Assembly (NCBI GenBank): GCA_023137195.1
Contig: JAGLPV010000024.1
Coordinates: forward strand, 1-60,040
DNA from: Candidatus Aenigmatarchaeota archaeon
Lineage (GTDB): Archaea; EX4484-52
Direction: 5' to 3'
DNA: 60,040 nucleotides
In this document: positions 1 through 60,040 of the stretch, piece by piece
Numbering within the stretch: the stretch's first letter is position 1
How the letters are laid out: every line of letters starts with the position of its first letter
Made by a program: the position numbers and the translations under genes
Notes under the pieces: generated by a model
What the model was told of the DNA's origin: nothing
What the model saw: the letters and a program-made list of their open reading frames with translations, nothing else
The model's database searches: none

Positions 1-203
1 TCCACTACACGTTCTGTTTCTGGTTTTGTCAAAACCTGTAGTGCCAGAACAAAGAAGATTAAACCAGCAAGAATTAAACACACACTCAGAAAAAATATAG
101 TTTTGGAACCTGTTTGAGATAACAATATAACAACTCCTAACAAGATAATACTCAAATCAATTCCCATAAACAGTAAACTCCTTTTATCCCTTCTTGTTTT
201 CAT
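1..203 (-). CDS. Partial small membrane protein, probable fourth member of the adjacent DUF2178-like series (C-terminus beyond window edge)
   Basis: My translation of the complement from ATG at 203: MKTRRDKRSLLFMGIDLSIILLGVVILLSQ...LTKPETERVV; TM segments followed by an ETER motif like the EDER motif of the next three ORFs; overlaps/abuts the gene ending at 205. Confidence 0.6.
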   Translation of the reverse strand, partial: MKTRRDKRSLLFMGIDLSIILLGVVILLSQTGSKTIFFLSVCLILAGLIFFVLALQVLTKPETERVV

Positions 204-204
204 A

Positions 205-591
205 TCATTCACCTTTTTTATTATACATCCATTGAAATGTAAGCCACACATATATTCCAACGAAAAATAGCAATGCATATATTTGAGATGGTAACGGCAT
301 CCATATTTTATAAATATAAAGCAGATTGAATGTAATTATCAATATAAGCATCGTATTAAATGCATGATACCCTGCTTTTTCTTTATTTCTTAATGAACGC
401 TCATCTTCAATAAAATTTTCTTTTGGTTTTGTAGCATTGTACAACGCGCCAAGCGTCAGAACGGACCCTGCAAAAATCCAGCCATATCCTATATTTTTAA
501 AGCCAAGCATTAGGACTGCAAAACCCAATGCCATTGATCCCATGCTCAGCATCAAATTATTCCTTACCTCTTCATCTGTTCTTAATTTCAT
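205..591 (-). CDS. Small multi-TM membrane protein, DUF2178-like
   Basis: TM segments and ENFIEDERSLRNKEKAGYHAFN motif; tandem with similar ORFs. Confidence 0.65.
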   Translation of the reverse strand: MKLRTDEEVRNNLMLSMGSMALGFAVLMLGFKNIGYGWIFAGSVLTLGALYNATKPKENFIEDERSLRNKEKAGYHAFNTMLILIITFNLLYIYKIWMPLPSQIYALLFFVGIYVWLTFQWMYNKKGE

Positions 592-920
592 TTTACGCCA
601 CCTATTTTATCATAATAAAACAAAGAGACGAGGCACACAATAAGAGAGCCACCAAAAAGAGCCACAAATGCAGGAGCAAATAATTCTGTGTTGCTGGTTA
701 GGTAAATATAGATAATTGTTCCGACTCCGAAAAATATGGTGTATGCAAAAGCATTTCTTGTTGCTTTCCCTATATTTATCTCGATTCTCTCATCCTTTGC
801 ATTATATGTTCCAAAATAAGGGATGAAACAAAGAAACCACAGGAAACTAGTATTTCCTTCAACAAAATACAGCAAACTCACAACCGACAAAAAACCCAAA
901 TACCAAAGTATATTTTTCAT
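588..920 (-). CDS. Small multi-TM membrane protein, DUF2178-like
   Basis: KDERIEINIGKATRNAFAYTIFF motif; 4-nt overlap with neighbour. Confidence 0.65.
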   Translation of the reverse strand: MKNILWYLGFLSVVSLLYFVEGNTSFLWFLCFIPYFGTYNAKDERIEINIGKATRNAFAYTIFFGVGTIIYIYLTSNTELFAPAFVALFGGSLIVCLVSLFYYDKIGGVK

Positions 921-1333
921 TCAATATCACCTTTTCTATTAACCATAAAATAACACATTCCGAAAATGATTGCCATGCCAATAATTCCTGTGCTTATTGC
1001 CTGTGGAATATCTCTAAAATAAATCCATTCATTTGAAGAAGCAAAACCTATTGCAAGAAGCCAGTAAAGGGACATATAATAAGCATAAGCCGCCGTGCGA
1101 TTCATTATCTTCTTTGACCTCTCATCTTCGAAAGGGAATCCTTTTTTTACATCAAAGAATCTTCTCTTTACAAAGGGAATCATGAATAAACCAATTATTA
1201 CTATAATTCCTATTGGTAAAATCATATCTATGGTTTTTCCTTTAGCCAACAGTGTGCCTGCAAAAAGCAAAGAAGTCAGTATCACAATTGCTGTTATTAT
1301 TCCTGCCAATACAACTCTTGTTTTATCTTTCAT
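917..1333 (-). CDS. Small multi-TM membrane protein, DUF2178-like
   Basis: FEDERSKKIMNRTAAYAYYMSLYW motif; 4-nt overlap with neighbour. Confidence 0.65.
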   Translation of the reverse strand: MKDKTRVVLAGIITAIVILTSLLFAGTLLAKGKTIDMILPIGIIVIIGLFMIPFVKRRFFDVKKGFPFEDERSKKIMNRTAAYAYYMSLYWLLAIGFASSNEWIYFRDIPQAISTGIIGMAIIFGMCYFMVNRKGDIE

Positions 1334-1391
1334 TTTCTCACCTTGTTGTTTATTTCTAACTTAATGTTAGATATATATAACATCAAATTAT

Positions 1392-1880
1392 TTAAATGTT
1401 TTTGTTTTTGGCAATTTTGTGCAAATAAAGAACACCTCCGATAAGAAAGCAAAGAACACAAAAATTATAGATGATAGAATTACTGAACATGCCCAAAAAC
1501 GGATTTGTCAAATTAGGCCAAAGAGGAAACATATCCGAATAAAGGAATGCATCAAGCAGGATATGAAGCCATACGCCGATTAATGCCCCGGCAGTAATTG
1601 ACTTCAAAGAATAATCCTGGTGGATTTTAAAAAAATCAGATATTTTACCCAGTTGCCTACGAAACATATAGATTCCTGCGATGACAAACATTGCCGAAAC
1701 TGTTGCGCCAACAAAAGTGTGCAATGGACCATGAAGCGGACAATTGCTGAAAAAAAGGCAATAAATTGCGCGGATATCGATGATTATACTTGCAAGTAAA
1801 ATCGAGGCAATATTGATGTGTTTTTTGAAGAGCATTCCTATTGCTAAACCCGGACCAAGATGAAAAGGAGTGAATGGCAT
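1392..1880 (-). CDS. Membrane-bound metal-dependent hydrolase, YdjM/DUF457-like
   Basis: N-terminal MPFTPFHLGPGLAIG and HGPLHTFVGA motifs typical of the family; multiple TM helices. Confidence 0.7.
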   Translation of the reverse strand: MPFTPFHLGPGLAIGMLFKKHINIASILLASIIIDIRAIYCLFFSNCPLHGPLHTFVGATVSAMFVIAGIYMFRRQLGKISDFFKIHQDYSLKSITAGALIGVWLHILLDAFLYSDMFPLWPNLTNPFLGMFSNSIIYNFCVLCFLIGGVLYLHKIAKNKNI

Positions 1881-2003
1881 AATATATTCTATGCTGTAAA
1901 TCTATATAAATATTCTGCGCATTATAAAATTTCAATTTTAGATTGTGCAAAAGTATATAAATTAGAATCACCCATATATGCAAGAGATATTAGGGGTTAT
2001 AAA

Positions 2004-2837
2004 ATGGAAAAAACATTAGTTATGGTTAATGGCTTATCGCCAAATGCAGGGAAAATGGCATATAAAGTTGCTGAACATGTTCAGGCTAGTTCTGATATGG
2101 AATTGCTTCCTTTTTCATTGACTGGTTCAAATGTTGAAGCAGACAGGATGCAGGTTGGTGATCTGGAAATTAAATTGGTGAAGCCGGAAGACAGGAAGGA
2201 GTTTATTGAAATGGTTTCTGATCAATCATTTATTTCTGTGGATTATACTCATCCAAATGCTGTAAATGAAAATGCAGAATTTTATTGCAGTAATCGTCTT
2301 CCTTTTGTTATGGGAACAACAGGGGGAGACAGGGATGTATTGGAAAAAACAGTTGTTGATTCAGACAATGTGGCTGTTATTGCTCCGAATATGGCGAAGC
2401 AAATTGTCGCATTTCAGGCAATGTTGGAATATGCGGCAAATACATTTCCTGATGCATTCAAAGGATATACATTGGAGATAGCAGAAAGTCATCAAAACGG
2501 AAAAGCTGACACAAGCGGTACTGCCAAAGCAATGATTGGTTATTTTAATCAATTAGGGCTTCCCTTTACAAAAGACCAGATTAAAATGATCAGGGCTCCG
2601 GATGAACAGTTGGAGATGGGAATTCCTGAAAATACATTGACTGGTCATGCATGGCACACTTATACATTGAAATCAAAAGAAGGAGATGTCTTATTTGGGT
2701 TTACTCATAATGTGAATGGAAGGGATATTTACGCGGCAGGAACATTGGACGGGGTCAGGTTTTTGATCGGCAAGCTTGGTGAAAAAGGTAAAGTCTATTC
2801 CATGATGGATGTTTTGAAAGGCGCAACCACAGATTAA
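2004..2837 (+). CDS. dapB: Dihydrodipicolinate reductase-like protein (DapB family)
   Basis: MEKTLVMVNGLSPNAGKMAYKVAEHV N-terminus, ESHQNGKADTSGTAKAMIGYF (SGTA) motif; ATG at 2004 preferred over the ORF start at 1860. Confidence 0.65.
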   Translation: MEKTLVMVNGLSPNAGKMAYKVAEHVQASSDMELLPFSLTGSNVEADRMQVGDLEIKLVKPEDRKEFIEMVSDQSFISVDYTHPNAVNENAEFYCSNRLPFVMGTTGGDRDVLEKTVVDSDNVAVIAPNMAKQIVAFQAMLEYAANTFPDAFKGYTLEIAESHQNGKADTSGTAKAMIGYFNQLGLPFTKDQIKMIRAPDEQLEMGIPENTLTGHAWHTYTLKSKEGDVLFGFTHNVNGRDIYAAGTLDGVRFLIGKLGEKGKVYSMMDVLKGATTD

Positions 2838-2920
2838 TCCACAGAACCCACGGGAACTGATTTAATCCATGAGATTCTTGGCGATAGCACAGATGCTGAT
2901 TTAATAGTTTGTCTTGTGGA
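2837..2920. repeat. Copy of dispersed intergenic element bounded by ATCCACA...TGTGGAT (degenerate end)
   Basis: Starts ATCCACAG at 2837, ends TGTGGA at 2915-2920; internal AATCCATGAGATTCTTG...CACAGATG resembles the copy at 34909. Confidence 0.5.
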
Positions 2921-2970
2921 AAATACAGACGAGGAAAAAAAGTATATAAAGATTCTTGCCATGAAATATT

Positions 2971-3264
2971 ATGAGAAAACAAATGATTAAAACAAGCAGA
3001 GAAGAGAATATTTCGATGTATCCACGATTGGAAGAAGTTTTAATGATTGAATCCTTTATCCGGGAACACAATGGAGAATATAAAAAACAGGAATTGATTG
3101 ATAATCTGCCTGAAGAGACAAATCAGGAAATTTTTGATGCAATAATTGATAATCTTCTTGATGAACACAAAATTTCAATAGATGCAGAGGGCAAAATAGG
3201 GTGGATATATGATCCAGCCGGTGTAAAAAAATATCTCAAAAAAAATGAATTGTCATGGAGATGA
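2971..3264 (+). CDS. Small protein, probable antitoxin-like partner
   Basis: 97 aa, predicted helical; overlaps the start of the RelE/ParE-like ORF at 3255. Confidence 0.5.
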   Translation: MRKQMIKTSREENISMYPRLEEVLMIESFIREHNGEYKKQELIDNLPEETNQEIFDAIIDNLLDEHKISIDAEGKIGWIYDPAGVKKYLKKNELSWR

Positions 3265-3593
3265 AATCGCAAATAGTATTTTGCCAAGAAAAACTGAAAA
3301 ATGCATTTTTATCGCTTAAAAATTCTAAACTCCATGAAGAAAGGCAAATATATCGATGGCTTGAGCGGGCTTTTGTGGATTTAGAAGAAAATGCCTTTTG
3401 TGGCATTCAGATTCCAAAAAAACTGATTCCGGCATCTTATATCCAAAAATACGAGATAGACAATTTATGGAAATATAATTTGCCAAATGCATGGAGATTA
3501 ACGTATTCTATAAAGGGAAGTGAAATAAAAGTCGTCAGTATCGTTGTCGAATGGATGAGCCACAAGGAATACGAAAAAAGATTTGGTTATTGA
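3255..3593 (+). CDS. RelE/ParE-like toxin-fold protein (archaeal type)
   Basis: NLWKYNLPNAWRLTYSIKGSEIKVVSIVVEWMSHKEYEKRFGY C-terminal signature typical of archaeal RelE-like proteins. Confidence 0.6.
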   Translation: MEMKSQIVFCQEKLKNAFLSLKNSKLHEERQIYRWLERAFVDLEENAFCGIQIPKKLIPASYIQKYEIDNLWKYNLPNAWRLTYSIKGSEIKVVSIVVEWMSHKEYEKRFGY

Positions 3594-3676
3594 TGTTATA
3601 GATACTCTTGTGGATTTCAACGGTTCTGCGACCCATGGATGTTATTATTATATAAATGTAAATAGGTTTAATTAGT

Positions 3677-4063
3677 ATGGAAATTCCAAAGTATATTCAG
3701 GAAATAATTGACAAACAGGAATTGCATATCCTATCAACTTCATCGGGAAAAGGAGTGCCCAATATCATTTACCTGAAATTTCTCAAAGTGTATAATGATG
3801 AACAGATTTTGATTGCCAATAATAAATTTTTCAAGACAGAAAAAAATCTAATTGAAAACCCGAGAATCGCTTTTGTTGTACGTGATAAGGAGACAGGAAA
3901 ATCATATCAAATCAAAGGGACTGTCGAAATGCACAAAGACGATAAAATTTACGATGATGTTGTCAAATGGGTTGAAGAAATAAGAACAAAACCTCTGACA
4001 CCCAAATCCGCGGTAATTCTTAATGTGGAAGAAATATATTGTGGGGCAGAGAAGATATTGTAA
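3677..4063 (+). CDS. Pyridoxamine 5'-phosphate oxidase-like FMN-binding split-barrel protein
   Basis: HILSTSSGKGVPNIIYLKFLKV...NLIENPRIAFVVRD...YQIKGTVEMH pattern. Confidence 0.75.
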   Translation: MEIPKYIQEIIDKQELHILSTSSGKGVPNIIYLKFLKVYNDEQILIANNKFFKTEKNLIENPRIAFVVRDKETGKSYQIKGTVEMHKDDKIYDDVVKWVEEIRTKPLTPKSAVILNVEEIYCGAEKIL

Positions 4064-4094
4064 CTGGCAAGGTAGATGTAAGGAGTGTTGAGAT

Positions 4095-4391
4095 ATGAAG
4101 AAAAACTTAGCCATTAGAAATTCAACAGCAGAATTTTTGATATTCCCGGCACAATCAAAAGAAGATTCTATTGAAGTTAAATACGCAGATGAAAATATTT
4201 GGTTGTCACAAAAAATGATTGCAAAATTGTTCAATGTGGATAGAACTGTAATAACTAAACATTTACTAAATATTTTTGAAAGTGATGAATTAGATGAAAA
4301 AAGCAATGTGCAAAAAATGCACTTTAGTCATTCTGATAAACCAATTAACTTCTATAACAGAGAAGATTTTAGAGGAGTGAAATCAATATAA
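4095..4391 (+). pseudogene. Truncated RhuM-family (virulence protein) N-terminal fragment
   Basis: NSTAEFLIFPAQ..EDSIEVKYADENIWLSQKMIAKLFNVDRTVITKHLLNIFE is RhuM-like, but the ORF stops at FYNREDFRGVKSI, far short of full length. Confidence 0.65.
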
Positions 4392-4397
4392 ATTATT

Positions 4398-4634
4398 ATG
4401 GATACGCACAAAAGGACGATTGTTAAAACAATTACGTGGAGAATAATTGCGACTTTGACTACTGTATTGACGATATATTTTTGGACCGGGGACTGGTCTA
4501 TTGCTCTTGGTTCCGGTCTGGTTGCGAATGCTTTGAAAACTGTGTTTTATTATATTCATGAGAGGGCGTGGAATTTAAGTGATTTTGGGCGGTTGTCTGT
4601 TCCTGTGAAAAGTTCCGGTCATGACCGTAAATAA
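4398..4634 (+). CDS. DUF2061 membrane protein
   Basis: KRTIVKTITWRIIATLTTVLTIYFWTG...KTVFYYIHERAWN motif. Confidence 0.8.
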   Translation: MDTHKRTIVKTITWRIIATLTTVLTIYFWTGDWSIALGSGLVANALKTVFYYIHERAWNLSDFGRLSVPVKSSGHDRK

Positions 4635-4756
4635 GTTGATTTTTTTAGAGGAATAGTTCGCTTTTTGTTTGGATTTTATTTGGATGAAAACAATTCGCAG
4701 TTGTTATATTACTTTTAGGGCTTGATAAGTTAGACCTATTTCCTTCAGTAAAATAA

Positions 4757-5482
4757 TTATCCTCTTCTGCCTGAATCAGTATTACGTTTAGGTTCAAACT
4801 TTTCTCCCTGGAAAAAATTTTTTGTTTTAACCCAAATGCCCCCGAAGAATTTTGTAACTATGCTTGTTTTCTTTTGTGCATTTTCAGATGCAGGTACTTT
4901 AAATTTTGTCTTTTTATTAAATTCGACTTTACCTGCATGAACCAGCATTAACGTTGCTTTTGCACCTTCCTCAACAAGAACTGTATCGCCGGGAAGAACT
5001 TCAGTTCCAATGACCACGGGAATAATCTCTATGCCTCTTTCGATAAGCACTTTACCTTCAACTAAAACAAAGCCGCCTTTGCATAAATCGTCTGTTTTGC
5101 AAGTATAAGATACTTCTTTTTCATCATCGCTTGATTCTGTGGTTTTAGAAGAAAAAGCAGAAAATAATTTTTTAAAAAAAGACTTTATGCCTCCTGATTT
5201 TTTACCGGTGTCATTATGGTCTTTGCAGATATATGCATCCGGTTGATTAACGCAAATGTGAACACATTTATTCAAATTTACATCCCATGCATGGTATTGG
5301 AGGTCTCTGCATTTTGGTAAACATTTTCCGTCAACATAATCTTGTGCAATGGTACACTTTGGAACACATATGTCTTTATACATATTGTATTTTTCAGAAT
5401 CCAAACAATTGCCGGAATTTGCATAAACGGGTGTGATTAAAACAAAAAAAGTCAAAATAAATAAAATTATTTTTTTCTTCAT
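4757..5482 (-). CDS. Secreted Cys-rich protein with FecR-like domain
   Basis: Signal peptide; Cys-rich N-terminal part; GTEVLPGDTVLVEEGAKATLMLVHAGKVEFNKKTKFKV FecR-like segment. Confidence 0.6.
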   Translation of the reverse strand: MKKKIILFILTFFVLITPVYANSGNCLDSEKYNMYKDICVPKCTIAQDYVDGKCLPKCRDLQYHAWDVNLNKCVHICVNQPDAYICKDHNDTGKKSGGIKSFFKKLFSAFSSKTTESSDDEKEVSYTCKTDDLCKGGFVLVEGKVLIERGIEIIPVVIGTEVLPGDTVLVEEGAKATLMLVHAGKVEFNKKTKFKVPASENAQKKTSIVTKFFGGIWVKTKNFFQGEKFEPKRNTDSGRRG

Positions 5483-5669
5483 AGGTTTATTGATTGTATT
5501 GGGCTTATATAAAACTTTTGATTTATTGGAACGGGAAAATGATGTGTAATTTCATGTTTTTAATGGGGATTAATGGGAAACTTGGGAAAAGCTAACTTTT
5601 TATGTTTTTATGAAATGCCCTTTCTCGTCCTTTGAACATGTCAAAGTTAGAAAATAAGCTGGCTATTAT

Positions 5670-6365
5670 TTAATTATGTTTTATAGGGTCATTTACAGTA
5701 TCATTTACAGTATCATTTACAGTATCATCCAAAACATAATATCCTGTTTTTGCCGAGCCTTCAAATCGGACAATCTTCTTTGATTTTAAGTCCAACAAAT
5801 CTCTTTTAGCAGTAATTATTGGTATGTTAACCAGAGCAATATATTCCTTTGTGGTTATTTTACCCTTTTCCGCAATATATCTAATTGCTTTCTTCTGCCT
5901 TTCATTTAATTCGTGTTTTTCTTCAATTACATCCATGGAAATTGTCCTGACCTGTGATTTAAAAATAACTTTTGTTTCAATATCGCCTAAATTATACATT
6001 GGTTTCTCATTGCCATTCATACGGCAAAGTTCATTTTCAAGATAAATTCCTGAACCATATCTTTCAATAAGACCAATATCATACATATAGTTGGACAGAA
6101 TAGAATTAACTGGTTTATGAATGGGTTCTTCAGGGCTTACGCCTTCCGGAAATGAACCGGGACTTACAATCTCAATGCGCTCATCATATATAAAAACTCT
6201 TACATCTGCCATACTTTGATAGTCTCTATGAATCAGCCCGTTGATTATTGCCTCTCTTAATGCCTTTAGAGGATATTCATATTTGTCTATTCTCTGGAAC
6301 TTATCTGTTCTTAATCCCATATATCTTATGTTTCTTTTGATGAAATTTTCAGCTTCCAGAACCAT
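5670..6365 (-). pseudogene. 5'-truncated AlbA_2/HATPase_c_4-type ATP-binding transcriptional regulator (C-terminal half)
   Basis: LREAIINGLIHRDYQSMADVRVFIYDERIEIVSPG...ERYGSGI and wHTH match the C-terminal part of the family (compare 20266-21612). Family-like residues (DCDGTLWN) continue in frame 5' of the ATG and then hit a TAG; the N-terminal AlbA_2 half is absent. VNDT x3 tail. Confidence 0.6.
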
Positions 6366-6393
6366 ATTCCATAAAGTACCATCGCAGTCCTAT

Positions 6394-6416
6394 AATAGGT
6401 TGTTAAGTAACCTATT
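6394..6416. terminator. Inverted repeat AATAGGTT-N7-AACCTATT downstream of the methyltransferase/GHKL/REC operon
   Basis: Perfect 8-bp stem read directly; lies between the REC stop (6463) and the truncated ATPase remnant. Could be a terminator or a scar. Confidence 0.4.
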
Positions 6417-6462
6417 TTCAAGTCTCTTTTTTTTATATTTGTTAATATGGAAAAATGTGAAT

Positions 6463-7350
6463 TTAAGCATTTAAGTCATCTATAATTTTTTGAAAAATAC
6501 GTTTGTATTCATGAATATCTTTTCTGATTTTAATAAACTCCGGTTCGTCATATGGTATAATAGTTCCGTCACTTTTTTTAATTCTCATAAGCGTCGAAGT
6601 ACTAGAATCTTCTGGATTATGAGCTAAATTGTTTCTTTCTTGTTGTATATTTTGGTATAATTCAATCTCATCACGTGTTAAAGAATTTTTATCACATGTG
6701 GCAAAGATTAACAAGGTTCTTAGTAAAAAAGAAGCATCAAAATGTCTGGATTTTAGCAATCTTTGAAATTCGTCTGGCAATGAATATTTTTTTAAGTCTT
6801 CATCATTTTCTTTATACCGTTTAATTAATTTCTGTTTTCTCTCTATTATTTTTTGTTGCTTAACCTTACCTTTTTCTGCTAATAAATTTAGAATCTCTCT
6901 TATCATTTCATCTAGCTCACTTGTTTCAGCCATAACCAATCCACGAAGATTGTTTAAATCCTGAGTTTTTCTAATGGTTGTATAAATAAGTCTCTTTAAT
7001 TTTTCTATATAATTATCTTTACTGGCACAATAAACCCCATCTATTCTTTCTTTTTTGGCAATTATTTTTCTTAGTTTTCCTTCCCCGTACTGAGAATAAA
7101 ATAATATTTCTGTATACAGTTCTTGCTTCCTTATTTTTTCAATAACATCTTGTCCTTGCTCTTCATCTGCAAGTTCATAATCAACGACGATTATATCGAA
7201 TTTAGAAAAATCATATTTTTCATATTTTTCGGGATTTTTATATTCTAGTATAAATCCGTATTTTTTGAGATATGATTCAATAAATTCAATTTCAGATTCT
7301 ACCCAATCCGTGTCATCTTCAACCCATAAAATTCTATATTTTAAATTCAT
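6463..7350 (-). CDS. Response-regulator receiver (REC) domain protein with C-terminal HEPN-like helical domain
   Basis: REC signatures VEDD, IVVDYEL, YCASKDN; C-terminal QERNNLAHNPED has the HEPN R-x4-H form (codons at 6619-6636). 2-nt gap to the GHKL gene. Confidence 0.7.
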   Translation of the reverse strand: MNLKYRILWVEDDTDWVESEIEFIESYLKKYGFILEYKNPEKYEKYDFSKFDIIVVDYELADEEQGQDVIEKIRKQELYTEILFYSQYGEGKLRKIIAKKERIDGVYCASKDNYIEKLKRLIYTTIRKTQDLNNLRGLVMAETSELDEMIREILNLLAEKGKVKQQKIIERKQKLIKRYKENDEDLKKYSLPDEFQRLLKSRHFDASFLLRTLLIFATCDKNSLTRDEIELYQNIQQERNNLAHNPEDSSTSTLMRIKKSDGTIIPYDEPEFIKIRKDIHEYKRIFQKIIDDLNA

Positions 7351-7352
7351 AA

Positions 7353-9536
7353 TTATTTAGCAAATGTTAATGTAAAAGTTATTCCCTTTGTTTTTTTATT
7401 AGATGCAACGGAAATATTGGCATTGAAAACAGATTTTAGTATTTCTTCAACATGAAATAATCCTATTCCTGCTCCATCTGTAGAAGAAGTTTTTAGATTA
7501 AAAATTTCATCCGTGTTATTTTGGAATTTTTCATTTATTCCTGATCCGTTATCCATCACAAAAATTTCCAAAGTTTTATCATCTCCATATAGTTCAATAT
7601 TGCAATTTTTTGCCTTTGCCTTTTTTGCATTATCAAGCAAATTATCAAATATGACTAAAACATCAAAAGGTCTAAAAGAAGTAAGAAAATCTTTAGTTGT
7701 ATTGTCTTTTATAGAAATTTCAAGTCCGTCGGCTGCAACTGGAATATAGTCGTCTTCTAAGTATTTTTTAATTATATTGTTCAAACTTCTTTCTTTTTTT
7801 GTCGCAAGCTCATTCATTCCACTTCCTGTTGCAAATCTTGCAATAGTATTTATTTTGTCATTTTCTTTTTTTATTTTTTGCAAATATTTTTCTAATTTTT
7901 CATATTTTTGACCAGTTATGGCATTAAAAGCATGTAATATATAATTATCTATTGTCTTGGAACTGATACCAATTTGATGGTGATAACTCTGAAGATTTTT
8001 CAGATTTTTACTAGAAAAATTTCTTAAAGCAGATACTTGATCTTCTGATCTTTTTATTTTACTTTCCTGTTTTTGAATAATATGTTTTTGTTGTTCTTGT
8101 GTTTCCTCAATTTTTTTTACTGCTTTTAGTAACTTTTCGTCCCCTGTTTTTCTGGCCTCTTTCTTCAATTGTCCTGTTGCTCCTTGAAAACCTTGTTGGG
8201 TTTTTTCTTCAATTTTTTCTAAAAATATATAACTATGCTCTATATCCAAAAAATCTTTTGATTTCGTAAGTTTTTTTATCATTACCTGAATTTCTTTTTC
8301 TTTTTCTTTTGGAAAAAATTCTTTTTCAATATTTCTTTTATATGTCCAATTAAGAGTACCAATAACGTAAGACTCGAGTCTTCGGAGTACCTTTTCTTCA
8401 AAACAAGATTTTAAATTTTTAACACTCGTTGTTGCAATTAGACCCCCATCACGACTAGTAGTTTCTTTAAATTCATCACTTGTATTATTTATATCAATAA
8501 AACCCACAACATCACGAGTTCCTAAGTATCTTGCATATCCTTGTTGTTTACGTAAATTTACTCCAAGAGAATCATCATCTAATTCACCATAAGGAAAGAC
8601 TCTAAAACCATTTTTATACAAAAATATGGACCCGAACTCTTTTGAGCGAACACCCATATAATGCTTGAATGTTATTTTTGTAGGAGTATTTAAATAAAAT
8701 AATTGAATTCTTATATCAAAAAGAAATTTTTTCCATTCATTCTTTTCTTTTATCTTGTAAATTTTCTCTCCTCTATCTATTAATTCTGTGATTATATATT
8801 CCCCATTTTGAGAAATATCTATATTTATTTGTGTTGTTTTTAGAGCAAGTTTTTCAAAAATAAAATTTTCTACCTTTTTATTATCAAGAAAAACATCAAA
8901 AACATCTTCAGAATCTTTTTTTATAGGATTAATAAGTTTTGATAAATGTGTCTTTAACTTTTCTTTTTCGCTTTTTTTACCATCCGTCCATTCTTCCCTT
9001 AGTTCTGATATTTCTAAAATAGTTCCGTGTTTTATTTCAGAATATGGATTTTCATCTAAAGTTTCATGAGTAACATCTATATTAATAAAATCTTTTTTAG
9101 AATCTTTTTCAAACAATTCCCATTCTACAGTAATTTTCTCAATTTTAGGATTTTCTTCTTCTTTAATTGAAATGAGTTTTAATTTTTTCCCTATACGATC
9201 ACAAGCAAATCTTCCAACTCCTTTTGCTCCTGCAAAAGCATGGCGAGTCTTTATTTTATTTCTGTAATCATTGTACCCTCTATTTTCCGTGTTATCTGCT
9301 TTTGCTGAGTACCCAACAAAAAGCCATTTATCTTTTATGTCCTTAATATTCATTCCTTTTCCATCATCTTTGATAACAATTTTATCTTCATAAAAATTGA
9401 CATCTACTCTTTCTGCGTATGCATCGAATGAGTTTTTCACTAATTCAAAAATAGCAATATATTTATCAGTAATAAGTTCTTTGCCAATAATATTTTTTAG
9501 AGCTGCACTAACCTTAAATTGTAATTTTTCTTTCAT
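7353..9536 (-). CDS. Double GHKL ATPase: N-terminal Hsp90/MORC-like HATPase + C-terminal histidine-kinase-type HATPase
   Basis: N-terminal IFELVKNSFDA, DDGKGM, GAKGVGRFACDRIG; C-terminal VIFDNLLDNAKKAKA, MDNGSGI, GAGIGLFHVEEIL; candidate H-box LQSYHHQIG between them. Confidence 0.8.
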   Translation of the reverse strand: MKEKLQFKVSAALKNIIGKELITDKYIAIFELVKNSFDAYAERVDVNFYEDKIVIKDDGKGMNIKDIKDKWLFVGYSAKADNTENRGYNDYRNKIKTRHAFAGAKGVGRFACDRIGKKLKLISIKEEENPKIEKITVEWELFEKDSKKDFINIDVTHETLDENPYSEIKHGTILEISELREEWTDGKKSEKEKLKTHLSKLINPIKKDSEDVFDVFLDNKKVENFIFEKLALKTTQINIDISQNGEYIITELIDRGEKIYKIKEKNEWKKFLFDIRIQLFYLNTPTKITFKHYMGVRSKEFGSIFLYKNGFRVFPYGELDDDSLGVNLRKQQGYARYLGTRDVVGFIDINNTSDEFKETTSRDGGLIATTSVKNLKSCFEEKVLRRLESYVIGTLNWTYKRNIEKEFFPKEKEKEIQVMIKKLTKSKDFLDIEHSYIFLEKIEEKTQQGFQGATGQLKKEARKTGDEKLLKAVKKIEETQEQQKHIIQKQESKIKRSEDQVSALRNFSSKNLKNLQSYHHQIGISSKTIDNYILHAFNAITGQKYEKLEKYLQKIKKENDKINTIARFATGSGMNELATKKERSLNNIIKKYLEDDYIPVAADGLEISIKDNTTKDFLTSFRPFDVLVIFDNLLDNAKKAKAKNCNIELYGDDKTLEIFVMDNGSGINEKFQNNTDEIFNLKTSSTDGAGIGLFHVEEILKSVFNANISVASNKKTKGITFTLTFAK

Positions 9537-9540
9537 AATA

Positions 9541-10740
9541 TTACTTTAAAAGTTGAGCTAATATAAGTCCTGCTTGTTCACCAAAAAGAGGAGGTATTGC
9601 ATTTCCAACTTGTGTATATCGTGGCACTTCTATCTTTCTCAATTTTCCACCAGTTGTGTATTTTTCCCTGAATTCAAACCAGTCATCAAAAGTTTGAATT
9701 CTAGCATATTCTCTAACGGTTAAAATCCTTGGTTCGGAATAATGGATGTAATCATCAGGCAATGTTGTTAATGTTGGACTTTTTTGATTCATATCCAATG
9801 GAATCGTGCATCTCTTTTTAAGTTTAAATTTGTCCTTAGTTGATTCGTTAATTGTTTTATTTCTAGAACAATTAGTAAGGATATAGTTAAATTTATTTAT
9901 TGTTTTCTTGTTATGGTTTGCGAATCTATGACTATCTGGGAAATTGTAATCACAATCTGTTTTTATATATTTCTGATAATTTGTTTTTGGTTTTGAATAT
10001 ATACCTTCTTTGAATTTTTTATAACTAATTGATGAAATTTCTCCGTTAATTCTTTCTAAATCAGAAATTGCAGATTTTACAGAATTATTGGCTTTTAAAC
10101 CCTTTTTTTTCAAAAACGAAACTTTATTATTAACAATTAATTCAAAAAATTCTTTAGGGTCTCCTGATTTTAATCCAACTAGGATAAATCGTTTCCTCTT
10201 TTGGGGGACACCAAACTTAGAAAAATCAATTATCCTTCCTTCAACTCCATAACCTATCTCTTTTAATTTTTTTTGAACATAAATGGAATATGCAGTTCCT
10301 TTAGACTTCTTATTCTTAAATCCAATTGTAAATCCTTTTACATTTTCAAAAAAAATCATCTTTGGTTTAACTAGTGAAATAAATTTTATATAAGAATCAA
10401 TTAATTTATTTCTACTATCTCCTTCGTTTCTTCTACCTGCTAATGAAAAGCCCTGACAAGGAGGTCCACCAACAACCATATCTACTTTTCCACGAAGTTT
10501 TTCGAGTTCTTTTTCATAGTTAACCAGAACTTCATTGATATCATGCGATGTTTGGGGGAGCCAGATAGGCCATTTAAAATGTTTTTTCTTCTCAATCAAG
10601 TTGTGTTTTAGGGTCTCAAATGCCATTGGACTTTTTTCAATAGCAAAAAGTCCATGCCAGCCCGATTTATACAATCCTAAAGAAAGACCACCACAACCTG
10701 CAAATATATCAATATAAGTAAACTTAGATTGCTTCACCAT
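9541..10740 (-). CDS. dcm: DNA (cytosine-5-)-methyltransferase
   Basis: Motifs FAGCGGLSLGL, GGPPCQGFS, FENVKGF, VPQKRKR, LTVREYARIQTF, YTQVGNAIPP all present. Confidence 0.95.
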   Translation of the reverse strand: MVKQSKFTYIDIFAGCGGLSLGLYKSGWHGLFAIEKSPMAFETLKHNLIEKKKHFKWPIWLPQTSHDINEVLVNYEKELEKLRGKVDMVVGGPPCQGFSLAGRRNEGDSRNKLIDSYIKFISLVKPKMIFFENVKGFTIGFKNKKSKGTAYSIYVQKKLKEIGYGVEGRIIDFSKFGVPQKRKRFILVGLKSGDPKEFFELIVNNKVSFLKKKGLKANNSVKSAISDLERINGEISSISYKKFKEGIYSKPKTNYQKYIKTDCDYNFPDSHRFANHNKKTINKFNYILTNCSRNKTINESTKDKFKLKKRCTIPLDMNQKSPTLTTLPDDYIHYSEPRILTVREYARIQTFDDWFEFREKYTTGGKLRKIEVPRYTQVGNAIPPLFGEQAGLILAQLLK

Positions 10741-10761
10741 ACTATATTTTATATTTGAGTT

Positions 10762-10770
10762 TATATAAAG
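10762..10770 (-). promoter_or_regulatory. Putative TATA box upstream of the cytosine methyltransferase
   Basis: TTTATATAA on the minus strand about 25-30 nt 5' of the ATG at 10740. Confidence 0.45.
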
Positions 10771-10785
10771 ATTTGTTTATGCTCC

Positions 10786-11439
10786 TTACCTTGATGCTAT
10801 TTTGATAAAAAAAACGCATTTTTTAGTCAATGGACACTTATCGCACGACGGTTTTGTCTTGCAAACCAACGCCCCGAAATCTAGCAATCCCCAGTTATAT
10901 TCCTTGAAATTCTTTCTTGGAAGAATTTCATTTGTCTTGTCTTGTATTTCTTTATTATCTCTTAAGTCTTTAATATTATCAATGTGAAAATACCGGGAAA
11001 TTATCCTGCTTGTATTTACATCTAAGATTGGAGCCCGTTTATTAAAACCAAAGCATAGAGTAGCATTAGTAACATACAATCCAATATGTGGTATTTCCAA
11101 TAGACTTTCTATCTCACCCGGGAGATTATCATTAAAATTTTTGTGAATATAATTTGAAATCTCTTTTAATCCTCTAGTTCTCTGTTTTCCTAATCCTAAT
11201 CTTGAAATTTTATTAAAAATCTCGGAATAACTTGCTCTATGAAGTTTTATATTTGAACTATACTCTATTATAACAGGATACATATATTTATCAACCGTTT
11301 CTGCTTTTGTCTTTTTAAGAAATAATTCTGTTATCATTACTTGAAAAGGTTCTAAATCTTCCCTTCTCCAGAAAAAATCTCGTTTATTCAGACTGTAAAA
11401 ATCCAGTATCTTCTTTCGAAAATAGGTATTTTCAATCAT
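10786..11439 (-). CDS. HhH-GPD DNA glycosylase with 4Fe-4S motif (MutY / thymine-mismatch Mig-like)
   Basis: LKKTKAETVDKYMYPV, LLEIPHIGLYVTNA (HhH with Tyr), LDVNTSRIISRYF (catalytic Asp), C-x5-C-x2-C-x5-C Fe-S ligands at the C-terminus. Confidence 0.85.
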   Translation of the reverse strand: MIENTYFRKKILDFYSLNKRDFFWRREDLEPFQVMITELFLKKTKAETVDKYMYPVIIEYSSNIKLHRASYSEIFNKISRLGLGKQRTRGLKEISNYIHKNFNDNLPGEIESLLEIPHIGLYVTNATLCFGFNKRAPILDVNTSRIISRYFHIDNIKDLRDNKEIQDKTNEILPRKNFKEYNWGLLDFGALVCKTKPSCDKCPLTKKCVFFIKIASR

Positions 11440-11535
11440 AATTTAGTAAACGAGATAGAATTATTTAAACATATTCGATCTGTACAACAAGATACATATT
11501 TAAAGAATAAAATATCAATCCATTAAGGCAATACA

Positions 11536-11856
11536 ATGAAAATCGGAATAATTATTAGTCAAACTGAACCGGAAACTGTATGGAATGCATTTAGATTTGG
11601 GAATTTTTCTTTAGATAAAAACCATTCCGTCAAGGTATTTTTAATTGGCAAAGGAGTTGAATACGAAGATATCAACGATGAGAAATTCAATGTCAGGGAA
11701 CAAGTAGAAAAATTCATTGACAATAAAGGAGAAATCTTTGCCTGTGGTTCTTGTATCAAATCCAGAAAAAAAGAAGGTTCTCCTGTTTGTCCATTATCCA
11801 CAATGCATGATTTAATGACTATTGTTGAAGAATCTGACAAAATAGTATCCTTCTAA
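11536..11856 (+). CDS. DsrE/DsrF-like family protein
   Basis: MKIGIIISQTEPETVWNAFRFGNFSL...VKVFLIGKGVEYE...IFACGSCIKSRKKEG. Confidence 0.75.
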   Translation: MKIGIIISQTEPETVWNAFRFGNFSLDKNHSVKVFLIGKGVEYEDINDEKFNVREQVEKFIDNKGEIFACGSCIKSRKKEGSPVCPLSTMHDLMTIVEESDKIVSF

Positions 11857-11940
11857 AATCTTGCCGAAACAAAACTAATGAACTCTTAATAGGATACATG
11901 GCTTTGAAAAATAATATAAAGAATATATCCTATATTAAAC

Positions 11941-12279
11941 ATGGATTTAAAAAACATTAAAAGTTGGCATATAGCACTGCTTGCTATTGTTGTAAATATT
12001 GTTTTTATGTTCTGGCACTTTTTCGGTCGTTGTGGTTTGGGTTGCAGTCCTTTTTACACGCAATTATCTTTAGGTAGTATTTTCTATAAAACTATTTTTT
12101 TGTTAATTCCAACATTATTTTTGATAAATGTTAAAACAAAAAAAATAGGGGCTATATTTTGTATTCTTTTAGGAGTAACTAGATTTTTTGCTTATGAAAA
12201 TGAACTTTTTATTTCCGGAGTTATTCAAGGATTTCTTTTGATAACTGCGGCACTCTATTATTTCCGGAAAAAAGTTTGA
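11941..12279 (+). CDS. Small multi-TM membrane protein
   Basis: Hydrophobic 112-aa ORF with upstream TATA-like sequence. Confidence 0.5.
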   Translation: MDLKNIKSWHIALLAIVVNIVFMFWHFFGRCGLGCSPFYTQLSLGSIFYKTIFLLIPTLFLINVKTKKIGAIFCILLGVTRFFAYENELFISGVIQGFLLITAALYYFRKKV

Positions 12280-12349
12280 TTATTATCCAAAATATATACA
12301 ACTCTTATCTATATATATTATTTCGTACTTTTCTTTAATATCCAGACCC

Positions 12350-13534
12350 TCACTTTCCATACTTCTCACCAATCTCCCGGTAAGCATCCCTAAACGAAAC
12401 CCCTTTCTTTACAAGCTCATAAGCCTCCTCTGTCGCATACAATTCTTTGCTCATCGCTTTTTGACAGTTCTCTTTGTTGACCTTTATCCCTTTAAGAAAC
12501 AATATCATCATCTCCAGACAGCTTTGAGTTATCTCCACTGAATTTATCAAAGATTCTTTTGTCAATTGAATGTCCCGGTTATAGCCGGAAATAAGATTCC
12601 CCATAAGACTTTTTGTCTTGAATTCTTCCCCTAAAACAACATGGTATTTTGCCCTTATCAATTCAAGGACATCGGGATTTTTCTTTTGTGGCATGATGGA
12701 ACTGCCTGTGCAGAATTCATCAGGGAATTCCACGAATCCGAACTCTTTCATATTAAATAGTATCAAATCAGTCGAGAGTTTGTTTAAGTCAAACATCACC
12801 TGTGACAGGACATTAATGATTCCGAACTCAAATTTTCCTCGGCTCATCTGGCAGTACATTGGATTGATCTGGACTTTGGCGAATCCTAAAAGGTCGGCTG
12901 TGTATTCTCTGTCTATCTTTATGTTTGGAACGCCGAATCCTGCCGCGCTTCCAAGAGGAGATTTATCTATTGTCTTGAAAACACAATCTAATAGTGGAAT
13001 GTCATCATCAACAGCATCGGCAAAACTGTTCAGCCATAGTCCAATGGTTGTCGGCATGGCTTTTTGCATGTGGGTGTAGCCGGGGATTGATATCGTTTTG
13101 TATTTTTCTGCTGTGCGGTTTAACTCATCCTTGAAATCCATCAACAGTTCCCTGATTTGCTTTAAGTTGTCTTTTTCATACAGCCTTAATGCAGTCAATA
13201 CCTGGTCGTTTCTTGAACGGGCGGTGTGTATCTTCTTGCCGACATCACCGTATTTTGAAGTCAGGTAATTCTCGATGGCGGTATGGCAGTCCTCGTCCCC
13301 CGGGCTGATTGGGAAATTGTTGTTTGAATGCAAATCAATGATTTCGTTTAGTCCTTCGACCAACTGGCTTAATTCTTCATCGGTCAGGATGCCTATTTTG
13401 TTCAGCATCTTTGCATGGGCAATTGATGCGATGCAGTCATATTTGACCAGCTTTTGATCCAGTAGATAGTCGTTTCCTACTGTGAATTTTTCTATTTTCT
13501 CATTTAAATTATAGTTCTTTTTCCAGAGTTTCAT
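12350..13534 (-). CDS. argH: Argininosuccinate lyase
   Basis: GDEDCHTAIENYL, HTARSRNDQV, GYTHMQKAMP, GSSIMPQKKNPDVLELIR. Confidence 0.95.
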   Translation of the reverse strand: MKLWKKNYNLNEKIEKFTVGNDYLLDQKLVKYDCIASIAHAKMLNKIGILTDEELSQLVEGLNEIIDLHSNNNFPISPGDEDCHTAIENYLTSKYGDVGKKIHTARSRNDQVLTALRLYEKDNLKQIRELLMDFKDELNRTAEKYKTISIPGYTHMQKAMPTTIGLWLNSFADAVDDDIPLLDCVFKTIDKSPLGSAAGFGVPNIKIDREYTADLLGFAKVQINPMYCQMSRGKFEFGIINVLSQVMFDLNKLSTDLILFNMKEFGFVEFPDEFCTGSSIMPQKKNPDVLELIRAKYHVVLGEEFKTKSLMGNLISGYNRDIQLTKESLINSVEITQSCLEMMILFLKGIKVNKENCQKAMSKELYATEEAYELVKKGVSFRDAYREIGEKYGK

Positions 13535-14424
13535 TCTAATCCCTCTTTATGGTTTAATCCGAACATTATGTTCATGTTCTCTATTGCCTGCGAAGCGGCT
13601 CCTTTCATAAGGTTGTCGATGACTGAGATTATGACAATGTTGTTGTTGTCTTTTTCAAAGCCGCCGATGTGACAGTATGGAGTATGAGATACATCTTTTG
13701 TGCATGGTATCTTATTTTCAATTACTTTTGTAAATGTGTTGTTGTAGAAGTCCCTGTATTTTTGCTTTATTTCCTTTACATCAATATTTGTTTTTAGTTT
13801 TAGATGCGTTGTGCACATGATGCCTCGGAATGTATTCACTACATGCGGCGTGAATGCAATATTCCCGCCAAGGATTTTTTTCATTTCAGGGATATGAAAA
13901 TGGCTGTTGAGTTTGTAGGCGATTATATTTTCTTCATGACTGTATTTTGCTCCTGCTTTTTTTCCGCCGCCTGAATATCCACTAATACAGTTAAAGACAA
14001 TATTCTCTGCAATTTCGATTAATGGATATACAGACAATATGCATGCTGTGGCATAGCACCCGGGATTTGCGACAATTCGGGAATGCTCTATTTTATCATG
14101 AAATATCTCGGGGATGCCGTAGGTTTGAGTCAGCCTGTGGTCTGCTGAGATGTCTATTATTTTACATGTGATTTTTGATGTTATTTGTTCTGCTTTCCCG
14201 TGGGGCACTGCAAGGAAAACAACATTCATCTTGTTTAATTCTTCAATTGATATTTTGGAAAAAGAAAGGTTGAGGTTTATGTCTTTGTATTGGTCGGATA
14301 TTTTTTTCCCTTCAAGAGATGTGCTTGCAACTGTTTTTATTTCAGAGTGATTGTGTTTTGAAAGGATGTTGATTAAGTTGTAGGCGACATATCCTGAACC
14401 GCCGACAATGCCTATTTTAATCAT
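13531..14424 (-). CDS. argC: N-acetyl-gamma-glutamyl-phosphate reductase
   Basis: IGIVGGSGYVAYNLINIL, DISADHRL, VANPGCYATACILS, SGYSGGGKKAG; start at 14424 preferred to ORF start 14475. Confidence 0.95.
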   Translation of the reverse strand: MIKIGIVGGSGYVAYNLINILSKHNHSEIKTVASTSLEGKKISDQYKDINLNLSFSKISIEELNKMNVVFLAVPHGKAEQITSKITCKIIDISADHRLTQTYGIPEIFHDKIEHSRIVANPGCYATACILSVYPLIEIAENIVFNCISGYSGGGKKAGAKYSHEENIIAYKLNSHFHIPEMKKILGGNIAFTPHVVNTFRGIMCTTHLKLKTNIDVKEIKQKYRDFYNNTFTKVIENKIPCTKDVSHTPYCHIGGFEKDNNNIVIISVIDNLMKGAASQAIENMNIMFGLNHKEGLE

Positions 14425-15583
14425 CTGAATCACCCCCCACGAGAACTGATTCAAGGACTGTAATGCAAAAATCAATCTCGTTTTGCGTTATTGTCAATGG
14501 TGGAAGAAATCGCAGGATTTTTTCGTCTATGCAGTTTATCAGCAGTCCTTTTTTGGCACATTTTTCTGCTATGGATTTATCTTTTTTGTTTAGTTCAAGC
14601 GCTACCATAAGTCCTTTGCCTCGGACTTCTTTGATGTTGTCCGATTTTATGGAATTTAGTTTTGACATGAAATAATTGCCTTTGGGCTCCACATCCAGCA
14701 GGATGTTTTCAATGAGTTCTATTGTCTTTAATGCAGCGGCACAGCACAGGGAGTTTCCGCCGAAAGTTGAGCCGTGGTCGCCGGGGTTGAAGTTGATGCT
14801 CCTCTTTGAGAGGGTGACACCTATCGGAAGACCATTGGCAATACCTTTGGCAAGGGTGATGATGTCAGGAGATATATCTTCATGTTGGAAACAGAAATAT
14901 TTTCCGGTCCTTCCGTTTCCTGTCTGGATTTCATCAAGGATAAGTAGGATATTGTTTTTTTTGCAGAGTTCTTCTACTTTTTTTAGGTACCCTGGGGGTG
15001 GGACAATAACACCGGCTTCGCCCTGTATGGGTTCGAGGATTACTGCCGCAGTGTCTTCACTTATCTGGCTTTGAAGTGCATCTATATCTCCATAATCGAC
15101 ATGCTCAAAGCCCGGGATTAAGGGACTGAAGGGGGCTTTGTAGGATTCTTTCCATGTCGCCGAAAGGCTTCCTAGGGTCCTGCCATGAAATCCGTTTTTC
15201 ATTGCAATTATTTTGCTTTTTTTTGTGACTTTTTTTGCAAGCTTTATTGCCGCTTCGACAGCTTCACTGCCTGAGTTGGAGAAAAAACATTTGTCCAGAC
15301 CCGAGATTTCGGATAATTTTTTTGCAAGAGCTAATTGGGGTTCTGTATAGAACAGGTTGCTTGCATTGATTAATTTTTCTGCCTGGCGGAAAATAGCTTT
15401 TACAAGAGTTGGGTTTGAGTGCCCGATACTGCATGTGGCTACACCTCCAATCATGTCAAGATATTTGTTGCCGTTAGTATCCCATACATAACTGCCTTTG
15501 CCGTGTTCGAGAACAAAAGAAGACCTTTTGTATGTCTGCATGAGATATTTTTTTTCTGTTTCAATATAGTCAAATTGCTCCAT
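14417..15583 (-). CDS. argD: Acetylornithine aminotransferase
   Basis: SNSGSEAVEAAIKLAKK, NGFHGRTLGSLSAT, LDEIQTGNGRTG, DIITLAKGIANGLPIG. Confidence 0.93.
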   Translation of the reverse strand: MEQFDYIETEKKYLMQTYKRSSFVLEHGKGSYVWDTNGNKYLDMIGGVATCSIGHSNPTLVKAIFRQAEKLINASNLFYTEPQLALAKKLSEISGLDKCFFSNSGSEAVEAAIKLAKKVTKKSKIIAMKNGFHGRTLGSLSATWKESYKAPFSPLIPGFEHVDYGDIDALQSQISEDTAAVILEPIQGEAGVIVPPPGYLKKVEELCKKNNILLILDEIQTGNGRTGKYFCFQHEDISPDIITLAKGIANGLPIGVTLSKRSINFNPGDHGSTFGGNSLCCAAALKTIELIENILLDVEPKGNYFMSKLNSIKSDNIKEVRGKGLMVALELNKKDKSIAEKCAKKGLLINCIDEKILRFLPPLTITQNEIDFCITVLESVLVGGDSDD

Positions 15584-16409
15584 TTTTTATAACCTCCGTG
15601 CCTATGCCTTTGTCTGTAAATATTTCAAGCAGTAAAGAATGCCTGGTGGTGCCGTTTATAAGATGCACTTTTTTTACATTATGTTTTAGGGCGTCAATGC
15701 ATGCAAGCACTTTTGGTATCATGCCTCCGTTAATCTCTTTGCTTTGGATATGGGTTTTTACATCATCTATGTTCAGGTGAGAAACAAAATTGCCTTTGAT
15801 ATAGATGCCGTCAACATTGGTCAGGAATGTGAGTTTTTCCGCGTTTAATTCCTTGGCTATCTTTATTGCGACAGTATCTGCATTGATATTTGTTTCCTGT
15901 CTGGTTTGGGTTTTGCCCAGAGGTGAAACTATCGGGATGCATCCGTCATTGATTTGGTCAAGCAGGATTTTTGCATTTATCTTTGTTATTTTTCCGACAT
16001 AGCCGAGTTCTTCTTGGTTGCTTATTTTTGTTGAGATTAGCCCTTCTGTGCAGTCTTTCGCTTCGATTCCCATGGAATTGAAATGGTCGACGCATTCTGT
16101 GTTTTTTTGCTTAAGGACTTTTGTGACAATATTCAGGGTTTCATAATCCGTTACCCTTATGCCGTCGATTATTTTTTTTTGCATATTTTTCTTTTTCATT
16201 TCTTCGTCTATAAATGGCCCTCCGCCATGCACCACCACTATTTTCATTCCCAGCTGCTTTAGTATGCTGATGTCGGTAAATACTGATTTTTGGAGTCCTT
16301 TATCTGTCATTGCATTCCCTCCATATTTTATTACTACTATTTTTTCGCTGAATTTTTTTGCCCAGTGGAATGCTTCCACCAAAATGTGCGCTTTTGTTAT
16401 GCTTTCCAT
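15570..16409 (-). CDS. argB: Acetylglutamate kinase
   Basis: IVVIKYGGNAMTD, VVVHGGGPFIDEEMKK, NINADTVAIKIAKELNAEKLTFLTNVDGIY. Confidence 0.95.
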   Translation of the reverse strand: MESITKAHILVEAFHWAKKFSEKIVVIKYGGNAMTDKGLQKSVFTDISILKQLGMKIVVVHGGGPFIDEEMKKKNMQKKIIDGIRVTDYETLNIVTKVLKQKNTECVDHFNSMGIEAKDCTEGLISTKISNQEELGYVGKITKINAKILLDQINDGCIPIVSPLGKTQTRQETNINADTVAIKIAKELNAEKLTFLTNVDGIYIKGNFVSHLNIDDVKTHIQSKEINGGMIPKVLACIDALKHNVKKVHLINGTTRHSLLLEIFTDKGIGTEVIKNGAI

Positions 16410-16410
16410 A

Positions 16411-17586
16411 TTATGTCGTATAGCATGAATTTATCTTCACATAATCGTAACTCATGTCGCATCCGTATGCGGTGGCTTGTTCTGTGCCCGAGTTTAGGAT
16501 TATTGTTATGGTTGTTGTCTTTTCCTCCATAATTGATTTTGAAATTTTTTTGATGTCAAAGTCCGGGCTTTGCTGACCTTCTGTAAATACAGGAAAATCA
16601 TTGATGAATATTTGGATTTTGTTTTCTTCAAATTCTGCATCGGTATTTCCGATGGCGCAAAGAACTCTCCCGTAATTCGGGTCATTGCCGAATATTGCGC
16701 ACTTTATAAGTGTCGAATTAACGATTGCCTTTGCTATTTTTTTTGCATCTTCGGTGGTTTTTGCGTTTATTGCTTTTGCAACTATCAGCTTGGTTGCCCC
16801 TTCGCCGTCCATAGCAATCATCTTTGCAAGTTCGATGCATACTATATCAAGAGCTTTTTTGAATATGTTTTCATCAACTTTTCCTGCAATGCCATTTGCC
16901 ATAATTATTGCCATATCACTTGTCGATGTGTCCATGTCAACATTAATCATATTGAATGACTTGTTGACGCCGGAGCTAAACATATTTTGCAGATTCTTGG
17001 TGCAAATGTCTGCGTCGGTAACGATGAATGCAAGCATTGTTGCCATGTTTGGACTTATCATGCCTGAACCTTTTGCAGTGCCTGCAACTGCAAATTTTTC
17101 AGTAGTCACAGAGACTTGTTTTGTCGCTGTGTCTGTCGTAAGGATGGCATTTGCGAAATCGTCGCCTGAATCCTGGGTTTCCAGCTCGTTTTTAAGGTCC
17201 ACCAGACCATGCCTTATCTTTTCCATCGGTAGGGGTTTGCCTATAATTCCTGTTGATGCTACAAGAACCAAATCTTTACTTATTTCTAATTCATTGGCAA
17301 CAATCTCGGTCATTTCCCCTGCATTGTCTATGCCTGTCTGCCCTGTGGAAACGTTTGCAATCCCACTGTTGATTACTATTGCCTGGGCTTTGCCGTCATG
17401 AAGATGCTCTTTTGTTACATACAGAGGGGCGCCTTTTATCTTGTTCTTTGTAAATACTGCCACGGTGTTGCAGATGTTTTTTGAATACAATACTGCGATA
17501 TCTTTCTTTTTTTTCTTTATCCCTATGTGTTTTCCAATGCAGGCAAATCCTTTTACGGAATTGATTCCCTTGTTTTCTATTTCCAT
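16411..17586 (-). CDS. argJ: Glutamate N-acetyltransferase / amino-acid N-acetyltransferase
   Basis: KGSGMISPNMATMLAFIVTDADI autocleavage motif; ASTGIIGKPLPMEKI; AIFGNDPNYGRVLCAIG. Confidence 0.95.
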   Translation of the reverse strand: MEIENKGINSVKGFACIGKHIGIKKKKKDIAVLYSKNICNTVAVFTKNKIKGAPLYVTKEHLHDGKAQAIVINSGIANVSTGQTGIDNAGEMTEIVANELEISKDLVLVASTGIIGKPLPMEKIRHGLVDLKNELETQDSGDDFANAILTTDTATKQVSVTTEKFAVAGTAKGSGMISPNMATMLAFIVTDADICTKNLQNMFSSGVNKSFNMINVDMDTSTSDMAIIMANGIAGKVDENIFKKALDIVCIELAKMIAMDGEGATKLIVAKAINAKTTEDAKKIAKAIVNSTLIKCAIFGNDPNYGRVLCAIGNTDAEFEENKIQIFINDFPVFTEGQQSPDFDIKKISKSIMEEKTTTITIILNSGTEQATAYGCDMSYDYVKINSCYTT

Positions 17587-18436
17587 GTCAGCAATGTCAG
17601 CATGATGGCTTTTTGTATGTGCATCCTGTTTTCAGCCTGTTCATAGACGAGTGATTTTTCGCTCTCTATTACTTTGTCAGTAACTTCCTGTCCACGGATG
17701 GCAGGAAGGCAGTGCATGAAGAACCTGTTTCCCAAAAGAGTTTCATTTACCTGGAACTCCTTTAATGCATGCATCTTTTTTTCTTTTTTTTCTTCATCTC
17801 CCATCGACACCCATGTGTCGGTGTAAACAAAATCTGCGTTTGATACTGCTTCTTGTGGGTTTTCTGTCAAAAAATCAGGAACATAGTCCGGTTCCAGAGA
17901 TTTCGGAGCGGCGACATTTATCTTTATGCCAAGTGTTTTGGCGGCGATAATAAGCGAATTGCAGACATTGTTGCCATCCCCTATGTAGGCAATGGTCGCA
18001 TCTTCCGGGTTTTTTATGGTCTCAAATATTGTCATCATGTCCGCAAGTGCCTGGCATGGATGGAATTTATCGCAAAGTGCGTTGATTATGGGGACACTAC
18101 TTGCTTCCTGAAAAGTTGCAATCGTCTCATGGTCAAATACCCTTGCCATCATTATGTCAGCATACCTACTTAGGCATTTTACTTCGTCAGACAGGTTTGC
18201 TTTCTTTGTGTGAGTAGTAGAAGCATCCAAATATATTGCATGTCCGCCAAGCCGGGTTGCTCCTGTCTCGAAAGATACTCTTGTCCTTAACGATGATTTT
18301 TCAAACCACATTACAAGCGTTTTGTCTTTCATTGAATCCCTGTACTTTTCCGGCTCTTTCTTGATGTCTATGCCAAGGTCGATTATTTCTTTCAATTCCT
18401 GTTTTGAAAAGTCCAGGAGGTTTGGCATGTGTTTTA

Positions 18437-18440
<4 letters not shown>
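17577..18440 (-). CDS. argF: Ornithine carbamoyltransferase
   Basis: [43 protein letters not shown]. Confidence 0.95.
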
Positions 18441-19648
<1,208 letters not shown>

Positions 19649-19812
19649 TTTAATCACGTTCTTTAATAGATATATGTGGCTGTAGAGGGCTTTATATTTG
19701 ATGTCCCATATGAAACAGGGTTTTAGAAATTTGTTTTATTTGAAACAAATGCAGAAGCATAAAAACCAAAGAATTTATTAAGACAGGATTCAAATATTAT
19801 TAGGGATGAGTT

Positions 19813-20259
19813 ATGGAGGGAGAAGATAAAAATATGACGGCATATTGTGGTCTTTACTGTGGCGATTGTTTTGGATATAAAGGCGATGTTGCTGATATGG
19901 CAAGGGATTTGAGAAAGGAAATGAGAAAGCCGGAATATAAACGATTTGCAGAGTTTATTTCTAAGACTCCTTTTGGCAAAGCATATGAAAATTATGATGC
20001 CTGTTATGAAATGCTCGGTGCAATGGTAAGATTCCGGTGCAAAAGAGGATGCAAAAATGGGGGTGGTCCGCCGTTTTGCAAAATAAGGCAATGCGCACAA
20101 AAAAAAGAATATGAAGGATGCTGGGAATGCGATGAATTTGAGACCTGCAAAAAACTGGATTTTTTAAAAGATGTTCATCTTGATGCGCATATCAAAAATT
20201 TAAAAATTATCAAAAAGAAAGGAGTTAAAGAATTTGAGAAAGGTAAAAGGAATTGGTAG
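19813..20259 (+). CDS. DUF3795 Cys-rich protein
   Basis: YCGLYCGDCFGYKG..., CKRGCKNGGGPPFCKIRQCAQKKEYEGCWECDEFETC. Confidence 0.75.
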   Translation: MEGEDKNMTAYCGLYCGDCFGYKGDVADMARDLRKEMRKPEYKRFAEFISKTPFGKAYENYDACYEMLGAMVRFRCKRGCKNGGGPPFCKIRQCAQKKEYEGCWECDEFETCKKLDFLKDVHLDAHIKNLKIIKKKGVKEFEKGKRNW

Positions 20260-20265
20260 TTGTCT

Positions 20266-21612
20266 ATGGATGGGAGAATAAAGCAGTTGCTTGAAGAAGG
20301 AGAAGGACAGTTTGTTGAATTCAAGGAAAATATTGACAAGTCCCTGGCAAAGGAAATTGTTGCTTTTGCCAATGCAACGGGCGGAAAAATATACCTTGGG
20401 ATAGATGATAAAAATATTTTGAAAGGAATTGAAGTGACTAACAGGTTAAAATCACAGGTAACAGATATTGCGAAAAACTGCGACCCGAAAATACCTGTGT
20501 CTCTTGGGAAAATAGAAAATTTACTTATCATAACCGTTTTGGAAAGCGTGAACAAACCGCATCAATGCAAAGAAGGTTTTCATTTGCGGCTCGGGGCAAA
20601 TTCCCAGAAATTAACAAGGGATGAAATCATCAAATTCTGCATCAGGGAAAACAAAATAAGGTTTGATGAGCAGATTTGCAAAAATTTTGATTTTGCGGAT
20701 TTTGATGACGAAAAATTTGAATATTACCTGAAACTTGCGCGCATTTCAAATACACTTGACAAAAAAGAGTTGTTGAGAAATATTCGTGCTTTAACTGTCG
20801 AGGGAATGACCAATGCAGGTGTTTTGTTTTTCGCAAAAGAGCCATACAAATATATAATGACTTCAAGGATAAGATGCGTGCTTTTCAAGGGGAATGAAAG
20901 AGTCAGAATTCTGGATAAAAAAGAAGTTGATAAAGGAATTATCGGCAATATTGAATATGCTGTGAACTATCTGGATGAGCATGTTCCTGTAAGGTTTGAA
21001 ATTAAAGGCCTTTACAGGAAAGAGTTTCCGCAGTTTCCGCAGGATGCGTATAGGGAAGCAATTGTCAATGCTGTAATTCATAGGGATTATTTTGAAAATG
21101 GAGAAGTTGCAGTTGAAAAATCCCGGAATTTTATTTATATCAACAACCCGGGCGGGGTTGTTTCTTCGCTGTCAAAAAAGGATTTTGGAACACTAAGTTG
21201 GCCAAGAAACAGGTTGCTTGCTGATTTGCTTTCAAGAACGTATCTTATGGAAAAGGCAGGAACTGGAATCAGGAGGATAAAAGATGCGTCTTTAGAGAAT
21301 AAAAATCTTGTAGAATTTAGGGACAGGGGAACTTATTTTTTCGCTGTATTTGAAAATAAGGAAAGTCCTGATGTTTCTAAAGAAAGTTCCCAGAAAACTG
21401 TGGAGAAAACTGTGGAGAAAACTGTGGAGAAAATAATCAATGTTATAAAAGAAAATCCAAAAGTCACAGTCAAGGAACTTGTTGCAAGAACCGGTCTTTC
21501 AAGAAGAGGTGTTGAATGGAACATCTTAAAGCTAAAAGAGAAAGGTTTATTAAAAAGAATAGGACCGGATAAAGGAGGATATTGGAAAATAATTATGGAG
21601 GAGAATAAATAA
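20266..21612 (+). CDS. AlbA_2 (Schlafen-like) + HATPase_c_4 + wHTH ATP-binding regulator, full length
   Basis: EGEGQFVEFKENIDKSLAKEIVAFANATGGKIYLGIDD; EAIVNAVIHRDYFENG; MEKAGTGIRRIKDA; TVEK tandem repeats then wHTH. Confidence 0.85.
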   Translation: MDGRIKQLLEEGEGQFVEFKENIDKSLAKEIVAFANATGGKIYLGIDDKNILKGIEVTNRLKSQVTDIAKNCDPKIPVSLGKIENLLIITVLESVNKPHQCKEGFHLRLGANSQKLTRDEIIKFCIRENKIRFDEQICKNFDFADFDDEKFEYYLKLARISNTLDKKELLRNIRALTVEGMTNAGVLFFAKEPYKYIMTSRIRCVLFKGNERVRILDKKEVDKGIIGNIEYAVNYLDEHVPVRFEIKGLYRKEFPQFPQDAYREAIVNAVIHRDYFENGEVAVEKSRNFIYINNPGGVVSSLSKKDFGTLSWPRNRLLADLLSRTYLMEKAGTGIRRIKDASLENKNLVEFRDRGTYFFAVFENKESPDVSKESSQKTVEKTVEKTVEKIINVIKENPKVTVKELVARTGLSRRGVEWNILKLKEKGLLKRIGPDKGGYWKIIMEENK

Positions 21613-21615
21613 ACT

Positions 21616-22359
21616 ATGCTATACATGATAGGATTAGGAATAAGCGGAATCGGAGATATAACGCTAAAAGGAGCAGAAATGCTGGGGAAAAGCGATGCCA
21701 TTTTTATGGAAGAATACACATGCCCGCTGAACATTAAATTAAAAGACCTTGAAAAACTTACAGGGAAAAAAATCACGCTTTTGGATAGGAAAGGCGTGGA
21801 AGAAGACAATAATATATTAAAAAATGCCTCAAAAAAAGATATTGCTTTTTTGGTTGGAGGAGACCCACTGAGTGCTACAACGCATAAGGAATTGTTGATT
21901 GAAGCAAAACAAAAAAACATCAAATACACGATAATTCATTCTTCTTCAATTTTTAGTGCAGTTGCAGAATGCGGACTGGAACTCTATAATTTTGGAAAAA
22001 CTGTCAGCCTGCCGTTTTTTGCCAGGAATTTCACGCCTCAATCGCCTTATGAAAATATCGAAAAAAACAAGGCAAACAATCTTCATACTCTTCTTTTGCT
22101 TGATATTGGAATGGATGTAAAAACAGCAATAAACCAGTTGATGAAAATAGAAAAACAGATAAAACACAATCTTTTTACTAGTAAATCCATGTTGATTGCC
22201 TGTAAAAACATTGGTTCTGATGATTCAGGAATCAAGTATGACACTATTGAAAATCTTTTGAAAATGCCTTTTTCAAATAAGCAAAACACATTGTATTGCC
22301 TTGTGATTCCCGCAAAGTTGAATTTCAAGGAAAAAGAATACCTGTCTGTCGTTGTTTGA
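21616..22359 (+). CDS. dphB: Diphthine synthase (diphthamide biosynthesis methyltransferase)
   Basis: MLYMIGLGISGIGDITLKGAEMLGKSDAIFMEEYTC; LVGGDPLSATTH; YNFGKTVSLPFF. Confidence 0.93.
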   Translation: MLYMIGLGISGIGDITLKGAEMLGKSDAIFMEEYTCPLNIKLKDLEKLTGKKITLLDRKGVEEDNNILKNASKKDIAFLVGGDPLSATTHKELLIEAKQKNIKYTIIHSSSIFSAVAECGLELYNFGKTVSLPFFARNFTPQSPYENIEKNKANNLHTLLLLDIGMDVKTAINQLMKIEKQIKHNLFTSKSMLIACKNIGSDDSGIKYDTIENLLKMPFSNKQNTLYCLVIPAKLNFKEKEYLSVVV

Positions 22360-22400
22360 TAGATGAAAAGTTATATAATTATTTCATATATATAATCTAC

Positions 22401-22913
22401 ATGAGAATAAAAACAACAAAAAAAGCATTATCTCCTCTTATTGCGGCAATGCTTTTGTTCGTCATAACATTTGCTATTTCTGCAACAGTCAGCTACTGGT
22501 TTCGGGACAGTACCAATGATTATATGGTTATTGGAAATGAACAGCAAAAGATATTGGAGTCATGCACTTCGCAGATGATTAAGATAACAGATGTTCGGAT
22601 AAAGGACAATGCATATCATAATGAATCTTCTATAACTGTTTTTATAAAAAATGACGGCAGTATGGGAAACAGCACTTTTGTGGAGGCAAGGGCATTTAAT
22701 AGTGTGAATAGTACGCCATGTTTGTTGAATCTTTCCGATACTATTGTTGAGGCGGGGAAAACCACAAGTGCAGTAAATGCCAACTGCGGCAGCATCTATT
22801 TTGGAAATTCCAATAACAAGAAGTTTAATTATGTTACGGTGACAACAACCTGCGCGAAAGTCGAGGATAAATTCGGGGATTCTGCGGTGGAGATTCCAAC
22901 ATGGCTGGATTAG
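22401..22913 (+). CDS. Archaeal type IV pilin-like / DUF1628 protein
   Basis: MRIKTTKKALSPLIAAMLLFVITFAISATVSYWF class-III-signal-like N-terminus; start at 22401 preferred. Confidence 0.75.
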   Translation: MRIKTTKKALSPLIAAMLLFVITFAISATVSYWFRDSTNDYMVIGNEQQKILESCTSQMIKITDVRIKDNAYHNESSITVFIKNDGSMGNSTFVEARAFNSVNSTPCLLNLSDTIVEAGKTTSAVNANCGSIYFGNSNNKKFNYVTVTTTCAKVEDKFGDSAVEIPTWLD

Positions 22914-23434
22914 ATTACAATATCATCGGCATAATTGGTGTTGCAAGAAGCGGCAAAGATACTGTGGCGAAATACATCTCAGAAAAATATAATTATTATC
23001 ATGTTGATTTTTCAAATGATGGGCTTGAACCTCTGCTGAAAGAAAAAAACATTGCTCCTACAAAAGACAACAAAAGCAGGTTTGCTAAAGACCTGAGAAA
23101 AAAAGAAGGAATGGATGTCATTGCAAAACTCCTGTGGAAAAATATAAAACAGCAGGACAATAAAAATATCGTTGTAAGTGGTTTTAGATGTATTGAAGAA
23201 ATTGATTACTTAAGTTCAAAAGCAAAAAAAATAACATTTATCAAATTGATGGCAGATGAAAAATTTCTTTTGAAATATGGATCTGAAGCAGATTTATTGC
23301 GTAATAAAGGCGATTTAAAAAATTTTGGATTTGATAAGGTACTGAATTATCCTGCTATAAAAATAGAAAATAACGGGACAATAGATGAGTTATTTGGGAA
23401 AATAGACTCAACCCTTATCCGGATAAAAGATTAA
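22901..23434 (+). CDS. P-loop nucleotide kinase-like protein (dephospho-CoA kinase / UPF0200-like)
   Basis: IIGVARSGKDTVAKYI Walker A; VVSGFRCIEEIDYL. Confidence 0.6.
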   Translation: MAGLDYNIIGIIGVARSGKDTVAKYISEKYNYYHVDFSNDGLEPLLKEKNIAPTKDNKSRFAKDLRKKEGMDVIAKLLWKNIKQQDNKNIVVSGFRCIEEIDYLSSKAKKITFIKLMADEKFLLKYGSEADLLRNKGDLKNFGFDKVLNYPAIKIENNGTIDELFGKIDSTLIRIKD

Positions 23435-25431
23435 TCTTTCTTTTCTTTTTCTCCACAGATGGGGCATGTCCAATGTTCGCCGGGGATGTATCCATGAACA
23501 GGACAAATGCTGAATGTCGGAGTTATTGAAAAATAAGGCAGTTTATAGTTTTGGGCTACTTTTTTTACAAGCTGTTTGCACATCTCTTTATCGTTTATTC
23601 TTTCTCCCAAAAATAAATGCATAACTGTTCCTCCTGTGTATTTGCACTGCAACTCATCCTGGTGCTGGAGAGCAAAGAACATATCCTCTGTATGCTTCAC
23701 TGAAAGCTGGGATGAATTTGTGTAATATGGTTCATTCGTTCCCTGCTGTATTATATCAGGGTACTGCTTTTTGTCCACTTTTGCAAACCTGTATGTGCAT
23801 CCTTCTGCCGGGGTTGCCTCGAGATTATACATGTCTCCTGTTTCTTCCTGGAAATCAGAGAGTTTTTTTCTCATGAAATCCATGATTTCAAGCGCAAATG
23901 CCTTGCCTTTTTTTGTGGCAATGTCTTCTCCGGTGTAGTTTAAGACTGATTCGTTCATGCCAACAATACCTATTGTGCTGAAATGATTGCTCCAGTATTT
24001 TTCTGTGGATTTGAATATGTTTCTCAGGTAAAATTTTGCATATGGGTAGAGTCCTCCTTTTGTGTATTCTTCCAGGATTTTTCTTTTGATTTCAAGACTG
24101 GTTTTTGCAATGAGCATCAGATGCTCTAAATGCTCAAAGAATTCGTTTTTATTTGCGGATATGTATCCTATTCTTGGCATGTTGATTGTGACTACGCCTA
24201 TGCTTCCTGTAAGCGGGGCTGAAGCAAATAAACCACCCTGTCTTTTTCTTAGTTCCCGGTTATCCAACCTGAGCCGACAGCACATACTTCTTGCATCATC
24301 CGGCTTCATGTCGCTGTGGATAAAATTTGCAAAATATGGTGTGCCGTATTTTGCAGTCATCTCCCATAAAAAATCAAGATTTTTATTGTCCCAGTCAAAG
24401 TCTTTTGTTATATTGTATGTTGGTATTGGAAATGTAAATATTCTTCCCTTTGCATCTCCGTTGCACATGACCTCCGCAAATGCCCGGTTGAGCATATCCA
24501 TTTCATTTTGAAAGTCAGCGTATGTTTCTTTTTGCTTTTTCCCGCCGATTATTACATTTTCTTTTGCGACCAGCCCGGCAGGGGTTAAATCCATTGTGAT
24601 ATTTGTAAATGGAGTTTGGAATCCTACTCGTGTAGGTACATTGATATTGAATATGAATTCCTGCATTGCCTGCTTTACTTCATTGTAATCGAGTTTATCA
24701 TATTTTATGAATGGCGCCAGGTATGTATCAAAATTACTGAAGGCGACAGCTCCTGCCGTTTCCCCCTGGAGGGTGTAAAAGAAATTCACTACCTGTCCTA
24801 ATGCTGTCTTAAAATGCTTTGGAGGTCTGCTTTCTACTTTCCCGCAAACACCCCCGAATCCTTTCTCCAGCAAATCCTTCAATTCCCATCCACAGCAGTA
24901 TGTGGCGAGCATTCCAAGATCGTGGATGTGGAGTTCTCCTTTTGTGTGGGCTTCTCTTACTTCTTTGGGATATATTTTATTCAGCCAGTATTTTGAGATT
25001 ACAATATTTGCTATGTAATTGTTCAGTCCCTGGAGAGAAAAACCCATGTTTGAATTTTCCTTTATCATCCAGTCCATCTTTTTCAGGTATTTATTTACCA
25101 TGTCTGCAGAGTTGATTATACCCTGCATTTCTCTTACCTGCTTTCTTTGATTCCGGTACAGTATGTATGCTTTGGCAGTCTGTGCATGACCTTCTTCGAT
25201 GAGTACTTTTTCAACGCAGTCCTGTACCTGTTCGACTGTAGGCGTATCTGTACTTAAAGCTACTTTTGCATAGAACATAACCTTATCTGCAATCTCTTTT
25301 GAAAGAGCGAAGTCCTTTCCGCCAATGGATTGAGCGGATTTAAAAATAGCGCGGCTTATTTTTGATTTGTCAAAATCAACAATTTTCCCGTTTCTCTTAA
25401 TTATTTTCTTTAATTCTACCATCTTCAACAC
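23431..25431 (-). CDS. nrdD: Anaerobic ribonucleoside-triphosphate reductase, C-terminally short (no glycyl-radical segment)
   Basis: ATP-cone N-terminus; NVPTRVGFQTPFTN; YTGGTVMHLFLGERI; ICPVHGYIPGEHWTCPICGEKEKKD then stop. Confidence 0.9.
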   Translation of the reverse strand: MLKMVELKKIIKRNGKIVDFDKSKISRAIFKSAQSIGGKDFALSKEIADKVMFYAKVALSTDTPTVEQVQDCVEKVLIEEGHAQTAKAYILYRNQRKQVREMQGIINSADMVNKYLKKMDWMIKENSNMGFSLQGLNNYIANIVISKYWLNKIYPKEVREAHTKGELHIHDLGMLATYCCGWELKDLLEKGFGGVCGKVESRPPKHFKTALGQVVNFFYTLQGETAGAVAFSNFDTYLAPFIKYDKLDYNEVKQAMQEFIFNINVPTRVGFQTPFTNITMDLTPAGLVAKENVIIGGKKQKETYADFQNEMDMLNRAFAEVMCNGDAKGRIFTFPIPTYNITKDFDWDNKNLDFLWEMTAKYGTPYFANFIHSDMKPDDARSMCCRLRLDNRELRKRQGGLFASAPLTGSIGVVTINMPRIGYISANKNEFFEHLEHLMLIAKTSLEIKRKILEEYTKGGLYPYAKFYLRNIFKSTEKYWSNHFSTIGIVGMNESVLNYTGEDIATKKGKAFALEIMDFMRKKLSDFQEETGDMYNLEATPAEGCTYRFAKVDKKQYPDIIQQGTNEPYYTNSSQLSVKHTEDMFFALQHQDELQCKYTGGTVMHLFLGERINDKEMCKQLVKKVAQNYKLPYFSITPTFSICPVHGYIPGEHWTCPICGEKEKKD

Positions 25432-25550
25432 ATATTAAAAACCATATTTATCTAAAAAAAACAACTTTTAAAAACATATTGAAATTGATTTTTTATTGTA
25501 ACCAAACCACAATAAAAATGTTCGATTCAAATAGATACTCTTCTCCTGAT

Positions 25551-25895
25551 CTAAATATTGAGTTTGATTCTGTATCCTTTCTCTGTTTTCTCTACGTTAT
25601 CCATAGCAATAATAAACCAGTTTTTGTTTTTTACATGCTTGACTGCAAACAGGGATTCTGCACCGAATTGTTCTGCTGTTTTTTTCAGGTTTTCTATCTC
25701 TCTTTCCTCGAGGTAAACGATTGAATTTTTTGTTGATTTGCATTCTATGACAATGATTTTTTTGTCTTTTGCTGCAATCAGGTCTGGCTTTTTGCTCCCG
25801 GCAGACCGGATTGCAGTCCACCCGTCTTCTTCGAGTTTTGTTTTGACAGCTCTTTCGAAGGCACATCCTTTTAGATAGGCTTTATTTGCTGACAT
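25551..25895 (-). CDS. hjc: Holliday junction resolvase Hjc
   Basis: KGCAFERAVKTKLEEDGWTAIRSAGSKKPDLIAAKDKKIIVIECKSTK. Confidence 0.88.
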   Translation of the reverse strand: MSANKAYLKGCAFERAVKTKLEEDGWTAIRSAGSKKPDLIAAKDKKIIVIECKSTKNSIVYLEEREIENLKKTAEQFGAESLFAVKHVKNKNWFIIAMDNVEKTEKGYRIKLNI

Positions 25896-25900
25896 AATAA

Positions 25901-26683
25901 CTAAGGTGCATCAAATTCAACCCTATAGGTTGCCCTGCCTCTTAAGAAATCGACGGTTTTGGTATCTTCATCTCCTGTTGAAATTACTTTTGCTGTAATT
26001 GTTGCTTTGTTTATATTTGTGTTTAGGCATGTGTTTGGAGCATAAACACTTCCACCGTATTTAAGTCCGTTGTTCTGTAATTCAACATTTATCTTTATTT
26101 GTTCATTTCCAGCTCCTGTTTTGATTATCACAGGATTTGTGTTTATTGCTATCTGAACGGGTCCCTCTGTCTGGGTGAATTTCAGGTAATCTGATGGTAT
26201 TTGTCCTCTTTGTTTAAGCATCTGGTATTCTTCTTTGGACATTGACTTAATCTTTAGTATTGCTTTTGTCTGGTAATGACCGCATACTTTGGCAGTTGGT
26301 TTGTAATATATATCGAAAGGGTTGTTATTCTGGTTTGCTGTGGCAGTCCACTCCACCAATTCCTCGTTAAGGGAGGTTCCTGTGTTTTTCTTTGCATCAA
26401 GAGAATCTATTTTTTTGTTATTCAAAGGGCTGAATCCATCTTCTTTTATGCTTACTGTGATGTCATCTGCTTCTACAAGTCCTGTGTTTTTGACAACAAC
26501 ATAGACTCCTACTTCTTCCCCACCATAGGCTTCTTTCGGGGTGATTTGGAAATCTGCGATAATCAACCCGTCTATTGGATTACTCTGTTCTTTTGAACAG
26601 CCGGATGATAAGATTAAAATGAGCAATAGAGCAGAAACAAAGAGACATTTTCTAAAATTCATAGTATTATAAAAATTAAACAT
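25901..26683 (-). CDS. Lipoprotein with CARDB-like domain
   Basis: Lipobox LILSSGCSKEQ; YGGEEVGVYVVVKNTGLVEADDITVSI. Confidence 0.65.
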   Translation of the reverse strand: MFNFYNTMNFRKCLFVSALLLILILSSGCSKEQSNPIDGLIIADFQITPKEAYGGEEVGVYVVVKNTGLVEADDITVSIKEDGFSPLNNKKIDSLDAKKNTGTSLNEELVEWTATANQNNNPFDIYYKPTAKVCGHYQTKAILKIKSMSKEEYQMLKQRGQIPSDYLKFTQTEGPVQIAINTNPVIIKTGAGNEQIKINVELQNNGLKYGGSVYAPNTCLNTNINKATITAKVISTGDEDTKTVDFLRGRATYRVEFDAP

Positions 26684-26710
26684 TTATTAAGGTTTTGTTG
26701 TAATAAAATA

Positions 26711-27661
26711 ATGGATAGAACTGATGAAAATAAGCAAAATTATGATTTGGTAATTATTGGGGCTGGCTGTGCCGGTCTTACGAGTGGAATATATGCAGGA
26801 AGATACAAACTCAAGACAGCTATTATTGGTTCGTATCAGAATAGTGTGATTATCGAAGCGCACGATATTGAGAATTATCCTGGTTTTGTTTCTATAAGCG
26901 GGATGGATTTGATGAAAAAATTCAAGGAAAGCGTTGATTTGCTTGAGGTCCCGGTACTTGATGAAGAAGTGCGTTCTGTAAAAAAGGACAAGGATAAGTT
27001 CTGTATAACGACCACTGATGGTAAAAAAGAGATTTATGCTGATGCTGTTATTGTGGCATGCGGGACAAAAAAAAGAAAATTAGGTATAGATGGAGAGGAT
27101 GCATTTGGGTCCAGAGGCGTCTCTTATTGCGTGACATGTGATGCTCCTTTGTTTAATGATAAAACTACTGCGGTTATAGGGGGTTCTGATTCTGCATGCC
27201 AGGCGGCGATTCTTCTTTCAAAACATGCAAAGAAAGTGTATCTGATTCACAGGAAAGATAAGCTGAGAGGAGAGCCAATAAATGTAGAGCATGTGTTGAA
27301 AAACAAAAAAATAGAGATTATTTATGCTACTAATGTTATGAAATTCAAGGGGGCGAAAATGCTTGAGTCGATAGAGCTTGACAAGGAATATGATGGGTCT
27401 AAAGAACTTCCTCTTGATGGTGTGTTTATTGAAATTGGTACTGTTCCTTCAACATATTTCTTAGAAGGATTAAATCTTAATCTGACGAAAAATAATGAAA
27501 TAATTGTGGATAAATTTTGTAAGACAAATGCAGAAGGGGTTTATGCGGCAGGAGATATTACAGATACTCCGTTAAGGCAATTGGTGACTGCATGTGGGCA
27601 GGGGTCTATTGCAGCTCTTTCTGCTTTTAAATATATTTTGAAGAAAAAAAGGAGTCAGTAG
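26711..27661 (+). CDS. trxB: Thioredoxin reductase
   Basis: DLVIIGAGCAGLTSGIYAGRYKLKTAIIG; SYCVTCDAPLF CxxC; YAAGDITDTPLRQLVTACGQGSIAA. Confidence 0.92.
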   Translation: MDRTDENKQNYDLVIIGAGCAGLTSGIYAGRYKLKTAIIGSYQNSVIIEAHDIENYPGFVSISGMDLMKKFKESVDLLEVPVLDEEVRSVKKDKDKFCITTTDGKKEIYADAVIVACGTKKRKLGIDGEDAFGSRGVSYCVTCDAPLFNDKTTAVIGGSDSACQAAILLSKHAKKVYLIHRKDKLRGEPINVEHVLKNKKIEIIYATNVMKFKGAKMLESIELDKEYDGSKELPLDGVFIEIGTVPSTYFLEGLNLNLTKNNEIIVDKFCKTNAEGVYAAGDITDTPLRQLVTACGQGSIAALSAFKYILKKKRSQ

Positions 27662-27665
27662 TAAT

Positions 27666-28829
27666 ATGGCAACATATTCTCATTCAAGAATATCCTTGTT
27701 TGAGCAATGCAAATACCAGTACAAACTCAAATACATTGATAAAGTCAAGGTGGATATCAAGACAACAATAGAGGCATTTTGCGGGGATATTGTTCACCAG
27801 ACACTTGAAAAACTCTACAAAGATTTGAACTATCATAAATTAAATACGTGTGAAGAACTGCTGAATTTTTATTCTTCGCTGTGGGATGAGAAATATACGG
27901 ATGATATTCGAATAGTCAAAAAAGAGTATTCTGCCCAAAACTACAAGGATCGAGGTGCGAAATTTGTCTGTGATTATTACAAGCACTACAAACCATTTGA
28001 AGAAACAAGAGTGCTGGGGCTGGAAACGCAGGATATGTTGGATTTATCAAACAGCAGTAAATACCATGTCCGAATTGACCGGCTGTGTTCAGATAACAAA
28101 GGCAATTATTATGTCTGTGACTATAAGACAAACAGCCGATTGAAGACGCAGGAAGAAGCTGATGGTGACCGTCAGCTTGCAATGTATGCCCTGTGGGTAA
28201 AGGATAGGTTCAAGGATGCAAAATCAGTGAAGCTGATATGGTATATGCTTGCTTTTGACAGGGAAGTACTATCAGAAAGGACGGAAAAAGAACTCGATGA
28301 ATTGAAAAAAGATGTTGAACGAAAAATAGAAACAATTGAAAACTGCCGAAATTTTCCGACGAGCGAGAGTAATTTATGTACGTGGTGTGTCTACAGTCAT
28401 TTGTGTCCTTTATTCAGTCACAAAGCTGATCTGGAAGATAAAAAAGGGCTTAAAAAATATATGGCACAAGATGGTCTGGTATTGACAGATTCTTTGGCAG
28501 ATATGCTTACTCAAAAAAAAGAAATTGAGAGAAAAATAGATGAAGTCAAGGAAAATTTAATTGAATTTGCAAAGCAGAGCAATGCAGATGTGATTTATGG
28601 GACTGATAAAAAGGCAGCTGTAAAAGAATATGAAAAAGTGGTCTATCCTTCAGATAAAGAGAAATTTATTGATACATTAAAGCAAAAAGGACTTTACGAG
28701 GAATTTTCCGGCATCAACTACCTGAAATTAGGCAGCCGGATACTCAAGAAAGAGATTGATAAAGATATAATTGAAATGACCAAACTGGAAAAGAATTACA
28801 GGATTTCTATAAGTAAAAACAAGAACTAA
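27666..28829 (+). CDS. PD-(D/E)XK nuclease, RecB/Cas4-like with probable Fe-S Cys set
   Basis: YSHSRISLFEQCKYQYKLKYI; GDIVHQTLEKLY; RIDRLCSDNKGNYYVCDYKTNS; NLCTWCVYSHLCPLF. Confidence 0.8.
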   Translation: MATYSHSRISLFEQCKYQYKLKYIDKVKVDIKTTIEAFCGDIVHQTLEKLYKDLNYHKLNTCEELLNFYSSLWDEKYTDDIRIVKKEYSAQNYKDRGAKFVCDYYKHYKPFEETRVLGLETQDMLDLSNSSKYHVRIDRLCSDNKGNYYVCDYKTNSRLKTQEEADGDRQLAMYALWVKDRFKDAKSVKLIWYMLAFDREVLSERTEKELDELKKDVERKIETIENCRNFPTSESNLCTWCVYSHLCPLFSHKADLEDKKGLKKYMAQDGLVLTDSLADMLTQKKEIERKIDEVKENLIEFAKQSNADVIYGTDKKAAVKEYEKVVYPSDKEKFIDTLKQKGLYEEFSGINYLKLGSRILKKEIDKDIIEMTKLEKNYRISISKNKN

Positions 28830-28858
28830 GCCCACAAAAGAAAAAGAAAGTGATTTTA

Positions 28859-28927
28859 ATCCACAGAAAGAAAGAAAATAACCTCCTTTTTCCACGCTTC
28901 CTGTGTCTTCCGTGCGTTCTTGTGGAT
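28859..28927. repeat. Copy of dispersed intergenic element bounded by ATCCACA...TGTGGAT
   Basis: ATCCACAG at 28859 and TGTGGAT at 28921-28927; internal CTTCCTGTGTCTTCCGTG shared with 31397 copy. Confidence 0.65.
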
Positions 28928-28958
28928 AAGTTTAATAAATTAACTCCATTGTTTGGTT

Positions 28959-30263
28959 ATGAAAGAAAAATCTATTAAAACATTTACGTCAGATGCACCA
29001 TCCAACATTGGGAAAACTATTGTTCTTAAAGGCTGGGTGGATGATATAAGAGATATAGGGAAGCTTGTTTTTCTGATATTGAAAGACTCAAAATCAAGAA
29101 TACAGGTTGTCGCAAAAGAAGGCGTTGTGGATAGTAAAATAATAGATATAATAAAAAAGATTCCAAAAGAAAGTTCTGTTGAGATAAAAGGACTTGTAAA
29201 AGAAGCAAAGAGTGCGATGAATGGAGTTGAAATAGTTCCTGAAAGTGTTGTTGTGCTGGGTGCTTCTGAACCTAATCTGCCTATTCCTACAGACAAAAAA
29301 GCAACAATCACGCTCTCAAAAAGACTTGATTACAGGTATATTGACCTGAGAAATGACAGGGTTTTGGCCATCTTTAAAATACAGGCCGTAATAATGGATA
29401 CTTTCAGGCAATTTATGACAAAAAAGGATTTTATTGAATTTAACTCTCCAGGCATAATATCTTCTTCATCTGAAGGAGGAGCTGATTTGTTTCCATTGCT
29501 TTATTATCAAAAAGAGGCATTTTTGGCTCAAAGTCCGCAGTTGTACAAGCAGATGGCAGTGGTTGGTGGGATGGAAAGAGTGTTTTCTATTTCAAGAATA
29601 TGGAGAGCTGAGGTTTCAAATACAATCAAGCATCTGTCTGAATCAAGACAGATGGATATGGAAGCATGCTTTTTTGATGATGAAGATGCCATGGATTTGC
29701 TGTGCAAGTTTGTTATGCATGCGATAAAAACAGTCAATGAAAAATGCAGTGCAGAATTAGAACTTTTGGGCGTAGAGCCTTATGTGGTTGATGACGTTCC
29801 TCAGATTGATTACAAAGAAGCAGTTGAAATACTTCAAAAAAACAATATTGGCATAAAGTATGGAGATGATCTTGGCAGTGAGTCGGAAAAAAAATTATGT
29901 GAATTATACAAAGGCAAGCCAGTGATTGTTAAAAAATGGCCTTGCAGTCTAAGGGCATTTTATTCTATGCCTGATGATGAAGATAAAACGCTTTCAAAAT
30001 CCTATGATTTGTTGTACCAGGGAATGGAACTGGCTTCAGGGGCACAGAGGATTCATATCCCTGAATTGCTGGAAAAAACATTAAGGGAAAAGCAGATGGA
30101 TGTTGATAATTTCAAGTCTTATATTGATTCTTTCAGGTACGGGGCTCCACCACATGCGGGTTGGGCTCTTGGTCTTGAACGGCTTACAATGGCAATATGC
30201 CGTCTTTCCAATATAAGGGAAGCGACATTATTTCCACGGGATACAGAAAGGATTACTCCTTAG
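28959..30263 (+). CDS. aspS: Aspartyl-tRNA synthetase, archaeal type
   Basis: KGWVDDIRDIGKLVFLILKDSKSRIQVV; SPQLYKQMAVVGGMERVFSISRIWRAE; GAPPHAGWALGLERL; REATLFPRD. Confidence 0.95.
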   Translation: MKEKSIKTFTSDAPSNIGKTIVLKGWVDDIRDIGKLVFLILKDSKSRIQVVAKEGVVDSKIIDIIKKIPKESSVEIKGLVKEAKSAMNGVEIVPESVVVLGASEPNLPIPTDKKATITLSKRLDYRYIDLRNDRVLAIFKIQAVIMDTFRQFMTKKDFIEFNSPGIISSSSEGGADLFPLLYYQKEAFLAQSPQLYKQMAVVGGMERVFSISRIWRAEVSNTIKHLSESRQMDMEACFFDDEDAMDLLCKFVMHAIKTVNEKCSAELELLGVEPYVVDDVPQIDYKEAVEILQKNNIGIKYGDDLGSESEKKLCELYKGKPVIVKKWPCSLRAFYSMPDDEDKTLSKSYDLLYQGMELASGAQRIHIPELLEKTLREKQMDVDNFKSYIDSFRYGAPPHAGWALGLERLTMAICRLSNIREATLFPRDTERITP

Positions 30264-30327
30264 TTGTAATACTGCCTGTTCGACATCAAATTATATAAAT
30301 TTGAATTCCATATAAATAGTATATAAT

Positions 30328-31386
30328 ATGTTTGACAGCAAAAACAATAAAGACAAGAGATATAATTCTACGATTGCCCTGGAAAAAAGATTGATGGAAA
30401 AGGGCTATCAAAAAAGAAAGATTCTATTTGAAAAAACTTTTTTTGACGAACTTCTGCTTTTTGTTGATGTTGTTTTCAGGGCACTGGTTGAAGTTGAGAG
30501 GACAAAAAACATCATGATTTTCATGAATGCTTTTTTTATTGATATAATCAAATCATATCCTTTTATTTTTGAACCACTGAAATCAAAGGTTATCGCAAGC
30601 AATATGTATGACATACCCGAGGAATATATAACAAAAACGATGAGCGTCTCAGTGGTTTCTTTTTTCCTTGTGTTTATAGCTGAGTTTGTTAAAATTCTTC
30701 TTTTATCTTCACAAAACCTTACTTTGAAAATGCTTGTGTTTGATTTGGCAATGATACCATTCTTTTCTTTTGTTGCACTAAGTATTTTATTTTATTTTGC
30801 TCCATTTGCTATTGCAAACAACAGGAAGCATAGCATTGAAACAAATATGCCGTTTGGGATAAATCATATGTCTGCTATTGTTTCTGCCGGGGTTCCACCT
30901 GAAAAAGTGTTTAAGATGCTTGTTGAATATGGAGAATATGGAGAATTTTCCAAGGAAATAAACAAGATTGTCAAAAGAATGAATACGTTTGGAGAAGAGT
31001 TGGATAAATCGATAAAGTATGTCCTTAAAACTACACCATCGGAAAAATTCAGGGAATTTCTTTACGGGATGATTTCTGTTGTTGAAGGAGGTGGAAATGT
31101 AAATGAATATCTTAATCAAATGGCTTCAGTTTCTATGTTTGATTATAAAATGAAGAGAAAAAGATATTTAGAATCACTTTCAACATTTGGGGATATTTAT
31201 ACAGTTATTTTAATTGCGGCTCCGTTTTTTATTATATCTCTTTTTACAATAATGAATATGGTTCCTGATGCGAAAATAGCAGGAATGGATATTATGACTC
31301 TTATGAGTATAACTACTTATATGTTTATTCCGGGTCTGAATTTTGCATTTATTGGATTTTTATATGTATTCCAGCCTGAGTTGTAA
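30328..31386 (+). CDS. Type II secretion/archaellum FlaJ/TadC-like membrane protein (T2SSF)
   Basis: Two T2SSF-like regions with multiple TM helices; INHMSAIVSAGVPPEKVFKMLVEYGEYGEFSKEINKIV. Confidence 0.75.
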   Translation: MFDSKNNKDKRYNSTIALEKRLMEKGYQKRKILFEKTFFDELLLFVDVVFRALVEVERTKNIMIFMNAFFIDIIKSYPFIFEPLKSKVIASNMYDIPEEYITKTMSVSVVSFFLVFIAEFVKILLLSSQNLTLKMLVFDLAMIPFFSFVALSILFYFAPFAIANNRKHSIETNMPFGINHMSAIVSAGVPPEKVFKMLVEYGEYGEFSKEINKIVKRMNTFGEELDKSIKYVLKTTPSEKFREFLYGMISVVEGGGNVNEYLNQMASVSMFDYKMKRKRYLESLSTFGDIYTVILIAAPFFIISLFTIMNMVPDAKIAGMDIMTLMSITTYMFIPGLNFAFIGFLYVFQPEL

Positions 31387-31396
31387 GAATTTTTTA

Positions 31397-31607
31397 ATCC
31401 ACAGATGCGAGAATGCAGGAATGCGAGAAAATCTCCATGATTTTCTGCACATCTGTTCGATACAGATGACTCAAAGATTTTCCGTACATCGGTCAAAGAC
31501 CGATGACTCAAAGATTTTCTGCATATTCAATTTCATTGAATAACGCACGGGAAAGTGATTTATTTTCTTCTTGCATGTTCCTGTGTCTTCCGTGTCTTCC
31601 TGTGGAT
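31397..31607. repeat. Copy of dispersed intergenic element (ATCCACAG...CTGTGGAT) containing a 37-nt periodic hairpin array
   Basis: ATCCACAG at 31397-31404 and CTGTGGAT at 31600-31607; hairpins at 31450-31468, 31487-31505, 31524-31542 separated by 18-nt near-identical spacers. Confidence 0.75.
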
Positions 31608-31608
31608 G

Positions 31609-32886
31609 TTATTTGAAAGGATTGCTGAAAGTGCAGTTATCCTCTTCCATCTCTTCTATTCTCAATAGCTGGTTGTATTTTTCTGTTCTTTCGCTTCTTG
31701 CGGGGGCTCCGGTTTTTAGTTGTCCTGAGCCCAGACCTGCGGAAAAATCACTTATGAAAGCATCACATGTCTCTCCTGAACGGTGGCTTACTACAACGTT
31801 AAAATCGTTTTTCTTTGAAAGCCGGAATGCCTCTACTGATTCTGTCAGGGTGCCTATTTGATTTAATTTTAATAGCAGGGCATTTGCGCTTTTCTTATCA
31901 ATACCTTCCTGGATTCTTTCTGTGTTTGTTACGAAGAGGTCATCTCCTACAATCTGTATGTTTGTTTTTCCTGTGAGTTCTGCAAATCCTTCAAAATCGT
32001 TTTCCTCTAAAGGATCCTCGAGAGAGCAGATAGGGTATGTTTTTATCATGTCTGCATAGTAGTCTATCAATTCGCCGGGGGAGTATTGCTTTTGACCTAC
32101 AGTGTATTTTTGTGTTTGTGAATCATAAAACTCGCTTGCGGCAGGGTCCATTGCAATCATCAGGTTATCCTGTCCTCCGCCATATTCTTCGATGATGTTT
32201 ACCAGTAAATCCAAGGGTTCTTCAGGGCATGTGAATGGCGGGGCATATCCTCCTTCATCTCCGACGTTTACTGCACTTTTGCCGTATTTATTTTTTATTT
32301 TTGTCTTTAGTTCGTGGTAGCATTGGACGCCTGTTTGAAGGGCAGAGCTAAATGATGTTTCTCCAATTGGCATTATCATGAACTCCTGCATCTGTAGTTT
32401 GCTTCCTGCATGTTTTCCACCGTTTAAGACATTCATCATGGGGACAGGCATTATGTATTTTGAATGCTCTGTGTATTTTTGAGCCAGGTATTGATGCAAT
32501 TGCATGTTCATGGAATTTGATGCTGCTCTTGCACATGCCAATGACACGCCAAGGATTGCATTTGCGCCCAGATTGGCTTTGTTTGGTGTTCCGTCCAGTT
32601 CAATCATTGCTCTGTCTATTTCTTCCTGTTCTTTTGCATCCATTCCTGTTATTTTTTTCGCAATGATATCGTTTACGTTATTGACGGCATTCATTACGCT
32701 TTTTCCGTTGAATATGTCTGGGTTGTTGTCCCGCAATTCAACTGCTTCATACTCTCCTGTAGATGCACCGCTTGGGATTTTAGCTCTTCCAAAACCATTA
32801 TTGGTCTTAACGTCCACTTCAATTGTTGGATTGCCACGGGAATCCAAAATCTGCCTTCCAAAAATACTCTCTATTGTTGTATCCAT
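31609..32886 (-). CDS. eno: Enolase
   Basis: GRQILDSRGNPTIEVDV; MPVPMMNVLNGGKHA; SHRSGETCDAFISDFSAGLGSGQLKTGAPARSERTEKYNQLLRIEE. Confidence 0.97.
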   Translation of the reverse strand: MDTTIESIFGRQILDSRGNPTIEVDVKTNNGFGRAKIPSGASTGEYEAVELRDNNPDIFNGKSVMNAVNNVNDIIAKKITGMDAKEQEEIDRAMIELDGTPNKANLGANAILGVSLACARAASNSMNMQLHQYLAQKYTEHSKYIMPVPMMNVLNGGKHAGSKLQMQEFMIMPIGETSFSSALQTGVQCYHELKTKIKNKYGKSAVNVGDEGGYAPPFTCPEEPLDLLVNIIEEYGGGQDNLMIAMDPAASEFYDSQTQKYTVGQKQYSPGELIDYYADMIKTYPICSLEDPLEENDFEGFAELTGKTNIQIVGDDLFVTNTERIQEGIDKKSANALLLKLNQIGTLTESVEAFRLSKKNDFNVVVSHRSGETCDAFISDFSAGLGSGQLKTGAPARSERTEKYNQLLRIEEMEEDNCTFSNPFK

Positions 32887-33019
32887 TGAAAAATAGTTAA
32901 GTAACTTTTATATATTTTTGGAATTGTAATACAAAGTATGGCTTTTTAGAATATATATTATTCTTGATTTAAATTTGTTTTAACTAAAGTATTATATATT
33001 TAATATGTACTTATTTACC

Positions 33020-33877
33020 ATGGGGAAAAAAATTCTTGTTTATCTTGATTCAGGAACATATCCCTGTCCTTTTGACTGCTTGCTTGCTTATGATAGCGGT
33101 TATGATCACATTGTTAACTACCATAGCGTTGACGGGGAAAAAGGAGTGAAGATAATACAGGATGTTATATTTACAAGAAGCGAAGAAGACCTTAAAAATA
33201 CTGTTTTTTTTATTGGCGGCACAGATATAAAAACAGCGGAAAAATGTTTCAATGAAATAAAACTATTTTTATTGACTTCAAAAATGCCGCAAGTGTCAAT
33301 TATTTTTGATCCAAATGGCATATACACTATAACTGCCTCAATGCTGATCAATATTAAAAAAAAGATTAAAGATATCGAAGATAAAAAAATTCTTGTCCTT
33401 GGAGGGACTGGTTCTATAGGACAATGTATTGCCCAGTTATTGGCTGAAAAAAAAGCGTTTGTGACAATTACTTCAAGAAGCAGAGATAAACTAAATGGTA
33501 TTTTGTCTGTCCTGGACAATAAGAGAATAGATGGATTTGTATGCGAGTGTGAAAGTGACACCCGTCTTATTTCTAAGAGGAAAGATATAATTATTACTAC
33601 CGGACCCCCCGGACGTACAATGATAAGGAAAGAAACAATAGCTAAAATAAATCCTTCTGCGGTTGTTGATGTGAGTGCAATAATGCCTTTTGGAATTGAA
33701 AATTTCAATAAAACTAAAGATTTGACGGACTTGAAAAAAAGATTTGCATGTATTGGGGGGAAGGACATATGGTCACTGAAAAATAAAATTGAGAAAAAAA
33801 TTCTAAATAATGTCATTAAAAAAAGAATTATTTATGACAAAACTGAGATATTGCGCTTTACCGGAGATAAATACTAA
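33020..33877 (+). CDS. mtdB: Methylene-tetrahydromethanopterin dehydrogenase-like protein (MtdB family)
   Basis: KKILVYLDSGTYPCPFDCLLAYDSGYDHIVNY...VQDVIFTRSEEDLKNTVFFIGG N-terminal pattern, Rossmann KKILVLGGTGSIGQCIAQLLAEKKAFV. Confidence 0.72.
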   Translation: MGKKILVYLDSGTYPCPFDCLLAYDSGYDHIVNYHSVDGEKGVKIIQDVIFTRSEEDLKNTVFFIGGTDIKTAEKCFNEIKLFLLTSKMPQVSIIFDPNGIYTITASMLINIKKKIKDIEDKKILVLGGTGSIGQCIAQLLAEKKAFVTITSRSRDKLNGILSVLDNKRIDGFVCECESDTRLISKRKDIIITTGPPGRTMIRKETIAKINPSAVVDVSAIMPFGIENFNKTKDLTDLKKRFACIGGKDIWSLKNKIEKKILNNVIKKRIIYDKTEILRFTGDKY

Positions 33878-33906
33878 CTATTTAAAGGATTTAGCCTGAA
33901 AAAAAT

Positions 33907-34320
33907 ATGGAAGGAAAAAAAGACCAGGGTGATGAAAAGATACTTAATGCAATCATAATCGCATGTGTTGTTGGAATTACAATTATCCTGGGTTTGATTT
34001 ATTACAACAGCCTGAATGAAATAGGATTTAGTGAATTGTACTTTAATGACTATTCTAAAGAGATAACAGATGGAAAAATTTCTTTTAATTATGCTATTGC
34101 AAACCACGAGGGAGTGGACACCACATATGAAGTTACTTGTAGGAAGAATGATATACTTCTTGGTAAGGAAAGAATATTTATTGAGACTGATGGAAAGAAG
34201 AGTTTTGAAAAATTGTTTGACTCTGAAAACGGGACCTATAAGATAAGCGTGGAATTTGTGAATAACAACCAGACTTATGAAATACATTTCTGGACGCAAA
34301 CAGATGAAGAATATATATAG
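33907..34320 (+). CDS. Single-TM protein with DUF1616-like extracellular domain
   Basis: N-terminal TM then FSELYFNDYSKEITDGKISFNYAIANHEG...YEVTC. Confidence 0.5.
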   Translation: MEGKKDQGDEKILNAIIIACVVGITIILGLIYYNSLNEIGFSELYFNDYSKEITDGKISFNYAIANHEGVDTTYEVTCRKNDILLGKERIFIETDGKKSFEKLFDSENGTYKISVEFVNNNQTYEIHFWTQTDEEYI

Positions 34321-34874
34321 TGTTTTTTATGGATTCCTTATTTCATTTTGTATTTTCGATAATTGTGGGACTTTCACTAAATATTAGAAGAAAACATAAA
34401 TTAAGGGTGATTGTATCTGCGGCTTTATTGGTTGTGTTGATAGATATTGACCATTTTTTTGGGATGACTGCAAGAGGGACATTTCACAATATTTTTTTTG
34501 TATCTGCCATACCGCTGATTTTATTTTATATTGGCTATATGTATGAGAAACCATATCATTCGATAAAACTGCAAACATATAGTTTATTGCTTGGACTTAT
34601 GCTTATTGCGCATGTGATTTGTGATATGTTTATTGATGGCAGTGTTAAATTACTGTATCCATTCAATATGACTGATTTTACGATGCCTGATATCTGGATT
34701 CTTGCTACGCCTGATTTTTTTTCGCCCATTGTTAGTCCGACAGGTATTGCTCTTGGAATAATACTTTTGTTTATTATGATTGCATTTTATGTTGAGGAGT
34801 TTATATATAACCTGGAAAAAAACAAGGAAAAACTCTCTATTGCGGTAAGGGACACTAATGAGGATGTGTTTTAG
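34320..34874 (+). CDS. Membrane-bound metal-dependent hydrolase, YdjM/DUF457-like
   Basis: DIDHFFGMTARGTFHNIFFV and LIAHVICDMFIDGSVKLLYPF; multiple TM. Confidence 0.7.
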   Translation: MFFMDSLFHFVFSIIVGLSLNIRRKHKLRVIVSAALLVVLIDIDHFFGMTARGTFHNIFFVSAIPLILFYIGYMYEKPYHSIKLQTYSLLLGLMLIAHVICDMFIDGSVKLLYPFNMTDFTMPDIWILATPDFFSPIVSPTGIALGIILLFIMIAFYVEEFIYNLEKNKEKLSIAVRDTNEDVF

Positions 34875-34908
34875 ACTAGCATATATATGAATTCATTGAA
34901 TTGTTGAA

Positions 34909-34985
34909 ATCCACAAGATTCTTGCAATCAACACAAGATGACTCAGTTTTTAATTCATATTTTAATCTCGTGGAAATCTGTGGAT
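34909..34985. repeat. Copy of dispersed intergenic element bounded by ATCCACA...TGTGGAT
   Basis: ATCCACA at 34909-34915; CTGTGGAT at 34978-34985; internal GATGACTCA shared with the 31397 copy. Confidence 0.6.
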
Positions 34986-35002
34986 TAAGTCGGTTCCGTG
35001 GA

Positions 35003-35527
35003 TTAGAAATTGGTCACTGGCTTTTTTCTTAAGAATAAACCTATGCTTGCAAGAGTCATGAAAAATGGTATTGCCATTGTTGAAAATTCAGGAATGCCTC
35101 CTGTTGCCTGTGCAATTACGCTTGCATCTTCCCAGTCGCCGACATCATTTGTCTTTACATAATACATGTATTTTGCTCCTGCTGTTGCATTGGATCCAAG
35201 CATTATTTTGATAATTGCCTCTCCATTGGTGTCTGTGGTTGTCTCGTTATTGCCTGTCTCGTTGAATACGACAGAAACCTCGCTACATGGATTTGATAAA
35301 AAATCATCACATATTCCATTGCTATTTGTGTCTTTGCAGATTATATTTTTGATTAGCAATGGCTTTACTTGATGTGGAGTTACCGTAGCAGTTGTATATC
35401 CTGTATTCCCTGGCATTATAGTAATGTCCATCGGATTGACTTCAATATCAAGAGAATCTGCGAACACGACCATACTGCTCAAAAGCATAAGACTTATTGC
35501 TGTAATTATTATTTTGTTTTTTTCCAT
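35003..35527 (-). CDS. Secreted protein with PEF-CTERM-type sorting signal
   Basis: Signal peptide; C-terminal GGIPEFSTMAIPFFMTLASIGLFLRKKPVTNF (PEF + TM + basic tail). Confidence 0.8.
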   Translation of the reverse strand: MEKNKIIITAISLMLLSSMVVFADSLDIEVNPMDITIMPGNTGYTTATVTPHQVKPLLIKNIICKDTNSNGICDDFLSNPCSEVSVVFNETGNNETTTDTNGEAIIKIMLGSNATAGAKYMYYVKTNDVGDWEDASVIAQATGGIPEFSTMAIPFFMTLASIGLFLRKKPVTNF

Positions 35528-35591
35528 ATTTGTGTGTGTTTTTATTTTTTACCTGCTAGTAGTAAAATAACAAACAAGTATTTAAACTTTT

Positions 35592-37583
35592 CTAATTTTG
35601 TATTTCCAAAACAGAATTTTGCGCATCTATTGTCGTGCCTGTATCCACATCCATTAGTTTGACAACTGCAATAAAGTCATCGTCAATATTACTCTGACTG
35701 TCCGAGATGATATATTCTTCGCATAAAATATTGTCTTCGTCCCGGGCAATATAGCTTAAAGTATGGTTTTCTGCTACCAGACCCTGCTTCTGTGTTGAAA
35801 AGAAAATCGTCTTCACTGTGTAATTTCCCTTTGCATTTTCTTTTATATTCCAGAAATAACTGACTTTTATATCTGCATGATTCTTGCTGATATTGTAGCC
35901 AAGAAATGTTATTTTGTCGGTGAACATGATTGGATGAATGTTTTGGATGGTTACTGGTGTCCGGGTATATTTTTTATCGTCATTGTGGGGATTGTAGCAA
36001 ACTGCATTTATTTGACCACTATACCTGTCCTTTAATTCTTCCTCAATCAACTCTCTTGATTTTATGAATATGTCTGCAACATCAAATGTGTTTGCGTTGC
36101 TGTTTTGGAGAGTTAGTCTTGTTCCTGTCTTTGGATAATACAACCCTGTCTTTATTGTATACATTCCGGTTGGTGTATTTGGAGGAATCATTAAATCGTA
36201 TTGTTCTACATATATTGTGTTGTTTTTGCATTTTGAAGTCCTGAACGGCAGTTTGTGATCCTGTTGAAATGCCAGTTTATCGTTCTCATCAACTACATGA
36301 ACAAAAGCAGTATAATCTTTTTTTGTGTTTTCGAGGCATTTCCAGAAATACGTAACGCTGTATTGCTGTCCTCCTATTAATTCTTTTTCGTCAATGGATG
36401 CTCCCAGTAGTAGCATCTTGTTCTGGAAGTTTTTCATTAGAGATATTTTCATCTCTATGCCGCTTGTATTTATTACTGTATTTTTTTGAGGATTATAGAG
36501 GAGCACATCCATTGTGCTGTTGTATATTGTGTTTAGGTAATCTTCGTCGGGCTTTAAATGCAGTATGCCGAGCACGACACGATTTTTTGGATCAACAAAT
36601 TTCCCGTATAGTATTGGCATGCTGGTTCCTGCTGTATCTGTGAGACTTACTCTTAAAAAATATTCTTTGTCCTCTGTGACAAATGGAACAGTTATGTCGA
36701 ATTCCTCTTTTATGACATCGCCTTCTTTAAATTGTTTTTTTGATTGGGCAAACTGGTATTCATCAGAAAAAAATACTTCTCCTACTGAATCTGTAAAATC
36801 CAGCTTCACGTTGTATTGTTTTTTTAATTCATCTAGATAGTACCAGTACAGGGTTATGTGCATGTCTTTGCCGCTTTGAATCTCTCCTGCTCCAATGCCG
36901 TATCCGATTAAAGCTATTTTATCGTTGAAATTGTTTGCCATTTTTTTCTGGATTTCCTCGTAGCTTATTGTGCTGTCGATGTTGTTTTTGGTGTAAATGT
37001 TGTGTATCTGTGTTATTTGATTTTGGTTGTAGAGTTGGTCAAATTCTATTTTTCCCCTGTCCTGGTTGTTCATGATAACGGGGTAAAATATGTCTGCCAG
37101 GAGCAAAAAGCCAATAATGCCTGATGTTACAATTATATATTTTTGCTTACGCGACAAATTTAGCCTGTCTATTGAAGGACTTATTATACGCCTGTATATT
37201 AAGATAAATGTATTTTTGATTGGTTTTGCAAATGCAAAAAACAGGCATATGAATGCAATCTGAGCAAGAACTGTAAAGAGATTAACGGGAATATCGAGAT
37301 ATAGGTTTGAAAACATGACTGTCAGGACAACAAAGCTTATGCTCAGACCCACAGAAAGAGCAACTCTTTCGGCAAAATCTATTTCTTCTCTGGAAAAAAA
37401 GACAAATGTTGAGATGTACCCTGGTATAAAAAGCACAAGGAGTAAACCGATAATAATTCTGGCTGTTTGGTATATTAAATAAAGGAGCTTTGTTTTAACA
37501 ATCAGGACTAAAAATACAAGCAATATTAACAGGATGATTATTTGCTTATATCCTATAGAATTCAGTTTATTTTTAATATGCAT
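35592..37583 (-). CDS. Large membrane protein with DUF1616-like N-terminus and Ig-like extracellular region
   Basis: LLVLFIPGYISTFVFFSREEIDFAERVALSVGLSIS; multiple N-terminal TM; repeated long extracellular beta-like domains. Confidence 0.65.
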   Translation of the reverse strand: MHIKNKLNSIGYKQIIILLILLVFLVLIVKTKLLYLIYQTARIIIGLLLVLFIPGYISTFVFFSREEIDFAERVALSVGLSISFVVLTVMFSNLYLDIPVNLFTVLAQIAFICLFFAFAKPIKNTFILIYRRIISPSIDRLNLSRKQKYIIVTSGIIGFLLLADIFYPVIMNNQDRGKIEFDQLYNQNQITQIHNIYTKNNIDSTISYEEIQKKMANNFNDKIALIGYGIGAGEIQSGKDMHITLYWYYLDELKKQYNVKLDFTDSVGEVFFSDEYQFAQSKKQFKEGDVIKEEFDITVPFVTEDKEYFLRVSLTDTAGTSMPILYGKFVDPKNRVVLGILHLKPDEDYLNTIYNSTMDVLLYNPQKNTVINTSGIEMKISLMKNFQNKMLLLGASIDEKELIGGQQYSVTYFWKCLENTKKDYTAFVHVVDENDKLAFQQDHKLPFRTSKCKNNTIYVEQYDLMIPPNTPTGMYTIKTGLYYPKTGTRLTLQNSNANTFDVADIFIKSRELIEEELKDRYSGQINAVCYNPHNDDKKYTRTPVTIQNIHPIMFTDKITFLGYNISKNHADIKVSYFWNIKENAKGNYTVKTIFFSTQKQGLVAENHTLSYIARDEDNILCEEYIISDSQSNIDDDFIAVVKLMDVDTGTTIDAQNSVLEIQN

Positions 37584-38751
37584 ACTTTTTTCTCTTTATT
37601 TTTCTTTTTGGATCTAATATCCTTTTGATTACATCGGATTCTTCTTTTTTGATTGTGGTGGGAGAATAGTTGTGTTTTGTGTTTGCGCTATATGTTGTAT
37701 GGTGATTCTCCGATTGGTGCAATGGTTTAGCCCGGACTTTTTTATTGTTTTGGTTTTTTCTGCCTTTCTTGGGTTGTCCCAGGGAGTTAAATGAGGGATT
37801 ATTTTTATTGCCTGTTTTTACCTGGTTTTCATCACCGGAAAATCGGAATAATATTGTCCAGAACAGAGATATCCATATGAAGAAGAAAATCCATCCTAGG
37901 TGTGTATGTACAGCCATAAGGGCATTGTTTCCTAATTTTAGTCCTACTAAGAACAAAAGCACTATCCTCATGACATTTGAAAAAAATGTTCCTGCAACGC
38001 CAAAAATGAACAAAATGACTTTGTTTTTCAGGGTTGTCCTGATATCTCCTATTATTGCAAAAAAAGCAGCTATGAATACGGACATTGATGTTACTCCAGA
38101 GCATAGCGCACCGATAAATACCTGGAATGTATTATCGCTCATCGCCAGGGTATAGCCGCCGGTTTGCTCTATAGAATATACAGAATACCCAAGGAAGGAT
38201 AATATTACTTTTGAAACATAAGTTAAAATGCTTATTAAAGGCAGGTATATTTCTTTCAGGGTGTAATCAAATACACCGCTCCTGACGTATTCTATCACGC
38301 CTGCCGGGAATATAAGAAGACCCATTACTATAAAAAACCTGAAAGAGAATCTTAAAAAAAAACTCTGTGAATTTATAAAATTGGAGATATATGAAATAGT
38401 ATCTTTCTTTAGGAATATGAAAATGCTTAATATGAAATATAGGAGGGAAAATGCAACAGGAAGCGTTGAACCCATGTTTCTTGTGTAAAATATGATGAAT
38501 AGCAAAATCATTGTCGCTATGAAAAAATAAAAACCGTGTTTTATGTCTTCTCTATTTTTGTTTTCAAAATATTCATAGCCGATGATAAAAATACTGCTCA
38601 AAAACAATGTGAGGAATGTTAATATAACCTGGATTTTACTGATGTCCTGCTGTACAAACCCATGATATCCTATTTCAAATATATATGTGAAAGAGCCAAT
38701 CAGCAGGATTATCCCAATCAATATTGTCTTGTTAATTTTCATTTTAATCAC
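37573..38751 (-). CDS. Archaeosortase/exosortase family transpeptidase
   Basis: Multi-TM; conserved Cys in GALCSGVTSM, Arg in FFSNVMRIVLLFLVG, His in AVHTHLGWIFFF. Confidence 0.85.
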   Translation of the reverse strand: MIKMKINKTILIGIILLIGSFTYIFEIGYHGFVQQDISKIQVILTFLTLFLSSIFIIGYEYFENKNREDIKHGFYFFIATMILLFIIFYTRNMGSTLPVAFSLLYFILSIFIFLKKDTISYISNFINSQSFFLRFSFRFFIVMGLLIFPAGVIEYVRSGVFDYTLKEIYLPLISILTYVSKVILSFLGYSVYSIEQTGGYTLAMSDNTFQVFIGALCSGVTSMSVFIAAFFAIIGDIRTTLKNKVILFIFGVAGTFFSNVMRIVLLFLVGLKLGNNALMAVHTHLGWIFFFIWISLFWTILFRFSGDENQVKTGNKNNPSFNSLGQPKKGRKNQNNKKVRAKPLHQSENHHTTYSANTKHNYSPTTIKKEESDVIKRILDPKRKIKRKKYAY

Positions 38752-38836
38752 TATTTAATAATAAAAAATAAAAAATTTTATATACCTTCTTTAATACCTC
38801 TCTTTGTTAAAATTCCTTTTCTGATATACAATAAGA

Positions 38837-40222
38837 TCATATTGGTTTGACAGCTTTCGACTTAACATATAATCCTACAAGCAATAACAGAATGAATAGA
38901 ATGCTAAATGGTGTTGCTATTTTATCGATGAATCTACCTGTTATTGCAGGTGGTTTTGTTTTCTGACAGGCACCGCAATCCAATTCACAGTTCTTGCAGT
39001 CTTCTTCGCCATTGCATGCTCCATCTCCGCATATTATGCATGCACCACAGTCTTCTTCGCATGTTTCGCAGGTTTCGTTAGTCTGGCATATCTGGTCACC
39101 ACAGTATTCTATTATGGGACATATTCCACAGTCTTCTTCGCATGTTTTGCAGGTTTCATTAGTCTGGCATGTTTTATCTCCACAGTATTCTTCCGGTGCT
39201 GTTATTTTTGGAAAATAAGTACAGTTTTGTTCTACTGCTGGTTTTCTATATGCGGTTCTGCAATTGTTTTTATCTGTACATATCCTTGTCTGGATTCCGC
39301 TCGAAACACATTCAGACCAGTTTGCACACACCCAGTTCGGATAACATCCTATGCCTCCTCCGCTGCTGCTTCCACCGCTACTACTACTACTACTACTTCC
39401 GCCTGTATTGCATACGCCGCCTTCATCTATCTGGCTATCGCAGTTGTTGTCTTTTCCATCGCAGATTTCTGTTGTTGGACTACCTGGAGTACATGTATCT
39501 GTTTCAGTACCGTTAACACATGTCAACATCCCCTGAGCAGAACATTCACCCACTCCGCAACTTGTCTGTGTTTCATTATAATCTTCATCAATTTGATCAT
39601 TACAATTGTTGTCTATGCCGTCGCATGTTTCATTTGCACCCGGGTTGACTGCTGTATTATTATCATCACAGTCCAATTGGGTGTAATTACAGAAAAAAGA
39701 TGCCGGGTTTCCGTATCCGTCGCCATCATCGTCTGTACAATTCGTGCAATATTTGTCATCTGTATCATTAAATCCATCGCAGTTGTCGTCTATTGTGTTT
39801 GTGCAGTTTTCAACAGCGCCAGGGTTTACATATGGATTTGTATCATTACAGTCCTCATACCATGTATAAGTGTCGTTGTCTGCGTCTGTCACTGTGAGAT
39901 TTACAACAGTCATTTCTCCTTCTCCATCACAGTATTGTGGATTTTGATCTGCAAGTTCCCCTGAAACTCTTAATAATATGTATGTTGTAGAGGTATTTTG
40001 CAAAGTTATATTATATCCTGCCGAAACTGTCTGACCTGTTGCAATAAGTTCGCCTGTTTCAAATAGATATGCATTTACTTCTGTTCCTTCAACAGAATCT
40101 CCGCTTATGTTTGAGACAGTTCCTGCAAAAACGCAGGAATGCATAGCATAAGCGCTATTCATTAAAAAAATTAATAAGACTGCAAATACAGTCATTAGAC
40201 TAAAAATAGATTTTTCTTTCAT
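38837..40222 (-). CDS. Secreted MopE-like metal-binding-repeat protein with Cys-rich repeats and C-terminal TM
   Basis: CDDNNTAVNPGANETCDGIDNNCNDQIDE repeats; CGDxxCxxxExCxxCxxDCGxC x3; C-terminal ITGRF + TM. Confidence 0.8.
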   Translation of the reverse strand: MKEKSIFSLMTVFAVLLIFLMNSAYAMHSCVFAGTVSNISGDSVEGTEVNAYLFETGELIATGQTVSAGYNITLQNTSTTYILLRVSGELADQNPQYCDGEGEMTVVNLTVTDADNDTYTWYEDCNDTNPYVNPGAVENCTNTIDDNCDGFNDTDDKYCTNCTDDDGDGYGNPASFFCNYTQLDCDDNNTAVNPGANETCDGIDNNCNDQIDEDYNETQTSCGVGECSAQGMLTCVNGTETDTCTPGSPTTEICDGKDNNCDSQIDEGGVCNTGGSSSSSSSGGSSSGGGIGCYPNWVCANWSECVSSGIQTRICTDKNNCRTAYRKPAVEQNCTYFPKITAPEEYCGDKTCQTNETCKTCEEDCGICPIIEYCGDQICQTNETCETCEEDCGACIICGDGACNGEEDCKNCELDCGACQKTKPPAITGRFIDKIATPFSILFILLLLVGLYVKSKAVKPI

Positions 40223-40331
40223 AAATACCCCTCTTTCCCTTATGTATTTCTTTTGCTTTTTTTTCTTTTTTCAAAAATTAGTATTTTTTCATTTGCTTAT
40301 CATTATACTTATAAGATAATTTGAAACTCAA

Positions 40332-41255
40332 CTATTCATCTACAACTCCTTTGCTGCTTTTGGCAAATTTTTTTGCATAGATAATTCCGCCAATAATTAG
40401 TATCAACAATATCCCGCCAGTAATTGGAACTGAAGCACTTCCTGCAACAGAACTCAAAAAATTTCCTGTTATTGATGAAAGCAAACCGCCATTATTTTCT
40501 TTTTTATCCTCCTCAGATAAAGGCATTGTGCATTCTCTGCTTATTGTCGGCTTGTCTGTTTCTGTTTCGCAACTGTTCAAATCCATGCATACTCTTTTCT
40601 GCCTGCTGTTAAAGCAGTCAAACCACTCGCTGCATTTCCAGTTTTCAGTGCATGTCGTTTGCTCTGTCTCTTCTTCCTGATTATCTGTCTGTTCATTATC
40701 TCCTGTGGTTGTTGTTGTTTCATCGTCGTCTGTTTTGGTTGTTGTTACTAAAGGTGCACTTCCGCCTGAAGAACTGCTGCTTGAGCTACTACTTGAAGAA
40801 CTGCTCGATGAAGATGAAGTACACGCTCCGCAGTCATTAGGGCATGTTGAGCAGGACTCTCCTGATTCACATACCTCATCTCCGCAGAAATTTGGTATTG
40901 TTGCAGATAAATCAACTTTTGTGCTTTCGCCACTGGAGAAAATATATTCTGCTGCTTTGACATCATTTATATAGAATTCAATCAATTTGCCGTCCCGGTT
41001 CCCGTCCGGATTGAGAACATAAAATATTGGCTCATAGCCGTATTTTCCATCTTTTGTAAAAGCACTCGATACAACTTCATTGCTTATTTTTGCATCAATC
41101 AATACATTGTCCGGCGAAGTTTTTCCATTGACAATTACATCCCCATAAAACTGATGCGGCATTCCTGGTGCTGCCAAAGCAATACTTGTAAATACAACAA
41201 TTGCTGCTATGGCTGCTGTCAACAAAGCCCTGTTTTCAATATTTAATTCTATCAT
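40332..41255 (-). CDS. Surface protein with poly-Ser linker and C-terminal TM
   Basis: Signal peptide; CGDEVCESGESCSTCPNDCGAC; Ser-rich linker; C-terminal SSITGNFL... and TM. Confidence 0.7.
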   Translation of the reverse strand: MIELNIENRALLTAAIAAIVVFTSIALAAPGMPHQFYGDVIVNGKTSPDNVLIDAKISNEVVSSAFTKDGKYGYEPIFYVLNPDGNRDGKLIEFYINDVKAAEYIFSSGESTKVDLSATIPNFCGDEVCESGESCSTCPNDCGACTSSSSSSSSSSSSSSSSSGGSAPLVTTTKTDDDETTTTTGDNEQTDNQEEETEQTTCTENWKCSEWFDCFNSRQKRVCMDLNSCETETDKPTISRECTMPLSEEDKKENNGGLLSSITGNFLSSVAGSASVPITGGILLILIIGGIIYAKKFAKSSKGVVDE

Positions 41256-41294
41256 AATTCCCCCCTAAAAAATTATTTAAAAAAATAAAAAAAA

Positions 41295-44200
41295 TTATGG
41301 ACTGAAGCGTCCACAAAATGTGGAAAAGGAGTAGGTGTCCTCTACATCTATTTCCATCCAGTACCCTGCACCGGCATCCATATTATTCTTGGCATACATA
41401 TATTTCCATGGTGGATTGTTTGGACCCCAGTATGTTACAAGAGAGCTCCATCTTGGATTCCCAATCACTGTATCTATAAGAGAATATAGAGCACAGTAAG
41501 TAGGGTCTCCATTTTCATTAGGGCCATAGTATCCTAGTTCACCATCAGTTCCATAATATCCTATCAGGTTCCATCCAGGCACTACTTTCTTGCTTGGCGG
41601 TGTTGCTGCTTCACTGAATAATCTTCCGCCAATGGTTAGTTGAACAGAGTTTCCTTCCATAGCACTTGTGTTCATCAATACCCAGTAGCCCCAGCCAGGT
41701 TTCATCTCGGTCAATGTATCTGTTCCTGGTCCCGGTGTATATACATACCATTCATCAGCAACGCCATCATATGTCCAGACTGAAATTACTTTGTCTGCAA
41801 TGTCTTCAAATACTTCTTCTATTGAATCCTCTGTCATTACAAACGGTACAGATATCAGGTTCCATTTGGGATTTAGTGTTATGTTAAATGCACCACCTTC
41901 TACCTTTATCCATTCCAAGTCTTTTTCGCTCTCATGACCTACTGCATCTGTGCAGTAGAATTCAAGCTGATGTAGGCATTCTTCTTCCAGATATATTTCT
42001 GTTCCTTCTGTAGTTGTATTCCACTCAGTCCAGTTCTGTGTTCTGTCCCACCATACTCTCCAGTGAACTATTGAATGGTCTGATGGATGAGGTCCCTGGT
42101 CATCACAACTCAATATTATGGGTGTCATTGTTGTTACTTTCCATTCCCATGTGCAGTTGCCGGAAATATTATCACAATAAGAGTTTGGCTTTCCGACTTT
42201 CTTATCTGGAATAGGTGCGGTATTGTCAACAAAGACGCACTGGTGGTTCAGGGTTTCTGTCTTGTTCACATTGTCTACACTGTAGTATTCTATTATGTGG
42301 CATGATTCCTCAAGACCTGTGTATTTGTAGCCAGTTGGATTGTATGGTTCAGGTGCTGTTGGCAGTCCATATCTTGCATCCTGTGTCCATTCGCTACAGT
42401 TGTCGTAGCAGTAGTGCCAGTCTGTCTCATTCTCCAGATATACATCCCTGTAATATGTTCTATTTACTCCAGATGGATGTGGTTCTGAATCGTATGCAAA
42501 CAATGTTATATTGGTCATGTTTGTTATCCACTTTGTGCCTTCTTCTTCAAAGAAAGGAGCCGAGTATGTTTTGTTTGTTACTGGTGGTGTGTGGTCTACA
42601 AATACACACTGGTATTGTACATCTTCTGTATTGCCCAGTGCATCCTGACTGTAGAATTCTATCAGATGACATGATTCTTCAGGTATTCCAAAAGGTTCTG
42701 TATATGTATTGTTTATATCCTCATGCCCGTGCATTGCACTGCAATTGTTTTCACACATATAGTCCCTTACTTTTGTGTAGCTATAGTATGTATCTATTCC
42801 ATCCACATGGCAAACATCACCACCGTCTACAGCTGTTAATTCAATTCTTGATGCATTGTCTATATAATCAAAGCCAGTCTGTGGGTTCACGTAGTAAGGT
42901 TCCAGATATGTTTTTGTCGTGTTTGGTGCAACAGAGTCGACTTTGAAGTATTCCAGATCAGTTGTTTCTTCTGTATTTCCCAGGTGGTCTATACAATAGA
43001 ATTCAAGGTCATGCACTGAATCTTCTGTGAAGTTGAATACATATGGTTCATCTCCTACATAGTTACAGCACCAGTCTCCTTCCATTGTTCCTCCAAATTC
43101 TGTACAGTACTGGTTGGTTATGTAGCCCCATATACCGCTTACATTGTCGTATGAAACCCTGTAACACATAGTTTCCTGCTCAACAGGGTGGTCTCCCTGG
43201 TCTTCACAGTCAAGAGTTATCTCTGTTACATGGTCTCTTACCCACCAGCAGTCTGGTCCGGCAGGATACTCAATCTGACAGTTTTCATCACATCCATCTC
43301 CATTTTCTGTGTTGCCATCATCGCATTCCTCTCCAGAATCCAATTTGCTGTCTCCACAGTATGGGACAAATATAACTTCTCCAACGAAAAGGTCTGTTGC
43401 AGTTCCAGGCATAATTGTATTCTGTATCTCAGTCATGGTGTTTGTATTGTATGCCTTTAAATCATGCAGACCTGGATCCCCACTTGTTACATAAGTAAAA
43501 GCTGCAGTTGGATGAACTGCAATTCCTGCTGGGTCATCCATTGTTGCAGATTGGTTTGATACTCCATTGTTTATCCTGTATTTCGTAAAGCTACTCGGCG
43601 AATAATACCATGTTGTTGTATATAGATATACATCAGCCTGATTCCTTGTATCCACAGCAATTCCGACATTGTTATTTGGCAAGGAATATGTGTTCAACAG
43701 GTTCATGGTTGTGTTATACTCACGTACTGTGGTTGAACCGTCTGTGACATATATCTTGTTGTTGTTATGATCAAATGCCATACCATATATGTTTAGTCCA
43801 GTATTGTAAGTTATTACATTTGCGTGTGTTGTAGTATCATATACATGGACATTAGGTCCGTTTCTGTCAGCAACATACAGATATCCCTGAGTCTCATCTA
43901 CAAAAACTCCTGCTAAATCAGAAGCCGCTGTTGATATATTTCCCATTGGATTAAAGTTATTTGCATCAAATACATAGACATCGCCAATAAATTCAAAAGT
44001 TACAAACAACTGATCATTTACTGTATCCAGCGCAGTTCCGACAGCTCCGTTGCCGACAGTCGGCAAAGTGTAATTGCTTACATAAGTAAGGGTTCCATTA
44101 GTCTCTACATTATATGCTTCAAGAAGGTTTGGCTGCTTTGAATTATCAGCAATAACATATAGAGTTACTGGATTGATTCCCTGCACTCTTGGTGCTAACA

Positions 44201-47123
44201 TACCTCCATTTGTTGTTATATTAAATTCACTGCCGTTGCATGCAATCTTGGGCTCACCGACTGTTTTGTTTCCTCTTGGCGGTGTGTTGTCTACAAATAC
44301 GCACTGTTTTTTGATTTCTTCTTCAATTCCAAGATTATCTACACTAAAGTATTCTATCAAATGGCATGATTCCTCTGGTTTGTAAAATTGTCCCGTATAT
44401 TCTGTCCAGTTCCCCATGCCTTGTGCCTCATCACATGTAACTACATCATAGCAGTAGTTATCTGATACAACGGTATTTCTCCAGTATGTATTGTTTACGC
44501 CAGATGCGCATGGTGCCTGGGGATTGTCTGTAGCATTTAATGTTATTGGTGTTGAACTGTTTATCCAGATTGTGCAAAGCGCGTGTGTGCAGTCTTCAAA
44601 ACAAACAGGATTTCCTATGCATTGACTAATACACATTGCCTCGCAATTAGGTTCAATTTTCTGCGGATCCCCGTATGTTTTGTTTGTAAGAGGGGGCTGT
44701 GAATCTACATAGAATGTTTCAATATCTTCTATATTGTTTCCCAGAGCATCCCGACAGACTATTTCTAATTCATGCACTGTGTCTTCATAGAATCTTATGT
44801 CGAATGGAGGTATCTTATTGGATTCCCCTTTCATTGGATTGCCATCAAGATAATACATCCAATCGCATGTAACATTGCCGACAGTGCAGTTTTCGTATGT
44901 ATTATTGTCATATGCTTCTACATGTATTGTCGTGCCTGTGCCGTTTTCCTCGCAAGTCCAGTCCTTTATCCAGCAGGTATCATTTGTTCCCGGTCTTGGA
45001 GGGCAATCCCCATACTGTGGACCAATCAATGTCTTGTTTATTATAGGAGGAATTGAATCAACCCTGAAGTATTCCAGATCAGTTTGATTGTTCCTGTTTT
45101 CAAGAGCATCAACGCAGTAGAATTCAAGGCCATGAAGTGAATCTTCCTGGAATATTATTATTGTGCCTTCATCCACGCAACAGTAATCATCGTCATTTGG
45201 TCCCTGCATTGTACCGCCAAGAAGAGGACAATATACCCTATTTGTAAGCCAAGGTGCTATGTCAAATGAAATCCTGAAGCATGCTTCACCATAACCTACC
45301 GGATGAGGTTGAGGATCCATACAACTTAAGTTTATTTCAGTCACATGGTCTCTTACCCAGTAACATTCAGCAAAATTATAATCTATCAAATCAGTTTCAA
45401 ATAAGTAATTATTTGGGTTCCATGCTGTTAATCCGGGTTCACTATAATCACTTGATGGAACTAACCATATTTTTGCTCCCGTACAATGTGAATAAAAATC
45501 CGGAGCACCACAATAGTCATGTTCATTAATATCCATATTTGCATCAGGATAACTAGGTAAATTCATACCTAAATCTACACTTCCACTAACAACTAAATTT
45601 CCATTGCTATCTGAAGTTGCTTCAACTATCAATGCACCAGGGTTATCTCCTCCCCAATTATTAAATCTATCAGGTTCATCTGCATAATATATCAAAGAAT
45701 ATTCTGTATTTGTTTGAAGCCCATTTGCTGTAAGTTCATATTCAAATTCTGGACCCATATCATTATATTCTAATGTTGCTTGTATTCCATCTCCAGTAAT
45801 TGGTTGCCAAGTTGAATTTTTGTTTTCAAGAATTAAGATTAAATCCTCACCAGTAATTGATTCATCTTTACTACAAGGAATATTTGGCACTCCAACCTCT
45901 TTTGTTCCAACAGGTGGAGTATCTTCAACATAAACACACTGGTGTTTTACAGGCTCTCTGTTTCCAAGTTCATCTACACTGTAGTATTCTATAATATGGC
46001 ATGATTCTTCATTTTTGAAAAATGGACCGGTATATTCAATCCAACCGCAATCATCCCATCCGCTTGAATTCCAAGTCATACATACATTATAATCTTCACA
46101 AAATCCCAGAAGTCCCTGAGGTCCTTCATACACATTCCTGTAATATGTAGTCATGTTGCTTATATTGCATCCCTGTGTTGTTGGGTCGGGATCAACTGCG
46201 CTAAGTGTTACAAGAGTATGTGTAGTAATCCAGTGAGGGTATTGGTCTTCAACAATAGTGTAAGGGAAATGAGGATCGCCGTAAGTCTTGGTTGTTTCCG
46301 GAGGAGTGTCATCAACCCTGAAAACTTCAATATCTTCAAGTACATTGCCTGCAATATCCTTGCATGTAACATTCAAAACATGAAGGGAATCATTGTCAAA
46401 AGTCATTGAGTAATTCCATGAGCTCTCTCCATCTAAATCAGCATATATTACTGGTATTGGAGCGCTTCCGTCAAGAGTATATGAAACTTCACAAAAATCA
46501 AGTCCACTTACTCCACACAATCCTGCTTCTACAATATCAATCTGTATCTCTGTGTCTTGTCTTATCCAGCACTCTTCTCCCGATCCAGGAGGGCATGGTC
46601 CGGATTGATTGCCGATTATTTTTTTCGTTATGTTTGGTGCTAAATCATCAACGCTTGTGTTATCATAAGCAAATATCCATAAATCTGTTATATCTCTTGT
46701 TTCAAATTGCCATGTTAAATTACAATAGCCGGGTCCACTTGGAGGCGTTGTTGCAGAAAAAGTAAAATTAGTACATGTTCCTTGGGCAATATAATACCCT
46801 GGTGCTGTAGCAGTGTATTCATAATGTCCCTTTACCGGATTGTATGGGGCTTTATACCAACCTGTTTTATCATCTGCATCAAAGTTAACATAATTCGGAT
46901 TATTATAAATTCTCACTTCGTCAATTGAATCATTGCCATCAGGCACATTACAAATTTCAACCGTATACCCCATGTTCATACCCGCAGCAGACCATTCCGG
47001 CTGTAATTCAACACCACTATTATGTTGCGCAAAACCAACTGAAGCAAATAGTAGTACAACTAATACCATTGTACAAAAAGGCGTCTTTATTTTCCTATCA
47101 AAACTATAATTTTTTAATTCCAT
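41295..47123 (-). CDS. Giant (1942 aa) secreted repeat surface protein with Ig-like repeats and an internal beta-propeller-like region
   Basis: Signal peptide; about nine repeats each starting D-x-x-P-P-x-x-x-K-x-x-x-x-P; internal NHL/YVTN-like repeats; Cys-rich ECDDGNTENGDGCDENCQ; C-terminal WNLISVPF / WNLIGYYG domain. Confidence 0.85.
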   Translation of the reverse strand: MELKNYSFDRKIKTPFCTMVLVVLLFASVGFAQHNSGVELQPEWSAAGMNMGYTVEICNVPDGNDSIDEVRIYNNPNYVNFDADDKTGWYKAPYNPVKGHYEYTATAPGYYIAQGTCTNFTFSATTPPSGPGYCNLTWQFETRDITDLWIFAYDNTSVDDLAPNITKKIIGNQSGPCPPGSGEECWIRQDTEIQIDIVEAGLCGVSGLDFCEVSYTLDGSAPIPVIYADLDGESSWNYSMTFDNDSLHVLNVTCKDIAGNVLEDIEVFRVDDTPPETTKTYGDPHFPYTIVEDQYPHWITTHTLVTLSAVDPDPTTQGCNISNMTTYYRNVYEGPQGLLGFCEDYNVCMTWNSSGWDDCGWIEYTGPFFKNEESCHIIEYYSVDELGNREPVKHQCVYVEDTPPVGTKEVGVPNIPCSKDESITGEDLILILENKNSTWQPITGDGIQATLEYNDMGPEFEYELTANGLQTNTEYSLIYYADEPDRFNNWGGDNPGALIVEATSDSNGNLVVSGSVDLGMNLPSYPDANMDINEHDYCGAPDFYSHCTGAKIWLVPSSDYSEPGLTAWNPNNYLFETDLIDYNFAECYWVRDHVTEINLSCMDPQPHPVGYGEACFRISFDIAPWLTNRVYCPLLGGTMQGPNDDDYCCVDEGTIIIFQEDSLHGLEFYCVDALENRNNQTDLEYFRVDSIPPIINKTLIGPQYGDCPPRPGTNDTCWIKDWTCEENGTGTTIHVEAYDNNTYENCTVGNVTCDWMYYLDGNPMKGESNKIPPFDIRFYEDTVHELEIVCRDALGNNIEDIETFYVDSQPPLTNKTYGDPQKIEPNCEAMCISQCIGNPVCFEDCTHALCTIWINSSTPITLNATDNPQAPCASGVNNTYWRNTVVSDNYCYDVVTCDEAQGMGNWTEYTGQFYKPEESCHLIEYFSVDNLGIEEEIKKQCVFVDNTPPRGNKTVGEPKIACNGSEFNITTNGGMLAPRVQGINPVTLYVIADNSKQPNLLEAYNVETNGTLTYVSNYTLPTVGNGAVGTALDTVNDQLFVTFEFIGDVYVFDANNFNPMGNISTAASDLAGVFVDETQGYLYVADRNGPNVHVYDTTTHANVITYNTGLNIYGMAFDHNNNKIYVTDGSTTVREYNTTMNLLNTYSLPNNNVGIAVDTRNQADVYLYTTTWYYSPSSFTKYRINNGVSNQSATMDDPAGIAVHPTAAFTYVTSGDPGLHDLKAYNTNTMTEIQNTIMPGTATDLFVGEVIFVPYCGDSKLDSGEECDDGNTENGDGCDENCQIEYPAGPDCWWVRDHVTEITLDCEDQGDHPVEQETMCYRVSYDNVSGIWGYITNQYCTEFGGTMEGDWCCNYVGDEPYVFNFTEDSVHDLEFYCIDHLGNTEETTDLEYFKVDSVAPNTTKTYLEPYYVNPQTGFDYIDNASRIELTAVDGGDVCHVDGIDTYYSYTKVRDYMCENNCSAMHGHEDINNTYTEPFGIPEESCHLIEFYSQDALGNTEDVQYQCVFVDHTPPVTNKTYSAPFFEEEGTKWITNMTNITLFAYDSEPHPSGVNRTYYRDVYLENETDWHYCYDNCSEWTQDARYGLPTAPEPYNPTGYKYTGLEESCHIIEYYSVDNVNKTETLNHQCVFVDNTAPIPDKKVGKPNSYCDNISGNCTWEWKVTTMTPIILSCDDQGPHPSDHSIVHWRVWWDRTQNWTEWNTTTEGTEIYLEEECLHQLEFYCTDAVGHESEKDLEWIKVEGGAFNITLNPKWNLISVPFVMTEDSIEEVFEDIADKVISVWTYDGVADEWYVYTPGPGTDTLTEMKPGWGYWVLMNTSAMEGNSVQLTIGGRLFSEAATPPSKKVVPGWNLIGYYGTDGELGYYGPNENGDPTYCALYSLIDTVIGNPRWSSLVTYWGPNNPPWKYMYAKNNMDAGAGYWMEIDVEDTYSFSTFCGRFSP

Positions 47124-47243
47124 ATTACCCCTTGCTCATTTATGGACACTTCAACCTTAAATACTTTTCTATTTTTTAACTACTTCAAAGTTGCAACACA
47201 TATAGTATAATGTCTCCTGTCTCAAACAGATGCAAAATATTCT

Positions 47244-47921
47244 TTAAAAAAATAGAGAATGACCATTTTCCTTCAACCAGTTCCTGTGATTTTTATAATC
47301 GGGCATTATGCTGATTACCTTGTCCCAAAACTTTTTAGAATGGTTTTTTTCTTCAATGTGGCTTAATTCATGCACCACAACATAATCGATGATGTTTAAT
47401 GGCGCCATTACTAGGTGCCAGTTGAAATTAAGGTTGTCGCGTCCGCTGCATGAACCCCATCTTGTCCTGGTGTCCTTGATGCTTATCCTGTTGTATCTGA
47501 TTCCTGCGGCTGAAGAGTAATGCTTTGTCCTCTCCAGAAAAATTTTATGCGCCTGTTGCCTGTACCATCTTGTAAAAATAGATTCTGCTCTTTCTATTGC
47601 ATCCCGGGAGAGAACAAAACAATTGTCGTTAAAATGAAGATGTGGGCGGTTTCTGTCAAGTACATATAGCTTGTAGTTGTTCCCGAGATATAAAAACTCC
47701 TCGCCTTCTGCAAATTCTCTCGGGTGTTTTTGTTCGCATCTTTTGCGGACAAGTTCCTGCTTGCTTAAAATCCATTTTTTCTTTTTATCCAGCATTTTAT
47801 GGATGGCTTTATCCGAAGCGCGGTTGGGAACTCTGACGATTAATTCTCCTTTCTTGTTGATTTCCATCCCGTATGTCTTTCGGCTGGACCTTATTATTCT
47901 GTCAATTTTGATTTCTTCCAT
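47244..47921 (-). CDS. YgjP-like zinc metallopeptidase (M48 / DUF45)
   Basis: RWGSCSGRDNLNFNWHLVMAPLNIIDYVVVHELSHIEEKNHSKKFW. Confidence 0.9.
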   Translation of the reverse strand: MEEIKIDRIIRSSRKTYGMEINKKGELIVRVPNRASDKAIHKMLDKKKKWILSKQELVRKRCEQKHPREFAEGEEFLYLGNNYKLYVLDRNRPHLHFNDNCFVLSRDAIERAESIFTRWYRQQAHKIFLERTKHYSSAAGIRYNRISIKDTRTRWGSCSGRDNLNFNWHLVMAPLNIIDYVVVHELSHIEEKNHSKKFWDKVISIMPDYKNHRNWLKENGHSLFF

Positions 47922-47923
47922 TT

Positions 47924-49987
47924 TTAATATTCGTAAAATCCTTTTGGACCGTGGCTTCCTTTTTTGTAAGGTATGAGAGGTATGCCTTCCTTTAACTTTA
48001 AAATTTCGTCGGTGATTTTCCAGGATGTTTTCAATACATCGTACCTGGAAAATAAAGTCTTGTCTCCCCTGATGCAGTCTGCTATTAATTTTTCATAGGT
48101 GCTTATGCTTCTGGATCCAAAAGAACGGGCGTGGCTGTGCTCCATCAGGTGAGCCGCAAATGCTCCTTTCGGGTTTTTTAGATTAAGCCGAAAACTGATG
48201 TTCTTGATTGGTTGTATGTTGATAAAAAGCGTGTTTGGCTTTGCTGAAGGAAAGAGACATTTGTGTTTTTGATGCTGCTTAAATATAATTTCAATGCAGG
48301 CTCTTTTTTTTGTTAATCTCTTGCCTGTCCTTAAAATGATTGGGGTTCCCTTCCACCGTTCGTTGTTGCATGCTAATTTTAATTCAACGAAAGTCTCGGT
48401 GTTTGTTTGGGTTATGCCTGCTTTTTTTGCTTCATCAACATAGCCCTCGTACTGACCTACTACAATATTTTTTGAAGAAGTAATGCTTATTGTGTCTAGC
48501 ACCTTGACTTTTTCATTGTTTATGCTTTTTTCGTCCAAATCCTCCGGCGCATTCATAAGCATCAGGGAGACTATCTGGAGCAGATGGTTTTGGACCATGT
48601 CTTTGATTGCCCCGGCAGTGGCATAATATGCGAGCCTGTTCCCGACACCCATATCTTCGTCTGCAATTATATTGATTTGGTCGATGAATTTATTGGACCA
48701 TGTATGCTCAAAAAGAGGATTTGAAAACCTGAATGCAAGGAGGTTTTGGACTGTGTATTTTCCAAGATAGTGATCAATCCGGTAGATTGACTTTTCGGAA
48801 AAAACATTTCTTGCTTTCCTATCTAATTGGATTGATGATTCAAGGCAGTCACCGAAAGGTTTCTCAAATACTATTCGCCTGAAGTGTTCCGGGTGCTCGC
48901 AGAGGTTGTATTTCTCCAGCTGATCAATGACATTACATACTACTTCATTGCTTGTTGCAAGATAGTATATCCTGTTTCCTGAGGTCTTTGCTGATTTTGA
49001 CAGATATTCTTCAAATCCTTCCAGGGCATTTGGTGCGCTCAGGTCTGCCTGGAAGTAGTGGATATCTATGTTATCCCATGTGCTTTGGTCAATGTCATTG
49101 TCAAATTTAATAAGATGTTTTTTGTATTCTTCGTCAGACAACGGTCTTCTGCCTATACCTACAATAGAAAAATCAGATGGGATTGCTCTTTTTTTTACAA
49201 GGGAAAATATTGCGGGTGCCAGTTTTATCTTGGCAAGATCGCCGGTGCCTCCGAATACTATTAGCGTAAATGGTTTTATCTTCTCCAGATTGTCTGTGAA
49301 TACATAAGGGTGCTTTGTATTATTAATGAGTTTGGCAGGGCATTGCTCTGTCGATAGTTCCGGGTTTTTAAAGTTCTGGAATGCCTGCCGTTTGTCTTTG
49401 GTCAAAAATAATGCAATCGCTGTATCTGCATCCTCAAGCATATTTCTTGAAGCAGTTAGTCTTTCAAGTGGTGGTTTTGGCGAATCAGACATTGTGAAAT
49501 ATTCGCACCCGTTGTGTCTAATAGAATGGTGTTGCGGGGAAAGCGCCGCGACATGACTGTCTTCTCCTGCACTCAAAAGCACAATATCCAGCGGCTGAAA
49601 TTTCTTAAATTCTTCATTGTATTTTTTTACGCCCTTATCTTTTACAAATATGTCCAGCTCAAAAGGATGTACGTTTTGAGCAGGTATCTTTTTCTCTTCC
49701 AGTAATTTTGATAAGAACGAATCGTATGCATTCTTATAAATGGAGTGCCTGGAAGTGTTCTCTACCAGACGCTCATCCACCATGAAAATATGCACTTTCT
49801 CCCAGGGAATATTGGTCGTGGTTTTAAATATCTCGAATATTTCCACTATGCTTTTCCCTCCGCAAATGCCCAATACAACATATTCTTTTTGGAGAAGTAA
49901 TCTTTTGACAGAAGCTTCTATTATTTTGACAGCTTTCTTTGCCAAAGTGCGCCTGTATTCATTTGAAATGATTGTTGTTTCTGTCAT
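47924..49987 (-). CDS. zwf: 6-phosphogluconolactonase-like domain fused to glucose-6-phosphate dehydrogenase
   Basis: N-terminal NagB/Pgl-like domain (VDERLVE); C-terminal VFGGTGDLAKIKLAPAIF, IYRIDHYLGKYTVQNLLAFRF (G6PDH). Confidence 0.92.
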   Translation of the reverse strand: MTETTIISNEYRRTLAKKAVKIIEASVKRLLLQKEYVVLGICGGKSIVEIFEIFKTTTNIPWEKVHIFMVDERLVENTSRHSIYKNAYDSFLSKLLEEKKIPAQNVHPFELDIFVKDKGVKKYNEEFKKFQPLDIVLLSAGEDSHVAALSPQHHSIRHNGCEYFTMSDSPKPPLERLTASRNMLEDADTAIALFLTKDKRQAFQNFKNPELSTEQCPAKLINNTKHPYVFTDNLEKIKPFTLIVFGGTGDLAKIKLAPAIFSLVKKRAIPSDFSIVGIGRRPLSDEEYKKHLIKFDNDIDQSTWDNIDIHYFQADLSAPNALEGFEEYLSKSAKTSGNRIYYLATSNEVVCNVIDQLEKYNLCEHPEHFRRIVFEKPFGDCLESSIQLDRKARNVFSEKSIYRIDHYLGKYTVQNLLAFRFSNPLFEHTWSNKFIDQINIIADEDMGVGNRLAYYATAGAIKDMVQNHLLQIVSLMLMNAPEDLDEKSINNEKVKVLDTISITSSKNIVVGQYEGYVDEAKKAGITQTNTETFVELKLACNNERWKGTPIILRTGKRLTKKRACIEIIFKQHQKHKCLFPSAKPNTLFINIQPIKNISFRLNLKNPKGAFAAHLMEHSHARSFGSRSISTYEKLIADCIRGDKTLFSRYDVLKTSWKITDEILKLKEGIPLIPYKKGSHGPKGFYEY

Positions 49988-50688
49988 ATTATATCTGTTA
50001 ATATATATGGGTGTTTTGCCTTAGTGATTGTTTTTGCAGGACATTGAATTGTTGAGAGTTCCGGATTTTTAAAGTTCAGGAAGGCTTGTTTTTTGCCTTC
50101 TCCTAAAAATAATACTATTGCTGTGTCTGCATTTTCAATCATGGTTTTTGTTGAGGTGATTCTTTCCTTGGGTGGTTTTGGCGAATCGTGCATCATAAAA
50201 AATTCATTTCCTTCCTGTTTTATAGAGTGATGCCCCGGGAAAACTGCCGCGATATGACCGTCTTCTCCTGAACCTAAAATGACAATATCGAATGGCTGAA
50301 ATTTCTTAAATTCTTCATTGTATTGTTTTATTCCTTTGTCTTCTGCTGATTTGTCCAAATGAAATGGGTGTATATTTTCAGCTGGTATTTTTTTTTCTTT
50401 TAGTAATTTTGATAAGAATAATTCGTATGCGTTCCTGTAATTGGAATCAGGAGAATCCTTATCGACTAAACGTTCGTCCACCATGAAAAAATGTATTTTC
50501 TCCCATGGGAGAAGAGTTGTAGTTTTGAATTCTTCGAATATCTCTGCTACACTCCTTCCTCCGGGAATAGCCACTACTACTTTTTCTTTTTGAGAAAGTA
50601 TTCTTTTGACTGATTCTGCTATTGTCTCGACAGCACTCTTTGCTAAAGTGCGCCTGCATTTATTTGAAATGATTCTTGTTTCCGTCAT
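49984..50688 (-). CDS. pgl: 6-phosphogluconolactonase
   Basis: PGGRSVAEIFEEF, HFFMVDERLVDKDSPDSNY, ILGSGEDGHIAAVFPGHHS; 4-nt overlaps both sides. Confidence 0.9.
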   Translation of the reverse strand: MTETRIISNKCRRTLAKSAVETIAESVKRILSQKEKVVVAIPGGRSVAEIFEEFKTTTLLPWEKIHFFMVDERLVDKDSPDSNYRNAYELFLSKLLKEKKIPAENIHPFHLDKSAEDKGIKQYNEEFKKFQPFDIVILGSGEDGHIAAVFPGHHSIKQEGNEFFMMHDSPKPPKERITSTKTMIENADTAIVLFLGEGKKQAFLNFKNPELSTIQCPAKTITKAKHPYILTDII

Positions 50689-51593
50689 TTTGGCTGATTA
50701 TGCCCTCCGAATTCATATCTTAATGCCTGTACAACTTTTCCCTGATAACGTGGTTCTTTCATTGATCTGAATCTTGCATTTACAGATTCTTCAATTACCG
50801 GGACCGGAACATTCAGCTCTTTTGCGGTCTTGACTGTCCACTCTCCCTCACCACTCAAACCTACTGCGCCGGTGTATTTTTCGAGTTCAATATCATTTGA
50901 ATAAGCTCTTTCTATGAGTTCCACAAGCCAGCTTCTGATTACAGAACCATTGTTCCAGACCTGAGAGAGCTTTCTTTTATCTATGCCATCATTGAACTCT
51001 GATTTTTCAACAACTTCAAATCCTTCTCCCATTGCCTGCATCATTCCGTATTCTATGCCATTGTGTATCATCTTGACAAAATGACCTGCTCCTGCTTTAC
51101 CGAAATAGCCGTATCCATTTTCTACACTGGTATCTCTAAAGATATCCTCTATTTTGTCATATGCTTTTTTGTCTCCTCCGACCATATAACAGGCGCCGTT
51201 CCTTGCACCTTCGATTCCTCCTGATGTCCCGACATCCAGAAACAGTATGCCTTTTTCATTGAGAAATTGACCATGCTCTATGGAATCCTTGTAGTATGAG
51301 TTTCCGCCATCTACCAGAAGGTCTCCTTCTCTCATATATGGAAGTATATTTTTCATGACTTCTTCAAGAGCATCTCCTGCAGGAACCATCAGCCAAACAA
51401 CTTTATTTTCGCCAAGCTTCTCTGAAAATTCCTCTAATGAGTACGCCCCTGTAGCTCCCTCTTTTTCAATATCCTCTACTTTTCCCCTGCTTCTATTATA
51501 TGCAACAACTTCGTGCCCCTTATCCATGAGATTTAACGCCAAATTATAGCCCATTCTTCCAAGCCCGAGAATTCCTATTTTTATCTTGTCCAT
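50685..51593 (-). CDS. gnd: 6-phosphogluconate dehydrogenase (decarboxylating), short form
   Basis: IGILGLGRMGYNLALNLMDKGHEVVAYNRS; DGGNSYYKDS; DVGTSGGIEGARNGACYMVGG; KMIHNGIEYGMMQA. Confidence 0.93.
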   Translation of the reverse strand: MDKIKIGILGLGRMGYNLALNLMDKGHEVVAYNRSRGKVEDIEKEGATGAYSLEEFSEKLGENKVVWLMVPAGDALEEVMKNILPYMREGDLLVDGGNSYYKDSIEHGQFLNEKGILFLDVGTSGGIEGARNGACYMVGGDKKAYDKIEDIFRDTSVENGYGYFGKAGAGHFVKMIHNGIEYGMMQAMGEGFEVVEKSEFNDGIDKRKLSQVWNNGSVIRSWLVELIERAYSNDIELEKYTGAVGLSGEGEWTVKTAKELNVPVPVIEESVNARFRSMKEPRYQGKVVQALRYEFGGHNQPK

Positions 51594-51786
51594 AAATATT
51601 CACTTTCTAAAGATATATAATTTTATGCCCTGTTCTATTTAAAAATCTATCTTTGAGAAGAAATTAACTTTTATCTAAAGGAAAATATTCTCTTAAATTA
51701 TATCATTAATTTCAAGTAAAAATCTTTCAAAAAAGATTCTTCTTTATTTCAATAAAAGAGTCTTACTCTAAATACTACTTTTAATG

Positions 51787-51828
51787 TTGTAAATAAACTT
51801 CTTGTGAAATTTTACTGCTTATTTACAA
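51787..51828. repeat. 10-bp inverted repeat TTGTAAATAA-N22-TTATTTACAA in the gnd-fic divergent intergenic region
   Basis: Read directly from sequence. Confidence 0.6.
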
Positions 51829-52005
51829 TGTGAAAGATTTTTTCATGTTGTATCTAAACTTGTATATGAGATATAGTTTATACACAATACAACAACTATT
51901 TAGTTGTTTAATATTATCTTCGATTAAACTGGTATTTTAGTCTCTCTCTCTTTAAAAAAACGGATTTGTCTGCTGAACAAAAAATTTGGAAATAAACTAC
52001 TTTTC

Positions 52006-52048
52006 AGTTATCTTAAAAAAACAAATATTTATATATCTTTAGATAACT
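52006..52048. promoter_or_regulatory. Putative operator AGTTATCT-N27-AGATAACT flanking the fic TATA box (TTTATATA near 52028-52035)
   Basis: Perfect 8-bp inverted half-sites on either side of a TATA-like box just upstream of the fic start at 52057. Confidence 0.5.
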
Positions 52049-52056
52049 AAGATAAT

Positions 52057-53106
52057 ATGAAAAATAAAAATAACGCGATTAAAGACGTTTCAATCGAGAA
52101 ATTAAAAAAACAACTGGTAGTCAAAAAAATAAAAGGAAAAGAATATTATTATAGCAGGGCAAAAATCAATATAGACCTGGGGCAATACAGAGTTATAAAA
52201 CAAAAAGAAAGTTATTTGTGCCCTGTGGATTCCTGTGATTTTGAACTTGAGCGTTGCTATGTTGCTGTAAGAAAAAAACTTTTTTCTGAATTTTTTGATT
52301 TTCTTTATGACTTCTCAAAAAAAACATATTCTTCAGAATATATTGGGGAAAAGGAAAGGAAACTGCTTGAAATCCTAAGGTTTGGCTATAACATTCTCCT
52401 GAAGGAATACGGGGATTCCGACCTTAAAAGATATGAAAATAGTGTGTATGTGAAATACGTGTATGGGACAACAAGCATTGAAGGAAACACATATACTCTC
52501 AGGGAAACAGATCTTACATTAAACGAGGGGCTGACTGTCGGCGGAAAAGAAAAGAGGGAGTTTTATGAAATTGAAAATTACGGCAAACTAAAGAAATACC
52601 AGGAATCTGTAAAAAAAATAGACATCAATATCCGATTCATCAGGAAACTACATTCTCTTATCATGGATAATATTGACGCAAATTCAGCAGGGGAGTTCAG
52701 GAGAATTGACGTTGGACTCACAGGCACAGAATATGAGCCCATCCCTTCTTTGTTTGTGGAAGAGGAAATGGAAAAACTGGTTGACTGGTATAAAAAAAAT
52801 GAGAACATGATACATCCTGTTGAACTGGCATCCTTGTTTCACCAGAGATTTGAAGAGATTCATCCTTTTATTGACGGGAATGGTAGAGTTGGAAGAGAAC
52901 TGATTCGGTTGATGCTGGAAAAAAACAAATACCCTACTATTTTTATCGACAGGACAAAGAGGGAAGAATACCTGAAAAGTCTTGATGAAGGCAATGACGG
53001 AAAACATAAGAGGCTGGTTAAATTTATTGTAGACGATCTTTTGGCTGTCCATGACCGGCTCCTGAATAATGCAGGGAAAAGCCTGGGGGAAAACAACTCC
53101 TTTTAA
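52057..53106 (+). CDS. Fic family protein (AMPylator-like), with N-terminal inhibitory-type motif
   Basis: HPFIDGNGRVGRELIRLML; TTSIEGN matches the (S/T)xxxE(G/N) inhibitory motif. Confidence 0.92.
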   Translation: MKNKNNAIKDVSIEKLKKQLVVKKIKGKEYYYSRAKINIDLGQYRVIKQKESYLCPVDSCDFELERCYVAVRKKLFSEFFDFLYDFSKKTYSSEYIGEKERKLLEILRFGYNILLKEYGDSDLKRYENSVYVKYVYGTTSIEGNTYTLRETDLTLNEGLTVGGKEKREFYEIENYGKLKKYQESVKKIDINIRFIRKLHSLIMDNIDANSAGEFRRIDVGLTGTEYEPIPSLFVEEEMEKLVDWYKKNENMIHPVELASLFHQRFEEIHPFIDGNGRVGRELIRLMLEKNKYPTIFIDRTKREEYLKSLDEGNDGKHKRLVKFIVDDLLAVHDRLLNNAGKSLGENNSF

Positions 53107-53371
53107 ACACCGTACAAAAAATGTTTGGTTTTCCGGAAAATTTTCTTCTTTAAAAATTAATTCTTTTTTACCCACCGTACTCTCATTTCCCTGGTTCTGT
53201 AATGAAAATGTTATAAAACAATGCGTAAAAAAGCAAAATTATATATAGTTTTAATACTATATATTAGATAAAACAATGTGTTTTACTTTTTTTTGGACTA
53301 ATAAATTAAACAAGATGAAATGAAAGAATTGCCTATAATATAGAGGCAAATAATAAAGGGAGGTAAATGAT

Positions 53372-55129
53372 ATGGAAAAAAATATATTAGTATTTTCTCT
53401 ATTGATAGTTTTATTTTTTTCTTTGACAACTGTATATGGAGTAACGGAAGAACAAAAAGAACAAGCAATTGGAAATGGAACGATTTGGTTGGCAAATCAA
53501 CAAAATCCTGGTGGAAGTTGGGGTCTTTGGGAACAAACAGCATATACATGTTTCGCATTGATCAAACTACAGGATAGAGCATATGAGTTGGATTTTGAGT
53601 CGCCTTTTGACCCTAATTACGAATACTCAAGCAATGTTACTGCAGGTTGGAATTATATATTTGGCACTGACAATTTCAGTAATCCACTTTATGTCCACAG
53701 CAATACATTAAGCAATCAGAGCCATACTGGTGGAGCAAGCGGTACTGTAGATAACCCTGATTCAAATTCAAACGGGATAGGTATATCTTTTGATTCAGGT
53801 ATTGTTCATCATAAGACTTATTCTACAGGCATATGTTTGATGGCTCTTGCATCCAGCGGAACGCCAAACAGGACAAATGATGGAGGAATAGACTTTGATG
53901 GAGATAGCAACCCGGATACATTTGGTCAGATAGCACAGGATACTGCTGATTGGACTGCCTATGCCCAGGGAGATTTAGGAAATGATGAAGGTGGTTGGGG
54001 CTATGCAGCCATTAACAATAATGTATATGAAGCTACGGGTAACTGGACCGACAATTCAAATAGCGGTTATGCCATGATGGGTCTTGCTGCTGCAGAAGGT
54101 TTTGGATGCACTGTTCCGCCATGGGTAAAAACAGAACTAAATGTCTGGATAAATACAATACAGGATCCGGTAAACGGTGGTTCATGGTATAATCCTGATT
54201 GGAACTTTAATCCATGGGTAAATGAGCTAAAGACAGGCAATCTTATCTTTGAGATGACATACTATGGCGACAATGAAGGAGTTCCGCGGTTTGATTATGC
54301 AATGGACTATATTGCAAGACATTGGAATGACAACAATACTGACCCTGGCTGGAGAGGAGATATGGGCATTGACGACGATGGCGATGGATTAATAGACGAA
54401 GACCCTCTTGACGCAATAGATAATGACGGAGACGGACTGTTTAACGAGGATAGAGGAGAAAAAGCAAACTACCAGGCTATGTTCACTCTTATGAAAGGTT
54501 TTGAGTACAGTGGAATAGAATTGATAGACCTTGATAACGACAGCATAGCAGAGCACGATTGGTTTGATGAATTTGCACAAGTCATATTAGATCAGCAAAA
54601 TGCAGATGGTTCATGGTCTGGTTGTCCTTTAGGAAATCCAATACTGTGTACTGAATGGGCATTGCTTACACTGGAAAAAATCTCGCCACCTGCTCCAAAG
54701 ATAGAAGTCTATGTTGATATCAAACCCAGTTCATGTCCGAATCCAATAAATACAAAAAGCAAAGGTGTTTTGCCTGTTGCTCTTCTTGGCACAGAGGATT
54801 TTGATGTAGAGACAATTGATCCGGCTACAATCCAACTAAAACTAAATATAGGAGATGAAGAATTTGTAGAACCAATCCGATGGAACTATGAAGATGTTGC
54901 CACACCATTTGAAGGAGAGACATGCGGATGCCATGATGCCAACGGTGATGGATTTATGGATTTATCCCTTAAATTCAGCACCCTGGATGTAGTTGCACTC
55001 GGCATAGGAGATTTCGCAGGACAGACAATTCCACTTGTATTGACCGGAACTCTTAAAGAAGAATATGGTGGAACGCCAATCGAAGGTCAGGATTGTGTAT
55101 GGGTCTTAGACAAGACAAAAAATAAATAG
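53372..55129 (+). CDS. Secreted alpha/alpha-toroid (prenyltransferase/squalene cyclase-like repeat) protein with Ca-binding-like Asp-rich segment
   Basis: Signal peptide; GNGTIWLANQQNPGGSWG, EGGWGYAA, QQNADGSWSGCPLGNPILCTEWALLTLEK repeats; DDDGDGLIDEDPLDAIDNDGDGLFNED. Confidence 0.72.
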   Translation: MEKNILVFSLLIVLFFSLTTVYGVTEEQKEQAIGNGTIWLANQQNPGGSWGLWEQTAYTCFALIKLQDRAYELDFESPFDPNYEYSSNVTAGWNYIFGTDNFSNPLYVHSNTLSNQSHTGGASGTVDNPDSNSNGIGISFDSGIVHHKTYSTGICLMALASSGTPNRTNDGGIDFDGDSNPDTFGQIAQDTADWTAYAQGDLGNDEGGWGYAAINNNVYEATGNWTDNSNSGYAMMGLAAAEGFGCTVPPWVKTELNVWINTIQDPVNGGSWYNPDWNFNPWVNELKTGNLIFEMTYYGDNEGVPRFDYAMDYIARHWNDNNTDPGWRGDMGIDDDGDGLIDEDPLDAIDNDGDGLFNEDRGEKANYQAMFTLMKGFEYSGIELIDLDNDSIAEHDWFDEFAQVILDQQNADGSWSGCPLGNPILCTEWALLTLEKISPPAPKIEVYVDIKPSSCPNPINTKSKGVLPVALLGTEDFDVETIDPATIQLKLNIGDEEFVEPIRWNYEDVATPFEGETCGCHDANGDGFMDLSLKFSTLDVVALGIGDFAGQTIPLVLTGTLKEEYGGTPIEGQDCVWVLDKTKNK

Positions 55130-55269
55130 ACGCACATCCTCTTTTTTTCTTTTTTTTAAATTTTAGATAATATTTTATATTTCTCTCAAATTACAATAAA
55201 TCATTTGTTTTTCCACAATCAACTCAACCGGCAGAAATGTTTATATATTATTGACTACAGATATATTTT

Positions 55270-56394
55270 ATGAACAGGCATCATCATCTTTTTCATTTTC
55301 TGCATAACAGGGAATTGAATGAATTATATATCAGCATTGCTATCCGGACATTTGCGCTGTCCATGGTCAATGTCTTTGTGCCGATATATCTATTAAAGCT
55401 GGGGTATTCCCTGGCATCTGTATTGATTTTCTATGCGATACTAAATGCCGTGCATGCGCTGTTTGTTATACCTGCCTCTATGATTTGCTCAAAATATGGC
55501 TTCAAACACTCTATATTTTTTAGCATACCTTTTTTACTGGTTTTTTACATGCTGTTGTATTCGCTGGAGCAATACAGTTGGTCTTTGTATTTCCCTGCGA
55601 TTGTTTTTGGATTCAGCAATGCGCTTTTTTGGATGGGCTATCATGTGGATTTCTCGAAGTTTAGCGACAGGAAAAACAGGGGAGAAGAATTGGGCGTGGC
55701 TAGGATAATAAGCCAGCTGTTTCATATAATCGGCCCGGCTGTCGGGGGGCTAATTTTGACATTTATTGGTTTCAAAGCTTTGTTTGCATGTGTATCTGTG
55801 CTTTTGATGGCATCTGTAATTCCTCTTTTCTTTTCAAAAGATATACACGAACCGATGAATTTCTCTTTGACTGAAATATTTAATGGACTGAACTTAAAAG
55901 ACCGTTTGGCATTTATCGGGTATGGAATAGAAAGCGGCATGGGAACAGTAATATGGCCTATATTCATATTCTTTTCAATCTTAAATAATTATACTTCACT
56001 TGGATTTGTCTCCTCGTTGTCTTTATTTTTCTCATTGATTTTTATTTTTGTCATATCCCGATTTTCGGATAGTTACAGGAGACTTGCCCTTAGAATAGGT
56101 GCTGTTGCCAATGCGGTTATCTGGACAATGAGATCATTTGTAAAAACCGGTTTCTATGTATTTGTGATTGATTCATTCTATGGAATTGCCCAGACGACAA
56201 TAAATATCCCCTTTGATGCATTGTGCTATGATAAAGCAAACAAGAGCAATATTGTAAAATTCATAATAAACAGGGAAATTGCCATCCAGACAGGAAGGGT
56301 GTTTCTTTTTCTGGCGCTGTTGTCTGTTACGGATTTAGTTGCTGGATTTGTCCTCGGAGGGGTAGGGGCATCAGTCCTTTATTTGTTGTTTTAG
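55270..56394 (+). CDS. MFS-type transporter
   Basis: About 12 hydrophobic segments; YHVDFSKFSDRKNRGEELGVARIISQLFHIIGPAVGGLIL. Confidence 0.75.
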   Translation: MNRHHHLFHFLHNRELNELYISIAIRTFALSMVNVFVPIYLLKLGYSLASVLIFYAILNAVHALFVIPASMICSKYGFKHSIFFSIPFLLVFYMLLYSLEQYSWSLYFPAIVFGFSNALFWMGYHVDFSKFSDRKNRGEELGVARIISQLFHIIGPAVGGLILTFIGFKALFACVSVLLMASVIPLFFSKDIHEPMNFSLTEIFNGLNLKDRLAFIGYGIESGMGTVIWPIFIFFSILNNYTSLGFVSSLSLFFSLIFIFVISRFSDSYRRLALRIGAVANAVIWTMRSFVKTGFYVFVIDSFYGIAQTTINIPFDALCYDKANKSNIVKFIINREIAIQTGRVFLFLALLSVTDLVAGFVLGGVGASVLYLLF

Positions 56395-56502
56395 TGATTG
56401 TAATTTATAGATGAATGGAGAAGTTAATAGAGTTGGAAATTAATATTTATTTCTTCGCACAACTAATAATTTTTAAGCTTTTGCTTCAATTTATTATTTG
56501 TT

Positions 56503-59500
56503 ATGGAGACTGTTGATTTTAGACAAACAGAGGTTAAGTGGCAGACCAAATGGAAAAAAGACGATATATTCAGAACAAAAGAGGACAAAAAGAAGAAGAA
56601 ATACTATTGCCTCGAAATGTTTCCTTATCCTTCGGGCAAGCTTCATATGGGGCATGTGCGCAATTATTCTATAGGGGATTGTTTTGCGAGATACAAGAGG
56701 ATGAATGGATTTAATGTTTTATATCCTATGGGCTATGATTCCCTGGGGCTCCCGGCAGAGAATGCGGCAATAAAGAATAAATCTCATCCGAAAATATGGA
56801 CACAGAAATGCATTGAGATGATGAAGGAACAGCAGGAGCAGATGGGTTTTTCCTATGACTGGAGCCGGGAAGTGGACACTTACAAACCAGAGTATTATAA
56901 ATGGAACCAGTGGATATTTTTGAAATTATATGAAAAAGGTCTGGCTTATAAGAAAGAGGCGCCAATCAACTGGTGTCCCGGCTGTGCCACTGTACTTGCA
57001 AATGAGCAGGTGGAGGACGGCAAATGCTGGAGATGCAAATCAATAGTTGAAGAGAAAAATATTTCACAGTGGTTCTTTAAGATTACAGATTATGCAGATG
57101 AATTACTCTCGGATATTGATAAATTAGAAAAATGGCCTGAGAAAGTGAAAGTGATGCAGAAGAACTGGATAGGGAAGTCTGAAGGGACAGAAATTCAGTT
57201 TAATGTTGTTGATTCAGATATTATAATATCTACATTTACTACAAGACCGGACACAGTTTATGGTATAACTTATCTTGTGCTTGCGCCGGAACATCCGGCG
57301 GTGGTTGAATTGACCAAAGGCACCCCTTTTGAGAAAAAAGTAAATGATTATATCAAAAAGGCAAAGAAACTCTCTACTATACAGAGGACTGATGCGACAA
57401 AAGAAAAGACAGGGGTATTTACAGGACGGTATTTTATAAATCCTGTGAATGGGGATAAGTGCCCTTTGTATGTTGCAGACTATGCTCTTATGAGTTATGG
57501 GACTGGGGCGGTCATGGCAGTTCCTGCCCACGACCAGAGGGATTTTGATTTTGCAAAAAAATATGATTTGGCTGTAAAGACTGTTATTGTTCCGAAGAAG
57601 AAGAAACTTGCGATTATTGTTCATGGATTTGAAGGACATGCAGAAAGTAATTTTTATCCATGTGCAAAAAAGAAATTGGAGGAAATAGGATATGATGTGG
57701 TATTGGAGGATATGCCTGACTCGTATCATCCTGAAATGGAAAAATGGACAGGTGTTTTAAATAAGTACAAAAACAGGATTGATGAAGATACTATTATAAT
57801 CGGACACAGTCTGGGGGGTTCGGTTGCTCCTTATTTTGTCAGTAAGTTGGATAAAAAAATTAAGGCATTGTATTTAGTTGCACCAACCAGTGAATTAATG
57901 AATTTTAATAAGCTTAGAAAAGAAGGTGAAGAATCAGACATAGATAGTTTGGAGAAAGTTGCAAAACATAATATTAGTTGGGGTAAAGTAAAAAAGAATT
58001 CCGATAAAATTTTTGTTTTTCTCTCAGATAATGATGACTGTATTCCTATTAAATCAAAAGGATATTTTGAAAACAAAGGTGCTGTATGCGAGGTTCTGCA
58101 TAATAAAGGGCATTTTAATAATTTAGAATTACCGGAATTAATTGAAGAAATTTTTGACAGGGCATACACCGATCCCGGCATCATGGTAAACTCAGATAAG
58201 TTTAATGGGATTAGTAATGAAGATGCCAAGAAAAAAATAACTGATTATTTAATTAAAAATAAGTGCGCCAAAAGGACTGTCAACTATAAATTAAGAGACT
58301 GGCTTATTTCGAGGCAAAGGTACTGGGGGACTCCAATACCAATGGTTTATTGTGATAAATGCGGGATTGTTCCTGTGCCTGAAAAGGATTTGCCTGTAAA
58401 GTTGCCGGAAAAGGCAAAATTCACAGGGAAAGGAAACCCTCTTGACAAGGCAGAGGATTTTATAAACACAAAATGTCCAAAGTGTGGCGGTAATGCAAAA
58501 AGAGAGACAGACACAATGGATACGTTTGTGGATTCTTCATGGTATTTTTTCAGATACTGTGATTCTGATAATGATAAATTGCCGTTCGGCAAAATTGCAT
58601 CGCACTGGATGCCTGTAGATCAATACATCGGCGGGATAGAGCATGCAATTCTTCATCTTTTGTATGCGCGGTTTTTTACTAAGGCACTGCGGGATATTGG
58701 ATTGACTGATGTTGATGAGCCGTTTACACGACTGTTGGCGCAGGGGATGGTAAATAAGGACGGTGTTAAGATGAGTAAGTCGCTTGGAAATGTTGTTGAC
58801 CCGGGGGAAATTATCGGCAAGTTCGGGGCAGATACAATAAGGATGTTTATTTTGTCTTCTGCTCTGCCTGAAAAAGAGCTTGAATGGTCAGACAAAGGTG
58901 CTTATTCTACTTATAAGTTTTTGAATAAGATTTACCGCCTTGTTGAGGATAACAAGAAAAATTATATTAAAGGAGAGATAAAAGTAAAAGACCTTGATGA
59001 TGCAACAAGATTCCTGCTTTCAAAAACACATATGACTATAAAGGGAGTTACTGAGGATATTGAAGAATTTAAATTGAGCTTTGCAATATCTAAAATAATG
59101 TCTTTTGCGAATCAGATTATAAAATATAATGGAAATGTTTCTAAGTTGGATGGAAATCAGAGGGTGGTTGTGAGTAGTTCGATAGATGCGCTTTTAGGGT
59201 TGTTGAGTCCGTTTACTCCACATCTGGCAGAGGAATGCAATGAGATGCTCGGGAATAAGAATTATATGTCTGTCCGGGGATGGTCTGTTTTGAACGATAA
59301 GTTTATTGATTACGAATTGATTAAGAAATATGATTTTATTGATTCTGTGATTGAAGATATAAATGAAGTTAGAAAGATTGTTAGAGGAGATTTGAAAAAA
59401 GTTAATTTGTATATTGCACCAGAGTGGAAATATTTTGCATTTAATAAGGCTGTGGGGGTTGAGGATAAAGCTCAGTTGTTTGGCGTGCTGATGGGCGAGG

Positions 59501-59733
59501 ATAGGGTGAAAAAGTACGGGAAAGAAGCGGCAGATTATATTAAATACATGCAGAAAAATCCTCCGCTTAAAAAAGCTGATAGGAAGTCTGAGTGGGATAT
59601 TTTGAAAGAGGAAGTTGCTTATGTTTCTAAATGTGTTGGGCTGGAGATTAAAGTTTTGGATTCTGTTGAGTTTGAAGGGAATTTGAAGGCGGGGAGAGCT
59701 CAGCCGGGGAAGCCTGGGATTGAGTTGGTTTGA
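56503..59733 (+). CDS. leuS: Leucyl-tRNA synthetase, bacterial type, with inserted alpha/beta-hydrolase domain
   Basis: FPYPSGKLHMGHVRNYSIGD (HIGH), KMSKSLGNVVDPGEII (KMSKS), CP1 editing MAVPAHDQRDFDFAKKY; hydrolase insert approx 57592-58160 with GHSLGG. Confidence 0.95.
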   Translation: METVDFRQTEVKWQTKWKKDDIFRTKEDKKKKKYYCLEMFPYPSGKLHMGHVRNYSIGDCFARYKRMNGFNVLYPMGYDSLGLPAENAAIKNKSHPKIWTQKCIEMMKEQQEQMGFSYDWSREVDTYKPEYYKWNQWIFLKLYEKGLAYKKEAPINWCPGCATVLANEQVEDGKCWRCKSIVEEKNISQWFFKITDYADELLSDIDKLEKWPEKVKVMQKNWIGKSEGTEIQFNVVDSDIIISTFTTRPDTVYGITYLVLAPEHPAVVELTKGTPFEKKVNDYIKKAKKLSTIQRTDATKEKTGVFTGRYFINPVNGDKCPLYVADYALMSYGTGAVMAVPAHDQRDFDFAKKYDLAVKTVIVPKKKKLAIIVHGFEGHAESNFYPCAKKKLEEIGYDVVLEDMPDSYHPEMEKWTGVLNKYKNRIDEDTIIIGHSLGGSVAPYFVSKLDKKIKALYLVAPTSELMNFNKLRKEGEESDIDSLEKVAKHNISWGKVKKNSDKIFVFLSDNDDCIPIKSKGYFENKGAVCEVLHNKGHFNNLELPELIEEIFDRAYTDPGIMVNSDKFNGISNEDAKKKITDYLIKNKCAKRTVNYKLRDWLISRQRYWGTPIPMVYCDKCGIVPVPEKDLPVKLPEKAKFTGKGNPLDKAEDFINTKCPKCGGNAKRETDTMDTFVDSSWYFFRYCDSDNDKLPFGKIASHWMPVDQYIGGIEHAILHLLYARFFTKALRDIGLTDVDEPFTRLLAQGMVNKDGVKMSKSLGNVVDPGEIIGKFGADTIRMFILSSALPEKELEWSDKGAYSTYKFLNKIYRLVEDNKKNYIKGEIKVKDLDDATRFLLSKTHMTIKGVTEDIEEFKLSFAISKIMSFANQIIKYNGNVSKLDGNQRVVVSSSIDALLGLLSPFTPHLAEECNEMLGNKNYMSVRGWSVLNDKFIDYELIKKYDFIDSVIEDINEVRKIVRGDLKKVNLYIAPEWKYFAFNKAVGVEDKAQLFGVLMGEDRVKKYGKEAADYIKYMQKNPPLKKADRKSEWDILKEEVAYVSKCVGLEIKVLDSVEFEGNLKAGRAQPGKPGIELV

Positions 59734-59747
59734 TGGAAAAATAAATT

Positions 59748-60040
59748 TCATTTTTCATCATACAACTTTTTCAAATTAATCATCATGTTTGGTATTGAAA
59801 ATAAAACAATTGCAATTAAACCTAAAAAATAAGCTACAAAGTCTTTTATTTTTTTCGTTTTATCTTCTTCGGTCATAAAAGTAAATGGCTTTAAAACGCC
59901 CAATTTTCTTAAATGATTATGCTCATCATATCCTTCAAATTTAAATAGTATTCTTTGAACATTTTGTTCTTTTGGTGGGAAAAAAGATAGTTTATTATGT
60001 ATTGTTTTGTATGTTGTATTTTCACCAATAAATTCTATAT
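59748..60040 (-). CDS. Partial membrane-anchored protein (N-terminus beyond window), C-terminal TM
   Basis: My translation of the complement: ...PPKEQNVQRILFKFEGYDEHNHLRKLGVLKPFTFMTEEDKTKKIKDFVAYFLGLIAIVLFSIPNMMINLKKLYDEK*. Confidence 0.5.
   Translation of the reverse strand, partial: IEFIGENTTYKTIHNKLSFFPPKEQNVQRILFKFEGYDEHNHLRKLGVLKPFTFMTEEDKTKKIKDFVAYFLGLIAIVLFSIPNMMINLKKLYDEK

Follow-up and report, generated by a model that had tools for sequence, protein, structure and literature searches.

A run of palindromes with a 37-nt period lies in an intergenic stretch of an archaeal contig (one that also encodes enolase, an aspartyl-type tRNA synthetase and other genes), and it raises the question of what the repeating object is and how it came to be repeated. 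The initial annotation of the 60,040 nt of DNA analysed here in full (the window) placed the array at 31432–31542 and described it as a linear alternation of a constant linker with a variable, self-complementary cassette. The three 19-nt hairpins were recovered letter for letter at the positions it gave (CATCTGTTCGATACAGATG at 31450–31468, CATCGGTCAAAGACCGATG at 31487–31505 and TATTCAATTTCATTGAATA at 31524–31542), the two spacers ACTCAAAGATTTTCCGTA and ACTCAAAGATTTTCTGCA do disagree at 2 of their 18 positions, and the period of 37 nt was found again by TRF. The feature itself is longer, as the array is one fragment of a 213-nt palindromic element which spans 31396–31608 on the forward strand and has terminal inverted repeats. 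This element is probably one copy of a genus-restricted, non-coding, MITE-like palindromic family that has been built by the nested insertion of a 46-nt unit.

The element at 31396–31608 and its parts

The element takes up nearly the whole of a 222-nt convergent gap (31387–31608) between a T2SSF-domain (FlaJ/TadC-like) gene and the enolase gene, with AATCCACAG at its start and CTGTGGAT at its end. It folds well when compared with dinucleotide shuffles, with z-scores of -6.7 and -3.7 for the forward- and reverse-strand RNA of the gap 31387–31608 and of -5.1 for DNA. A chance origin, which the initial annotation had kept in view, does not fit the local density of palindromes: the window has 11 perfect 19-mer hairpins with stems of at least 7 bp where a first-order Markov model predicts 6.9, and none of 60 simulated windows held three such hairpins within 115 nt.

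What repeats is a double hairpin of 46 nt: a first hairpin, which we call H1 (TGCRRGAAAATC-loop-GATTTTCYGCA), leads straight into a second one of 19 nt, whose 8-bp stem closes a 3-nt loop (8-3-8). One intact unit is found at 31423–31468 (covariance model, 65.5 bits, E 4.5e-11), with its H1 at 31423–31449 and CATCTGTTCGATACAGATG as its 19-nt hairpin. Positions 31432–31449, which had been taken for a further spacer, are in fact the loop and right arm of this intact fourth hairpin (AGAAAATC-TCCAT-GATTTTCT, about 31426–31447). To the left are two 8-nt stubs, ATGCGAGA at 31405–31412 and ATGCAGGA at 31413–31420, which we read as the left H1 arms of an outermost and a middle unit, respectively; to the right, spacer 1 (31469–31486) would be the right remnant of the middle unit's H1 and precedes the 19-nt hairpin of that unit (CATCGGTCAAAGACCGATG), and spacer 2 (31506–31523) would be the corresponding remnant of the outer unit and precedes TATTCAATTTCATTGAATA. 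The remaining backbone (ACGCACGGGAAAGTGATT...) and the right inverted-repeat arm occupy 31543–31608 and end 1 nt from the enolase stop codon.

Two other members of the family are present in the window, a short element without a hairpin unit at 28856–28929, and one at 34905–35003 with the ends ATCCACAAG ... TCTGTGGATT and a type-B interior, which lies in another convergent gap. We also note perfect 12-nt tandem repeats found by TRF at 5689–5728 (TCATTTACAGTA, 3.3 copies) and 21392–21433 (AGAAAACTGTGG, 3.5 copies).

A repeat family of one archaeal genus

A sequence search of the draft genome (G000; 1.42 Mb in 57 contigs, 85% complete) returned matches at 72 places at E<=10, of which many are strong. 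The elements are about 75–350 nt long, intergenic, non-coding and dispersed over at least 40 loci, and in many copies AATCCACAG...CTGTGGAT are found at both ends, so that the family has the terminal inverted repeats of MITEs as well as being short, non-coding, multicopy and dispersed. A covariance model of the 46-nt unit identified 30 units in G000, six in the congener G003 and two in another congener, G001, at E<0.001, and none at this threshold in the other 31 genomes searched for the order, including the congener G002; it should be noted that the model was built from G000 units and recovery from this genome was expected, while the G001 and G003 matches are independent. G003 is the MAG B49_G9, labelled Candidatus Nanohalarchaeota, with two loci that match QMVB01 records letter for letter. 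Among these genomes, the repeat family is confined to a single genus of tiny archaea. The two adjacent hairpins recur together as one unit in the 30 model matches, and the unit presumably moves as such. In two G001 loci (L075 and L079), H1-like hairpins (GCGGGAAAATTTCCATGATTTTCTGC) are followed by GTCTCCAACTGACATTGTAGAT in place of the 19-nt hairpin, which is perhaps another partner.

The variable parts are palindromes belonging to a few classes which recur across the genome, without the pattern of identical repeats and unrelated spacers, and the view that this is not a CRISPR layout therefore stands. No match was found in searches for a plasmid or phage origin, the single match in a pattern scan of viral contigs looks like chance, as do four of the six matches in a scan of genome contigs, and no Rfam 15 family reached its gathering score in the window.

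The pairing of the 19-nt stems is clearly maintained. The compensated changes first noticed in the window are borne out, as six of the eight stem pairs show changes on both sides, with 94–99% of cells paired, and the covariation score was not equalled in any of 500 shuffles, which ignore relatedness. The initial annotation had named the absence of further copies and of covariation as the finding that would reduce the array to a chance decay product, but further copies and covarying stems were both found. It had also taken the compensated pairs to imply selection on RNA structure or on the binding of a protein to cruciforms; the maintained pairing stands, but compensated pairs alone are no proof of such selection, because hairpin-templated repair would also keep the stems perfect, and the pairing is compatible with selection and repair alike.

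Nested insertion, tandem expansion and repair

The linkers of the presumed linear array look like right arms cut off from a second hairpin, and an arrangement of nested insertions fits them best. The stubs resemble a left H1 arm severed behind RGA and the spacers resemble the right part of H1 (ACTC-AAA-GATTTTCYGCA), and when the outermost stub is paired with the last remnant, and so on inward, three units can be read with CATCTG inside CATCGG inside TATTCA; nested pairing of stubs and remnants gives no mismatches, and tandem pairing gives two. We suggest that a unit enters in a fixed orientation between RGA(A) and A, at a site in the element's own backbone (CACAGGA^ACGCACGG) or on the left arm of an H1 already present, so that with each nested step the H1 of the preceding unit would be split in its left arm. 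Each such event would leave an 8-nt left stub and an 18–20-nt right remnant, and repeated events would therefore produce the 37-nt period. Copies with one level (L021), two levels (L012, L013, L014 and L016), three (the window element) and four (L011) coexist in the genome. Four G000 loci (L018, L036, L106 and L107) have a second type of inner element (AATCCACAGATTAACACAGATTTCCACGAGATT...), which follows GTGATTT within the main backbone's loop, and here there is nesting at the backbone level too.

Insertion is the best reading of these arrangements, and the chief rival to be weighed is a BOX-like tandem expansion, in which the internal 37-nt module of a MITE varies by slippage or unequal recombination, with stubs and hairpins changing separately and whole elements spreading afterwards. 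BOX elements do so with boxB (PMC3049150), every hairpin is bordered by direct repeats, and there are copies of the kind that this process would leave, including L009 with three hairpins and two stubs, as after a tandem duplication, and G003 copies with three stubs and one hairpin (three of the seven copies in this genome have excess stubs). The counts argue against separate change, as the number of stubs equals the number of hairpins in 26 of 30 elements where 13.4 would be expected (0 of 200000 permutations as high), and the match persists after collapse to 11 founder types (P = 0.005), although both the counts and the collapse were made by hand after the idea had formed and these P values are guides only; many of the 30 elements may be copies of a few founders. 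The linker is also tied to the hairpin that comes next, with the TTTTCCG remnant signature found in 7 of 8 cases of the CATCGG/TATTGG class and 3 of 27 of the other classes (P = 1.3e-4), whether H1 is intact or split. Furthermore, in L010, L017 and L020 a CATCTG unit sits inside an unrelated hairpin (GCGAAAA^AAG...GCTTTTTTGCA), and the uninterrupted GCGAAAA-AAG host is present in L018, L029 and L033. Four elements did not match in the hand count. Of the exceptions, L027, L032 and L033b each have a surplus stub, as expected from deletion between GATTTTCTGCA repeats, and L023 looks like a decayed two-level copy. The nested remnants are mostly ACTC where AATC is expected, a shared feature that tandem expansion would account for; the junction is therefore not exactly clean, and under nested insertion this would mean either few independent events or an insertion that alters two bases. 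Tandem expansion is accordingly an unlikely account of the whole, and nesting and later slippage may both operate.

A second rival concerns the stems alone, and holds that hairpin-templated repair by template switching keeps them perfect with no structural selection, so that the compensated changes would be a mutational by-product. In its favour, the TTCAA class has the closing pairs, outer and inner, in all four combinations, for which double changes must have occurred repeatedly, and one-sided intermediates are few. We give it very little credence as the full explanation, for it leaves the dispersal of the family, its nested layout and its presence or absence at orthologous loci unexplained, though it may act alongside nested insertion: pairing could be kept because mobility needs the fold, because repair across the hairpins re-perfects the stems, or both.

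Gene ends, mobility and comparable repeats

The elements favour the ends of genes. Of 23 gaps that hold elements, 14 lie between convergent genes, whereas among the gaps of the window this is true of 6 in 52 (mechanical ORF calls), and convergent-gap enrichment has been interpreted as a sign of parasitic repeats (PMC3049150). An element end is no more than 1 nt from a stop codon in 20 of about 38 ORF-associated cases, and at many G000 loci, as at 31607, 35003 and 2837 in the window, the end overlaps or abuts a stop codon (-1 to +1 nt), a spacing far commoner than any other; this proximity may be due to a TAA-like target, to compact gaps or to a function. A domesticated 3'-end element, with hairpins that protect the mRNA end, mark a processing site or aid termination and with stems paired by selection on the RNA, would be in keeping with this position just downstream of genes, with the convergent gaps and with the covarying stems. 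We think it improbable, as the two strands fold about equally well, the content of the copies turns over, most genes have no element, and the element is missing at orthologous gene ends in congeners. B49_G9 has none at the orthologous gene end in two comparisons (L019/L054 and L033/L053); G001 lacks the window element after both flaJ and eno, and G003 lacks it after flaJ. Variation in cassette number, which the initial annotation had proposed to look for among strains, is found between species, where one pair of elements at the same place has three cassettes in one and a single cassette in the other (L015/L040), and another pair has one unit in common and a different interior (L021/L042). A search for the orthologous flaJ–eno gap in congeners found none, and because the gene order differs there is no clean empty site for the window element. 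The elements are most likely selfish, non-autonomous mobile DNA tolerated at the 3' ends of genes.

Elsewhere in the window, element-like ends (AATCCACAGAACCCACGGGAACTGATTTAATCC ... CTTGTGGATTTCAACGGTTCTG...CCATGGAT, 2836–3640) bracket two small ORFs directly at the stop codon of a DapB-like gene, one with a weak winged-helix hint (2971–3264) and one with no Pfam match (3255–3593), and these are possibly cargo carried by an element.

The most likely interpretation is of a non-autonomous MITE-like family in which the double-hairpin unit inserts into its own kind. The 85% complete draft contains no match to Y1_Tnp (PF01797), although the controls were positive, which speaks against a RAYT-driven REP system, and none to RVT_1, which speaks against copying by an encoded reverse transcriptase. 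Flanks inspected by eye show no consistent target-site duplication, and many ends follow TA or TAA. Two recombinases of the phage-integrase (tyrosine) family are encoded in the genome (C1:6913-7392 and C45:31442-31927), and an enzyme acting in trans might recognise folded DNA or an RNA copy. A more specific and quite tentative proposal is that of a self-targeting hairpin parasite, a non-coding 46-nt double hairpin that inserts into its own H1, always in one orientation and always in the left arm, and grows by nested, countable steps, perhaps when folded ssDNA or RNA is recognised by a host recombinase.

Parts of this architecture have counterparts elsewhere. The BOX elements of Streptococcus pneumoniae (boxA-boxBn-boxC, PMC3049150) are also small and extragenic, with terminal inverted repeats, foldable modules that vary in number, convergent-gap enrichment and insertion into one another; by description they are set apart by their tandem boxB, where boxA and boxC ends surround a tandem series, whereas the modules here are nested by the best parse, with paired stubs and remnants, a double-hairpin module and an unrelated host. 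The double-hairpin elements of fungal and sponge mitochondria (PMC2800124) are likewise one- or two-hairpin units scattered through intergenic DNA; their types differ by complementary substitutions, they vary between close relatives and no mobiliser is named, but the present family has an archaeal chromosome, a MITE-like backbone, ordered self-nesting and a fixed insertion point. The pithovirus M1/M2 inverted repeats (PMC10664404) share two clustered palindromic types, a MITE-like character and the lack of an encoded transposase, and differ in being larger (about 140 nt), in a giant virus and with a putative TA duplication, and in having no insertion of a hairpin into a hairpin arm. REP/REPIN sequences with RAYT transposases (PMC3116915, PMC3733652) are dispersed extragenic palindromes, often in structured groups, in contrast to a 46-nt double-hairpin unit in a draft genome without Y1_Tnp, and BrickBuilt of Porphyromonas gingivalis (PMC4596501) is described as a MITE with an internal minisatellite or short repeats and, as far as that description goes, not nested double hairpins. 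A limited literature search found no description of ordered self-nesting in an archaeal chromosome and no match to the letters of the repeat.

Tiny hairpin repeats are widespread and how they multiply is mostly obscure. In this genome stubs, remnants and copies with one to four levels record the order of events, and nesting can therefore be tested against slippage from the letters of the sequence. The family adds a structured, genus-limited repeat to a DPANN lineage with small genomes and makes the growth of hairpin repeats unusually easy to follow; if the self-targeting hairpin parasite proves true, it would represent a site-specific, structure-guided mode of transposition that we have not found described in Archaea.
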